Shown: positions 1 to 64,000 of the stretch, one piece after another
Numbering within the stretch: position 1 is the stretch's first letter
How the letters are laid out: every line of letters begins with the position of its first letter
Origin: Thelonectria olida
Taxonomy: Eukaryota > Ascomycota > Sordariomycetes > Hypocreales > Nectriaceae
Assembly (NCBI GenBank): GCA_020736575.1
Contig: JAGPYM010000001.1
Coordinates: forward strand, 1,302,001 to 1,366,000
Direction of reading: 5' to 3'
Length of the DNA stretch: 64,000 nucleotides
Program-made: the position numbers and the translations under genes
The notes under the pieces: model-generated
What the model was told of the DNA's origin: nothing
Database searches by the model: none
Seen by the model: the letters and a program-made list of their open reading frames with translations, nothing else

Positions 1-831
1 TAGTGCGGCGCATGTGCAGTAGGAAGTACATGCACTTGCACTTTGCAATATGCACTTGTAACATGCACCTTCGGGCCTTCCCTCTGGTGTGACCTGTGTT
101 GGTCCGTGATGAAGACGCGAGGTGAGGTCAGGTACCTTAGGTAGGGACGTAGGAAAGAAGGGAAAGCCTGGAAAGGGAAGGATGTCGGTGGGGCAGGTTC
201 AGCAAGGCCAAGCTCCTTCCATTTCTTCAACCGTGGCCTTGTGGAACGGGTAAATGGAACAATGAAAGGAAGGAAAAAACAAGCACGTCCACGGAAGGTA
301 CGTAAAATGGAAGGCAAATGGAAGAGAAGGATGGAAAAATTCTCCGAGACAAAACAGGGCAGGCAAGACCAAGACCGGCTTGAGCACCTTCCAGAGCACT
401 AGTCGGGCCAGCCAGCGTTGGCACCGACCTCCGGTTGCACCCAACAGGGCGTCCAAACACTAGAACGGGCGGTTTCATGAGGTTCCATGGCGTCAAGAGC
501 TGAGCAAGTTGGGACGGATTGACACTCGCTCCGACGCCAGTTACAGTGGGACGGAAAGACTCTCGTTGACTTGACTGCTGATTAGGTCATTGATTGTCGC
601 TGTTTGATACCGAGTATAGCATACGCACCGATTCACGTCAGATCCGGGCGCATCAGGTAGAGTGAGGGTGCGCCGAATATAGTGTCGAGGACGAACCCAC
701 CGCGGTTTCGTAGGGTTTCGTCTCATGTGTTCCAGGCCCCCAGTCGCTCATGGATGTTTCCATTCTCTTTCTCTCCGACGGGGGTTTGTCCTTTTGTCCA
801 GTGTGGCGCTGTTGGACCTCGACCAATGTCC

Positions 832-862
832 CCTGACCTGACCCTGACCCTAACCCTGACCA
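832..862. repeat. degenerate telomere-like CCCTGA/CCCTAA repeat
   Basis: Four to five units of CCCTGA lie in tandem and one unit is CCCTAA, the fungal telomere unit. It is too short and degenerate to be a working telomere, and the surrounding sequence is not subtelomeric in content. Treated as simple sequence. Confidence 0.5.
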
Positions 863-2865
863 TACGAGCTGAAATCCTTGCATGTGCGAAGCATGTATGT
901 ATGACGGTTTTTTAGTGCGAGGGGTGCCCTAGAAATAGAAATCGACTTGGGAATGGAAAATGCAACGCTGCAACGCTTAATTAATTAATGGCTTCTGTTC
1001 TGCTGTACGAAATACCGGTGACGATGGCGTCTCTCCCCTCCAGTTGGTTGGTTATTAGCCGCAACGAGGTCTGCTGCCTCTCGCTCGGGGCAGTAGGATT
1101 CGAGATACGAAAAGCTGGGACACGTGAACAATGACCTGCCTGTGTGGAATACGGGACATTCCTTGCAATTTCATCTATCTTGCATGTCCATCTACCGTTG
1201 TTGATCATGTCGTCGAGGCTTTTCAATCGGCTGCCGCGTCAAAAAAACGAAAAGTACTTCGGCAAATGAATGCCCGGCGAGCGAGTTGCCGCTGGGCATA
1301 CTTGTCCATGGGGAAAATGCATTGTCTCCTCCACCACGATGGGACGAAATACGCCTTGACGCACCAACTACTGTACGAATGGGAGACGGCATTTGTTTGG
1401 TTTTTGGGGCGATCTCATGTGCGTTTGCATTGGTGTCTCCTCCCGTCATGCCTCCCCAGGTGCGTTATGCAGCACACATGGGCATGATCGTCGTGCGCGG
1501 CAGCATTGATGGAGCGTGTTGTTTCTGCGTGAGCTGGTGTTTCGGTGTGATGATGTGCTGTAAAAAATTAAAAATAAATGGAAAATAAAACAACCGCTGT
1601 CCAGTGACAGCCACCACAGCAAGGAACGGAACAAAAAAACCATCGAAAAGAGCCGGGGAAATTTGGGGGCCGAGTTTCTCCAACAAACACAAGCAAGATC
1701 CCTCTTGTTGGGATGCGCATCATAGGGCAGATCCTCCAATCTCCCGCTCTTCCATCAGGACGGCGTTCCGCCTCTGTTTTTAGAAAGCGTCAACCCTGCC
1801 CATGTCTTGTCTTCCCTGTTTTGTTTTAATTCCGTGGTTTTTCTTTTTTTTTCTTCTTCCTGTGCCTCTTTTTTCATTGATTTGTTCTGTTTCAAGGATT
1901 GTCCCGCTGCCCTTTTTTTTTTCTTGTGTCTCTCTTCTGTCATAATGCTGGTGATTGCTTCAAGCCGTTCCTCTACCAGGGGCATGCCCGTCAAAGCATA
2001 AGCATGACGGTGGACCGTACCATCAAAAATGCAGGAATGCCTGCTCAGCTACTGGATCCAATGACAGGCCAGCTGCACTGCTTCGGACCCGTTCTGCCAG
2101 TTTGCAGCATGTCATTTGCCAAAGCCCGCGAGCTCGACCTGACTGTCCTGACACTAGTGCAGGTCCATCCATCCACCCACCGTCTTGGTCTTGGGGCTTG
2201 GGGCGCAAAAAGCCTCTATTCTGAACTGACCTTGCCTGACCTGCCTCTTTACCGTTGTTGTGCCTCATCAGATCAGGGGGGGCGTGTGTTTTCTCTGTGT
2301 TGTGTGTGTGTGTGCCCGGCACATGCTGGACTGCCTAGGTAGGTAAAGCAGATACCTAGGTAAAGTAGGCATTGTCAACACACAGACGCACCCGGTCCAG
2401 CCACACCAGCCATGAACTTGCAGGTTCACTCAAAAGACTCTTGTTTCAGGTGAGTCTTGACAGATAGAGAGAGAAAGCCTCGTATGCCCAGCTTCTTCCT
2501 CGAGCCTCTGCCCACACCGGGCGACCGCTCATTCAGCCTCTCCTACAGCAAACTGTCTCTCGACTACCTCTAGACAACCTAACCTAGGATTAAAACCATT
2601 AGGTACACCTTCAACGTCGCCGTCACATTAGACCATCTCTTGACCGCCGCCCGGCTGCGGTGAGGCCACAAGGAGGACCACGACGCCAAGCAACTTCATG
2701 CACTCTGATCAATTCAGCAGGAGAAACAGCTGCAACAAAAGTACAGCAAAGGCACGGCAGAAGAGCAAAAGAATGTTGTCCTGTTTCGTACTTACACCGT
2801 CTTCTTCACCGATATCCCTACCAACATGTAATCCTTGAACACCAAAATCCCGTATATACCCCATA

Positions 2866-2884
2866 CTCTCTCTCTCTCTCTCTC
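2866..2884. repeat. (CT)n microsatellite
   Basis: About nine CT dinucleotides in a row, followed by a C-rich pyrimidine tract. Such tracts are common in fungal promoters and leaders, but no gene follows it here. Confidence 0.8.
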
Positions 2885-4946
2885 CCTTCCCTCCCCCTTC
2901 CCCCCTCCCTCCCAGTGACAGCAGAAATAACCCGTCGCCAATCTATCTTTCCCTGAGCTAGGTGCCGGCCGTCTGCTTGCCGCTTCCTGTGCCGTTCCCC
3001 CGGGCTCCCCTCGTATTCGCCAATCGAGGGTTATCCTTGTTCCTGTAGTCAAAAGAAGGGCCTCATTGCGACGGCCCATATGGAGATATGCATCTGCCCA
3101 AAAGATGGAGTCACTCACACGGCAGTTTTTTTTTTCTCTTACATTATTTCCCCCTCTTTTCGTCCCTCCTTCCTTTCTCTGTCTCGTCTTCGTCTTCTCT
3201 CTGTCTGTCCGTCCGTTCGCTTCCTTGCTTGATACGCCCCTTTGACGCCATCGCGCAGAGGTCTTCAGCATCCGCCTGCCTACCTAGGGAAGTGCTGCGA
3301 GCCGCTCCACAATGGCTTCACATTGCAGGCGTGCGAAGAAGTGAAGAGAAGGATCGAGCTGCCGGTGGGCGTGCTCTGGACATGGTCTGGCCAGTGTGTA
3401 AAACGAGAAAGGGCCGAAGGTTGGTTCATTGAGTTCCCACTCGCAAGCGCTTGCTCCCGCTTTTCTGCGTGCTGTGCCTTACAAAGCTGGGTAGTGATAG
3501 CGTCTAGGCCAAACAAACCACTCGACCGCTTTCATCTCCTGATTCTGCGTAGGGTTCAGCTCATCCTTCCCGGCCTAATATCTGCAAGGAGGTTTCATCT
3601 CCATTCGTATCTTCTCAGCTTTGTCTGTGTCTCGAAGTGCCGAACGATTTGGTGCCTGCCCTTAGTGTGGGGGGTGGAATCATGTTAGTTGTTAATAGAT
3701 CTTGACGTCCAAGAACCAGGGAACAACGCATCAACACTCTCAGCTTCCTCTGCAGCTATCCCAGCAAGGAGAGCTACGAGTCATTACAGCTTGTCCCGGT
3801 CATGGCCCGGTTCCCATGGCCTTCCCTTAGGCCTCCTCCTGACCAGGCCAAGCCACCGCAAACAAGATCACCGTCTGGGGTCGAGACGTTGTTCCACTCT
3901 CGGAATCCACGCACCGGTCAGTATCTGCCAAGTTCTTCAGAACACCGTACCTGCTTGAGCCCATTTACCCAACCTTCTTGGCTCGAGCGGCATGATCTTC
4001 CAACCATCCCACGGCCGCTCATCCAACCTTGCATGCCCACCAACAGTTCTAGACCCAGTCTCTTGAGCGGGTTTCGTCCCCAAGGGGCCACATCAGGGGC
4101 TTCTAGTGTTTTATTCTGTTGGAGTGACTAACAGGATCATCTTCTCCAGAGTTGGCAGTACATGCGATCCAAAGGGGTGGGCTAATCAGGAGAACGATGG
4201 CGTGGGAACTAATTGATCCTCCGGACCATGTCCCGCGGGCCGTTTCCTGACCCAGAGGTCTTGCACGCACCTCACCTCCTGCATTAGACCTACAGTTAGC
4301 CAAGAGAAGATGACCTAGTGGCGAGCAAGAGAGTGGTTGGTGTGATTAGCCTGGAGATCTATAGGGTAACCAAATCGCAAACACGGATGCATCCATTGTG
4401 GCGTGTTCCGATGATCTGTTCGTGGGTAAAAATACTTCATTTATTTTAGAACTATGAATTCTTCTAGGGTTATTGACTGTTGATGAAGGAACTTTGATTG
4501 TGGCTGTGGACACGAGCAGTGTCAAATAAATTGAGCTGAGCGTCCGACAAGGAGAGTTGAGGTATGACCTACAGGAACAACCTCGCCTCAATGGACACGG
4601 CAGACAAGGCAAAAGGAGAGGCAAAGAGGCCCGACAGACTTCAAGCAGGATTAATCACCGTAGGCACCTTGGGTAGGTAAAGACTAGGTAGGGGGTAAAT
4701 AGGTAGTTTAGAACCGCTAGGAAATAGCCACTCAGGCGAAAATGAAAGAATATGCCAAGGCGTTGTATGGCAGCTGAACACCTCTGTCTCCCAATTGGCC
4801 CTACAACAACACCTAAGAGCAGCAGAGTCTCCCCATGATGTGCCAACTTCCAGTTTAAACGATGCATGCGAGTTTAGACGGGGTAACAAACCCATGCCTG
4901 ACAGCCTGAATCATACTCGTCCATTCCCTCCTATCGCCCTATCCCA

Positions 4947-6034
4947 TCAATATACACTCCAGTCACAAGAAACAGTCCAAACCTCATTCTCCAACTCCAC
5001 ATCCCACACAGGCTGTCCGACGTCAACAACACTCCCAACGTTCACAATCGCTCTCCGTCCAAGCCCCGTCAGCTTTCCCTCGCCAGCCAGGAGAAACTGC
5101 CTGCATTTCCCTGGAGTCCCAGCCACTCGGCCCTTGACGAGGTACATCCTCCGCCCTGGCCGAATTTCCTCAACCGTCACTCTCGCGACTACGTCGCCGG
5201 CGTGGTCCACCCCTTCCCAGCCCTTGATATCAGACAGCCAGCCCTGCAGCCCTGCGGCCAGTCCACCCGGGAGATACTTGGTGCCTCTGCGCTGAGGGGA
5301 GAAGGCGACGGGAAGACCATCAGTGAGCATGTCCACCTCTGTTGGTTTAAAGCGCGGAGGTGCGAGGAACGTCGGTTGCTGAGGAGCTTTTCTGTCGTCG
5401 TGTAAAGTCCCGGTATCTTCGAAGCTGCCCATGGAGCTGGACCTTGCCGAATGGGCGCTTTGGCCTTGCTCGTCCTCCGAGACGTGACCGATGCTGCCAT
5501 CCTGTTCTTGGAGCGGCGAACTTGGCATGGGTGAAATAGACACTCTTCGACGTTTCGGTTCCCGCTCTTCAAGCGGGGAGCTCTCATGCAACGAGACCAA
5601 AGGCCCAAGAGAGTCGGGCTCTATTGAATCCCGATCTCCTTCATCAAGTCCACCATCAGCCATGTTTGCGGCGTCATCTTCTGAAGCGGTTTGTGCGTCT
5701 GACTCGATCTCAATAGAATCGTTCAGCGCGACACTTTTCTTCAGCCTACCGCCCTCATCATCGCCTTCCGGCGAACTGCCATCAATACCATCTTCTTCCA
5801 CCTCCTCGATATCGCGTCCGGTACGTGCTTGTGTTGGTCTCACCACCGACGAAGAGCCGAATCGCGGTGTAGAGTGGAACTGCGGAGGCCCTGTTGGGGT
5901 CTGAGATAACTGCGCGCCTCCTCGCTTGGCAAGGAGAAACCTCCGAGGCGTGGGTGTCTGATGCGCAGAGTGAGTTTGTGCTTGAGTTCAATCATGCCCG
6001 ATCGAGCTTCACTCACGCTTGGAGGGTGGCTCAT
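4947..6034 (-). CDS. conserved ascomycete protein of unknown function, 342 aa
   Basis: Two exons, 6034-6017 and 5957-4947, joined across a 59-nt intron (donor GTGAGT, CTCAC branch-like site, acceptor CAG) in phase 0. The first exon codes only six residues (MSHPPS) and the frame then stays open to the stop. The N-terminus (about 7-45) is basic and Pro/Ser-rich with a TPRRFLLAKRGG stretch; about 45-190 is acidic, Ser-rich and probably disordered; the C-terminal 130 residues look folded, with FSPQRRGTKYLPGG near 225 and alternating hydrophobic strands after it. The strand pattern could suit an OB-like barrel, but that is a weak inference. A nuclear role would suit the basic and acidic low-complexity parts. 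I do not recognise the family by name. The exon join is well supported; the function is unknown. Confidence 0.8.
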
Positions 6035-6820
6035 GGTGTAGTGTTCAAACGCATGGCGCCTAGCGCTAAGCTGATGTCATCACCCGGCACAAGGCCGATA
6101 TCCAAAAGAGTTGATTCGGACAACGATAGTAGATACTGTAAAGCGAGACTCCATGCGGACCTAGATATTACGAGTAGGTCAGAGTCACAATGTACTTAGG
6201 AAGGGAGGACGATTAACGGTGGACGTTCATCATGACAACCTGGGTAGGTGGGTAGCAACGGCAGAATATCGGTGATACCTACCTAGGGTTCCATATTACG
6301 GCAGGTACTTCGGACACCAACACACAATGGAAGACCGGAGGGCATAATGAACATCATCAAGTTTCTCTTCTCTAGAGATTGTAGATTTCAAGTCTCGTCT
6401 CTGTCATCTATTGAGCAAATTTTAGTCCATGAAAAAGACATCGACAGTCCCTGGCAAGCCAGACATGCCGGGCTAACAACACCAATGCAAGCAACATGTT
6501 GAAAAAAACCCACGCCCAAGATGGGTACAAGACGCCTCGCTGCACAATCGACACGTTTGCGTTTCTCGATTTAGCATCGTATTCCGATCCCCCGCATTCA
6601 TCATACAGTATTCCTCCAGAAACAAGTACCAACATTGGCATGCGAAGACTCAAATCTATCAGACCAATCCAGGCATAGAAAATGGGCAGCGCGAAGAGAT
6701 ATTTCTCAATGCCGGCAGAGCGTCATGTATTACGGCTTATAACAAGAATAAAAAAGGCCAGCCCCAAGCCGGAAGGACTGACCGAAGTGCCTGAATTGAC
6801 TTTGGGCGGGACCAGCTTCG
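6035..6820. other. intergenic region between two minus-strand genes
   Basis: It holds the promoter of the 342-aa gene (right after 6034) and the 3' flank of the DUF3405 gene. TACCTAGGTA-like motifs occur at about 6240-6290. No coding frame is supported. Confidence 0.6.
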
Positions 6821-9216
6821 TTAACCGTAGGCAAGCTCGAAACCGGATGCGTGGTTGTCCTTGGTGGGCTCAGTGTCCTTGACTTGATGCAACATGACCT
6901 GCGGCAGACATGTTCGGCCGTGGGTTTCTTCCCACTTTTTGCCACCAATATCCGTATCCTTCCAACCCATCCAGTTGTTGTACAAACGGTTCGGGGGTTC
7001 TGCTCGGTAGTACCATGTCGAGCCCTGATATCGTCGCTCGCGGCCCCAACCCATGGGACTGCCACGACCACCAGATTCGCCGTTCTCTCCGGGGTTGAAC
7101 CACTTGGCAAGGAATTTGCCGTTCCAGTCTCGATCCATGAAAACAGGATGAGGGGCATACACTGCCTTCAGACCGTGGAGCAGAGCAACTGTCTGGGGAG
7201 TCATCTCGGATGCGACGTGGTTGCCTCGGAGGTTTTCCACGTGCATAATGTTCAGCAGCTTCTTGGAAACACGGGACTGTGTGACAATGGTAGTTCGACG
7301 AGGGAGATCCTTAGACTGGTGGGTTGCGTCATTGTAGCCCCAGACATGGTTGGCAATAACCCAATTGCTGCCAATAGGGTTGAAGATTGGCCCAACCGTA
7401 ATCATATCAGCCTCCTCACCGACGCCCCATTCGTAGTCATCATATCCGGCGTGGGGGACAGGAGGCTTGGGTCCGACGGGTTTGATGAAAGGCAGGGTTG
7501 GCGGGCCCCAGATAGTATCATTGCCGTAGCGACGCTCAATGTCACTTCGGAACTCAGTGTCATACGGGCCGTGGTACTCGGGGATGTACCATCGTTCGTT
7601 GCGCTCCCACAACCCCTTGCGTGGCTGCTTCTTTGCGAACTGATCAAGCTTTTGCAGGAGCTCGTAGTGATGTCCAACGAAGCGGAAATCCATCTCCCAG
7701 TTCCAAATGTAGTCGAATTGGGGATGCTCTTGGCTGAACTTTTGGACGGAGAGCCATTGGGCGGTATGCACGCTGCGTTCCTCCTCATCTTTCAACTCAG
7801 GGTATGTTTTCCAAACGATTTCATCGTTCCAAAGAATCGTCATCCCCTGAAATTCGGCGGGAACGCTCTGCTTGAGAATGTACTGGTACGTGTCTGCATC
7901 TTCAAAAATGCGAGGGCCATTGTCCTTGACCTGCACAAGCAGGAAGACTTCATATTCTCCGCCAGACTTGAGGGACAGCTCAGTGACCAGGGCTCGGATG
8001 TTTTGCTTGTCATTCTCGGTATATTTGTGCCCTGTGTAGGAGCGCAAGAGAATGGCTGTTCTGGCCTCCGAAACGTAACCACTCGTGGTGCTCCGGGCCT
8101 TGCTGCTTGACTTGTCAGCGCCCCCTTCCTCTCTCTGAGAAAGGAAGGAGTGCTTGGTCATCAAGGGGCCGGAGGATGTCTTGGGCAATCCTGGGTAGTT
8201 GTCCAAGAACTCGTTGACTCGATCCCGATTCGTGTCAAAGCGTTGGGCATTTTTATGCACACAAGCTCGTTGAAGATCGCCCCAGTTCACCTTGTTCCAG
8301 TCGATTCGTGAAATTTTGCCCGAATCGTCTTTCTTATACTGAGCGGTCAAACCGTAAGGGCCAAGGCGGGTTTCTCGCTCCCAGCAGAGGTTAGGGTCCA
8401 TGTTCAAAACATCATAGCTGCCAAAGCTCGGGTTGGGCCATTCGTGAGGACGCCCCTTGAAGACGAGGAGATCCGCAATGGCATCATTGTGGGCGCCAAT
8501 GCAAGGAACATAGGCTGCATGGCCTTCCTTCTTCCACTCGTCACCGTTGTATTCCGGGAAAGGGTTGTAGCGAACTGGCTTTTCGACACTGAAGTCGACA
8601 TCGACATTAGGGTCGTATCGCAAGGCAGAGCTAAATTCCTCGGTACGGTCGTCTTGGTATTCAAGGGTGGCGAGAGTGTTTCCGTAGATCAGATTTGAAG
8701 TGGGAAGACTGCGGTGTCGATGTTAGCATTTCCTCTTGACTTGACCACTCGACCTGAAGGATGATTCGAAAATACTCACTTGGCAGTAACGCCGTATGCG
8801 TGCCTCCACTCTTTCCTCATATCCTTTTCGCGTTGCAGCTTGGCAAGGTCGCCGAAACCTCGATCCTTGCCGTCGGTTTCGTAGCCCAGTTCAATGTCGT
8901 TGGGATCTTCGCGATCGGTAGGGTCATGCCAATCCCTGAGCTCATCGGCAGTCAGATCCCACAGCTCCTTTCTAGGTCGCTGGGCATCATGCGAGCTTTC
9001 TCCTTGCTCAAAGATGGAGTTGCCCGAGGATTGGTGAAGGCCCTTGTGAGGGTAGTAAGGCACAACGTTGACCTTGGGAGCAGCATTTGACCGATCGAAG
9101 ATCAAGTAGTAGGCTGCCGCCATAGCAACAAGTATAAGAAGAACCGACTTAGGCCGTAGCCTGGCGCGGAACGGCCGCGAATTAGTGCTATGCCACTTCT
9201 TCATGTCAAGGGGCAT
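6821..9216 (-). CDS. DUF3405 family type II membrane protein, 774 aa
   Basis: Two exons, 9216-8780 and 8708-6821, flank a 71-nt intron (GTGAGT...CAG); the join restores one codon (AA|T, Asn) and gives 774 residues. A basic N-terminus is followed by one hydrophobic segment (about 25-42, VLLILVAMAAAYYLIF), the layout of a Golgi or ER type II anchor. The luminal body carries the features of the fungal DUF3405 family: an NLIYGNTLATLEYQ stretch just after the join, Trp-rich blocks, and a WNWEMDFRF stretch whose acidic residues recall sugar-nucleotide-binding motifs of glycosyltransferases. The biochemical activity of this family is not established as far as I know; a glycosyltransferase-like role is inference. 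The promoter side is a long GA-rich tract (CT-rich on the coding strand). The antisense frame of 419 codons over this gene is a shadow. Confidence 0.9.
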
Positions 9217-12200
9217 TCTGAGTGCTCAACGATGGGTGGTTGGCAGGCGAACAAGCCCCGAGGTCGGTCGCGTCGAGACGAGATGGAACCAATGTCGCAA
9301 CGAAATCGGAAATCAAGAAGCAAGTACAATTTTAATCATAGATGCATGATGTGAATTCGGCCGACTGACTTTGTGAGGCAGAAAGGCGGGAGGCGCACGA
9401 AAAGAGGTTGTCGTGGTAGATTTCGTCGGGGGTTCAGATTGTCGAGAAAATGCCAAGTCGTAGCCTTGTACGAAGTAGTGTCTAGCGTCAGATTATGTTC
9501 TGAAGGGGTAAAGGAGTGTCTGGGCTTCTGTCAAAGAGAGCCTCAAGGTTGGAGAGCTGGCGACGGGGAAGAGAAAAAAAAATGGAAATCGAAAAGAAAT
9601 GCAGGTGGAAAGGAGAGAAAGGAGAAGCGGTGATAGAGAAATCTGGACGGATGCTTGCTCGGGTCTTGGGTGGCGCTCACCAGGGGATGGGAAGAAACTG
9701 GAGACGGGAGCGTCTTAGCACGAGTCGATAGCAAGAAGATGCAGAGGATCCAGAGGGAGGTGGAATGCTTGAACGGAAGGAGCAGCAACGCAGCTGCACC
9801 AGCGAGTCGCAGCGTCTTGCTAGGGGAAGGCGACGGTCGGGTCAGAGGTGGCGCGAAAGGAGTGGGTAAGGGCGGGGATGATGGCATGTGTCCTTTAGCA
9901 GGCACGGAGGAGTGCTGATGGATTTGGGGTGGGAAGGACGAACGAATACACGGACAGCGATGGGGATTGTAGGGGTCCAGGGAGCGAGATGGATGGGATG
10001 GTGGATCATGGATGCACACTGGATGGGCCAGGGCATAAAGGGGACCAGGGGGGAGGGAGAGCAACCTAGAGAGAGAGAGAGAGAGCCATAGGGAGAGCGG
10101 AAGACAGCAGGGCTGCGAGGAAGCTAAGCTGGAAGGCATCTAGGGAATTGATTCAACGAATTCAACAAGAGCCCAGCCCTGTCCTGTCCTGTCCTATCCT
10201 GCAGGCCGCCCTTGGAAAGGGGGTCGGTCAAACCCTCCCCTTCCTCCTTGCAGCCCCAAGTACAGTACTTTATCTGCACATGAAGAAGTGAGGTGAAGCC
10301 GATCCAAAGTCCATTTTGGTAAGCACTGTTTTAGCGACTTTGAAGGGTCACGGAACCACCACACGGGCCCCGTAAGTGCCGTGGTCCATTGCAGTCAATG
10401 ATACGGAGTTCCAACCTGGAAGAGCCGTAACTCATGGCCCGACGTTTTTTTTTTTCAGGTACCTTACGGATTCGGACGGAGCTTTTATTTCTTATTTCTG
10501 CCATGACGCAAATCCGCCTCCATGACCGCCGCCGTTGTCGTTCGTCGGTGGAACCAGCTGCTGGCGCACAAAATCGATAGGCACGTTCCAATTTGAGACG
10601 ACCAACATTCCCACTGCACAAGGAGGCTTTTGCCCATCTGACCTCTCATTATTTCATATCGCTTCGCGCCCGTTAAGTTCTTAGGTGCCGTGGCGTTGCC
10701 AAGGAGGTAGCGACGGACGCTGCGGCTGACCCGACTAGTAAGCCCGTCAAGATATTGGCTTATCTTGTAAGCCTCCATTGCAATTTACGGTATGAAAAAC
10801 CCCTCATGTTTCTCGTGGTTTGGTGATGAAGAGGATGGGAATTTCCAAAGTCCAAGGTATTTTAAACGGGAGATGGTGTGTCAAGACGACCGTACAAGGC
10901 ACTTTTTGCGATGCGTCTCACCTTGCTCGCTCGGCTCTTCTCCTTGTGGACTTCCGGTTCTCTCTCTCCAGTTTCTCCATCACGATGCAACGGCATGAGT
11001 GCGTCCTTGTCTCTCTTCCCATTGCAGGATGTGGAGCCGGCCCCCCTGGCTACACGCTGGCGTCATCAGCGTCGCAACACCCGAACGACGCGCAAGGATC
11101 TTGGTTGACGGTGAGTCTGCGAGGACTGATGGATCGTCGACTCTTTCAGCGGCTCTTGCTCTGGTAACTAAGGTAAGTACTGGTCAAGTTACCTAGGTAC
11201 CGAGTCCTCGCTCCGACTTGGGACTTTCGCCAGAGGCCCAAAAGCCATCCGCCATACTACGTAGTATACTGCCAATGCATCACCACGCACAAATGACTGG
11301 CGTCCTGTCAAGCATGTCAATATCTTACATGGTAAGCGGATGCAAGCACCATGGCTTTCTTTCATCCGCCATGATCCTTGGGGGGAAGGCCAGGATCTAA
11401 AGTAAAGTGTGCCAAGTTAGTTGGCGTTATTGCCGATAACATGTTTTCTCTCTCATCGGTCAAGCGCCCTCATTACGTTGTACTTCGGGGATGCAGTCAG
11501 CATATTCTCATCTCCCATTGACTATGCCAAAAGTCACAAGCTGACATTGCGCAACCGCTCGACCCCCACGTTTCTTGGCTGATGTGATGGTTCCTATCAC
11601 CTTTCCACTGCCACTTTCATCCCCTCTTCAGTCTTCACCAACACCTTTCCCCTGGAGATGTCGATCCTATTTCAATGGCCTGGTGATCCTATTTTGCAAT
11701 CAGACTGAATGAATTACCTCCGAGTTATGTCGCTCGCTTGGCCTTTTCATTTCGTCCGACGTGGCGGGTGACATGCTGTTTAAGGACATGCAGCGGTCGT
11801 CGGTCGCTCATCTCATATTGCCGGGCCGAACCACTCAGAGTTGCGGATTAGCCAGTGAGAGGATTAGTTGCAATATTACCATCAAACTGCGGCGGTGCTG
11901 GGCTGAGGAACATTGTTTACAGCTTGAACAGGCTCTGCTTAGCATTGAGAGAGATCATGACCGAGACCAAAGTGCCAGACGTGTAGATGATAAACACGGT
12001 GACAAACAAAGTCGAAATATTCACCGACAAATAACTACACCCACTCAACCACAGTAGATGGCACCATTCCCTTCGCATCGCGAGCAATTCACGATCAAAG
12101 TCTAAATGAACTTAACCACCACTGCCGATCACTTCCTCAAACTGTTCCACAGCGAAACCTTGGTCGTTGATAAGAACGCACACTAAAATCAGGGGAAACT

Positions 12201-12944
12201 GGAGATGGCCTCGGGACTTGGGGACGGGAGTCCACCTCGTGTGCATGCAGTGTCCGCTTTAGGATGCCGCAACCAACACGCATCATCCGGCATCATCGGC
12301 ATTCAAGCCCTAGAGCTCAGCCCTGGTTTCCGCGTAAATGACAGGCCTCGGCCGCAAGCCAACGACGCACCTGGACCTGGCCAGTCTAACAAGGTGTGCT
12401 TCGAAGAGTAGGTAGGTATACTAAGAAGTCGGACGCAGATCAGATCACCAGTTCAAAAGCCCAAGACACACAAGTTATACAGCTCAACGTGGATTTGATT
12501 CAAGACAAGCTTTCTATTTTCACTTCTGCCATCGATGCAAGAAGTCTCTTCTCATGTCATGTGCAAAGCAAAGACATTGCAAAAACCACCACCATTGTCC
12601 CCGAGATATGCGTGTACATGATGCCCATTGGAAACTCCCCCCAAGACGTAAATCTTTTTTTTTAAAAACACCAAATGGCCGACCGATGCCCGCCGATGCA
12701 ATGGTCCCCCTTCCATGCAAACAACAAAAAGCACACAACGCGCTGCGCCAGACTTTCCGAGGTCCAGGTATATGAGAGACTGTCCAAAATCCAGACGGGG
12801 TATAATAAAGCAAAAAAACGAAAGGGCTGAAACTTGAAACGAGTTGGAGGGTTGGTATTAAAACGAGTGGTAGGTAGGTAGGTAGGTAGAGAGTCGTAGC
12901 GTGTGATTAGATAGGTAGGGAGGTAGGTAGGTGTGTGTCAGTCG
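9217..12944. other. gene-free stretch; CT-rich leader/promoter of the DUF3405 gene, then empty
   Basis: 9217-10140 is strongly purine-rich on the plus strand, thus pyrimidine-rich in the sense of the DUF3405 gene, as expected for a long fungal leader or promoter. A 198-codon frame there on the minus strand is Ser/Pro/Leu low complexity and is not called a gene. A (GA)n run sits at about 10067-10085 and a CCTGT repeat at about 10178-10200. From 10200 to 12868 no coding region is supported. The right end is 3' flank of the LIM gene. Confidence 0.6.
12869..12934. repeat. (GTAG)n microsatellite in the 3' flank of the LIM gene
   Basis: Two blocks of GTAG units (12869-12889 and about 12911-12934) lie just downstream of the stop codon at 12945 (minus strand), probably inside its 3' untranslated region. 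Confidence 0.8.
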
Positions 12945-15282
12945 TTACATCATCATGAGGCGGGTGTTGCGCTTGTTCATGCGCGGCATTGGGCCACCAG
13001 GGCCGGCCCCGTGTCGGCTGTTGCTTCCGGGGGCTCCGTACGGAGGTCGGAGAGGTCCCAACCCGGAGACTGGGGGAGGACGCTGTCCCGGCGCGGGTCG
13101 AGGCGGGAGTCCACCACCCATGCCGTGCGAGGGTCGACGTCCAGCTCCGGGAGGCGCGAGGGACGCGGGGACGCCTCGAGCACCCTGAGGGGGTCCAGGT
13201 GGCTTCATGAAGGGATGCTCGCCCGCTTGCTCGCTGCTACCGTTGCTGCTGTTGCTCGCAAGCCAAGGTTGCTGGACACGTCGCCAGGCGTCCCGTTCGC
13301 AGTAGGATCGTCCGTCCACCTCGAAATAACCATTGGAGAGGGACTGTCCGCAGTCAAGACACCTAAAGCAGCCGACGTGGTACTTGATCTGGAACTCATC
13401 CTGGAGATATTGTCCCTCGATGCCCTTCTGGCAGCTGCCGCAGAGGCTGCCGTTCAACTTGTGGTAGTGCTGCTCGCAGTAGGGCTTGTCGTTGAGGACG
13501 TAGAACTCAGCGGAGCTGAAGGGCTCTGTGCAGGTTGTGCAGACGAAGCAAGCCTTGTGGTATTTCCCCGTCAACCGGCCGTCTGCCGAGGAGATGCTCT
13601 TGCCTGTGATGGCCTGCCGGCAGGCTTTGCAGTCGCCTCTGTACGCGGCTCGGTCTCGAGAGCCCTTTCGGGGAGGGCGCGATTGCGGTGAGGGCGCGCC
13701 GTGGGGGCGTCCGGATTGAATGGCTGGGTCGTATGCGTGGTGTTCTCGGGGTGAGGTTCCGTATGGACTGGATGTAACTGGGGAGTCGAATCGACGGGCG
13801 CTTTGGATTGCTGGGTCGATTCGCTCACTCGGTGTCATTTCGGCGGGTGAGACGGTGCGCTGAGGTGGTCGTAATGAAGGGTCAATTCGTAGGTCCTTTG
13901 GTCGCAAGCTCTCCGGTGCATCGTCGACCTTCTTGTTCACGCGGGGCTTGTTGGATGAGTCGGAGGGTTGGCGCCGAGCTTGAGATCTCGCGGGGCTCGT
14001 TTGCGAGCTGGTGTGGCTGGGATGGCTAAAGGTGGAATATCCCGAAGACGTAGAGTCTGAGGGGGTATGATAGGGGTTCTTGACACCGAACTCTGCCGCG
14101 AGGTCTACGGACCCAGAGTTCTTCTTCTGTGGGTGGAGAAGACTCGTCCGAGGTGGAGGGCGTCTTGAAGTGTCTGGGCCCATGGATGGTCTTGACTTGT
14201 GACCCTTGGAGCTGCCTGGCCTGCTGTCTGACCTGCTGCCAGACCTGCTGCCGGACCTGCTGCCGGACCTGCTTCCTGACCTGCTGTTTGACCCGCTTCC
14301 CGATCTGCTGTGACTGGTACCAGGTCGAGGGCCTGGTGCAGACGGTGTTCGTGGAGGAGGAGCAGGTTGGTGAGGGAACGACGCCTTTGGGAACGTCTCA
14401 GAGCGGCTCATGAGCAAAGGCCTCGGCTTGAGGTCGTTATCCATGGGAGACGGTGGCCCAAATCCCTCATAGTCCATTCGCGATGGGATTGTTGGACTTG
14501 GCGGCGCAGCACTCACGCTGTTGTTGCTGGCGGTGGGAATGTTAATGGGAGCAGTTGCTGATCTCTTGGGAGCCATGGGATCTCGCGGCGCACTCAGAAA
14601 GTCGGGCGCCTGCTTGTCGAAAGAGGCGCTCCGGCCGGGAAACGACGGTGATGAAGGGCTTCGGGTCGTATCGAAGGGTCCCGGCGCAATCGTGTCCATG
14701 CGCTTCATGAGGGTGGTGTTGACTGGGCTCACTGAGAGTGGGCTCACTGAGAGATTGTCCGATTCAAGCCCTTGTTTCCTCTCGCCGAAGCTGCTAAAGA
14801 AGCTGGGCGTTTCCATGGAACGCGCCGTAGGGATAAGGTCATCCTCGAGCGCGGGAGATGAGATGAAGAAATCATCGGTTTGGTGAGGGGATAGACTTCG
14901 GCCGTCCCCAGAGAGACTATTGGGCGTCAACTGTCCTTGTCGCGTCCACGGATCATCTGCTCCACGTTAGTGACTACAGGCAATGAGTCGCGAAACACGA
15001 TACTAACTTGCGGCTTTAATGTCGACGGCGGGCGGTATGCGCCCGTACTTTTCTGCTTGTTTTGATGCATTGTATGGTTCGTAGACCTCGATTTCTTCAG
15101 GAGGCGGTGACACTGGGAGTCATGGTCAGTTCAGGAGATGATGAGACAAGTAATTGGCTGATGATCGCCTTACATTCAGCGGTTGGTCCGCTGCAAATGT
15201 GCTCTCCCATGTAGGAGATTTCCACTTGCTGGCCGCATGATGAACACTTGATCGTGGGCAGAAGCTGGGACTCGCGCATCAT
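12945..15282 (-). CDS. paxillin-like LIM domain protein, 741 aa
   Basis: Three exons, 15282-15174, 15112-15008 and 14956-12945, with introns of 61 and 51 nt; all joins keep frame. Residues 1-36 form a small Cys/His module (CSSCGQQV...HIC) that could bind zinc. A long disordered Ser/Pro/Arg-rich middle (about 75-505) includes an Arg-Ser-Gly-Ser repeat. Two LIM zinc-finger domains follow (about 511-569 and 574-630) with complete Cys/His sets, starting CKACRQA and CGSCQKG. The tail is Gly/Pro-rich. Fungal paxillin-like proteins (Pxl1 of yeasts) have this layout and act at the cell cortex and cytokinetic ring downstream of Rho GTPases; that role is inferred by architecture. The start was chosen at the first of two tandem ATG codons; upstream the frame has no ATG. 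Confidence 0.9.
14216..14312. repeat. 12-bp tandem repeat coding Arg-Ser-Gly-Ser
   Basis: About eight units resembling GACCTGCTGCCG (plus strand) run in frame through the disordered part of the LIM gene and code a Ser-Arg-Ser-Gly ladder. The unit length is a multiple of three, so copy-number change would leave the frame intact. Confidence 0.85.
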
Positions 15283-18200
15283 GGCGATGGTGGTGAAGGA
15301 CGAAGCCTTCTTGTTAGCCAAGACGCAGGGATTGAGCGGTGTTCTTAAAAGGCTGCGACTCTGTTACAGAGGCATTGGGCTCAGATGAAACAGTTTGGGA
15401 GAAAAGGTCGAGTGCGCAGTTATTATCCCGCGTTGTATAGGGCGAAAGGGCGGTGGACAATGAGGAGAAGAGCCGGATGTCGCCTCGCGCGTGGGCAGGC
15501 TAAAGCTGGTGACGAGGGTTTAAGTGTTTCGTCCGTCCCCAAGGCTCCGTCCTGCTCCGGCGTCCCTGGGGTCGTTTGGCGACAATTGTCGGGCGCGTGG
15601 TCAGAAGATGGAAACTGGCGATCAATGAGGACGTGTTTCGAAGTCGGAAGCTGAGGTGTGGGAGGGAAACGTCGTGGCTGTCGTGGTTGTTGTGTTGTGG
15701 TTGTTATCACCCTGAGCTGAGCTCGACTCAAACTAAGAGAGGCCAGGCGAGTAAGTAGTTATTAGGTCGTGAGGAGTCAGATAGATCTGAGGACCGGGAT
15801 GGAATAAAGATTAAAAAGGCACAAGTTGTGCTACAAAAAAAGAAACAGTCTGCATGCAATGCAAGCAAGCGCTCAACCCCCTTCACAGTCGCAGACACGT
15901 TTAAGGAACAGAGAAACAGAGACGAGACAGGTTCCGAGTGACGGGCTTCCAGATGGAAGAAGCGCCGGCCGAGCCATCGAGTGTCTCGAAGTGTGGAGGG
16001 CGGGCGTCCCTGGACTGGAGGCGGGTGGGTTTGTAGCTAAGGGGGTCACCCATGCAACTCGTCTCGAAGCAGTGGCCCGGCGGCTTTTCTGCTGAGTTGG
16101 TCATGGCACCCCTGCTAATGAAGACCCTTGACGGAGCCCTTGTTCAACGACTGGCCTGCGGTGGCCGCGGTGTGTGTGGACGATCGTGGGTTGGGTTTGG
16201 TCTGCTTCAGGTTGCGTCCAGAGATGAATCTTGAACCGAAGGGTTATTTGCGAGGTGGCTGTTCGTGCCTGTGCTGGGATGCCACGTACGTACCAAGCAC
16301 ATTGAATCACTAACTAACAAGAGTTCCATTGATAAATTGTTGTCCTACCAAAACTACTAAATAGAGGCATCATGAGACACACGTCCTCTAGGGCGGGGGA
16401 TGACTCGCCTAGTACACAGAGACATTTTTAGTGAATGGCTATCCGCATTCCACAAAATCAATGTATCTTCGTGTCTTGCCTTTTTTGCTAGGGCTGCTTA
16501 ATGAATCAACACTTCGTTCTGCGTACAGCATCTCTGACCCTCGGATCATCGGTTCGCCTCGTTTGCCAGCGGCATCTGACGACTTGCACTCTTCACCCAT
16601 GTCTTGTCGTTGCGGTCGTAGCCCTCCACTGGCGATGGACACGGTCGAGAGAAAGCTTGGGAAGAGAGTCTATTCAGTTAGTGCCCCGAACTCGACCCAG
16701 TCTTCTGTCGGCCCCTTGAGCTTACCTAGATGGAGGGACGACGCACAACAGTGAATACGCATTATCATCAACATCAGCATTCCAAGTACGATTATGACCT
16801 TCGGCTTGGCCGATCCGAGTCATCCTCTTCACACCCACATCCTTCCTATCGCTGATGCAGACATGCCAGTGGTCAGCGCACCACTTGGGCTCATCAAAAG
16901 ATGCATCACCAACACTGATAAACGCTTGCACGACTGATGCCTCCTCGCCGGTTGACACCGGTTCAATCATACGACGACGCCAACAATGAAAGCACTGTCC
17001 AACAGCAAATAAGAAGTCAATCACAACGACCATCCTCAACTTCTTGTGCACGGCCTCGGGTACCTTGCAGGCGTGGGGAGCCTCTACACGACCATGCAGC
17101 CAGTGACGATGAACCTTTCAAGCCTCCCAGGGGACCCTACAAACCGCTAAACCTCTCCAAGGCTTGGCCCGGCCGAAAAGGGAGCTACTTCATCAAACGT
17201 CTCCGGGCCATTTATTACCCTCATCGAGTGGCGTGAAGGGGGCCGTGGGGATCGACCTGTCACTGAAGACATGGGCGTAATATTACTGGCAATTCACTAA
17301 TACGGGATAAATGACTTTGTCCATGGCGAGGGAAGAACCTGGAAGCCGACCTGCCAACCCGCCAAGTATGGGGTAATTCAAGCACAATTTGATAATTTGG
17401 CCTTGATCAACCAACGACGGTTCACGCTTCTTTTTCACTTGACCTACCGGGCTCCCAGATCCGGACAAGCCCATTTGCTTGAACAGGGCTGAAGAGAAGC
17501 TTCTCTCTAACTAATCTCTCGATGCGGCCCTGCTCTCCGCTGCTGATTGGCGAGTTGACGTGACTGGAGGAACTGGTTCAACCACGGTGGCCAGCTTGTC
17601 GATGTGAGCTGCCCTTTTCAGTGGCTGCCGGCCGATGCAAGCGGCCCATCTTCATCTCTTGTCCTTCCCTACGGCGTGTAAGATCCGTTCGTTGCCTTCT
17701 CGTGATGCTCCGGACAATGCAGGTGATTGGCCGCCTGGCGCTTCCCGAATTTCCCGCCTCACCCGCCCAACCCGAATTCTGATGAACCTTGGGGGGTTCA
17801 TCCACTCACCGTTTCTGAATAGCTTCCATCTCCAGGACGATACCTAGGCTATTATGAAATGCCCTTGTCTTGTCCTGACGTCTCTTGTTGTATTGAGTTG
17901 TTCTGCCTCCACTCCACAAAGGGGGTTCCATCTAATGTTCCCACTGTCTCAGGTCCCAACCAGAGAGCGTTGCTCTGCATCAAAATGCCCACTGCAGCTC
18001 CGATGAACTACTTCGTAGCTCATGAACGGGAGATGGGCAACTCACATATGACCGCCTCTAAAAATCGATAACTCGCGGCTCAGGAAACGCCACACCAAAC
18101 CTCCGGACGGTTCTCCATCCGACTCTGCAAGGCCCCGCCCAAATTACTAATGAACCCCTTAACGAAGCACGACTCGTTGGAGCGTCTTCCATGACTTCTA

Positions 18201-21200
18201 CGACGCAGATGGAAGGCCACAAGCTTCGATGACGGCCTCTGAGGCTAGACAACGGCGCGAGGTCTTGACTCTGTTCTAGCTCATGGCAACCTTGTTGTGA
18301 AGCTTCCCGTGAAGCCTCCTCGTGGAGACAAGCAGGCAATGCTTCCGCCAAGAGCTACCCCAGTCTCCAGGGGAACCAGAGTCCATCCCCCAGAGGGCAG
18401 GCATGCTTGAGTGCAATCTGGGGAGCTGTATGGCGTACCAGATTTTGTACTCCTTTATGGCACATTTATGCCATCAGGGTAGGGAGTGCAACGCCGTAAG
18501 AAACGCCGACAATGCTACACTCGCCTTCATAGCATTATTCTTAACCCCCGGGTTTCTCTCCCTCTCTGTTCCTTATGGTTCCGCAAGCGAAATCTCTAAT
18601 CTCGCGAGTCGACGGTTGACCTTATCACCAATCTCTGAGAAATTGATACCGCAGGCGCTCGTGCCGCGCTGGAAAATAGACTGGAAGAGGGAACCCAAGG
18701 CCAACGTCTAGCGTCGCGTGCTAACAAACGCGTCGCTTGAAAACTGGCGCACGTCATTTGGCGAGCCTCGAGGCGCCCTTTTAGTTCCTGTTCAGGGGAA
18801 GGAAGGGCACACGATCTCTTGATGAAATGGTTTCACGTGGCTGGTTTTGGTGGGCGTGATCGCCGATCGGCTATCTGACACATGATCAGTTTGGCCTTTT
18901 GGAGGGCACGGTGATGGTTAAGAGATGTCGTCAGCTTGTTGAACCACTCTCTGAAGACGTGGCTGTGAAGGGGTTCCGACGCTTGAAGCATACGCCAGGT
19001 AATGTTGATCCGAGACTGTAAATCATTTCGATTATCTATCGATAACAGGACACACTTGCCTCCGTGTCCAGGCAACTATGAGGTTAAGACTAGGAGGATG
19101 AAAGAAGAGTCCAAGTTAGGATTGGCTGCGTGTTATCGACCCCTCTTCTTTGAAGGCGGCTTGTGATAGGGGATGGCCGTTGATCGACAACTCTGTTTCG
19201 GATGCTACCCTTCGGCTAAGGGGAAAACAGTTCTGGAACTGTTTGGATGGACTTTGAGGGCAAAGAGGGGTAGGTTTCAAACATGGATTGCAATCAATGA
19301 GACGGGGAAGAAGGTTTTGCACCTAGAATGCAAACAACACAATAACCAAGGCTCAAAATCATCGACACAACGTAGACAGGTATCCGACTCCCGGGTAGGC
19401 TCAACAGAGACCCCACCATTTGCTCCGAATTTCGGTGGACGGACATCCGGAGCGGAATGGCCGATATCCCGACCCGGTGTCGGTGAAGGGGTGGAGCTCT
19501 CGGAGACGGACAAAGCTCCAGCCTCCAGATGGAAAGCGGAGAGACTCTTGGGAGGCTGCAGGGTGCAAACAAGGGACCTGGGACTCGGCAGAAGTGCCTG
19601 CGATTCAAGCGCACCGCTCGCAATCCTTGCTGAGTTGCTGCCTTGGCAAGAACACGCATCTGCATTCAGTTGGTTCAACAGCCGCTGGATCCGCTGAGGC
19701 AATTCCGTCTTAGCGCTCACGGAGTTTTGGACGGTCGGACAGGAAAAGACGCGACGGTAAAGAAACGATAATGACTGGAAGGAATCCGAATTGATTTCCA
19801 ACAAGCAGTCATGCATGCATGCAGCTCGGGTTTCACCTGTCTACGGGTCTCTGTGTTTGATTCGGCAGATAGATAACAGCTGCAGTCACAACTTGGTCTG
19901 AGCTGAGGAGGGGTAACAGCGAGTTGCCCCGCCATGGCGTCTGTCGATACCGACATTGTCTCTAATTCTTCGAGGTATTTTGTATGGACGAAGTTGGCAT
20001 CATCGGAGGCACCAAGGATGCAATGCGACGGAAACGAGGAGGATGAGCATCAAAGCGTGCATATCCGCGCAATCCGAGCAGAGGCTACAGATGCGTTGGC
20101 CTCTCAGGGCTTAACCCAGGTGAGAACCGAGGTGAGGGCTTTATTTAGCGACAGTTCCAACGAGGCAAGTTTGCGCATCGATCTCTTGATTTGTATCGGT
20201 GAGTAGTTAACGACGTAGCGCAATAGACTCATTGATCAACCACAGCGGAATTGAGAGAGGACACTTCTCAGTCTTTGTACGCGTCTGGACCACACATGAC
20301 CTCCTACCCCTCCAGGTAACCCGGTCGGCTGTCAAGTCCTTCCGGAGTCCCGCAGTCTGCCGAAGTGCCGGAGCGGACTGTTGTGACCGACTCCTGCATG
20401 GTCTTTTTTTCTCGCCAATTGTGGTGGCGCGTATCCTTCTGGACCCAAAGAAAATCGCATCCCTTTGGCACGAGCTAGCGAAGGGACCAAGAGACTGGAG
20501 GGAAGAGAAGTTGTTGGGGCTCCAGTCGATGCAGGTTTGGAAGGGATCATGCCAGGGGTGCAGAGGGCTCAGGCCACGAGTTCGGGGCATCGTTGTGACG
20601 GACCATGGCCGATAAGAGGAGCCGTACCGATAGATGCCGAAGGTCTCGGAAGCTGATGAAGGCTGGATAGTTTGGTTATCACGAGTTGGGACGATGACTT
20701 TGGATGTAGTTAGAGTTGCAGACAGATAAGCCCAACCAAAGTGAGTTGGTGGCTGATCTGACTTGCCAATGGCTACCGCCTCTACGAATGCTAAGACGGA
20801 GTATGACTTGTGACAACAGCAGAACTGCACGAAATGTCCTCACTTGCTCTCGACAGCACCATTGGCCTTTCTTTGAAATTGCGACCTGTAACAAACAATA
20901 TGGCTTCGCTCCACCTTGGCCAAACATTCACCTCCGCGGCTTCCGAATCAGCCCATGAAGGATGTGCGGTTGAATACCGAGTGAGAGAGTGTTGTGTCCA
21001 CAAGTTATCCCCGGTTTAACTGCATCCGTCCTGAGGCTTTGTGTGTGCCGATGTGCGTCAGCTTCCATTCCGCCATCTAGGTAGGTACCTAAGGTACCAA
21101 CTAAATAAGTACCCAGCAGATGTACCTACCTGGGCAGGCACCTGTTAAGGAGGCAGCCGTGGACCGCTAGGTACTGCCTACTGCTGCAGAGTATCGCAAC

Positions 21201-21552
21201 TCCACTAGCGCCGCGTCTTGCGTCTTCCTTCTCTTCACCGCCCAAAAGCACCCGCTCGTGTTCGTTCTTGTCCTGCCGTATTTGAACCCCATCGTGTCCA
21301 GTTCCTTTTGCTCTCCTTTCTCTTGCTTCCAACCACCACAACAAACCAGAACAACTCATTCTCACCAAAGTTTCCAGCTTAACAGCTTCAACCTCTTCTT
21401 CCCCCCCTTCAGTCAAGTTCTCGTCAACTGGTCTGCCCCTCTGCCCCGCCAAACACCAAAACACCACCCCGCCGAACTTATCTTATCAGAACGATCGGGG
21501 TCTTGATCTCGATCACTACAGTCGTCAAGACGTTTTCCAATCTCCTCAACTC
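15283..21552. other. long gene-poor stretch (6.3 kb)
   Basis: It starts with the promoter of the LIM gene and ends with the leader of INO1. Several open frames of 70-200 codons exist (for example 19277-19816 and 20207-20830 on the minus strand, 19173-19697 and 20232-20615 on the plus strand), but they overlap on opposite strands and show no recognisable domain, so none is called. TACCTAGGTA-like motifs cluster at about 21080-21135. A short or lineage-specific gene cannot be excluded. Confidence 0.5.
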
Positions 21553-21609
21553 GTACGTGCCATGCCTAAAAATCCCTCTTACGAGCAACCGTGCTAACCT
21601 CCCCTCCAG
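21553..21609 (+). other. probable intron in the 5' untranslated region of INO1
   Basis: A donor GTACGT at 21553, a GCTAACC branch site and a CTCCAG acceptor ending at 21609 define a 57-nt intron typical of this genome, about 150 nt before the INO1 start codon. The flanks are pyrimidine-rich leader sequence without a frame. Confidence 0.6.
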
Positions 21610-21755
21610 GACTCACCACCCGTTCGCAGGAGCCCGCTGCTCAGCCGACGACGGAGGCTCAGCGGACTCGACCTTTGAACAGTAAAGGTCGCAAAGCACA
21701 GAACCCGTAAACTACCAATCAAACAACCCAACTTCCACGCCAACTCCAGTCAATC

Positions 21756-23441
21756 ATGGCTCCTCATGCGGAAGTCGGCTCTACGGGCTCCTCGAACGGG
21801 GCGGTTTACACCAACGGCAGAGGCTCCTCTACTCCCCAGGACCTCTTCACCGTCAACTCACCCAATGTTACCTACAGCGAGTCGGAAATTCGCTCCAAGT
21901 ACACCTATCGCACCACAAAGGTTGAGACCAATGCCGAGGGACAGTACGTTGCTACTCCCCAGGAGACCCTCTACGACTTCAAGGTCGACCGCAAGGTCCC
22001 CAAGGTCGGTATGATGTTGGTCGGCTGGGGTGGTAACAACGGTACCACTGTTACCGCCGGTATTCTCGCCAATCGCCGTAACCTCGCCTGGGAGACCAAG
22101 GAGGGTCCCCAGGAGGCAAACTACTACGGCTCTGTTGTCATGGGCTCGACTCTCAAGCTCGGTACTGACGCCAAGACTCACCGAGAGGTCAACATTCCTT
22201 TCCACAACATCCTGCCCATGGTCCACCCCAATGATCTCGTCATTGGCGGTTGGGACATTAGCGGATTCAACCTGGCCAAGGCCATGGACCGCGCTCAGGT
22301 CCTTGAGCCTGCCCTCAAGACTCAAGTTAGGAAGGAGATGACCGAGATGGTCCCCCTTCCCTCCATCTACTACCCTGACTTCATCGCTGCCAACCAGGAG
22401 GATCGCGCTGACAATGTCCTTGAGGGCACTAAGGCCTCCACGGCTCACGTCGAGGAGATCCGCAAGAACATTCGTGACTTCAAGGCCAACAACCACCTTG
22501 ACAAGGTCATTGTCATGTGGACTGCCAACACTGAGCGATACGCCGACTTGGTCCAGGGAGTCAACGACACGGCTGACAACCTTCTCAAGTCTATTGAGCA
22601 GGGCCACGAAGAGGTTTCTCCCTCCACCGTTTTCGCCGTTGCTTGTATTCTCGAGAACACTCCCTTCATCAACGGCTCTCCCCAGAACACCTTCGTTCCT
22701 GGAGCCATTGAGCTGGCCGAGCGCCACAACTCCTTCATTGGAGGTGACGATTTCAAGTCTGGTCAGACCAAGATGAAGTCTGCCCTCGTTGACTTCCTCA
22801 TCAACGCCGGTATCAAGCTGAAGTCGATTGCCAGCTACAACCACCTTGGCAACAACGATGGCAAGAACCTGAGCTCCCAGAAGCAGTTCCGCTCCAAGGA
22901 GATTTCCAAGTCCAACGTCGTCGATGACATGGTTGAGGCGAACCACGTCCTGTACAAGAAGGGCGAGCACCCCGACCACTGCGTCGTCATCAAGTACATG
23001 CCGGCAGTTGCGGACAACAAAAGAGCTCTCGATGAGTACTACGCTGAGATTTTCCTCGGTGGCCACCAGACTATTTCGTAAGTTCAAGTTGCTGTCTAAA
23101 CCCAAGAAACTATCAGCTAATCATGCCACAGTATGTTCAACATTTGCGAGGACTCTCTCCTGGCTTCACCCCTGATCATTGACCTGGTTATTATTGCCGA
23201 GATGATGTCTCGTATCCAGTGGAAGGCTGCTTCCACCGACGGCGCCACCACTGCCGAGTACAAGAACTTCCACAGCGTTCTGAGCGTCCTCAGCTACATG
23301 CTCAAAGCTCCCCTGACTCCTCCCGGCACTCCCGTTGTCAACGCTCTTGCCAAGCAGCGTGCCGCTTTAAGCAACATCTTCCGCGCTTGCGTTGGTCTTG
23401 AGCCCGAGTCTGACATGACTTTGGAGCACAAGCTCTTCTAA
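21756..23441 (+). CDS. INO1: inositol-3-phosphate synthase, 543 aa
   Basis: It converts glucose 6-phosphate to 1D-myo-inositol 3-phosphate with bound NAD, the first step of inositol and phosphatidylinositol synthesis, in the cytosol. Two exons, 21756-23077 and 23132-23441, join across a 54-nt intron (TC|T makes Ser). The NAD-binding glycine loop GWGGNNGTT is at 90-98; other family blocks are seen in order: [82 protein letters not shown] and [10 protein letters not shown]. The catalytic-domain lysines lie in the conserved DDFKSGQTK and adjoining blocks. Length matches fungal Ino1 (about 530). The ATG sits in a good context (CAATCATGGC). No ICRE-type element was identified by eye in the promoter. 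The antisense 415-codon frame is a shadow. Confidence 0.97.
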
Positions 23442-24791
23442 GCACTGATGTCTTTGCCTGATTTTGGTTTACGCTGCTTGCAATTGTTTTGGATAATACG
23501 ATGAGTCGGAGTCTGCTTTTTGCTGTTGGAAAAGAAAAGTATAAAAGGAAAAAAACATGAAATTGGAACAAAAACACAAAAAAAGAGAGGAGAGACAATC
23601 TCATACATAGAATAGCATCCGTGACCCGAATTGACTATGTCATTGCTCCTCAACATATTTCTCCTTGATTGCAATCACCGATGATGCCTGTCTGTCCCGT
23701 CACCAAGCCCTCGAATATTCTTGGGTTACCTATAATGCTCATACAAGCCACAGGGACATGATGCCTCGTCGGCTCCGTACACCCTAGTTAAAGCAAAGAG
23801 CTCCTGAACTACGATGCCGTGGTTGCTCCTAACTTCTCGACCTCACCCACCGTTGGTGACTTTGACCTTACTGACGAGCAACCTGAAGTCATACCTGCAA
23901 CGATTCAAGAGAAGAATCGATGTACCTTGTGAAACGCCACCAGTAATAGCTTCTTGACGATCCCGAGGGTCTTTAAGGAGCGACAGCGAAAACACCACGC
24001 CCGGTATAATGAGGTCTCGTACGATAAGGCTATCGCGAAGCAACAACGCTTTGTGACACAAAGAGAAGCATCGAAAACATACTGCTGTGCTATGTGGGAT
24101 TGCGTGGAGTAAGCCATACGAACTCGCTAGGCAAAACGCTTCGAAGCGGGAACGAGTGGTGGGCGATATATGTGGTCTCAGTTGTGGTGATGTATCAGCC
24201 TGTCCCTCCTAGGTCATCTGTCTCCCGTGCCCAAGATACCCATGTCTCCAACTACGAGTAGGTGTTGGTTAAGTGTTAGATATGTCCTAAAAGGGTTCAC
24301 GGCCGTACATATTTAGGTATTCAAATGCAGGGCATTAGGTACCTATGCAATAGAGGACAATTGGCGTGTGTCTCTCAGTGCCAAAATGTCATTTGACAAC
24401 AATTGATAGCCAACCTAGCCAAGACCCAGCCACACCACAACACAACACCTGCCTTGGACAACTTGGAACGCATCTTTCAACTCGCAATACAATAAAAAAA
24501 GTAATTCAAAATGCAAAAAGAAAAACATACAACAGCGAGGATTCCCCGGTCGTCACCGACCCGAGTACTAGTTCGCCGCTTCTCAGCTTAACGTGCGGGG
24601 AGCAGACGGGACCCAGTGTTTTCTAAGAGCTATGGTCGTATGTGCTGGTGATGGCCGAGTTTGAGTAGAAGACCATTGGTTTTCGGCCTGGACTGTCCCA
24701 ACTCTCAGAGTGAGCATAGGACAAGCCTTGGTGCTCCTTACCCATGTTGCTTTATGCCAGATAGCCCATGGGTGCTTAATCCTCGCGTGGA
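23442..24791. other. intergenic region between convergent INO1 and Zn2Cys6 gene
   Basis: It contains the 3' flanks of both genes and a TACCTAGGTA-like motif at about 24310-24345. No coding region supported. Confidence 0.6.
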
Positions 24792-27056
24792 CTATGAAAT
24801 GAGGCCCTGAGGTCGGTTGTCTTGCATCTCTTGCACTACAACATCATACCACGCATACAGAGCTTCGTCCATGTCGACCATGCCGCCCTCGAGAAAGTCA
24901 TTCACCTGATCGAGGTACGTCTCCATGCTTTCGCCCGCAGGGTACATCATGTCATCGTCTCCCTGGAAGTCGAGAACACCGGTCGTGTCGTAGGCTCCTC
25001 CTCTGGTCGGGGGCACTTCCGTGTTTCGTATCGACGACTCGTAGGCGGATGCGTCGGTGGGCGTTGCGTCTTCGTAGACTTTGCTTCTTACAGCTCGAAA
25101 CAGGTCACGGTAGCGAATGAGGTTCGGAGCCTTCATGTGAGAAACTCCACGGTCGATGAGGCCGAGACAAAACGCCGTGTCGTTTTCGTGGCGGTGAGAT
25201 GCTCGTACGCTCTGGGTCCTGCTGGACTGAGGCATCGCTTTGTTCTGCCTATCGCCGGGGAACCTCGTTAAAACAATGTCCACAGACCTTCTCGTCACGA
25301 TGCTTACCAGTCACAATACAAAGCAGCGAGCCCGACAAGCAACACTGAATGCAATTGTTTGAAGCATCTGCAAACTGCCGAGATGCCAAACTCGGTCTCA
25401 ATCATGGACCACTGGTGCACCGCGCTCGAAGCAGCCTTGGAACATGACGATATCATCTGCCGCGACGGAATCATAAAGGTCGGAGAGGGCCGATGGAGCA
25501 GGAGCTGAAGAAGGCAATACTCGACCTTCATCTCGGAATACTCGCGTGAGGGCTTCAAATCTAGTTCTTCGAGCTGTCTCTTCCAGCTCTCTAACTCCTT
25601 GCGGACTTCATCTGACCGGGCGCAGATCTGCTGGAAGGACGTGTTCATTGCCTTGCCGTCGGGTCCTCTGGCAATGTAGATGGACTCGAGGATGCGTCCG
25701 GAAATTCGTCTCAAGGATATCATTCGACGAAACAGTTCGACCGTGTGCTTGTGGAAGACTGGCGCGGCTGACGCCTCTGTGCTGCTTAGAACGTCCAAAG
25801 ATGACGGCGACGGCAACATCGCATGAATCGCATGGTCTCTGATGGACAGCACACGGCCCGTGATGACTGCCACATGCCTGCGAGGTTATAAGTCAGGGGC
25901 AAAGCTGAGAAGATGGAGGGTTAGGACGCATACCTTTCTAGATTATATGCGCACCACCAAGTGCGGTTTCGAATCTCCATCTCTTCGGCCGTGAACCCCC
26001 AGTCAGTGTTGTGTCGATGGAGACCTAATTCGATGGCGGCAGACATGACGTATCGACTAAGCTGCCATAGGTCGTTGTTGTGGCTTGCGGAAGCAGAGTT
26101 GAGCATCCATATGGTGAGGAGCACAACTGCTTGAATTCCGAACAGATCCCGAGGATGGTCATGAAAAGAGTTGAAGAATCGCAAGCTAGTCTGAAAATAT
26201 GCGACAGCGTCGTTGAGGTCAATCAGTCCTGGCTGCGAGTTACTCTGGCCATCCTCGTCGCTCGCAAGAGCCAGCACAATAAAGACCATGAACTTCTGGT
26301 CGTCGGTACATTGCCTCGGGTTTTGATACATGCTCTGGAACGTTCTTCGAAGGATGGGAAGCTGAAGGACCGGCCACCAGACATGAATGCGAGCGATGTA
26401 GGCGCCGAGGTAGCTTCTTGCGATGGCTTGTGGCGGCAGAGCAGCACATCTCTCGGACAGACACTGGTCCAAGCTGCCACCCAGGCGGCCTGTAGTCCAC
26501 GGGGGTTCGAGGTTCAGCTGCTTGAAGAAGATGCGGGCAAATGTCGAGCCAGCTGCGCTGCCCACTGGAGATGCGACATGGTTAGGATGCGTTAGGGGAC
26601 ATGACAGAGTGGAATGGCTGACCATATTTACTATCCGAGTGAGGACTCGGCCCCCCGATGGCTAGAACACCAACTTCCTCGGCCTCCTTGTGGAGGTCCA
26701 AGTTCTGCGATGGACTGTCTCGTGGTGGTACAAGGTGATTGAGTGTTGCTGCAAGGGGGGGTTGAGCTGTGGTGGTAGAGACGAGAGCGAGCCTCGCTTG
26801 AAGATGGTCAATCTGATTTCGGAGATCTTCAATGGCAGAAAACGGATACGCAACGCATTCGGTAATGTTGCACGCGTCGTTCTGTCGGATGCATGCTGAG
26901 CATTTAGGAACCTTTTGGTCGCACTGCCGTCGGGGTGAGCCGAGGGACGAATGGGGGGGGGATTGGGCCGGCTACCTTTACTTTGCGTGCATGGCACCGA
27001 CTGCAGGCCTTGGAGACGGACGGCTTGATCAGGCTGGGTTCTAATTCGCTATTCAT
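24792..27056 (-). CDS. Zn2Cys6 fungal transcription factor, 679 aa
   Basis: Five exons: 27056-26976, 26923-26623, 26564-25934, 25877-25308, 25248-24792; introns of 52, 58, 56 and 59 nt; every join keeps frame. The zinc cluster is complete: Cys18, 21, 28, 35, 38 and 45 in the pattern C-X2-C-X6-C-X6-C-X2-C-X6-C, and the first intron falls exactly before Cys28. A short coiled-coil heptad stretch (about 55-72) would dimerise it. The middle part matches the fungal-specific TF domain (PF04082 type): YVGSAAGSTFARIF near 127, then SRYVMSAAIELGLHR and RNRTWWCAYNLER. The C-terminus is acidic (GDDDMMYPAGESMETYLDQ), a likely activation region. It is divergent from the aminotransferase gene; palindromic CGG-N6-CCG sites in that shared promoter suggest autoregulation and control of its neighbours. 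The family of its target pathway is unknown. Confidence 0.92.
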
Positions 27057-27076
27057 GGCTTATGGAGAGCGCTGGG

Positions 27077-27087
27077 CCGAGTCCGAG
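27077..27087. promoter_or_regulatory. two direct CCGAG half-sites in the divergent promoter
   Basis: CCGAG occurs at 27077-27081 and again at 27083-27087, the same half-site that forms the two full palindromes downstream. They lie immediately upstream of the start codon of the Zn2Cys6 gene. Weak by themselves. Confidence 0.4.
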
Positions 27088-27128
27088 ATGGTCGGGGAGT
27101 GTGTGAGAGGTGAAGAATGGAACGACGC

Positions 27129-27144
27129 CTCGGTCGTATCCGAG
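27129..27144. promoter_or_regulatory. palindromic Zn2Cys6 site CTCGG-N6-CCGAG, copy 1
   Basis: Exact inverted repeat CTCGG / CCGAG with a 6-nt spacer, in the 267-bp divergent promoter between the regulator (start 27056) and the aminotransferase (start 27324). Zn2Cys6 dimers of the Ppr1/UaY type are known to bind CGG-N6-CCG; that this regulator binds here is inference. Confidence 0.75.
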
Positions 27145-27168
27145 ATGACAGATGGTGGTGGAGTAGGT

Positions 27169-27184
27169 CTCGGTCGCGCCCGAG
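27169..27184. promoter_or_regulatory. palindromic Zn2Cys6 site CTCGG-N6-CCGAG, copy 2
   Basis: Exact second copy, 40 bp after the first (about four helical turns), so two dimers could sit on the same face of the helix. The spacer begins TCG as in copy 1 but then differs, which suggests that the arms are what is conserved. Confidence 0.75.
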
Positions 27185-27323
27185 GGAGCATCTGTTGACC
27201 AGACGAGGCCACTTTGAAGACGAGGTGGCAAGTCGTCTTTGTCTTTGTTTTTATTAACGAGCATTGTCTCATAGTCTCATCTTATTCCATCATTCTCGCC
27301 GAGTGCCTCATATCTCTGACAAG

Positions 27324-28500
27324 ATGCCGTCTTCGCACGCCAACGGAAGCAACGGCGTGGGCGCCACCCATGCCACCGTTCCGAATTCCAAGAACGAGTC
27401 TATTGTTGTGAGTATTCGCACCTGTGCGTGCCTGCTTGCTGCTTCGAAGACTGAGAGTTGCTCACAATACGTGCATCTAGATTGGAATGCGTGATGGAGT
27501 AACCGGCGACTTCAATCTCGTCCCTAGGGAACAGGCCGTTGTGTCCGTGTTCGACTCCAACTTTCTCGTTGGCGATGGCATCTGGGTTTGTCCACGTCCA
27601 TCAGGACCATTCGCTCTAGCCGGCAACTAACGACTTTGACAGGAAGGCATCCGCGCCAACAGAGGCAAGGTCCAATTCGCCAAGGATCACATAGATAGGC
27701 TTTTCCAGGCCGCCAAGGCAATGTACATGGATCTCGGCCTCACAAAGGGAGCCCTCCTCAGCCTCATTCACGACACTCTCGATGCCAACAACATGTCTGA
27801 TGAAGCTCATGTCCACATGCGACTCGTTGTGAGCCGCGGCGTCAAGTCAACACCATACCAGAACCCTCACGTCAACATTGGTCTGCCACTCATTGTCATC
27901 ATCCCAGAGGTCAAGGCCGTCGACCCATCATCCAAGTCCCGAGGCCTCAGGCTGGGCACGACGTGGGTTCGTCGAGGGCCTCCCGACGTCAAGGACGAAC
28001 AATGGAATCACATTTCGAAAGCTACAGACGTGCAAGCCTGCATCAGCGCAAACGTGATGAGCGTTGACGAAGCCTTGATGCTGGATCTGCGAGGGTTCGT
28101 CAAGACATGCAACTCGGTCAACTTCTTCATCATCCGCGGGAACGAGGTGTGGGCGCCCACAAAAGACAACCAGATGCAGGGTATCACGCGGCAGAGGACG
28201 ATTGACGTCTGCCGCGCTCACGGCATTGTTGTTCGGGAGCTGGACTTTGCTTTGACTGAGGTGTACGGAGCTGATGAGGCATTCTGCACGGGGACGTTTC
28301 CCTCGCAGATCCACGTCGTGGAAGTTGACGGTCGGACGATTGGCGATGGCAAGAGGGGACCTGTGACGGAGAAGATCCAGCAACTGTATGCTGAGCTCGT
28401 GAAGAGGGATGTGGCAAGATCGCGAGAGGAAATCATGGCCGAGTTGGAAGCGCCACGCGATCTGAGCTTCCTCAAGACTATTGGCGTCTACTTAGAATGA
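27324..28500 (+). CDS. PLP-dependent class IV aminotransferase, 348 aa
   Basis: Three exons, 27324-27407, 27481-27585, 27643-28500; introns of 73 and 57 nt, both phase 0. The fold-type IV aminotransferase layout is clear: IGMRDGVTGDF and FDSNFLVGDGIWEGIRANRG in the N-terminal lobe, Lys189 in HISKATD as the probable PLP Schiff-base lysine, and the class IV signature around CNSVNFFII...MQGITRQ. The family includes branched-chain, D-amino acid and (R)-selective amine transaminases plus aminodeoxychorismate lyase; sequence alone does not tell which substrate is used. No mitochondrial presequence is evident, so a cytosolic enzyme is likely. It shares a 267-bp divergent promoter with the Zn2Cys6 gene, and the next gene is a permease, so a catabolic or assimilatory role for an imported amine or amino acid is a reasonable inference. 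Confidence 0.9.
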
Positions 28501-28754
28501 GACATTTATTTTGATTTAAAAATCCGAGCTGCCATGAGAGATGAGATTGAGAGCCTTGAAGACAGTATCAATGGCTTGGCAAATCCATTGCGTCTCTTCC
28601 AAGCAGCGACAAGCATGTCATCCTTGGATACAGGAACTTGGCTGACTGCAGGTTTAGACGAAACTCATGGCATTTAACTAACCCGCCCGTTTCTGATAAT
28701 AAACTACGGAAATAGTAAACCGGTCGTAATCTTGGACCCGCGAACTGACAGCAT

Positions 28755-28770
28755 CTCGGTCGAGTCCGAG
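28755..28770. promoter_or_regulatory. palindromic Zn2Cys6 site CTCGG-N6-CCGAG, copy 3
   Basis: Exact match of both arms and spacer length to copies 1 and 2, upstream of the permease. The spacer again starts with TCG. Confidence 0.75.
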
Positions 28771-28812
28771 GGCTGCATTCTTGCTGGGCCGTAACCCGCT
28801 CTGACCAGGTGC

Positions 28813-28828
28813 TTCGGTGTGCACCGAG
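28813..28828. promoter_or_regulatory. near-palindromic site TTCGG-N6-CCGAG, copy 4
   Basis: One mismatch in the outermost base of the left arm; the TCGG-N6-CCGA core is intact. Confidence 0.65.
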
Positions 28829-28842
28829 CTGCAACTGTATAT

Positions 28843-28858
28843 CTCGGGAGCCACCGAG
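28843..28858. promoter_or_regulatory. palindromic Zn2Cys6 site CTCGG-N6-CCGAG, copy 5
   Basis: Exact copy, 30 bp after copy 4 (about three helical turns). Its spacer does not begin with TCG, which argues that the palindrome is selected rather than duplicated as a block. Confidence 0.75.
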
Positions 28859-29136
28859 GATCCTAGTGCAAACGCAATCGGGTGGAACCATGATAACATG
28901 GAGAACGCGAATGCTGGCTCTTCTCACTGGCTGATAAGACGTAGGGATACAGGGTAAACACCCCATCTCTGTGATATATATATCATGCGGAGGGTTGCTG
29001 GACGGAAAACGAGACAGCCATAGGACCAATCAAGGCTGAAGGACTCTTCTCCTGCGAGCAAAGTCCTCACCAAAGGATCCAGCATCTCAAGGTCCATTGC
29101 CTCAATCTCTCATTCAGTGCCCCTAAAGTCTTGACA

Positions 29137-30845
29137 ATGACTTCGCAACACAATCAGGACTACACCTCGAAAGAGATGGAGCAGGAGCCCGTTGTCAAAG
29201 GCCAACTCTCCGGCGCCGACATGGAGTTGAGCGAAGCCCAAGCAAAACGACTCCTGAGGAAGACGGATCTCGTCGTTATGCCCCTCGCTGTTCTCAGCAT
29301 GACACTTGCGTTCCTCGACAAGGCAAGTGACTCGATCACCTCCTGAGCCATCTCATGACTGACTTTAAGCATAGAACGCCCTTGGCTACGCTGCCATCTT
29401 CGGCATCAAAGACGACGCGCACCTCCAAGGCCAGGAATACAGCTGGCTCAGCAGCATCTTCTACTTTGGCTACCTCGCCATGGAATTCCCCAACCTGTGG
29501 CTCATGACCAAGCTTCCCATTGGCAAATACATCGGAGTGTGTCTTTCCCTCTGGGGAATCTGTCTCTGCTTCATGGCTCTGTGCCACAACTTTGCTGGGC
29601 TGGCCACGATCCGATTTCTCCTGGGCGTCTTCGAAGCCGCCCTGCTGCCGTGCATGATGATTGTCAACTCCATGTGGTACAGGCGGGAGGAGCAGCCGCT
29701 CCGCACGGCGTTCTGGTATAATACTTTCGCGGGCGTGTTTGGCGGCATCTTGTCTTATGCCATTGGGCAAATCAACGGGTCCCTAGCGACTTGGAGGGTG
29801 CGTCTCAACCCGTCGTCAAGTGTCGAGTCGACTAACTGTTTCGTGTTTAGTACATTTTCATCATTTACGGCGCGGTGACAGTGGCTTCTGGCGTGCTTCT
29901 CTTCTTTGGTCTTCCAGATTCTCCTTCCAAAGCCTGGTTCTTCACCGAGGAGGAGAAGAAGTTGGCCGTAATTCGCCTTGCGGACAACCAAACCGGCGTC
30001 GAGTCACACAAGGTATGTCGGCAAACCCAGCTGGTGTGCTCACGAGACTGACATATCACCTAGCGATTCAAACCAGCACAGATCCTCGAGGCCCTGTGCG
30101 ATCCCAAGTGCTACTGCATCTGGGTTGGCGCCTTTGGCTACGCCATTGTCAACGCCGGAGTCACAAACTTCAACCCTCTCATCATTGCCGGCTACGGCTT
30201 CAGCAAGACCAAGACGGTCCTGATGGCCACTCCGCAGGCTGCCGTCGCCATGGTCAGCCAGGCCATTCTCACCACCATCTCCTTCTTCGTGCCCAACCTG
30301 CGGTGCTTCTTTTGGATCGCGTCGGCTCTCATCGGCATGATGGGTGCCATTCTGGTCCATGTTCTCAACGCCGAGACGCAGAGAGATGCCTCGCTGGCTG
30401 GCGTCTATCTGATGGGCTTTTACAACGTTCCCTGGGTGTTTCTGCTTAGTCTGTCTTCTTCTAATACTGCTGGTGCCACGAAGAAGAGTTTCATGGGTGT
30501 TTCGATCGCCGTCGTCTATGGTAAGTTCCACCAGACCACTTCGTTCATCTCCAGCAACTGTATCATGGCTAACAAGGGACCTAACTAGCCGTCGGCAACA
30601 TTGTCGGTCCCCAGTTCTACAGGGAGAGCCAAGCGCCCAGATACCCTCTCGGAATCGGATCAATCATGTGCGCCTTTGCTGTGATCGCATTCGTGGGGTT
30701 GGTCTACTATGTTCTCTGCGCCATTGAGAACAAGCGCCGGGATGGAAAGTATGGAAAGCCGCAGGACGTCGCCGAGTCTGGTCTTGAGGCGGAGAGGGAG
30801 GATAAAACGGACGGACAGAACTTCAACTTTAGATATACGTATTAG
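29137..30845 (+). CDS. MFS permease, Dal5/anion:cation symporter type, 494 aa
   Basis: Five exons: 29137-29322, 29375-29797, 29851-30012, 30064-30520, 30589-30845. Intron 1 (52 nt) has a GCAAGT donor, a GC-AG intron; the other three (53, 51, 68 nt) are GT-AG. All joins keep frame. The protein has the layout of the fungal allantoate permease family: a cytosolic N-terminus with RLLRKTDLVVMPL, LDKNALGYAAIFG at the end of helix 1, an FLLGVFEAALLPC stretch in helix 4, MWYRREEQPLRTAFWY after it, a charged central loop, and YAVGNIVGPQFY in the late helices. Members import organic anions such as allantoate, ureidosuccinate, nicotinate or related small molecules at the plasma membrane. The promoter contains three copies of the putative binding palindrome of the neighbouring Zn2Cys6 regulator, so co-regulation with the aminotransferase is likely. 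The substrate is unknown. Confidence 0.9.
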
Positions 30846-30922
30846 GTCGCTGCATGAGATAGTGGTTACTTGGTATGCAGCTGAACCCATGGGACAAATC
30901 TCAAACAGTACCGAACCTGATC

Positions 30923-31834
30923 TTAATACCACCTCTTCATTCCATCCGCAACCATAACATCCTTCCTACCAGGATCCACCACCTTGAGCACCTCCCGCCA
31001 GTCAACCTCCACCATCTCCGGGTCAGGCTCCGCCTCTTCATGCTTTCCAATCGCCGCTGCAGGTGGTTCCTCCTGGTACTCATCCTCCCACTCGGCTCCA
31101 GCCCCGATCCTGGCCCGACGTAGAGTCCCACACACCATGCCTCGCCCTGCCGGATGGAACCGACACCACCCCAGGAGATGCCGCCGCCTGTCGACCCACA
31201 GCCGTGCCGTGAGAAGATACGGGTCTGCCAGCACACGGAGCAGACCCTCCAACGGCGGCCGCACGAACATGGCCAATTCGTCATCCTCCAGATTCGGTGT
31301 CCCGTCACCGGTTCTTCTGGGCGCCTGTCTCTGCTGTTGTCCTTTCTCTCCTTCTGGAGTTCGTACCCATATCGTCAGATGCTCTAGAGACCCCTTGAAC
31401 ACCATGTCCGTCAGCAAGGGCACAAACCCATCGTGCACCCACGCCCGTAGCCGCTCAAACCGGACCTGCAGGTTAGCCATCCTCCGACGGGCATCTCTCG
31501 TCGTCAGCAGAGATGCCGGAGCCCGGTCAACCGCCCCTCCATCTTCCCATGGGGTAAACTCGGAGGCTTCTTGGTCCGCCTCCAGCCGCCGACGAATGTG
31601 CCGCGCATGCGGCCCTGTCGCATCCAGCACAAACTGATTGACTGAAAACAGGAGCGGCGCTGCGATGGCGTGCAGGGACGGGTGCGAGAGAAGCACGGGC
31701 AGTGGATCGATGTCATCGGGGCATGAAGAACAGGGACACAACAGGATAGGTTCTGAGCTTTTGAGGAGCGTAAAGAGGATCAGGTTGAGAATATCGACGG
31801 GAAGATCTAGAAGATTGAGCTTAGGGGTAGACAT
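30923..31834 (-). CDS. F-box-like hypothetical protein, 303 aa
   Basis: Single exon. The start is set at the ATG at 31834 (MSTPKLNLLDLP), because translation upstream of it in the open frame is not protein-like. Residues about 5-50 (LLDLPVDILNLILFTLL) resemble the first helices of an F-box, as in many poorly conserved fungal F-box proteins that feed substrates to SCF ubiquitin ligases. The rest is Arg-rich and has no domain I recognise. It converges on the MFS permease gene, with 77 bp between the stop codons. It has no copy of the CTCGG palindrome in its upstream region. The F-box call is moderate; gene reality is supported by the long intact frame. Confidence 0.65.
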   Translation of the reverse strand: MSTPKLNLLDLPVDILNLILFTLLKSSEPILLCPCSSCPDDIDPLPVLLSHPSLHAIAAPLLFSVNQFVLDATGPHARHIRRRLEADQEASEFTPWEDGGAVDRAPASLLTTRDARRRMANLQVRFERLRAWVHDGFVPLLTDMVFKGSLEHLTIWVRTPEGEKGQQQRQAPRRTGDGTPNLEDDELAMFVRPPLEGLLRVLADPYLLTARLWVDRRRHLLGWCRFHPAGRGMVCGTLRRARIGAGAEWEDEYQEEPPAAAIGKHEEAEPDPEMVEVDWREVLKVVDPGRKDVMVADGMKRWY

Positions 31835-32843
31835 GATGGGTCTGCTTTGCCGTTGGTAATGATGACGAGGATGGGAGGCGATATGTCCAAGGATACCTCG
31901 TTGGTAAGTTATTAGGGTTGATGAAATAGAGCAGTTCGGTCGGAATTGGCTAACAATGCAGCTGGCCTTGGTGGGGTCGGTTATTGCATAGTACCTACCT
32001 AGGTACCTTGGGTACACAACGGCCATGTATATCAAGCACCCTAATAAGTGGTAAGCTTGAGAGAGTGCTCGCTTGAGAACTTGTGCTTTTTAATTTAGTT
32101 TACTTGTCTTGGTATGCTTTGGTTTGTTTGCCTTATTCTGCTTTGGCTTATGTGTCTTATTTGTATCATTTACTATTTATTACTTCTGCCTACCTACTTG
32201 GGTATCTTCGGGGTGCCTGATGCACATGACCTGGAGATACGCTCATCAATTGTCACCTCAATTACCACGGAACTCAGCTGTTCATCTTCTCTGCTTTGTC
32301 ACTGATATTCTCATAGCCATCGTTCGTTCAACCCAGACATTAGTCCTCTATGACCACCCCAGTGCAAGCGAGGTACGTCAACACTGAAGCAATCCTCCGT
32401 TCTGCCAGCTCACTATTCAACTACCGTCATCATCACATTATTGAACATGACAAGACACAACATTTTAAGTTGGTAAAAAGGCTTCATTCCATATTTTCCA
32501 TTCTACCGAGTCTATGCTTAAATTCACAGGCCATCACCCGCTCGTAGCGTTGGCCCAGGGAGCCCGCTTCCATTTGCCCACCTTCATGTAGCTTCATACG
32601 TCGTGACGACTTCGCCTTTCGTCGTTCGTCTCTGTCGAGGACCCATGAACACACAAATGCAGAACTTTTCACGTGCCTCGGTTTCCTTCATCCGAATTAC
32701 CGTAGATCGAAAAAAAAGAAACCGCCTCATCCGCAGGCCTCTTTTGGGCCACATCAGTTTCGTCGTGTCGCAGTCAGGGCAGCTCGACTATCGCCGCCCT
32801 GCGTCCCCTAACCTACAGTCCCAGTATCACGCCCCGCATACAT
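31835..32843. other. intergenic region
   Basis: It contains the promoter of the F-box-like gene, with a strong TACCTAGGTA-like cluster at about 31985-32010, and the 3' flank of SSB1. No coding region supported. Confidence 0.6.
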
Positions 32844-35466
32844 TTATCGAGAGGACATGGCCTTGGTGACAAGGCGCTTAATGGCAAGCTCCTTGGACTT
32901 GAGGTCCTCGGCAGAGGCATCAGTGAGCTCAAGAGAGGCCATGGCCTCGCTGATGGCACCCTCGATCTTCTCCTTCTGGCCACGCTTGAGCTTGAGGGAG
33001 AGCGTGGGGTCGGAGACAATCTCTTCGACACGGCCGATGTAAGACTCAAGCTGCTGCTTGGCCTCGAACTTCTTCTGGAAAGCCTCGTCGTTGTTCTTGA
33101 ACTTCTCGGCATCGGTGACCATCTTCTCGATCTCGTCGGTGGAGAGCTTGCCGACAGAGTTGGCAATGGTGATGTTGGCAGATCGGCCGGAAGTCTTCTC
33201 GGTGGCAGTGACCTTGAGGATACCGTTGACGTCGACCTCAAAGACACACTCGAGAACAGCCTCGCCAGCCCTCATGGGAGGGATAGGAGCAAGGGTGAAC
33301 TCACCCAGGGAGGTGTTGTCGTCACAGTTGACACGCTCACCCTGGAAGACAGGGAACTGAACTACACATGTTTGTCAGCCAATTGATCGAGTTGAAGGGA
33401 ATAGCATCACAAACCTGTCTGCTGATTGTCCGCAACCGTAGTGAAAGTTCTGAGGCTCGTTGTTAGTTGCTGTCGATATTGAACGAAACGCTGATTGAAT
33501 TGGACACTGTCGGAATGGACAAAAGGTTGACAAAAGAAAAAAAAAGGGGGTGGTCGAGGCACTGGCCCAGCATTTGGGGAAGGAACAGAGAAGAAAGAAC
33601 AGCCACCTCCACAGAACTCCGACAACAAGTACTGTGACGGTTCAAACGTCCGGCACCACTCCACATATAGCATTTAATAAGTGTCAGGTTAGGAGCGAGG
33701 TTAGGAGTGAGGTTAGGAGTGATGGTGCCAGACTTGGCTTGTCGCTTTACTCCATCGAGACGGGAAAAGAAGCATTTGCCCAAAAAATTAGAAAGAAAAC
33801 AGACAAGAAGCATCACTCACCTTTTCTTGATGGTGGGGACGGTATTACCACGGGGGACGACGGGAGCGAAGATGTTACCCTCCATGGCGACACCGAGGGA
33901 CAGAGGGACGACATCCAAAAGGAGGAGGTCGGCGGTCTCGGCGGAGGTGGCCTTGCCGGAGAGGATACCGGCCTGGACGGCGGCACCGTAGGCGACAGCC
34001 TCATCGGGGTTGATGGACTTCTCGAGCTTCTTGCCATCGAAGTAGTCGGACAGAAGTTTCTGGATCTTGGGGATACGGGTAGAACCACCGACAAGAACGA
34101 TCTCATCGACACCGCTCTTCTCAACACCAGAGTCCTTGAGAACCTGGGTAACGGGCTCGAGGGTGCCAGAGAAGGCCTTGCCGTTGAGCTCCTCGAACTT
34201 GGCACGGGTGATGGTCAGGGTGTAGTCCTCACCATCGAAGAGAGAGTCGATCTCGATGGTAGCCTGGGCACCGCTGGAGAGGGTACGCTTGGCACGCTCA
34301 CAAGCAGTTCGAAGTCGGCGGAGGGCACGGGCATCGCTGGAAAGATCCTTCTTGCTCTTGCGAGTGAAGTCCTTCTTGCAGTGGTCGAGAAGGTTGGTAT
34401 CGAAGTCCTGACCACCCAAGTGGGTGTCACCGGCAGTGGCCTTGACAGTGAAGACACCACCCTGGATGTTGAGCAGGGAGACATCGAAAGTACCACCACC
34501 AAGATCGTAGATGAGGACGTTGCGCTCCTTGTCAGACTTGCCAGCACCGAGACCGTAGGCGATAGCGGCAGCAGTGGGCTCGTTGATGATACGGAGGACG
34601 TTGAGACCAGCGATGGCACCGGCGTCCTTGGTGGCCTGACGCTGGTTGTCGTTGAAGTAGGCGGGAACGGTAATGACAGCCTTCTCAACCTTCTTGCCAA
34701 GCTTGGTCTCGGCAATCTCCTTCATCTGTGGCGGGGGTTAGAAAAAATTGCCTAGTCGCTAGTGCGGGGGCGGGGGAAGCGAAGTGGGAGGCGCAAAGTG
34801 GTGCGGTAAAATCTTACCTTGGTGAGGACCATGGAGGAGATCTCCTGGGCAGAGAAGGTCTTGGTCTCGCCGAGGTACTCAACCTGGATTCTGGGGTTGC
34901 CGTTGTCGTCGACGATCTTGAAGGGCCACGACTCGATGTCCTTCTTGACGGTAGGGTCGTCATAGCGGCGACCGATCAGACGCCTGAAGAGGAAGAAAAA
35001 AGTCAGAAACCGAGCATTTCAAACATATTCTGAGAAGCAGAGAAAACTCACTTGGCATCGAAGACGGTGTTCACGGGGTTCATGGCAGCATTGTTCTTGG
35101 CAGCCTCACCAATCAGACGCTCCTTGTCGGTGAAGGAAACGAAAGAAGGGGTGGTGAAAGAACCCTGCTCGTTGGCAATGATTTCGACATTGGTACCCTC
35201 GTACGTAGCAACGCAGGAGTAGGTGGTACCTGTTATAGATGAAGGTTAGCAAATTTTACCGTTTTCGTGATGATTTTGATGGATGCTCTGTGGGTTTGTT
35301 CCTTTGCCCTCGTTTGGACAATGTCACCCGACGAGAAGACGACGGGCGACATCCTCAACGTCCGGGCGAGCGCGGATAACGAGAACTCAAATGAAGCAAC
35401 CGTAGAGCTTGATCAAGACTCACCCAAATCAATGCCAATGGCACCGTCATAAACTTCGTCAGCCAT
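32844..35466 (-). CDS. SSB1: ribosome-associated Hsp70 chaperone Ssb, 614 aa
   Basis: It binds nascent chains at the ribosome exit with the RAC/zuotin complex and folds them using ATP. Six exons: 35466-35424, 35229-35052, 34983-34818, 34725-33821, 33449-33415, 33361-32844; introns of 194, 68, 92, 371 and 53 nt; all joins keep frame. Hsp70 signatures are complete: IGIDLGTTYS at 10-19, [10 protein letters not shown], and VGGSTRIPK. It is Ssb rather than Ssa by [19 protein letters not shown], the lack of a C-terminal EEVD (it ends KAMSSR) and the [14 protein letters not shown] stretch that corresponds to the export signal of yeast Ssb. There is no KDEL-like tail or mitochondrial leader. Intron 4 carries a MITE-like insertion. 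Codon use is strongly biased to C-ending codons, as expected for a highly expressed gene. The plus-strand 401-codon frame is a shadow. Confidence 0.97.
33640..33740 (+). mobile_element. MITE-like element copy 1, inside SSB1 intron 4
   Basis: Aligns over its whole length with the reverse complement of 44656-44795: CGGCACCACTCC at the left, then ATATAGCATTTAATAAGTG, then three GGTTAGGAGTGA-type units, then GATGGTGCCAG at the right. The two ends are inverted copies of each other (CGGCACCA against CTGGCACCA). This copy is shorter than the other because it has fewer internal units. It accounts for part of the unusual 371-nt length of the intron. The flanks show no clear target duplication. Confidence 0.6.
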
Positions 35467-36936
35467 TTTGTCTGATCTGAACTGCCTGTGGTGGAAGAGA
35501 GGATGAGGAAGGAAGAACGTGGGGTTTCGGTGAAAAAGCTTCTCCCAACCAGATTTTGTGAGAATAAATTTTGGGCCCTCTGTGAACTGAACTTTTTCTG
35601 CCGGGTGGGGTCAGCACTTGTGGGCATCCACAGATCCCCTCCACTAAACCGTTTTGGGTATGGCGCCCTCGCCTGAGTTTTTTTTTTTTCCACTGCTCCA
35701 GTTCTTTTTTTCCCTGAGCACTTGTCATGGCAACCACCGCCTTTGTTCAGGCATGCATTCGGGCAACAAAATGTCTGGATGTCAGCGAGTAATGAGAATG
35801 ACACCAATCCGAAGCCTAACAGTTTCCTTTTTGCTATTATTCATGCATGTACCTCGGCGGGCTCGAGTTTGGGCATCAAAGGTAAAAGATTGACGGTATA
35901 GTTTAATTTTTATCTTCTTCCACACAGAGACCAATCGACTTGTCTCAAAACCAGACCCCTCATTTTTGGGCTTTTTTTGTGTGGCTAGTGCTCAGGTTGG
36001 AGCCCTGAGATTCTCGTGACACTGGATAATATCTTCAGTCATCTCCTCTATCAGATCAGACAGTCTAGAACCGAGAGCAAGGCCTTGAACATGGCATGTT
36101 GGTATGGATCAATGGAACATTCACGTTCACTCTACTTCCACTCAACCATTTGTTCTTAGGTTTGTTCGTACCTATGTTTGAGCAGCTAGTCCAATCAGCT
36201 GTGGCAACGAACGCCCATCCTGACTCGAGAAGCCGTTGAACGAGTTTTCTCCCTACCGACGAAATTCCGTAGTTGGACGGACGGCAACTCCGAGTCGAGC
36301 GCTAGCAGCTGGGCTGCCGGTTGAGCGCGAAAATGAATGTGATTGTTACCATTGCCGCCCTACCACCAACCTGCCACCGCCTTCGGGAGGCCCATGGAGG
36401 GGCAACTCGTCAATGGGTTCGTGCGCGGATTGCCCCTCCACCATGAAAAAAAAACCCTTGTCCCACAGCATCATGATGTCGCCAATGGCGGGGTCTATGA
36501 TTACCTATGGGTAACTGGGTAACTGTATATGTAGATATATTGGTTGTTTTTATAAGGAGGCGCTATTTTATTTATCTTATTTTTTTTAAACCACCCCTCT
36601 ATTACAAAACCCTAATTTTATAATGCTATAACGTTGGCCTAATAGCAGGGCCAATTTTATCCAGGCAACCAAGCAACCGCGAGTATGCACATGTTGATCG
36701 TCATTGCAAGGAGGAGCAGCATTGAACAAACCCGATCGGAATCCGTCTCAGACATATGATGCGATAACTTGAAATCTTCGCTATTGGGATATAGATTGGA
36801 TCCTCGCTGGGCCTCGACGCAGCAAGCAGCCGTCATAAGCAATCCATCAGAGAACCAGTAAATCTATGCTGTCTATCTGCCATTTAGCCCGAGTCTAGCA
36901 CATAACCTTGATAGTCCATGTGTTGTTGAGTCGAAT
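35467..36936. other. intergenic region with SSB1 promoter and an AT-rich patch
   Basis: The SSB1 promoter lies right of 35466 and contains pyrimidine tracts at about 35675-35715. I looked for a clean heat-shock element (repeated GAA/TTC) and found none that is convincing, in line with Ssb genes behaving like ribosomal-protein genes. An AT-rich patch at 36500-36672 is described separately. No coding region supported. Confidence 0.55.
36540..36672. repeat. AT-rich MITE-like remnant
   Basis: The patch starts with TTGGTTG and ends with its inverted copy CAACCAA. Reading inward from both ends gives partly matching sequence (ATAA, then GGC and CTATT at similar spacing), as in decayed terminal inverted repeats. 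Base composition is far more AT-rich than the surroundings. No target duplication was seen. Confidence 0.35.
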
Positions 36937-38092
36937 TTAAGCAGCTTCGTTCTTGACCAATCCCAATGCTCGGGCTTCGACTTCAACCACATCCGCGATA
37001 GTCTCCTTCAGGGCGGTCGCCTTGGGTTCCCATCCCAGATATTTCCTTGCGCGCTCAGATTCACCCTTAGAGTTCGCTCCCCACGATATCGCAGCTAGCA
37101 GGCCGGTTGCGTCGACCGTTTCAAATGGGACCGACTTGGTAACCGCCTCCGAGAGGTATCCTCGTCGCGCCGCCTCCTCCGCGATCCATTCAGAGACATC
37201 GGACCACTTATGGGTTCCCTGTCGGGCGAGGAAGTAGCCATTGAGACCGAAGATTTCGAGGTTGGATCGCTTGGAAGGGTCTTGAGTTGCGTCAACGAAA
37301 CGAACGAAAAGGTCGGCTAAATCATCAATGTGAACGTTGTCCCACTCTGTCTTTCCGGCGCCGATGATGGGGGCATAGCCAAGCTGAAACGTTGCTCGCG
37401 CGAGGTTCGGGACCTGGACACTCCGGGTATTCACAGGTCCGCTGCCAGTGCCGTGGATGGTGGGTGGTGAGATGATCAGCGTTCTCACGGAGCCCGAGCT
37501 GGCCGCTTGAACAATCTTATCGACGTTTCGATGGATGGCGGTATCCGGAAGGTTGAGTAGTCGATCAACACCTGCTAGGTCGTTGTAGTTCTGTTCGGGG
37601 ACTGGGGCTTCGCCGAGACGCTTATGCTCGAGATCATGCCAGATCAAGATACCAGCACCTGACAGATGGATCCAGTATCCGGGGTTCTCGGGGGTGTGTC
37701 CAGCAGCGATTCCTCTTGCAATGGCTTTGGCCGAGGAAGCGTTGTCGGCCGAGTCTGCGGTATCTAGATAGGGCTGTTAATCCTGGGGCTTCAGATGAGA
37801 TATGAGAAGATCTCACGAATAACGACATCGGCATCGGCCGCTGCCTTTTCAATGACCTCAGAGTCGTCAAGACTTCCATAGACAAACTTGGCGTTTGGAT
37901 ATTTGGCAGCCACGGGCTTGCTGCGCTCTTCGTTACGCACAAACAGCGTGTAGTCGTAGTCGGGATGGGCCTTGTGCAGCTGGGCAAAGACGCTACCGCC
38001 AACGAAGCCAGTAACGCCAGTTCTACAATGATATCAGTACATAGTCCATGAAGTGTAGAGGCTGCAACTTACAGGAAGACTTTTGGTGCCAT
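36937..38092 (-). CDS. NAD(P)-dependent epimerase/dehydratase-like protein (SDR), 350 aa
   Basis: Three exons: 38092-38073, 38022-37817, 37763-36937; introns of 50 and 53 nt, both in frame. The N-terminus is a classic Rossmann entry, LTGVTGFVGGSVF (7-19), with the G-X2-G-X2-G dinucleotide loop; VVIHTADSADN near 75 and HLSGAGIL follow the extended/atypical SDR pattern. There is no Tyr-X3-Lys pair as in classical SDRs that I can place with confidence, so an atypical SDR or NmrA-like regulatory or reductase role is possible. IHGTGSGPVN and DNVHIDDLADLFV are typical of this fungal family. Cytosolic, no signal peptide. Substrate unknown. Confidence 0.88.
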
Positions 38093-38779
38093 TGTGAACT
38101 GCTGTAGGGTTTTTGTTGTGTACGATGATATTGTCGCTTTAATTCCATTTCAACCTTCACGATGGTACGGCCTTATATATCAAGATACAGCAATTTGCCC
38201 TCCTTTTGCATTTATAATTCATCGTCTCAGTCGGATGAACCCTTCCCTGCGGTCGGATGTTGCAATGCCTCCTCGCGCTTCCATCGTCTCAGCGTGAAAT
38301 GATTGGGCGCTTAGAAATGACCTCATCTTCGGCGCAATTGTTACCGCATGACCAAGCAGCTTAGAAAACCCTCCATTCCCGTGCCGCAGCACTGCGGGTC
38401 GTGCTCTATGGAGGGAGAGTTTATGCACTTCGTATGCATGATGCTACAGGCCGTGAAGACACACGTGAATCTTTGCAATCTCGCTACCAAAGATTGCTGG
38501 GATGGTATGTACACAACCTCCCCAAATAGGCGCTAGCTGGAGCTGTTCCGGCCTCACCTATTGGGGACTCGGAGTTTTCGCGACTGGTTCGGATAACAAG
38601 CACAGCATTTCCTGCCCGTCAGAAAACATATAAAAGACAAATTCCTGTTGGTTGAAGCGAGGTGGTAATCAAAATAACGTTTCCGTACTTTTGATCTCGG
38701 TCCATAGCTGAATTCTACACACACATCACCAACCAATACTCCGTACGCAGTACCAATGCTCCCTGACCCCAATTACGTA
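38093..38779. other. promoter of the epimerase gene and flank of the mariner element
   Basis: No coding frame is supported. The right border is the TA target duplication of the Tc1/mariner element. Confidence 0.6.
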
Positions 38780-38807
38780 CAGTGGGTCCCCAAAAGTTCC
38801 AAGCAGT
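38780..38807 (+). repeat. left terminal inverted repeat of the mariner element
   Basis: 28 bp; pairs with 40132-40158 with a few mismatches and a 1-nt length difference. Confidence 0.88.
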
Positions 38808-38939
38808 CCTCGATACATGACCACACCCACGCCCCAACACATGAACTTTGAAGTCATATTTCTCAGCCAAATGAAGGTCAATTGATTCATCGAAAATAGC
38901 ATTATAACGGCAAATGACAGGACTTTCTTCTGGTATAGA

Positions 38940-40050
38940 TTAGTATTTAGTGTACCAGCCATTTGCATCTCTCACGGCCTTCAGCCTCTTGGGCATTGAT
39001 TTCCATAGGCTGGCTAGGACCCTATCTTCAATGCCCTCCCAGGCTTCAATAGCAGCCTGCACAAGCAGCTGTTTAGTCCTATCCGTTCGAGGCATCTCAT
39101 TCAATTCGGGATATGCCTGAATGATCCGGGTTTTTATTAGGGGCCAGATGTTTTCGATGGGGTTGAGGTCAGGGCTATAAGGGGGGAAATTGGCGATGGC
39201 GACCCCATTCTCTTCAGCCCAGTCTTGGAGCCAGATTTGAACTATTCCAGCTGTATGCACGGGTGCATTATCTTGTTGGAATGTATAGCCCGGTTCAGCT
39301 ATAGTTGGGAGGTTTTCTTCAAGGCAGGCTTGAATTCGGCGGCCTGTTACTCTCCCCCGAGGTGCCTCGGGGTCCCCAATCAAAGGCACTAGAGACGTGC
39401 GTCTCAAGCCTGCAATTCCGCCCCAAAACATTTGAGAATGTCGTGACGGCTTCTCCTTTGGCTGTACATGCTTTGGATATAATCGCTCTCCCTATATCTC
39501 TATTAGTTATTGAGAAATCGCAGAGTTCAGAAGTCGCACCCTTCGGCAGAAAACCCACTTCTGTCTCTCTCCTTGTCCCCTGACAATAGTAACTTCATCC
39601 GTGAAAGTTCCAAACCTTCCAAAAGCTGACCGGCTTTTCTGAATAGCTTCTTGCAAATTCAAGCCGTATTTGAGCTATTTCTGGCGTTAATTTGGGCCGC
39701 CGCAGAGCTGTCCAGTGTTCAATACCCTCTTTTCGAAGGTACCAGCTTATAGTTAGAATTGAACAGCTTAGGCTAGCTTCTTCGATTAAATCCCTATGCT
39801 GTATGAAAGGGTTGCTATTAATAAGTATAAAGATATGTCTTTTATCGCGTTCGGTCAATACAGAAGGGCGGCCAGAGCGAGGTCGGTCTTATGCACTCTC
39901 TTAGTACCTATAACGCGCAACAATCGCATAGACAGCTCGGTCGGAAATGCCCTCTTCAGCCCCAATTCTGCGCGCTGTCTTGCCTAAAAAATAGGATGTT
40001 GCAATCCTTGTTCTTTTGTGAGGTGAATGATTCGGCCCTGACCTCGGCAT
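38940..40050 (-). pseudogene. Tc1/mariner transposase pseudogene
   Basis: The frame starts at ATG 40050 with MPRSGPN and a helix-turn-helix region (KTARRIGAEEGISDRAV), then hits two TAA stops at 39903-39901 and 39891-39889, continues through a second helix-turn-helix-like part (TERDKRHIF...RDLIEEASL), and loses frame near 39600 at the FWK...DEVTIV junction; a further frame change occurs before MFWGGI. The catalytic half is readable: DEVTIVRGQGERQKW, FQQDNAPVHT and YSPDLNPIENIW, with about 38 residues between the last Asp and Glu by my count, longer than the 34 of Tc1. Two stops at what look like former CAA or CGA codons fit C-to-T change of the RIP kind, but two events are thin evidence. The element cannot make an intact transposase. 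Confidence 0.85.
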
Positions 40051-40131
40051 GATTAAAATTGACTGAGATATGTGCGATTGAATTTGATGTGTGATATTGA
40101 GGATGTTGGTGTTGAGGAGCGGGGTTGCGGA

Positions 40132-40158
40132 ACTGCTCGGAACTTTCGTGACCCACTG
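40132..40158 (-). repeat. right terminal inverted repeat of the mariner element
   Basis: 27 bp inverted match to 38780-38807, followed by TA at 40159-40160. Confidence 0.88.
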
Positions 40159-40512
40159 TAGCTGGCGTTACTTAGCGGAATGCTTCGTTCCTTTTTCGTA
40201 GCTCTGACTGTGGTCACATATCCAACCACGATTGACCTGGTGAGCGAAGCAGGGGATGAATAGCGAGGGCGTTATCTAACTCAATTGGTACCTCAAGCAG
40301 GATACTTCCCACTTATACGAATGAAGCAAAGTGAGAATCCAGACCGGTGAGATGAGCCACTCGCAATCTGAAGCGAACCCGGACTCATATAACTGCGACG
40401 GCATCTCAGCTCCCGACCCCGCATCCTATCTCCCTCCCTTCTCATCTTCTTCATCCTCGTCAAGGACAATACCGAACTCAGCACATCAACTTTATATTCA
40501 AATCTGGTCATA
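40159..40512. other. promoter region of the small three-exon gene
   Basis: Between the mariner end and ATG 40513. The last 100 bp are pyrimidine-rich with a CTTCTTCATCCTC-like leader. No coding frame. Confidence 0.6.
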
Positions 40513-40892
40513 ATGCCTGACAACTTTACCTACAAGAGCAGTGGCACCAACAACCAGGTATGTCTCCGTTGACCAACCGCTCCCTCGCTCAGATGCTGAT
40601 ATCTCTCCAGGGTAACCACTACTGCGCCCGTGACTACGGTTCCAGTGCTGCCAACTCGAACTCGTACCACTACTCAAACACGTAAGCTCATGAGATCGGG
40701 TCGTTGTCCATGCGACCTTATCCATTGTTGAGTATGAAGCATCTAACATGGTTGTACGTTAGCGACGGATCTTACTACTACTCCAACCCGAACGGAAGCA
40801 CCTATCACAACAATGGCCAGGGCAGATCGACTTACACTAGTCCTAATGGCTACACGTACACCAGCTCCGGCAGCTCCGGGAATAAGAAATGA
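40513..40892 (+). CDS. small Tyr/Ser/Asn-rich conserved fungal protein, 81 aa
   Basis: Three exons, 40513-40557, 40611-40681 and 40763-40892; introns of 53 and 81 nt with good donors (GTATGT, GTAAGC) and acceptors (CCAG, TTAG); the joins give one frame of 81 residues. The protein is made of short aromatic/polar repeats: GNHYCARDYGSS, NSYHYSNTDGSYYYSNPNGS, STYTSPNGYTYTSSG. It has no signal peptide or membrane segment. The three-exon structure over such a short gene is good evidence that it is real; similar small proteins seem to exist in other Sordariomycetes, which I state from memory and could not check. The repeats suggest a disordered, possibly phase-separating or surface-associated protein, but the function is unknown. 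Confidence 0.75.
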
Positions 40893-41175
40893 TCAGTTCA
40901 CCTATGTGAAATAAACATCAACCGGGGGTTAGGATGGACAGTTCAGCTTTACCACGCTAGATGACAATTCATTGTTCCACTTCGTACCGGGCCCTTTCTT
41001 CAATGAACTGACAATCATTTGCAACTACTTCGTCGTGAATTCCCCGACCTCCCTGACCAAATCTTCGCATCGTGTGAACGCGTTCCATCTCACCAGACCT
41101 AGACCCGCCTCATTCAAACAAAATGTCCCTTCAATGTGGCATCAATCGAGGGAGTTGTATTCGGCCCTGATCACT

Positions 41176-43813
41176 CTACCCCCGAGTAGCGTAGTAGATG
41201 GACAATGTGATAATCAAGGCCGGATAAACAGCCACTTCGGCGAAAAGCAGGATCTGCAGCTTTCGCCGCTGTGCCCCAGGCAACGAATGCATTTCGCCGT
41301 GGGTATTCCATGAAATTGCCGAATCGAATTTCCCCCGAAGAGCTAGAAGTCCAATGAAAGGGAAAAACACAGTCAAAATGATGATTCCCACAAAAATCAC
41401 ATCTCTTCTGTCTTGCTCGTTTCGGTATAGTCGACGGCGAGTGAGAATATTCTCTCTGGCGGTTTCGATGAGATGCGCCTCGGATGGTGTAAAGATGCTT
41501 GCATCATGAGCCGTGCATCCGGTGTGCCTCCTATGTCTCCTCTCCAATGTACTTGTAGAGAACCCACGAGCACGAGACAATCCTTCGTAAAGAGCAGAAT
41601 CATCGTGGCTAAGTCCTTTGTACCAACCCAAGTTGGCCATGGTTCGAGGCTCAGCGGTGGGTGAAGTGCCTAGGATGGCAGACGAAGAAACGAGCATATC
41701 AGCAATTCTCTCGCTAGCTATGAAATGTTAACATATATTTCCAGTCAACATTCTGTGCCGACTTACAGTCGCGGACATGGAGCCCTGCGTCTTTTGTGTG
41801 ATTGTGGTGAACCCGAGCTGACCGGGTGATAGTTTCTCTCTGGGAACCGGCAGAACTGCGTAGTCGAACCGGTGATGGGGTGCGAGGCAAGACCGAAGAG
41901 TCCATGGCACTAATTTTGCCGGTCATTGACCTGGCAGGTTCAGTATGGTCCTCCTCTCCTCGTTGCCTTCGGAACTGCTGCAGCATCGATGCTTCCGGGA
42001 GACTGATCAAACGAAATGGTAGGCGAGCATACTTTCCCAGGAATTCATCATGCGGAACATGTGGCAACTTCTTGGGCTCATTGGGGCTCTTGATGCCAAG
42101 TTTGTACAGAGGCTGGTCCCAGATGGTCGGTGTCGTCTTTGGGGGGTCTCTTCCGAGGGTCTCTCGGATGCGGGACCATCTGAATCTTCCAGTTTTATCA
42201 ACGTCATTGCTCGGGGCAATATTTTCTGTTCCATGATCAGGCCGCTTGATGTCGGAATCAAGGGTCTGGTAGCTATCCCATCTAGACTCCAAGTCGAGAA
42301 AGATGCTTTGGCGATTGGGCTTTGGCGTGTCATCGTCTCGGCTGAAGCGCCCTGCGAAGCCAGGAGAGGTTTCTGGGGCATTCGTTGAAGGTCGAGCAGG
42401 GCGCCGAGTAGTATTCTGTGGAAAAGCCCCTGGACCTTGGGAACTAAACTTCGGAACAAGAATGTGATCATTCTTGGCTCTGTCCTGGGCAAGACGATAT
42501 GATACTGGCTGAATGCCCTTGTAGGGATGCTGGATGATCCTGTCAGTTGATGCATACTCTCGAGGATCGTCACGCTCCGACATGTCCGAAACATCTGCGA
42601 GGCTGCTTCCCGTTCCCTTTCTTGTGCTTTCGTGGAATCCCTGCTTCATAGACCCAAAATCTTGTTCCGACGTGACAGTCTGCCAGTCTGCATCAGTCCC
42701 AGTGTGTGGCCGAGGTCGTATTAAAGTAGCAATGCCACCTGTTAACTGACGAGGTTCAGGCACCGTCTCAGCAATTGTGTTCTTTGATACGACAGGAACC
42801 TTGATATCTTCGTCGACATTCTAGGTCGATCGAATCGCAGAGGCGTTGTAGAAAGACCCGACATTGGGTGCTCTGTTGGTATTGGTGGGTGGATTCCCTC
42901 CCTGGGCAAATAGAGGACGAGTGATCATTGAATCGGAGCTCTGCCCGACACGATGAAGCGCATCGCTGACATTCCTCTCATCGGGCGGCTGGAGAAAGCC
43001 AGAATAATTCTCTGCGTCGTATTTGAATGGGTCGTCGTTCGTGCTGCTGGAGGTTTTCGAGGCCGATCTCAAGATCTCTGGTCGAGAAACATCGTGTTGA
43101 GTCTGCGCTGGTTGGCCTTTCCGCTCAGAGGCCCACTAGTTCTCTTTGGTGGCGGAAAGACATCTCTCGGGAACCCCATCGGTATCCATGTCACTGTAGC
43201 GGCTCGAGGCAGAGTCAAAGGACTGCATGCGAGGTGCCAAGGCTGGGGAGCGATCCGGAGGTGGGTAGGGAAGTGCACGAGGGGTGGGTGGAACAATGGG
43301 CTTGCCCATCTTGGTTGGGTCATTCCCCTTGTTGATATTTTGATCAACAATCTCTTCAGCATGAAAGACCAATTCCAAGTTGTTGCGGTGTCTAAGGGGC
43401 CGTGGTGGAACTGGGGGTCTGACTTCAAACTCTTCGTCTGCGGCAACAGTCTCCCACTCCGAAGGGGCGTTTTCTTCGTCGAGCGACACTCTCATCAATT
43501 TTCGAGCTGCCACTTCTCTGTTGTCGCAATCGGGAAGCCGGGAAGGATACGGTGAGACGAAGTTCTTGGGTTCATGGGCTACTCCGGTAGGAATGTGAGC
43601 TTTGATGTAGGAGAACTCTTCGAGTTGGATTTCATCTCCCAGCTCGGAACTTGCGAAGGGATCGGATTGTGAAGAAATAGTCGAAACGGTGGTACGGCAT
43701 GCGGTTCTTGCAGCGCGCTCGCTTCTGGTCGAGGGAAGTGACTACTGAGGTCAGCTGACGATACCTTTGGTAACACCACGTGGGGATCTTGCATTTTCTG
43801 AAGGAGGCTCCAT
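41176..43813 (-). pseudogene. 862-codon two-TM protein gene with four in-frame stops
   Basis: Exon A 43813-41767 and exon B 41717-41176 join across a good 49-nt intron (GTAAGT, TTAAC, CATAG). From the ATG at 43813 one frame runs the whole way without an indel, but it contains stop codons at codon 21 (TGA, 43753-43751), 24 (TAG, 43744-43742), 226 (TAG, 43138-43136) and 331 (TAG, 42823-42821). Translation on both sides of each stop is equally protein-like. The N-terminal two thirds are polar and disordered; the C-terminal part has SHDDSALYEGLSRARGF, a basic stretch with RENILTRRRLYRNEQD, and two hydrophobic segments (VIFVGIIILTVFFPFIGLLA and a second near the end). It could be a recently killed gene, a gene with three very short introns (33, 39 and 42 nt) each ending at a TAG, or a gene recoded by RNA editing. 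Function unknown. Confidence 0.7.
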
Positions 43814-45338
43814 GTTGCAGTTTCGTGGCGTTTGGCCCTGGTCAAACGTTTGACAGCGCTGTCGTTGTGTCACTTAGCAACGTTCTCAATCAAAGCGAGC
43901 AAACGATGCGCCGGATGGAGCGTTTCATCCGGCCTTCGAGAGCCTTAGTTCAGAATGGCGACACTTTGAAGTTGAAGATGAAAAGGTGAGCCTCTCAATG
44001 TTGGCGGGGAGACTAGATGCTTGTTTGAGGTTGCAAGAGTATAACGTGCTCGAGTTGTGAAGGGTGCAGAGGATGTGGGTGAGAGAATGTTTGGGGACGA
44101 GCTGGTGTGGGGTGAGCGCACGCGTTATGGTCGTGACAAGAAGAAGTGATGCTGACTCAGGCATCAACAAAGGACGGGAGTCGCGGTTGAAGAAGATTGA
44201 CTGTGTTTGGACGAGAGATGGTGGCATAGAATTGGTTGATGGTAGGAGACAGCTGCCATCACCGGTTCAGCGAAACTGACGTAACTGCCTGATTGGACGC
44301 CTCTCGCTGTAAAATAAACAAATTAATACTAAAGGCCGAAAAGTAATGCAAACCAACTTGGGGATCAGGCGAACATTCTGTGAACGAGATGAAGTGACGC
44401 TCAGAACAAAGCATGACATAACACGATGACGTTTGGCGAGGACACAGGTTTGGCGGAATTTTCGAGGTATGCAATATGAGGCGACCTGCCTGCAGGTAGG
44501 TAAGATAGCACAGCCTTGTTTCCACTGATAGGAGGTCGAGCGAGCATTGTTGCATTGATCGATTAGCTTAGCTACCTAGAAATTCTATCAATCCATTCAT
44601 GAATCCATAGCTCCTAAGGAAACGCAGGATTGAATCACAAACTAAAATGGCAAGGCAAAAGCCTGGCACCGTCACTGATAACCTCACTCCTAACCTCATC
44701 TACTCCTAACTTCACCTACTCCTAACTTCACCTACTCTCAACCTCACTCCTAGCCTCGCACTTGAATGCTGATATGGGGTGGGGCCAGGCTTTTGAATCG
44801 TCATAGCATCTACGAAGTACCTACCTATGTAAGTACCTCAGCAGGGTAGGTACAGTAGGTAACTAGATCAACGAATGCAGGGGGCTGAACGCTAATAATG
44901 GTGTGGACACTTTGATTCAAGCGCCAAAAACTGACTCCCAAAGTCGACCCCTACCATTCATCTCCATTCCCAAAGGACAGCCACTTCTGGAGTTCAGAAT
45001 CACAAATTAAAGCCAGACATACCTCCGGCCTACCCTAGCTGCCCTCCATCTTGTCAGTTGCAGCTTGTGCCTGGCTGGACCCATCGCTTATCGCGATAGC
45101 CCCTGTCGGCCCGCTCCCCGCTCCGAGCTCTCCACGTTGGTCCGCCTTTCCGCAAGGGGGCCGACCTTCGGCAACCATCTGACAGATCCATGGGTCCGAG
45201 AGCTGATCGGGAACCTTCCATCATCTCTCACTAACGTTCCCTCACGCTGCCCCTCTCGTTCTCGTCTGGGCCTCCCATCTATCCGCTCTCGACCGTTCTG
45301 CACGACGCCTTTGACCGACGTCAGGTCTAGCCTGCGTC
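43814..45338. other. intergenic region with a MITE-like element
   Basis: Between two divergent genes. It holds MITE copy 2 (44656-44795) and a dense cluster of TACCTAGGTA-like motifs at about 44815-44865. No coding region supported. Confidence 0.6.
44656..44795 (-). mobile_element. MITE-like element copy 2 with internal tandem repeat
   Basis: It begins CAAAAGCCTGGCACC and ends with the inverted copy of CAAAAGCCTGGCCCC, a 15-bp terminal inverted repeat with one mismatch. Inside are five to six units of about 12-16 bp around ACTCCTAAC(C/T)TCA. Its reverse complement aligns with copy 1 in SSB1 intron 4, including the single-copy stretch CATATCAGCATTCAAGTG next to one end. It has no coding capacity. 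Confidence 0.7.
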
Positions 45339-47363
45339 ATGAACGTCCCTACTTCATCGCCTCCATCGCATCCACGGTTCGACAAGCTCCCAGACGAGAT
45401 TCTTTTGCAGATATTATGCTGTTAGTGCTGCCACAGCCTGTCCGCCTGGAAGGCTTTCGCTGATCATCCATTGACCCAGTTCTCGAGCCTCATTATTTGC
45501 CCAAGCTACAACTCCTCTGCAAAAGGCTCCGCCATGTCTGCCTCGATCATGAGCTCTGGAAGCGTCATTGCTTTGAACGTTCGTCTTGGTATCACTTCCT
45601 TCTGAGTCGTCGTCGCGTCGAAGCTGCATCCCCGAAATTTAAGCATGGCCCACGACAATCAAACGCCTCCATAGACGATATGATAGACACCAATATGGAG
45701 GGCTTCGGCCTGCCGCCCCCAGATGGAGATGAGTCCCACCAGAACCACCAAGAGCACATACAATTCCTCCAGGATATGGCGAATTGGGATCCGGTGTTTC
45801 CTAACGAGCGTGTCTCCTGGTACGACGAGTATATCCAGCGCCACGGCCCGACCTCTGTCAACTGGCTACAGACACCACGCATACAAGATGGATCGTTGTT
45901 CCATCCCATTGAGGCTCGTGGCTTGGCTCTTTTCAATCCAAATAACGGAGACGATGGTGTAGGTACGCTGCTTGCCGTCTCACCTTTAGATGACGGCTCT
46001 GTGTGTTTATGGGACGTTAATGGTAGCAGAGGTAAGCAAGGTGCAATCGTGGAAAACAGCCGACCCGAGATTCTCTTTATGCACAAAAGCGGCGATAATC
46101 AAGCCCGGCGATCTAAAAGGATTGATTCGGGGGTGACGGACTGTGTCAGTGTCAACAACAACAGCCACCGAGCTTTCTTTGCCGTCCAGAGTCGTAAGTA
46201 CCTTCCTGCGCTTTCTCTCATACCTATGGCTGACACGTCGATCAGACTTGGTTGAGGTTGATCTGAACCGGCTCGAGGTCGTCAGCCGGGAGTCATTTGA
46301 GTGGTCCATCTCGACCTTGTCTTTGGTCCACGACAATGTGCCTTTGACTGTGGGCACGTCACTGGGGATCCATCTGCACGATTTCCGGGCGCGGGCGATG
46401 GTGCCTCATGATGTGGTAGACCGGGTTGACCGTCCTGGGTGGGACGATGAAAGCCCTTTCAAATCGATATTTGACCCAACACCACTCCCGCCGTACGCCC
46501 CATTGTCTCAGCCAACACCAACCAGCATACTCCATTTACCTCGGGCAGGTGATGCTGATGCGGTGTCGGATGACATCTATGTAGCGGGCCGGTTTTCTAA
46601 TATCTTGCACTACGACCGGCGCAAATTCCCGAAGATCATCGGGTCCATCTACTCGGGATCCCAACTTTCTAGCCTTGCCGCCCTCCCTTATCCATTCTCT
46701 ACAGTTTCTTACGAAGTGAGGCGACGCGGGGAGTTCTCTGCCGAACAGGTTGCCCGGAGTAAGACAAATGGGGGTGGCCGGACGCTGATCGCGGGCGGGG
46801 TCTACAAGACGAAGGGATCCCTGGAGCTGTACGGCTTGAGCTCGGCAATCCGTTCAGATAGTGACGAGATGCTTCAAAACTCGGTCTTGAAAAATCGTTA
46901 CAAGGCAGCCTCATCTATCGTTCTATCAGTGGCTAACCATGGAACCAAGATTGTCTTTTCCGACGGGCAAGGACTGATCAAATGGTTTGAGAGAGATGGG
47001 CACACTGAGTGTCGACGGATTAGGATCGGGCATAGTGACCTGGAAACCCAGTCATCCCTCTTTGCCTCGATGCCAGGATCGGACGATATGGCTCGCAAGG
47101 TGGTATCAACAAAGTCAAAGCCGGATCGAGGGAGACCCAACGAGGACAACATCTTGTTTTGGACAGGGGAGAAGCTCGGAATGGTCAGCTTCACGGGAGA
47201 GCCCCTCTTCACACCTGAAGATTTTGAGGATGCAAACCTCACTACTACGAGAGAAGAGGCACAGCGGCGCCAATATAGCAATATGGTGCGGAAGGCGCTC
47301 GCGCGACAAGCAGACGAGGTGCGGGCTGTTAAGGACCTCGGATTGAATCCAACAAGGGAATGA
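45339..47363 (+). CDS. F-box protein with a beta-propeller-like body, 637 aa
   Basis: Three exons: 45339-45420, 45480-46193, 46246-47363; introns of 59 and 52 nt, both in frame (TGC T|TT and AGT C|AC). Residues about 14-57 are a good F-box: FDKLPDEILLQILCFLEPH, LPKLQLLCKRLRHVC, HELWKRHCFE; the first intron falls inside it. The body contains strands typical of WD-like propellers (GTLLAVSPLDDGSVCLWDVNG, DSGVTDCVSVNNNSHRAFFAVQSHLVEVDL, HDNVPLTVGTSLGIHLHDF) though the repeats are degenerate. Such proteins are substrate receptors of SCF E3 ubiquitin ligases in the nucleus or cytosol. The start ATG is the first in frame. The target is unknown. Confidence 0.88.
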
Positions 47364-50300
47364 ACTTTCAACGCTATACTGAAGATACCGGTCGACCTTA
47401 TTGCGTTGCCGATCAGGGTTTTGGAGCGACTGTGGGATCAGATCGACAGTTGAGATCGGCAGACCCCCTCTAACAGTTCAGTTGGTGGAACGGAGGATTC
47501 AGGATGAGACGGGGCGAGATGCCTCGGCAGGCCCTGGATGTACGAGGTGTGAAAGAAGATGGAGTTTGGGTGTGCTTTTTCGTGGTGTAGTGGCGAGTGT
47601 GTGAGAAACTCGCAATACTGCAAGGCTCTCCCTTGGTGTTGATTGAATATTCGCGCAAAAGATCTGCAAGCGATGGGATGGATGGGTAGCGGTATGAGAA
47701 TATGATACACTGAATGATTACCGTACAGCGCCTCAGCTTTTTATTCCCTCCAAGCTTGGCAGTGCGATGATGGCGTGGGCTTGTCGGGCGACGAAGGTTG
47801 TCCTTGCTACCTGTTGGATGCCCTATTCAGGTGTCTGGCCTTGCAAGTGGCTCCGGGCGTCAGGTCGCACGGGATGGTCTTAAGTCACTGCACCTATGCG
47901 ATGCAATATGTGTTTGCATTTATGCCATCCGCATCCGTCGCTGCATCTGCGGCTTCGTTAGCGGTTCCACACGCGTCGTACCTGGGTGACTACTGTGCTT
48001 CGTTCATTGAGCTGGCATTTTGGACCCAATTAGTTGGGAGCAACTGTGGCTTACTGTGGCTTTCGCCGTGGCCATGTGATCTCACGCCAAAAAGCCCCTG
48101 GAGCCCCGACACCACATCTGGATCAATATATTGAATGCATCGGCTTAAGATGGCGTAGGTATCCGTCAAGTGGCTGGACAATGATGCAGGTTTTACGCTG
48201 GTGGGCTCTGGTTCGCAGGTTGAGCAAAGTCAGGGCGGCCAATCAGCGACGGGGCGAGATGGACGTTGGCCAATGAAGTGAGCGGGTCAGCTTCGTACCG
48301 ACTTCATACGCAAGAGAGAGATTGGATTCCATGATGACTTCCATCGTGCCTCCCAATGGATGGTTCCATTGAGATTGATGGTTTGAATCAACAAAGGCCG
48401 GGACTGCGCCACAAGTTGAAAGCTGGGTCGCTCGTCTCTACTTCATAGTCAGGTCCCAATCTTCAACGTGCCCAACTAGTTACTATCGCGTTGGGCCTCA
48501 ATTTGGGTATGAAGTTTTGTGGTTCATGGCTGACGGGGCTGATTATCAACCACCTCACACACTGTCAATCGCTGACGAGTGATATGCTCCGAGGCATTGA
48601 CAATCGCAACGGGATCAGCCCTGGAAAGAACTCTATCCAGATTCGAAATTCCACTTTGAAATCCCACTTAAGGGGCCGCCGGCCTGTGGAGATGACTGCG
48701 CTGTCAACTCGTCGAAGCTCAACCCGGCGGAGCCTGTGGAAAGCCACTAGACCTCTCGCCTCACGGGACTTGGGACACCTCACGGAAGCTTGCACGGTTG
48801 GCGGGGCCGGCTCTTGTAAGTGGGCTTCTTGGGCGGATCAGAGAACGTGAAGAGATTAACTTATCATGGATGGGGTTTCTTTCGGTCGTGTTGCAAAGGC
48901 CATGGGAAGGATGACATGCAAGTCATCCGACGTTGCGGCCTTGGAAGCTGTAGCAAAAATCGAAAGAGAAATCGAAGGACGTAAGCTTCGCTTCTGAAGG
49001 GGCTGGGGACATCCCTGGAAACGGTTCGTGACAGCCGGTGCTGGGAGGCCGTTCTCAAACAAGATTCTGAGCCATCTGACGGACCTCAGCCTCTTACAGT
49101 GTATATCTGGCACCGATACTCTCCACCCTTCTGCAGGGAGATTTCGCCCTGTTTCTTCATTTGGGTCCCTCTGGTTTGGGTACAGCCGCGATGCGCTGTT
49201 ACATGCCATGTGCGCCGTGTCTCTGTCTCCGACCTCACCGCTTGCGGTTGGGGCTTTGTTCGAGGCCTCTCTGCTTCGTGACTCGCTCGCAGCTGGTGTT
49301 TTGTGTGCAAGTCGCTGAGCCAGGCGGCCTATCGCGTTCCCCTACACGACCTTTTGAGGCCGCGACCGTATGAGACTGGTTTGGTAGGTCGGTATTACCT
49401 CCAACGAAGCTATTTCTAGCCTTCGTCGCTGCTGTGCTCCGTGCTAGCATGCAAGCGTCGGCCAAAGGGTCTTCGAGATTGACAAACTTGCAGAGTGAGG
49501 CGGATCAACTGCTGGCCCAGGGATCGGTCCTGTCTCGTGTCGTCCTGTCTGTCGTGTGCAAGCCAGTGGCTGTTCCTCCCTTTCGCCTTGGCGAGTGCAT
49601 GCAAGGATTCCCCAGCGGTGATTTGGCAGCGCGTGCATGGCCATGCTTCTCGCTGGGCTCCGCTAAATCGTCCGCTGCCAGTTGGACTGGACGGATTGGA
49701 TCCAATGGAATATTTGCAGACATGCCAATCGATGGGCTTGGGGACCTTGTCTTTCCGTCTCCGTCATCAGCGATAATTAGAAGCTTTTGCCCGTTAATAT
49801 TTTGGGCTGATGAGTTGAGTCTAACTTAGTCGAAAGTAGTCGTTTGTTTTGACGCCTCTTCCGAGAAACCGATTTCGCTTGACGACAAGAGCGGTCCGCA
49901 ACACACTTGCTCGAGTTACCACGAACTTTGTCCTTTGGTCCTCCTCCTCGAGCCTCCATTCCTTCCATCCCATCCCATCCCATCCCTTCTCTTCTCCTCT
50001 CTTTAACTTGACTATCTATCCCCTTTCGTTATTAACAAATCACTTTGATATCCATAATATTTCCCCTTCCTTCTTCTCCTTCTCCTTCTCCTTCTTCGTC
50101 CCTCCTTCTGTGGCCGATCCCGCCCCGACCGCCACCCAACAACCGACCGCACATCCAGCCCCGGACACACCGACACCTGCCTTTGCTTGCTTTGTCTTGC
50201 CCACACCGCATTCAGCCACCAGGGGCAATCTCATTCGCATTTTGCTCAGACATTCACATTTCGCCTGCACTTTGCACCTGCACATTCAACTATCCGGTTT

Positions 50301-50504
50301 TCGTCGTGCCAAATAATCTCCAACTGATCGACGTCTCCCCAGTGGTGGTGTGACCAACATTCGCCTCCCGCTCAACACCTCAAAACCCCCAGTGGCTGCC
50401 TCAGCTTGTCGACGGCGGGATATATGTGACTGACCTCCCTCGTTCTCCCTTTTCTCGTCGACGTTGACGCTCTCGTTAACGTTGGCCCTGGTTGAGCATG
50501 TCCC
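47364..50504. other. long intergenic stretch with pyrimidine-rich leader before the SprT-like gene
   Basis: No coding region is supported although frames of up to 130 codons exist. The last 600 bp (about 49900-50500) are pyrimidine-rich with CCCATC and CTTCTC repeats, as expected for the promoter and leader of the gene starting at 50505. An intron in the leader is possible but was not fixed. Confidence 0.55.
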
Positions 50505-52001
50505 ATGGCCTTTTGGGTGGTTGACCGGGGTCGTTCTCCATGGGCCTCCGGCCATGTACCATACTTTGTTGGGGGGAAGCGGCGGGTGAGCCATTCTGAG
50601 GGTGGCGATATTGGCGACAGCTTCGAATACAAACGCACCAGGTTTGGTCTTGACCATTTCCGAGCAGACGAATATGGCCAGAGTCCAAATCAAGAAGAAT
50701 ACAACTACTGCAACAACAATCGGTTTGCGGTGCCTTCCAATGGCCTTTCTGGTAGCCGCTATCGCTCTGCCGTCGGAGATTGCTTCCACTATCCAGACGA
50801 TGATGATCGCTACCACCTCGAGCAAGAGTACGATCGCGACATTGATGCCACCCCGCCGCCACCTCCCGCGGCATTCCCAACTCGCAATTTCATCCCCGTC
50901 AAGAACGGCACTTTCTACGTTATCCAGGAGCGCTCCTCCACCCCTGAGCACCCTCCTGTCTCGCCTCTAGGCTTCGGGCCCGGCGCCGCACCCGAAATGG
51001 GTCCCGTCCTAGCACCCCCCGGTTTCGGTGCACCCGTTCCCGGAGCCTGCGCTATGGAACGTACCGAATCCGGCCTCTCAGTCTCCTCCGACACCACTTC
51101 ATACTCCCTCGCTAACCTTGGGCCCGAAGATGAAGACAACGCGGTTTACGTTGGCGACTTGGAGGCCGCTCACCAAGTTCTCGATCACATTGCTAGTCGG
51201 CGTCGCTACCCGGACTCACGGCATAATCGCATTCTCAAGGCTCTCATCAGCCCAAAGGCCCCGGGAAATACGCCTGATTGGACTCTCGATAACGACGCCC
51301 TGGGAAGTATCTTCTCTGCCGCCAATGAACTCTTTTTCGCGAACCGTTTGACAGGCCGAGTGGCTTGGGACTGGAGCCACCCAGCTAGCGAGCAGTACGA
51401 AGTACACATCGTGGGCACTACGGCGGTACGGCGCTCGCGGCCCCCGGACTCACGGCACTCGGGATGGCACGGCTATGAAATGCTTATCGTCTTGTCATCT
51501 CCCATCTTGAGAGACACAAAATACAACCGGCGGTTGTTGATCTCGACCTTCTTACACGAGATGATTCACAGCTATCTGTTTGTGGCGTGCGGCATCAAAG
51601 CCGGACATGATGGTGGACACACCGAGGGGTTCCGTCTCATTGCCGAGGCGATTGATGACTGGGTTGGACGAGGACACTTACGACTAGGGGAAATGGAGGC
51701 AGACCTGGAGCAATTCCGCGAGCCTAATTACAAGTATGCATACGAGCGAGAAACTAGGAGCGTCAGCATGGACGGCGAGCGCAGAATGCGCAGAGGGAGC
51801 CCCTGGCGTGGACGGGATGACTCCGCCGACAGAGAAGAACACGATTTCTATCCCATTGAACCCCGCCCAATGCCACCGCAGCAGCAACATTTTCATCAGC
51901 AGCAACTGCGGCAACACCCGAACTACGACGGTTGGCAATGGCCTGAGCAGGACAGATTCTGCACCCATGGCGCACGAGGCGCGGGCTCACCATACGTTTG
52001 A
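50505..52001 (+). CDS. SprT-like zinc metalloprotease domain protein, 498 aa
   Basis: Single exon. The C-terminal half carries a SprT-like domain: LGSIFSAANELFFANRL, a strand region, LISTFLHEMIHSYLF with the HEMIH zinc motif at 351-355, and GHDGGHTEGFRLIAEAI with a likely third zinc ligand His372. SprT/Spartan/Wss1-type enzymes cut proteins, notably DNA-protein crosslinks; the family placement is firm, the role here is inference. There is no C-terminal Zn-ribbon or UBZ-like finger that I can see; instead the tail is Gln/His/Pro-rich and disordered. The N-terminal 200 residues are also low-complexity (acidic, Pro-rich). Frame and composition are clear; the start could be slightly further in. 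Confidence 0.85.
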   Translation: MAFWVVDRGRSPWASGHVPYFVGGKRRVSHSEGGDIGDSFEYKRTRFGLDHFRADEYGQSPNQEEYNYCNNNRFAVPSNGLSGSRYRSAVGDCFHYPDDDDRYHLEQEYDRDIDATPPPPPAAFPTRNFIPVKNGTFYVIQERSSTPEHPPVSPLGFGPGAAPEMGPVLAPPGFGAPVPGACAMERTESGLSVSSDTTSYSLANLGPEDEDNAVYVGDLEAAHQVLDHIASRRRYPDSRHNRILKALISPKAPGNTPDWTLDNDALGSIFSAANELFFANRLTGRVAWDWSHPASEQYEVHIVGTTAVRRSRPPDSRHSGWHGYEMLIVLSSPILRDTKYNRRLLISTFLHEMIHSYLFVACGIKAGHDGGHTEGFRLIAEAIDDWVGRGHLRLGEMEADLEQFREPNYKYAYERETRSVSMDGERRMRRGSPWRGRDDSADREEHDFYPIEPRPMPPQQQHFHQQQLRQHPNYDGWQWPEQDRFCTHGARGAGSPYV

Positions 52002-52779
52002 GTTACTGCGAGACGGGCGGGTGCCCTCAACTGGGGGCGGTAGCCGTCCACCTTAATCATGACCAAAGTCTGGCAAAGTAACAACCGTCATGTCAACAAG
52101 ACTTGGCAGAACTATTTGGGGATGACCCCATCCCCCCTTTACTTAAAATGTTTGGCGAAGACGAGGGGAACATCTCACTGAATGCCCCCAGGTCAGCAGC
52201 CTAGTGTGATATACCCATATACGGTTCCTTTGTATGAACTACATCACGATGGGAGGCATTATGACGGCGTTGGGAAACGGAATGAGCGATCAATTGGTTC
52301 GCCGGTTCGGGTATCGTTGGATAATGGGTAGTAGTTAGGATCTTGCATCTCCTGGGATAGAATCGCACGCATCATCTCAAGGGACACAAAGTCCTCTTCA
52401 TTTTTTTGTCATTTTTCTACACGGGAAGTAAAATAAGAGAAAGAAAACACTACACAGAGGAGCAAAATAAATAAATAGGAGAGGAAGATCAATTTAGACA
52501 TGTTTCTCTCACTATCCACTCATCTGATCAAACTTGCGAACTTGGTTATGAAAATGCAAAGGTGACTTTTATTACTACCCAATTTCACCGCTGGACTGCC
52601 TTACCTACTTCAGTGTTATGCTAGAAAATGCAAGGCCCGTTATGCTCATTATGCAACCATGAAATGTTGACTCGTCATGTCATGACGTCTTGAGGTTCAA
52701 GCCTCGTTCCGTGCGTCGTGGACTACCTATATAGATGACCAATTGTCATTGCAAATTTCACATATATGCCTTCGATCTA
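52002..52779. other. intergenic region between convergent genes
   Basis: 3' flanks of the SprT-like gene and the MFS transporter gene. AT-rich around 52380-52500. No coding region supported. Confidence 0.65.
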
Positions 52780-54831
52780 TCAGGACCTCCTGCTGATGGT
52801 ACCGTAACCCTGCGTCTGGAGCTGGGCTTTGGGATTCTCGTCATCGGTTTCTGAATCGTCAGAGATGGCAGAGTCATCTGGAATTAGGAGGGTATCGGAA
52901 GCAGATGAATCGCTGTCTTCAGCATCGCTACTTTCTACCGAAGCGGTTGGGCCGTCGCCTTCGACAATGAGGAATACGGGCACGGCACCCATAATGGCAA
53001 ATGCCATGAGATAGAACCACGAAGCCACGACGTATCCGTGGTCGGCACCCCACGTGAACATGGCGCCCGAGGAAGCGGGGCCGAGAGCTCGGCCGATGCC
53101 GCTAAAGGTCGTTGCAAAGCCGTTGAGGGTTCCGAGAATGCTGAGTGAGGAGGCCGAGTTGGTGAGCAGGATCGTGGTAGAGGGGAAGCCGACGATGATG
53201 GCGGCGCCCTTGGTGAACATGACGACAAGGAGCGCAGCTAGGCGGGTTCGAGGGGATTCGAAAAGCACGCAATAGGGAGTGAGGAAGTAAGTGATGGGCG
53301 TGATGAGACTGCAAACCTTGAAACAGCGAAGAACACCGTAGCGGTGAACTAGCGGGGGATAGACAAGGAACTGGATGCCTGCGCAGACGATTCCGTACAG
53401 GGTGAACATGGTGCCGATTTCGCCAGACGAAAGTCCAAAGCCACCTGAGAACTTGAAGGGAGGATTGAAATTCTCGGGCGTCTTTTCGACAACGGGGTAG
53501 TTGAGGAAAACAGTCAGGGTCTGGTCGTAGGCGACGGAGTGGAAGGCTAGGAAGGAGTAGGCGAGGAGGTTGATGACGGTTTGACAAGTGAAGACGTCTG
53601 CAGTGCTTGAGCTGGAGCCACGGTGGGCCGCGGTGTGCTTCTTGGCGACGATCTTGTTTGGGAGAAGAGGCGCTGTGGCTTCGCCATCGACGAAGGAGAG
53701 GCGGCGGGAGGACACAGGTGCTGGTTTCCGACGGAAACTGCGGGTCAGGCGCTGGCCTACGAGGAGGCCCCAATCATGAGTTCCGCGCTTGCTGGGGAGG
53801 GTTTCCTGGATAGTGTGAGTTTGAAAGCTCGAGGGTGAAGAGAGTCATATGAGGACTTACATGGAGGAAGAGAAACGCGCTGGTGGCGGAGATGAGGAAG
53901 AAGACAGTCAAGAGCAAGTTGGGCAGGGCAAAGGGGAAGCGCTCGAAGAAGTCGATGCCGCCAAAGATGTCCGGGTACTGTTTCGCAGGCTCGGCGAAGA
54001 AGCCGCCGAAACTAGGACCGACGACTGATCCAATGCTCCAGACGAGGGGCATGACGGAGAAGGCCCTGGGCTGGAGTTCTTTCTCTGGGACCATCTCGGC
54101 GACCATGGTTCGGATGATTCCGACTAATGATTGAGTTAGGACGCTGAGCGAGCATAATACTTGGGTATGAAGGGAGACGTACCATTTCCGTTACCACCGC
54201 CTTGAATGGCACGGACGGTTATGGCCATGGGCAAACTCGTCGACATGCCCCATATCACAAAGCACACCATGGTAGCAAGCAGACCAACGATGACGGTTGG
54301 CTTTCGGCCGTAGACGTCTGAGGCTTTGCCCCAGGCGACGGCGGTGATGCTCTGACAGATGGAGAAGACGCCAGAGGTGAGACCGGCCCATCGGGCGATC
54401 TTGTTCTGCTCGACGCCAAAGCTCTTGATCATATCAGGGAGATAGGGGAAGACGGATGTGTAAGCCATGGGCTCGGCGACTCTGGCGATTGCTAGACGAG
54501 CATGTTAGCATGAGGCGCGCGCCGAGGTGGATGGTACCTGTTGACCACGGACTGAGCTGTGGATGATGATGGTTGTGTTGTGGTCATATTGGTCTCGTCA
54601 TAACGTCTGTTTGTCCTGCTCCGGATGAGAATATGGCACATGGAACGTGTCTTAATCACACGAGAATCGGAGGAATAGCAAGACGACGATGTAGACGGGG
54701 CACTTTGTGGAGGACAGGGACAAAGAACGATAGGGTTATGTGCTCGATTTATAGTAGACAAAAAACCCGGACTCCTTACCCAGAATCGACAGCTGCTTGA
54801 CGGGCAGCTTTGGTTTTGAATCTGAAGCCAT
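52780..54831 (-). CDS. MFS transporter, Ycr023c/TetA-like branch, 549 aa
   Basis: Four exons: 54831-54780, 54491-54183, 54123-53861, 53805-52780; introns of 288, 59 and 55 nt; all joins keep frame. The 17-codon first exon ends in LPVKQLSIL and the second starts AIARVAEPMAYTSVFPYLPDM, as in fungal transporters related to yeast Ycr023c. The major-facilitator loop motif is seen after helix 2 (GKASDVYGRKPTVIVG), with RAIQGGGNGNVGIIRTM in helices 4-5, and FLHETLPSKR between helices 6 and 7, then a long basic cytosolic loop with SRRLSFVDGEATAPLL. Twelve helices are expected. The C-terminus is acidic (DAEDSDSSASDTLLIPDDSAISDDSETDDENPK avoided in full; Ser/Asp-rich) and probably phosphorylated. Substrate unknown; a vacuolar or plasma-membrane exporter is possible. 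Confidence 0.9.
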
Positions 54832-56732
54832 GTTGTAAAAGTTGTAATGGTTCGGTCTGCGTCGAGACGAGAGAGTTGGGGGTGGGGAAGAGGTTGAGAA
54901 TTCAACTTGGGAGTATTGCCGAGAAGCCGTCTATGAGGTTGAGGGGATTATAATTTATGAAGCCCGTGACTAGTTAATTAGGGGCGGAGAAGATGCAGAG
55001 TTCAAACACGGGAACAAAATGAAAAGCAAAAGACAACTTGATGAGAGAGAAAAGAAAGAGAGGGAGAAGGAGAAGGAGAATGAGAAGCTGGAGAGTGATT
55101 AATCCACTGTGGCGGTTGGTCGGTCGGCTACTAAGCTGAGTTTTTAGTCCATACGAATCGAAGGGAGGAGGGTGGAGGTGGGCACCATCCCTCCATCACA
55201 TTCTGATTCACCCGCCCCCTGTCAAGTTGTGCAGCCGAGAGACATATTGAAGATCCACACTGACAGAAGAGGATCGTGGTTGCATATAATTAGTTGAGTC
55301 TGTGATGCCTTCAACAGGGAGACGCCGAGAGATCTTGCTGAGCACAGACGCAGACACAGATGCTGAACAACCACACAACCACAACCAACCAAGCGAGTTC
55401 CGAGACATGGAGACATGGTACACACATACCACGCCCTGTCGCTGATGACGACGGGGATTAGCGAGACAGCATGGCGGGGATCAAATGGTCACGCACCAGC
55501 ATTTTGCAAGCATGGTGCATGAGATCCATCCGCATATCGGAGACAAGAGAGCACACAAGTCAGCACTTGCAGAGCCTTCGTCGTCATGGACCCTTGTTCC
55601 CTCGGGAGCTCCTCCTCAACTCGAACCAAATTCCCTTTCAACCCCATGTCATTGCAGCCTCGAGAAATGTCCGATGTACAAGTCCCTAGGACAACAAATG
55701 CTAGTTCAGTTCGGTGGATCCGACTGAATGCTTGACGAAATACTGGAAGCTCATTGACTGGTTGAAAATGCAGATCGGCGCGAGAAAATGTTGCTCTACA
55801 TCAAGGAGCTGCTCGATTGTGTGCGCCGACCAGTCACAGTACATACTCGCCACCTGTACTATTACTAGCATTTACTATCCCTGGAACACGGGACATCCCA
55901 CCCGACCCCAACCAACCAGCTGCGACCACCAATTCTCAATTCCCTATCCCACCGCCTAAGCCGAGCACTCCAACGAACGCCCCCGCGCCATTGCCGCCCT
56001 TTCGACCTCCACACACACCCCCGAAACCGGTGGGGCAGGGGGGACGAGGGAGGAAGAGGGGTCTCTCCCGGCCCGGACGGAGACGGTGATGGCTTTGGGC
56101 CAATCCGCTCCCTCCCAATCCGCTCAAAACCACGGCCAATTCCTGCTTTTGCCACGTCGGGAGTGTGCATTTCTGTCTGATTCACGGCCATGGATCGCCC
56201 ATCATCATGCGTTCCCGCCTACCATGGCTTGCATGGGTCCCACTTCAGCTGTGGCTCATGCGCCGTGTGGCTCGTGCGACGGGACGGAATCGCACCGACA
56301 TACCGATTAGAAACGGAGCCGAATCGGGATTACACAAGCAGATGCGGGGACAAGCCGATTAGACGTCCTCTATGATTGGCCTAATTGGAAATGTGCCCCA
56401 TTTGTCAATCAACGTCATCGCCCATGCCATCACGCCTTTGCCTTCGGCGCCTCCTCATGGCTTCAGAGACGCGATAGTTTGCCTCAAAAACCTCCAACAA
56501 CGAGAATCAATCAAGCTTGAAAATTCCGTGTCTAGAGGTTGCTCACCTCCCAATCGCTGCGAGAGAGCCCTCATCATGAGCCAGCCGTGAGTCTCCCTCC
56601 CCTCTAACTTGTCCATCATCTCCCAACACACCCAACGCCACTTCCATCATCAAATTTCGAACTACGAATCGCCCAACTCAACTCACTCTCCTCACTAACG
56701 CTCAATCCATTAGCAACTCCTCGGCTGAGAAA
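54832..56732. other. divergent intergenic region with purine-rich tract
   Basis: Promoters of the MFS transporter (left) and the M28 peptidase (right). A GA/GGAGAA-rich tract at about 55040-55100 is pyrimidine-rich in the sense of the transporter gene. Frames on both strands are short and not protein-like. Confidence 0.6.
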
Positions 56733-59195
56733 ATGCCAACTGAACGAACCCCTCTCATTCAGACTGTCCGTGTCGGGCCTCCCCGGAGGAGATACCCCCA
56801 TCAGACCTGTCGCCGCTTCTTTACCATCGTATCTATCACTCTGCTCATCGGTGGCTTCACCACATTCCTCCTTCATTCTCTTTTCATCTGGCCCTACCAT
56901 AGAAGTCATGGCCACCACGACCATTACACCTCACCTCGGAAGGGTCTGAGCCCGGAGGAAGTCGAGTCCATCCTCTTCAACACTCCTGATCCTCAGAAAG
57001 CAAAGGAGTGGAGTCACTACTACACCTCTGGTGCCCATCTTGCTGGCCAAAACTACTCTCAGGCAGAGTGGACCAGAGATCGCTGGGCCGAGTGGGGTGT
57101 CAAATCGGAAATCGTCTCCTACGACGTCTACCTTAACTATCCCGTTGACGCCAGCGTCTCGTTGATAGAGAAATCAGACGGACCTAGTGGGTGGAATGTG
57201 GCCTTCAAGGCCTCTCTCGAGGAAGACATCATTGAGGAGGACCCCACCACATCTGCCAGCAATAGGATACCAACTTTCCACGGCTATTCTGCTAGCGGCA
57301 ACGTTACAGCATCCTACGTCTACGTTAACTATGGAACTTACAAGGACTTTGAGGATCTTGTCGACGCTAAAATTGATCTCAAGGGTAAAATTGCCATTGC
57401 TAGATATGGCGGCATCTTCCGTGGCCTCAAGGTCAAGCGCGCTCAGGAGCTGGGTATGATTGGATGCCTGATTTACAGCGACCCTGGCGATGATGGCGAG
57501 AGAACCGAAGAGAACGGATACAAACCATATCCTGAGGGCCCGGCAAGAAACCCCACCAGTGTCCAGCGTGGAAGCGCCGAGTTTCTGTCTATCCGCCCCG
57601 GTGACCCGTTTGTTCTGCCACCCTCCACCCAGCCAGTTCTTAGCTAACTTGTTCAGATCCACCCCTGGCTATCCCTCAAAGCCTGATGCTCCTCGAGCTC
57701 CAGTCGAGGATGCAACTGCTTCAATCCCCTCCATTCCTCTGTCCTATGCCGATGCCCTTCCCATCCTGAAGGCTCTCAACGGCCATGGCCCCAAGGCCTC
57801 TGACTTTAACGAATATTGGAATAAAAACCTCGGACTGCGCTACAAGGGTGTCGAGTACAACATCGGTCCCACCCCAGACGATCTTGTGCTAAACGTCTAC
57901 AATGATCAAAAATATGTCATCACTCCTCTCTGGGATGTCATCGGTGTTGTCAATGGAACCGTACCCAACGAGGTGATTGTTGTCGGCAATCACAGAGACG
58001 CGTGGATCGTTGGCGGCGCTGGAGATCCAAACAGTGGCTCTGCTGTCATGAACGAGGTCATTCGTGGAGTGGGCAAGGCGCTTGAGGCAGGCTGGAAGCC
58101 CTTCCGAACCATCGTCTTTGCCAGCTGGGACGGTGAGGAGTACTCACTCATTGGCAGTACAGAATGGGTTGAGGAATACTTGCCTTGGCTCTCGGACGCC
58201 AATGTTGCCTATGTCAACGTTGATGTTGGTGTTGATGGTCCGTCGTTTAAGGCTTCGGCGGCACCTCTTCTAAACCAGATCATCCGCGATGTTACGAACT
58301 TGGTCCCATCCCCTAACCAAACTACTCCAGGGCAGACTGTTGGCGATGTCTGGGATGGCAAGATCCGTACCATGGGCAGCGGCAGCGATTTCACCGCCTT
58401 CCAGGACTTTGCTGGTATCCCTTCCATCGACATGGGTTTTGGGTTCGATTCCCACAGCTCAGTTTACCACTACCACAGCAACTACGACAGCTTTTATTGG
58501 ATGACCGAATATGGCGACCCTGGATTTAAATACCACAAGACAATGGCCCAGATCTTGGGTCTGACTATCGCAAAGTTGGTGGACACGATTGTCATTCCTT
58601 TCAACGCCACCGAGTATGCAGAGGCTCTCCACGGCTATCTTGACACGATCGATACCAAGTTTGAGCCTGCCACCAAGGCTCTTAGCGATGACGAGATCTT
58701 TGCTCTCCGTGGTAGCGTCACCTCAGATACTGTACTAGGAAGCGAGGAGTCCTTCAAAAAGAGTCTGAAAGATGTGCGGGAATCTCTAAACAGCCTGCGT
58801 CTGAAGGCTGGTGAACTCGATGAACGGGCTGCCGGCGCTCAGCGCCAGCTAGATGAGGGAATTCCGTGGTGGAACATTATTGAAAAGATTCGGCTTGGTC
58901 GGACAATTGCCAAGGTCAACAAGCAGTACAAATTGCTAGAAAGGGCCTTCCTCTTCGAGGGCGGTCTTGATGGACGCAGTTGGTTCAAGCACGTGGTGTT
59001 TGCCCCCGGTCTGTGGACTGGCTATGCAGGAGGTAAGTGATGGACTACAATACAGCCTTGCTCTTTGCTAACGATGTCTCAGCTGTCTTCCCAGGCTTGG
59101 TAGAGAGCGTCGATGCCAAGGACTATGTCAATGGCCTGAAGTGGACCGGTATCATTCAACGCTGCGTACTCAATGCCGCTGATAGTCTTGGGTAG
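56733..59195 (+). CDS. M28 zinc peptidase, glutamate-carboxypeptidase-II-like type II membrane protein, 787 aa
   Basis: Three exons: 56733-57607, 57657-59032, 59083-59195; introns of 49 and 50 nt; the first join restores RPGDPSTPGYPSKP. A cytosolic stub (about 1-27) and one hydrophobic anchor (about 28-52) precede a protease-associated domain (about 165-300) inserted as in glutamate carboxypeptidase II. The M28 core is complete: NHRDAW with zinc ligand His404, GGAGDPNSG with Asp415, SWDGEEY with the general base pair Glu452-Glu453, GSGSDFTAF and YHSNYDSFYWM near the end. A helical dimerisation domain (TFR_dimer type) forms the C-terminus. Fungal members sit in the vacuolar or secretory membrane and trim peptides. 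Potential N-glycosylation sites are present in the luminal part. Confidence 0.93.
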
Positions 59196-59485
59196 ATGAG
59201 CAGCAGATAACAAGAAGAGGACTGAGATTGCCAAACTCGCGATGTACCTTTCTGGCCACAAATTTGCATGAGACGATAGAAGTTCAAGGAGCAAACTCTA
59301 TACGAGGTAGTCAAGTTGTTCCCGCCCATGGGCCATAATTTCACAAACTGTCCAAATTGTATTCGAAACCCAGGCGCCATTTCACTCCCTTTCTTACACA
59401 ACTCAGTCGCGATAACACTTGACAGCCTGCCCATAACCATATACCAAACAAAATGATGTATTCAACCTATCCATAAATCACAGGC

Positions 59486-60507
59486 TTATTGATAGCGAGG
59501 TGCACCAGGGGCGACATTGGGGGGGCCCTGGTTTGGCGGAGCGGTATAAGGCACAGGCTGGGTAAACTGAGGCTGCTGCTGACCCTGGGCAGGGTAGAAC
59601 TGGGCTTGGGGTGGAGGAGTATGGACGTGCTGCTTCTCGGGAGAGAAGGGCTGAGGAGCAAAGTTCTGAGCAGGAGGAGCCTGGTTGTATACGGGCTGCT
59701 GGTTGAAACCTGCAAAGTGAGCATCGTGTTAGCTTGAAGACCATTTCATAGAACCTGATGGGCGTTTGGTCCGACCTTGGGGTTGCTGATTCTGGAGAGG
59801 CACAAGCTGCGGGCCGGTGCCGTTGCAAACAGGCGTGTTGTGCAGGCCGGCGCGACGGTGGCGGCAAATCATGATGCTATGGATGACGAGCGAGATGATG
59901 AAGAACAAGCTAGAGAGCAGGGTGTCAGCATCCACGGTACAAGAGACTGGGGAGCCACGATCGCTTACAACTCGAGAGCGCCGAGGCCAGAAGCCGCGGC
60001 CATGATGGATCCGTAGACAAGAGCTGCACCGTACAAGGTGTCGTCGTAGCACGAATACCAGTCGCAGTAGCTGCTGCCGGCAGCGAAGTAGATGGCCGTC
60101 TGGGCGGCGAGGATGGCGAAGGAGATGAGCCAGAAGACGACGAGGAAGATGTCGAGAGCGAGGACGGCCCAGTAGTTGTAGGCCTGGGGAGTGCAGGTGT
60201 GGGCGATGACCATCCAGAGAGAGGCGACGAAGGTAGCAAGCGTCTAGTCAGGAAGATCCTATCAGTATTCCACGATTCTACTTCTCAATCTTCTTCTTGG
60301 TGAGTCACGGTTGACAAACGAACGACAACTTACGGTAAAGAGCATGAGACAGTTGCCGGCAAAGGCAGCCCAATAGACGGTGTAGCAGAGGATGGCAAGA
60401 ATGACAACGCTGAGGACGAGCTGGAGGATGCGCAGGACGACGAAGCCCGAAGGATAGTTGGGAATGTGTTCCTTGCCCTTGAGGCGGGCGTTGCTGTTGG
60501 CAGTCAT
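59486..60507 (-). CDS. MARVEL-domain four-TM protein with Pro/Gln-rich tail, 268 aa
   Basis: Four exons: 60507-60334, 60243-59969, 59909-59776, 59709-59486; introns of 90, 59 and 66 nt; all in frame. After a short polar N-terminus come four membrane helices: VVLRILQLVLSVVILAILCY, TLATFVASLWMVIAHTC, AVLALDIFLVVFWLISFAIL and LEFLFFIISLVIHSIM, with a Cys-containing loop (SYCDWYSCYDD) before the last; this is the MARVEL pattern of fungal plasma-membrane proteins. The tail after about 190 is Gln/Pro-rich (FNQQPVYNQAPPAQ and similar), a likely cytosolic disordered segment. It points away from the M28 gene, with the two genes convergent (290 bp between stops). Related proteins organise membrane domains; the specific role is unknown. 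Confidence 0.9.
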
Positions 60508-61705
60508 GATGTTTGATGTCTGGTGTCTTGATGTACGATGGCAATGTCTCGATACGCACGCCTGAAGCAATGGCGAGAGTTTACGACTCAACCCAGGAAC
60601 GGAACAGACAAAGAGAGGAGAAACACGACGAACAGCAAAAAGCCAGGCAGGAATAACGAACAACCCCCCCCCGTCAAGGAAGAGTCTCGCTTCTGATGCG
60701 CGCGACTAACACGCTGTCACCCCCAGACCCAGTCGCCCTGGGCGCCATCGAAACGCCATGTAATTTAGCACTGCCGTTCTTAGTCGCCCGGGAGGGAGCG
60801 GCAGCGGGGAATCCCTCAAGCCCAATCGGCCCAGAAAGGTGAATCCCAGCAGTCTCCCTCGTCGTTTGACCTGCGTTGCACTAGCGGTGCGGCTGAAGGA
60901 AGGGCTGGTCTGGCGGGCGCGTGTTTTTTGAGGCGGCGGGCCGTGTTGCTTTGCACGGCGCCAAGCGTCGGGGATGAATACTTGGTTCTCTTTATTCTAT
61001 TCTTTCGAAGGCTCTGATGCTTTGGGTGTCCCAAGATCGAGGACGAATCGGGTCTTGTTATAAGGTTCTTAGCAAGCATATCCCGATAGGAGTTGCAATA
61101 TCCATGCCCCTTGTCCCCAGCTGCCGACCAGAACTAGACTCGAGTTAAATATATCCGGGCCGTTGTGGGGATTGTCTCAGAAGACAAGACAATTCTGGGC
61201 CATGATTGGAAAAGAGGCAAGTTGGGGGAGATTGGAGGGAAAAAGCAACAACCACCAACGAAAGGGGGACAAGATATGCTGTTGTTCATTCAGCCCTAGT
61301 TATGGGTTTGGTTTGATAATACCCACTCGTCTGTCCCATCCTCATTGATCACGTAATATTCGCACTTCCATCCCTCAGTATTCGTATCCGAGGGAGTAAA
61401 GAGCAAACCCCAAGAACAGAGACAGTGCAACCGCCTGGTCCAATCCTGCACAAATCTAGAACGTGCCGACAGCAACCCAATGCAATCCTCAGTTGGTGGC
61501 GCTCTCTGGATCCCTGACACGAGGACGTGGCGCTCAACTAGATGCACTGGCGCCATGTCTCATTGTAGGTTACTCGACGAATCCAGAACTCGCTTGCAAT
61601 CAAGTCTATTGACGCCATCATCGGCTCATTTGTCTGCTTTCTATGAGCAAAATCGTACACGCAAACGACACCTTTTTGATCTCTTCCAACAAGACAACCA
61701 ATCGT
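60508..61705. other. intergenic region upstream of the MARVEL gene
   Basis: It holds the MARVEL gene promoter and the 3' flank of MCR1. No coding region supported. Confidence 0.65.
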
Positions 61706-62919
61706 TTAGAACTTGTACACCTGGTCCTTGGAGTAACCGAGCTCCTGGAGAGCACCTGTCAACTCGCCCTGGTCCTTGGGGCTGACCTTGTTGCCAGACA
61801 CGGCCTTCATCAGTCCAGGGGGGCCGCAGACGAAGACCTTGATGTTGTCGCTCTTGGGCTCGGGGAGGACAGTCTTCAGGAGGTCCTTGGTGATGAAACC
61901 ACTGTTGCCGGCCCAGCTGGCAGGGGGCTTGTCGAGGACGTAGAAGGCGCGGAAGCGCTGGGGGTACGTGTTCTCGAGCTCCTCAAACTTCTTCTTTAAC
62001 AGGATGTCCTCCTCGGTGACGTTGCCAAAGACCAGCGTGACCTTGGTCTTCTCGTCCGGGTTCTTGAAGATGGCGCGCATCAGCTGGTACATGGGGGTGA
62101 TGCCAGTGCCGCCAGCGATGAGGGCAATGTGGTCGTGCTTGTTGGCGGTCCACTCGTATTTGGGGAGAGGTCCCTTGATGTCGAGCGTCGAGCCGGGGGT
62201 GAGCGTGTGAATGTGGGAGCTCATGGGGCCGTCGGGGTACTTCTTGACGACGAGATCGACAAAGCCCTTCTCGTCTGCGCCGTCGTTGTTAGCAGTCATG
62301 TTTGGAAAAGAGGGCGCCCGCGCAACGTACCCTCATCGCTGGTAGGAGTATAAGGTCGGAGAGTGGGCTTCTCGGCACCCTCAGCCTTGAACTTGGTGAG
62401 AACGGCGCTGGCGACTGGGAGACCAGAGACCTGGTCGCTCTCGGGGAGGGCGAGGCGGACGCGCTTGGTGTTGTGGTTGACGTTCTCGACCTCGGCGACC
62501 TTCAGAGAAAGCCAGCCTTGATCACCACCGAGGAAGGCCTTCTTGAGCTCAGCAGCGACCACCGGGCTGACCTCAGCCTCCTCCGCGGGGGAGCGGTTGA
62601 TGAACCAGTAGCCGGCGCCAGCAATGCCAGCGACGCCGAGAACGGACAGCAGCGTGTTGGAGCTTCCCGCAGAGGTAGCCTCAGTAGCGTAACGGCGGAC
62701 GTGCTGAACGAAATGTTAGTATTTTCGCGGCCATGACGATGATCTCACAGCGGATATTCGCGGGAGCCAGTTTTGGTGGTGTGGTCATGACAGATGCAAC
62801 CCTCTCGGTGGCTTGGTACTTGGAGGGGGGGTAAGGAAAATCCGTTAGCCGGAGATGCTCGACATGTGGCATACCTTCTTGAGCGGCTGAGCCGCACGAA
62901 TAGCAGATCGGGCAAACAT
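61706..62919 (-). CDS. MCR1: mitochondrial NADH-cytochrome b5 reductase, 328 aa
   Basis: It passes electrons from NADH through FAD to cytochrome b5 or related acceptors, at the mitochondrial outer membrane and intermembrane space. Three exons: 62919-62875, 62703-62331, 62274-61706; introns of 171 and 56 nt, in frame. The first 15 residues ([15 protein letters not shown]) and following Arg-rich stretch are a mitochondrial presequence, followed by one hydrophobic anchor (about 31-51), as in yeast Mcr1. The FAD-binding motif RPYT is at 131-134, the NADH-side motif [10 protein letters not shown] at 194-203 and VCGPPG near the end; the C-terminal Phe is conserved in the family. The length matches fungal Mcr1 closely. 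Confidence 0.95.
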
Positions 62920-63469
62920 TGCTCGAGTTTTGGGATGTTCCGACAAGAGAAATTGGAGTGATTGGCCGGCAGGACGAAGGAGTTGTTGATGTTGGACAAG
63001 AAGAGAGAGAAGCTCGATACGATCGATATGCAGACGGTTGGACCTCACTTATTTCGCAATCCGGAACTCCGAAGATTGGCGACGCATGACGTTATCCAAT
63101 CACGTGGCTCACCCAAGCTCGCAATCCGCGCTCCGAAGCTCGCCGACCCCGGAAACCCGGATATACATTGACAGAGTTAGTCAGCATCGCGGCTCTTGCT
63201 TGATGCCATTGACAACATCGGGTTTTTTGTACAGATCTCATTTGATTTCATCCAAGTCAATCTTTTTTTTTTCTTTTCTTTCATTAAGCGGTAGTCTTCT
63301 AAGCATTCTGGCAATCGAGGAATGACAGGATAGACAACCAGCATGCTCACTAACGAGCAAAGCTTGAGACTAGATTCCCTCCCCTTGAAAACATCTTCCG
63401 ATAGAACCAAGTCAGGTGTGCGAAACAGGAATCGTAGTCATACGGCCTGGACTGAGAGCAGTACCTCAA
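62920..63469. other. promoter of MCR1 and flank of a pseudogene
   Basis: No coding frame. A poly-pyrimidine run lies at about 63262-63285. Confidence 0.6.
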
Positions 63470-63876
63470 TTAGACGTTGAGCTCTGCAGTAGTGGCGCCC
63501 AGGATGTATTCCGCGTACGGCGCCAAAGCCTTTTCAACGGGGCCTCCGGAACCGCAGTACTTGTCCACAATCTCGGAGCTGCGGCCGGTATACCTAAGTA
63601 TATATAGATATTATACATGTATAGCATGGTTATAACTAACCTGTGATCATGGATGGCAGTTCCGACTGGACGTGAGCAGAGATTCGCTTGGGATAGACGA
63701 TCAGGCCGTCTGTGATGTTGTCGAGACCAATCAAGATGGCGTCGGCCAAGAGCATCATTTCTGTGCCCAAATGTTAAATATCTATAGATGTCTGTAGAGC
63801 ATGGTGATAGTTGACCTGGGATGTCGATGCGGCGGACCGCCGAGTCGTCAAGGTGGTCGAATTTGAGTGGTACTGG
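63470..63876 (-). pseudogene. ADE13: truncated adenylosuccinate lyase-like fragment
   Basis: Three pieces of the enzyme are readable on the minus strand. Piece 1 (to 63816) ends HLDDSAVRRIDIP; a canonical 55-nt intron (63815-63761) leads into piece 2, EMMLLADAILIGLDNITDGLIVYPKR and on to ELPSMIT; after a 57-nt intron-like gap comes piece 3, GRSSEIVDKYCGSGG through ALAPYAEYILG to ELNV and a stop at 63472-63470. These match the C-terminal third of adenylosuccinate lyase, including the C-terminal ELNV. About 60 residues normally present between ELPSM and the GRS segment are missing, and splicing the second gap as a normal intron puts piece 3 out of frame. No N-terminal part is seen up to the window edge. 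It is therefore a decayed partial copy; the working gene should lie elsewhere. Confidence 0.65.
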
Positions 63877-64000
63877 GTTGCTTCAAACATATGAATCACA
63901 ACATGATGGACACGAGAAAGGCAATTTCTTTATTGCTCCCAGTTATCGAGACTGAAGCCGCCACAAGACGAGTCTTGCAAGGCTATTTGTGAGACCATGA

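What the first reader, a model, noticed from the sequence alone, without database searches (positions are those of the whole stretch)
27077..28858. A five-site palindrome CTCGG-N6-CCGAG defines a regulator-aminotransferase-permease regulon
Four exact copies and one copy with one mismatch of CTCGG-N6-CCGAG are seen, two in the 267-bp divergent promoter between a Zn2Cys6 gene and a class IV aminotransferase gene, three in the promoter of the next gene, a Dal5-type permease. By eye I found no copy elsewhere in the window. An exact 10-base match with fixed spacing should occur by chance less than once in 100 kb. CGG-N6-CCG is the known site type of Ppr1/UaY-like Zn2Cys6 dimers. The spacers differ between copies while the arms do not, as for a selected binding site. 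The inference is a small inducible uptake-and-transamination module with its own autoregulated activator.
Basis: partly seen in the sequence, partly recalled or inferred. Interest (0 to 1): 0.88.

Follow-up and report, generated by a model that had tools for sequence, protein, structure and literature searches.

The report
Fungal uptake module with private switch
In a fungus, a three-gene unit (a gene switch, an importer and an enzyme-like protein) carries a tight group of matching DNA docking sites, and the enzyme-like protein seems to lack the amino acid that its supposed chemistry normally needs, so what the unit does is open.

Summary
Four exact CTCGG-N6-CCGAG copies and one with an outer mismatch lie where stated. 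The genome (Thelonectria olida by protein identity, 52.5 Mb) has 81 exact copies; only these four lie within 2 kb of one another. Five control patterns give 60-75, so the signal is this locus, not a large regulon.

Regulator, class IV protein and permease are linked in several other fungi. I read the sites as targets of the adjacent Zn2Cys6 regulator; binding and activation are inferred. A UaY-like regulator is a live rival: one of four purine-permease loci has a site with the same core.

The 'transamination' step is doubtful. The Schiff-base lysine column is Asn in 120 of 120 listed relatives and 80 of 80 fetched bacterial loci; the nearest solved structure is an 'aminotransferase-like protein' also made as an N174K mutant. 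Three alignments (two of four) instead put a fungal lysine, Lys180, on that column. Bacterial relatives often lie near amino-acid-type ABC importer genes. Site conservation in relatives could not be tested.

The parts
24792..27056 (-). Zn2Cys6 regulator gene, 679 aa, five exons (27056-26976, 26923-26623, 26564-25934, 25877-25308, 25248-24792)
   Evidence: gene model, 100% identical to public protein P0121; Zn_clus and Fungal_trans above Pfam cut-off
26924..26975 (-). first intron of the regulator, splitting the zinc-cluster motif
26929..26944 (.). weaker sixth copy GTCGG-GGTGAG-CCGAG (one outer mismatch, CGG cores intact), inside regulator intron 1
27072..27087 (.). degenerate copy CTGGG-CCGAGT-CCGAG just upstream of the regulator start; one CGG core broken; shares CCGAGATG with the 27129 copy
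27129..27144 (.). exact palindrome, divergent promoter
27169..27184 (.). exact palindrome, divergent promoter
27057..27323 (.). 267-bp divergent promoter between regulator and class IV gene
27324..28500 (+). class IV aminotransferase-like gene, 348 aa, exons 27324-27407, 27481-27585, 27643-28500; Asn185 at the Schiff-base lysine column
28755..28770 (.). exact palindrome, permease promoter
28813..28828 (.). palindrome with one outer mismatch (TTCGG), permease promoter
28843..28858 (.). exact palindrome, permease promoter
28501..29136 (.). 636-bp promoter of the permease; three TGATAA boxes at 28694, 28891 and 28932 (not above chance: 138 of 500 shuffles reach three)
29137..30845 (+). MFS permease gene, 494 aa, five exons, first intron read as GC-AG
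   Evidence: 100% identical to P0205; MFS_1 above cut-off

Best explanation
A self-contained small-molecule uptake module. The Zn2Cys6 protein binds as a dimer to CTCGG-N6-CCGAG in the divergent promoter and in the permease promoter and switches on itself, the class IV protein and the permease when its (unknown) inducer, probably the imported nitrogen compound, is present. The permease brings the compound in and the class IV protein acts on it. That protein is not expected to work as an ordinary transaminase: it keeps the fold and phosphate-cup residues but has Asn, Thr and Lys where class IV enzymes have the Schiff-base Lys, an acidic residue at the cofactor ring and a Tyr. Shown here: genes, sites, their clustering, linkage in other fungi. 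Shown with some dissent: the residue replacement. Inferred: binding, activation, self-control, inducer, substrate.
For: Sites and clustering. Module: Pfam; consecutive locus tags for regulator, class IV protein and permease in Phialemonium thermophilum (VTK73DRAFT_803/804/805), adjacent regulator and class IV tags in Neonectria ditissima and Emericellopsis cladophorae, adjacent regulator and permease tags in Ilyonectria robusta. By shared contig length all three occur together in 10 cases and class IV plus regulator in 20, each count including T. olida itself; five of the 20 are contigs of 7-28 kb, most of the rest far longer. Zinc cluster is the best conserved of eight stretches of the regulator in 31 models; a leucine-rich stretch after it looks like a dimer coil (my reading). 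Enzyme. Bacterial relatives have an ABC ATPase within six genes in 31 of 80 loci.
Against: No DNA of related fungi was available, so site conservation is untested. The core TCGG-N6-CCGA also stands before one purine-permease gene, so another regulator could own these sites. Linkage is not universal: Aspergillus californicus has the regulator on another contig; Penicillium psychrofluorescens has class IV protein and permease on different contigs; tags are 3, 9, 12 and 27 apart in Fusarium nematophilum, F. decemcellulare, Curvularia kusanoi and Talaromyces verruculosus. In eight Colletotrichum models regulator and class IV protein are fused, which if right puts them on one strand and does away with the divergent promoter. 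On the enzyme, two of four tblastn alignments to paralogues and one profile alignment put Lys180 on the catalytic lysine, at the price of two cancelling five-residue gaps.
Confidence: 0.68

Rival explanations
1. The sites belong to a UaY-type purine regulator (or another N6 zinc-cluster factor) and the module is part of purine or ureide use; the neighbouring regulator acts elsewhere.
For: The core TCGG-N6-CCGA equals the UaY site as I recall it; one of the four PF00860 purine-permease loci of this genome has such a core about 250 bp upstream; several relatives of the permease are named 'allantoate permease' and one regulator relative 'purine utilization positive regulator' by their sources.
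Against: The other three PF00860 loci and the uricase region have no such core in the stretches fetched; five cores lie in these two promoters, and scans for two cores 0-92 bp apart found only single pairs elsewhere; a zinc-cluster gene is divergently placed in the same promoter and linked in other fungi.
Confidence: 0.17
2. The class IV protein is a working transaminase after all, with Lys180 or Lys189 serving as the Schiff-base lysine.
For: Lys180 and Lys189 are invariant in 120 of 120 listed relatives; two of four tblastn alignments to paralogues and a profile alignment match Lys180 to the catalytic lysine; phosphate-cup residues are kept.
Against: The other two tblastn alignments, phmmer to 5mqz and 7z79 and MAFFT put Asn185 there; distances on both sides fit Asn185 without gaps for the three lysine-bearing comparators checked, 5mqz, L009 and L011; bacterial relatives have Phe, Gln or Leu at 180 and Arg or Lys at 189; the acidic residue at the cofactor ring is also replaced.
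Confidence: 0.2
3. The local regulator is a repressor, or the sites act on only one of the two promoters.
For: Nothing in the sequence fixes the sign of control.
Against: Cluster-linked Zn2Cys6 proteins with a Fungal_trans domain are commonly activators (general knowledge, not tested).
Confidence: 0.12
4. The clustering is chance or a leftover of a duplicated stretch.
For: Stretches 27168-27186 and 28754-28772 are 89% alike over 19 nt.
Against: No longer repeat joins the two promoters; 0 of 1000 promoter shuffles gave even one exact copy; no other cluster among 81 exact sites.
Confidence: 0.01

Closest known systems
UaY of Aspergillus nidulans / Ppr1 of yeast (zinc-cluster dimers on CGG-N6-CCG)
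   Same: Zinc cluster best matched by Ppr1 among solved structures (weak, E 1.3e-4); same triplets and spacer length (site type recalled).
   Different: Regulator is 679 aa and sits in its own cluster; arms here extend to CTCGG; orthology to UaY not tested.
Variovorax paradoxus aminotransferase-like protein (PDB 7z79; N174K mutant 9j32)
   Different: Bacterial; Phe at the column where fungi have Lys180. The genome around that very protein was not examined.
A. nidulans nicotinate (hxn) cluster
   Same: Small inducible cluster with its own regulator and MFS genes (passages of PMC5746545).
   Different: Regulator is a C2H2 zinc finger; other enzymes.
A. nidulans class IV branched-chain aminotransferases BatA-F
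   Same: Pfam PF01063 (passage of PMC8262921).
   [quoted passage not shown] here the column is Asn.
PDR-1/RhaR
   Same: TCGG half-sites in a palindrome (passages of PMC5469009).
   Different: Spacer is 11, not 6.

Membership tests
Zn2Cys6 (Gal4-type) regulators | Zinc-cluster domain and Fungal_trans domain | tested here: met
   Pfam 30.4 bits (cut-off 21) and 90.1 bits (cut-off 23)
Zn2Cys6 (Gal4-type) regulators | Binds paired CGG triplets as a dimer | not testable with these tools
   Sites present; binding needs an assay
UaY/Ppr1 class | Target core TCGG-N6-CCGA | tested here: met
   Five cores in the two promoters; consensus recalled; that this regulator binds them is not shown
UaY/Ppr1 class | Orthology to UaY | not tested
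   No UaY sequence in hand; only one source name
Class IV aminotransferases | PF01063 domain and fold type IV | tested here: met
Class IV aminotransferases | Schiff-base lysine | tested here: not met
   Asn185 in 120 of 120 listed relatives and Asn in 80 of 80 bacterial loci; gapless; dissent: two of four alignments,
Class IV aminotransferases | Acidic residue at the cofactor ring | tested here: not met
   Thr218 in 120 of 120, aligned to a Glu of 5mqz; E/D194 of E. coli BCAT named as conserved in a passage of PMC9309667; that the two are the same residue and its role are my reading
Class IV aminotransferases | Curated NCBIfam score (IlvE, DAAT, PabC models) | tested here: not met
   All 18 matches of P0001 below cut-off, best 217 of 363 bits
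Dal5/TNA1-type anion permeases | MFS_1 and Dal5 branch | tested here: inconclusive
   MFS_1 met; TIGR00893 at 209 bits, cut-off 395; 'allantoate permease' only as names of relatives
Self-regulated catabolic gene cluster | Shared site in regulator, enzyme and permease promoters | tested here: met
Self-regulated catabolic gene cluster | Co-induction by a substrate through the regulator | not testable with these tools
   No expression data
Self-regulated catabolic gene cluster | Sites conserved where the genes stay linked | not testable with these tools
   No fungal DNA besides this genome was found; metagenome scans capped at 0

The most novel reading that the evidence does not exclude
The module is built round a widespread but, as far as my searches show, uncharacterised family that reused the class IV aminotransferase fold for another reaction without a lysine-bound PLP, and bacteria and fungi each paired this protein with their own importer and regulator for the same or similar nitrogen compounds. 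The regulated fungal module would then give a way, through its inducer, to find the reaction.
Probability: 0.5. Interest if true: 0.72.

Novelty: new variant of a known kind. Interest (0 to 1): 0.5.

Why it matters
As a regulatory unit it is a clean case: one regulator, two promoters, and no second clustered target found in 52.5 Mb by these scans, so a single deletion and a DNA-binding assay would settle it. If the lysine-less reading holds, the same unit points to an unassigned chemistry on a familiar fold whose fungal members often carry names such as 'branched-chain aminotransferase', and the module's inducer would name the substrate.

Tried and rejected
Chance: rejected. A large regulon for the exact 16-mer: not supported (77 other copies; controls 66, 67, 75, 60, 63); whether those 77 lie in promoters was not tested. 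Tandem cores elsewhere (gaps of 0-92 bp only): two other pairs, at C46:245983 and C57:825603; the reversed-pattern control gave six pairs in all, its places not listed, so two are no more than chance, and I cannot say whether control pairs cluster. GATA boxes in the permease promoter: not above shuffles. A second copy of the module in this genome: no close second class IV or regulator gene; the permease was not searched for. Four class IV paralogues at 21-26% identity keep a lysine in a common motif by my reading. Scans of genome contigs and viral contigs with the fungal protein found nothing; the alignment with the bacterial chain did. The first gene-caller for bacterial neighbours lost 27 of 80 loci and a follow-up script failed; both were replaced, whose gene calling is crude and counts neighbours up to six genes away. 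On the lysine column, and two of four alignments favour Lys180; I prefer Asn185 because and the bacterial relatives. One search is a hand-cut audit: its six strings include the fungal protein itself and one bacterial protein twice (wild type and mutant), so three are independent lysine-bearing comparators.

Literature: one search listed three papers for the fungal trio, none with a title on it; searches listed no paper with a title on the lysine-less protein; full texts of the listed papers were not read, and papers outside the library were not seen. Searches looked for the UaY and Ppr1 site; I took no consensus from them. Seen of papers: passages of PMC8262921, PMC5469009, PMC5746545 and PMC9309667; the rest only as search listings. 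The UaY and Ppr1 consensus, the roles of class IV active-site residues beyond, and Dal5 naming are recalled.

Counting notes: the 120 relatives are the best 120 of 7165 hits; by my reading, 74 carry fungal names and 46 are unnamed metagenome proteins. The 80 bacterial loci are the best of 580, ranked by likeness to a query that itself has Asn. In one search I compared contig lengths typed: 120 of 120 class IV rows, 69 of 84 regulator rows (the other 15 are distant), 118 of 120 permease rows (two have no contig). A shared length is taken as the same contig and does not show adjacency; one shared value (2831) joins different sources and I drop it. Each count there includes T. olida. In one search, 31 of 67 regulator models hold the six-cysteine motif in the form sought (eight of them near-identical Colletotrichum fusions); others start late or lose a piece.

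Full report
Observation. The palindromes are real and placed as reported: exact at 27129, 27169, 28755 and 28843, one outer mismatch at 28813. Gene models put two in the 267-bp interval between a regulator (minus strand) and a class IV gene (plus strand), and three in the 636-bp interval before a permease gene. A weaker copy with intact CGG cores lies in the regulator's first intron (26929), and a degenerate one just before its start (27072).

Chance. Across the whole window ten places match with up to one mismatch against 2.24 expected; seven of the ten are in 26.9-28.9 kb. In 1000 dinucleotide shuffles of the two promoters no exact copy appeared, TCGG-N6-CCGA occurred once in 10 shuffles and never twice (observed five), and the best count of any 5-mer palindrome with a spacer of 0 to 14 was two, in 10 shuffles (observed four), which covers the look-elsewhere effect.

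Genome. The genome holds 81 exact copies, all listed (34; 47). Only this locus has copies within 2 kb of each other; the next nearest pair is 4.9 kb apart. Controls: reversed pattern 66, same arms with N7 67 and its reverse 75, with N5 60 and its reverse 63. The exact motif is thus at most mildly raised outside the locus. Scans for two TCGG-N6-CCGA cores separated by 0-92 bp found six pairs, four of them here; the reversed pattern also gave six. No wider regulon is shown. Promoter location of the other 77 copies was not examined.

Module. Pfam places the proteins in Zn_clus plus Fungal_trans, Aminotran_4 and MFS_1, all above cut-off. Locus tags show regulator, class IV protein and permease as consecutive numbers in Phialemonium thermophilum, adjacent regulator and class IV numbers in Neonectria ditissima and Emericellopsis cladophorae, and adjacent regulator and permease numbers in Ilyonectria robusta; class IV protein and permease have adjacent numbers in Marssonina, Cirrosporium and the basidiomycetes Rhodosporidiobolus and Sporobolomyces. 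By shared contig length, all three occur together in 10 cases, class IV plus regulator in 20, class IV plus permease in 32 (one of them dropped as coincidence), regulator plus permease in 15, T. olida counted in each; many of these contigs are megabases long. Against: Aspergillus californicus and Penicillium psychrofluorescens break the pattern, tags are 3 to 27 apart in four species, and eight Colletotrichum models fuse regulator and class IV protein. The zinc cluster is the most conserved of eight stretches of the regulator (mean majority share 0.82 over 31 models, next 0.71).

Who binds. The site type fits a zinc-cluster dimer; the nearest solved zinc cluster is Ppr1, weakly. The core also occurs once about 250 bp before the first Met (my reading) of one PF00860 purine-permease gene, while the other three PF00860 loci and the uricase region have none in the stretches fetched. 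A UaY-like factor could thus recognise these sites. I favour the local regulator because of position, clustering and linkage, not because of a binding test.

The class IV protein. Its best solved relatives are 7z79, titled 'aminotransferase-like protein from Variovorax paradoxus', and 9j32, 'mutant N174K'. In phmmer and MAFFT alignments the Schiff-base lysine of 5mqz (as I read it) falls on Asn185, with equal distances on both sides for three lysine-bearing comparators. The column is Asn in 120 of 120 listed relatives and 80 of 80 fetched bacterial loci. Thr218 (120 of 120) aligns with a Glu of 5mqz, Lys189 (120 of 120) with the Tyr four residues after its lysine, while Gly243, Thr245, Arg246 and Thr281 are kept in 120 of 120. 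The predicted model (pLDDT 83.4) starts a helix at residue 185. Against this, two of four tblastn alignments to paralogues and one profile alignment prefer Lys180; they need two cancelling gaps, and bacterial relatives lack that lysine. All 18 NCBIfam matches are below cut-off. I therefore do not file it as an aminotransferase, though it has the fold.

Bacterial context. Among 80 bacterial loci (best of 580), neighbours within six genes included an ABC ATPase in 31, an ABC permease in 25, a family 3 solute-binding protein in 24, a GntR regulator in 16 and a Sulfotransfer_5 protein in 15 (one representative of each named). Import plus a regulator thus recurs near this protein in a part of the bacteria, in parallel with the fungal permease and zinc-cluster gene. 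The substrate is not identified.

Verdict.

Noticed in passing
L018-L097 (bacterial loci): Relatives of the class IV protein, 80 of 80 with Asn at the lysine column, have an amino-acid-type ABC ATPase within six genes in 31 loci and a Sulfotransfer_5 gene in 15.
   Followed up: partly
L113 3484-3529 (G000:C46:245983-246028): Another close pair of TCGG-N6-CCGA cores, in the gap between an aconitase-family ORF and a mitochondrial-carrier ORF that point away from each other.
   Followed up: partly
L114 3604-3691 (G000:C57:825603-825690): A third close pair of cores about 360 bp upstream of the first Met of a 377-aa frame with no Pfam match.
   Followed up: no
L115 1645-1660: CTCGGCCCCATCCGAC upstream of a purine-permease (PF00860) gene: a candidate UaY site.
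   Followed up: partly
window 38940-39491 (-): ORF with a DDE_3 transposase domain, perhaps a mobile-element remnant.
   Followed up: no
window 21711-23081 (+): Inositol-1-phosphate synthase ORF.
   Followed up: no
window 29323-29374: The permease's first intron reads as GC-AG; the resulting protein equals the public model.
   Followed up: no
P0160-P0167: Eight Colletotrichum gene models join zinc cluster, Fungal_trans and Aminotran_4 in one protein of 905-942 aa; real fusion or annotation error is open.
   Followed up: no
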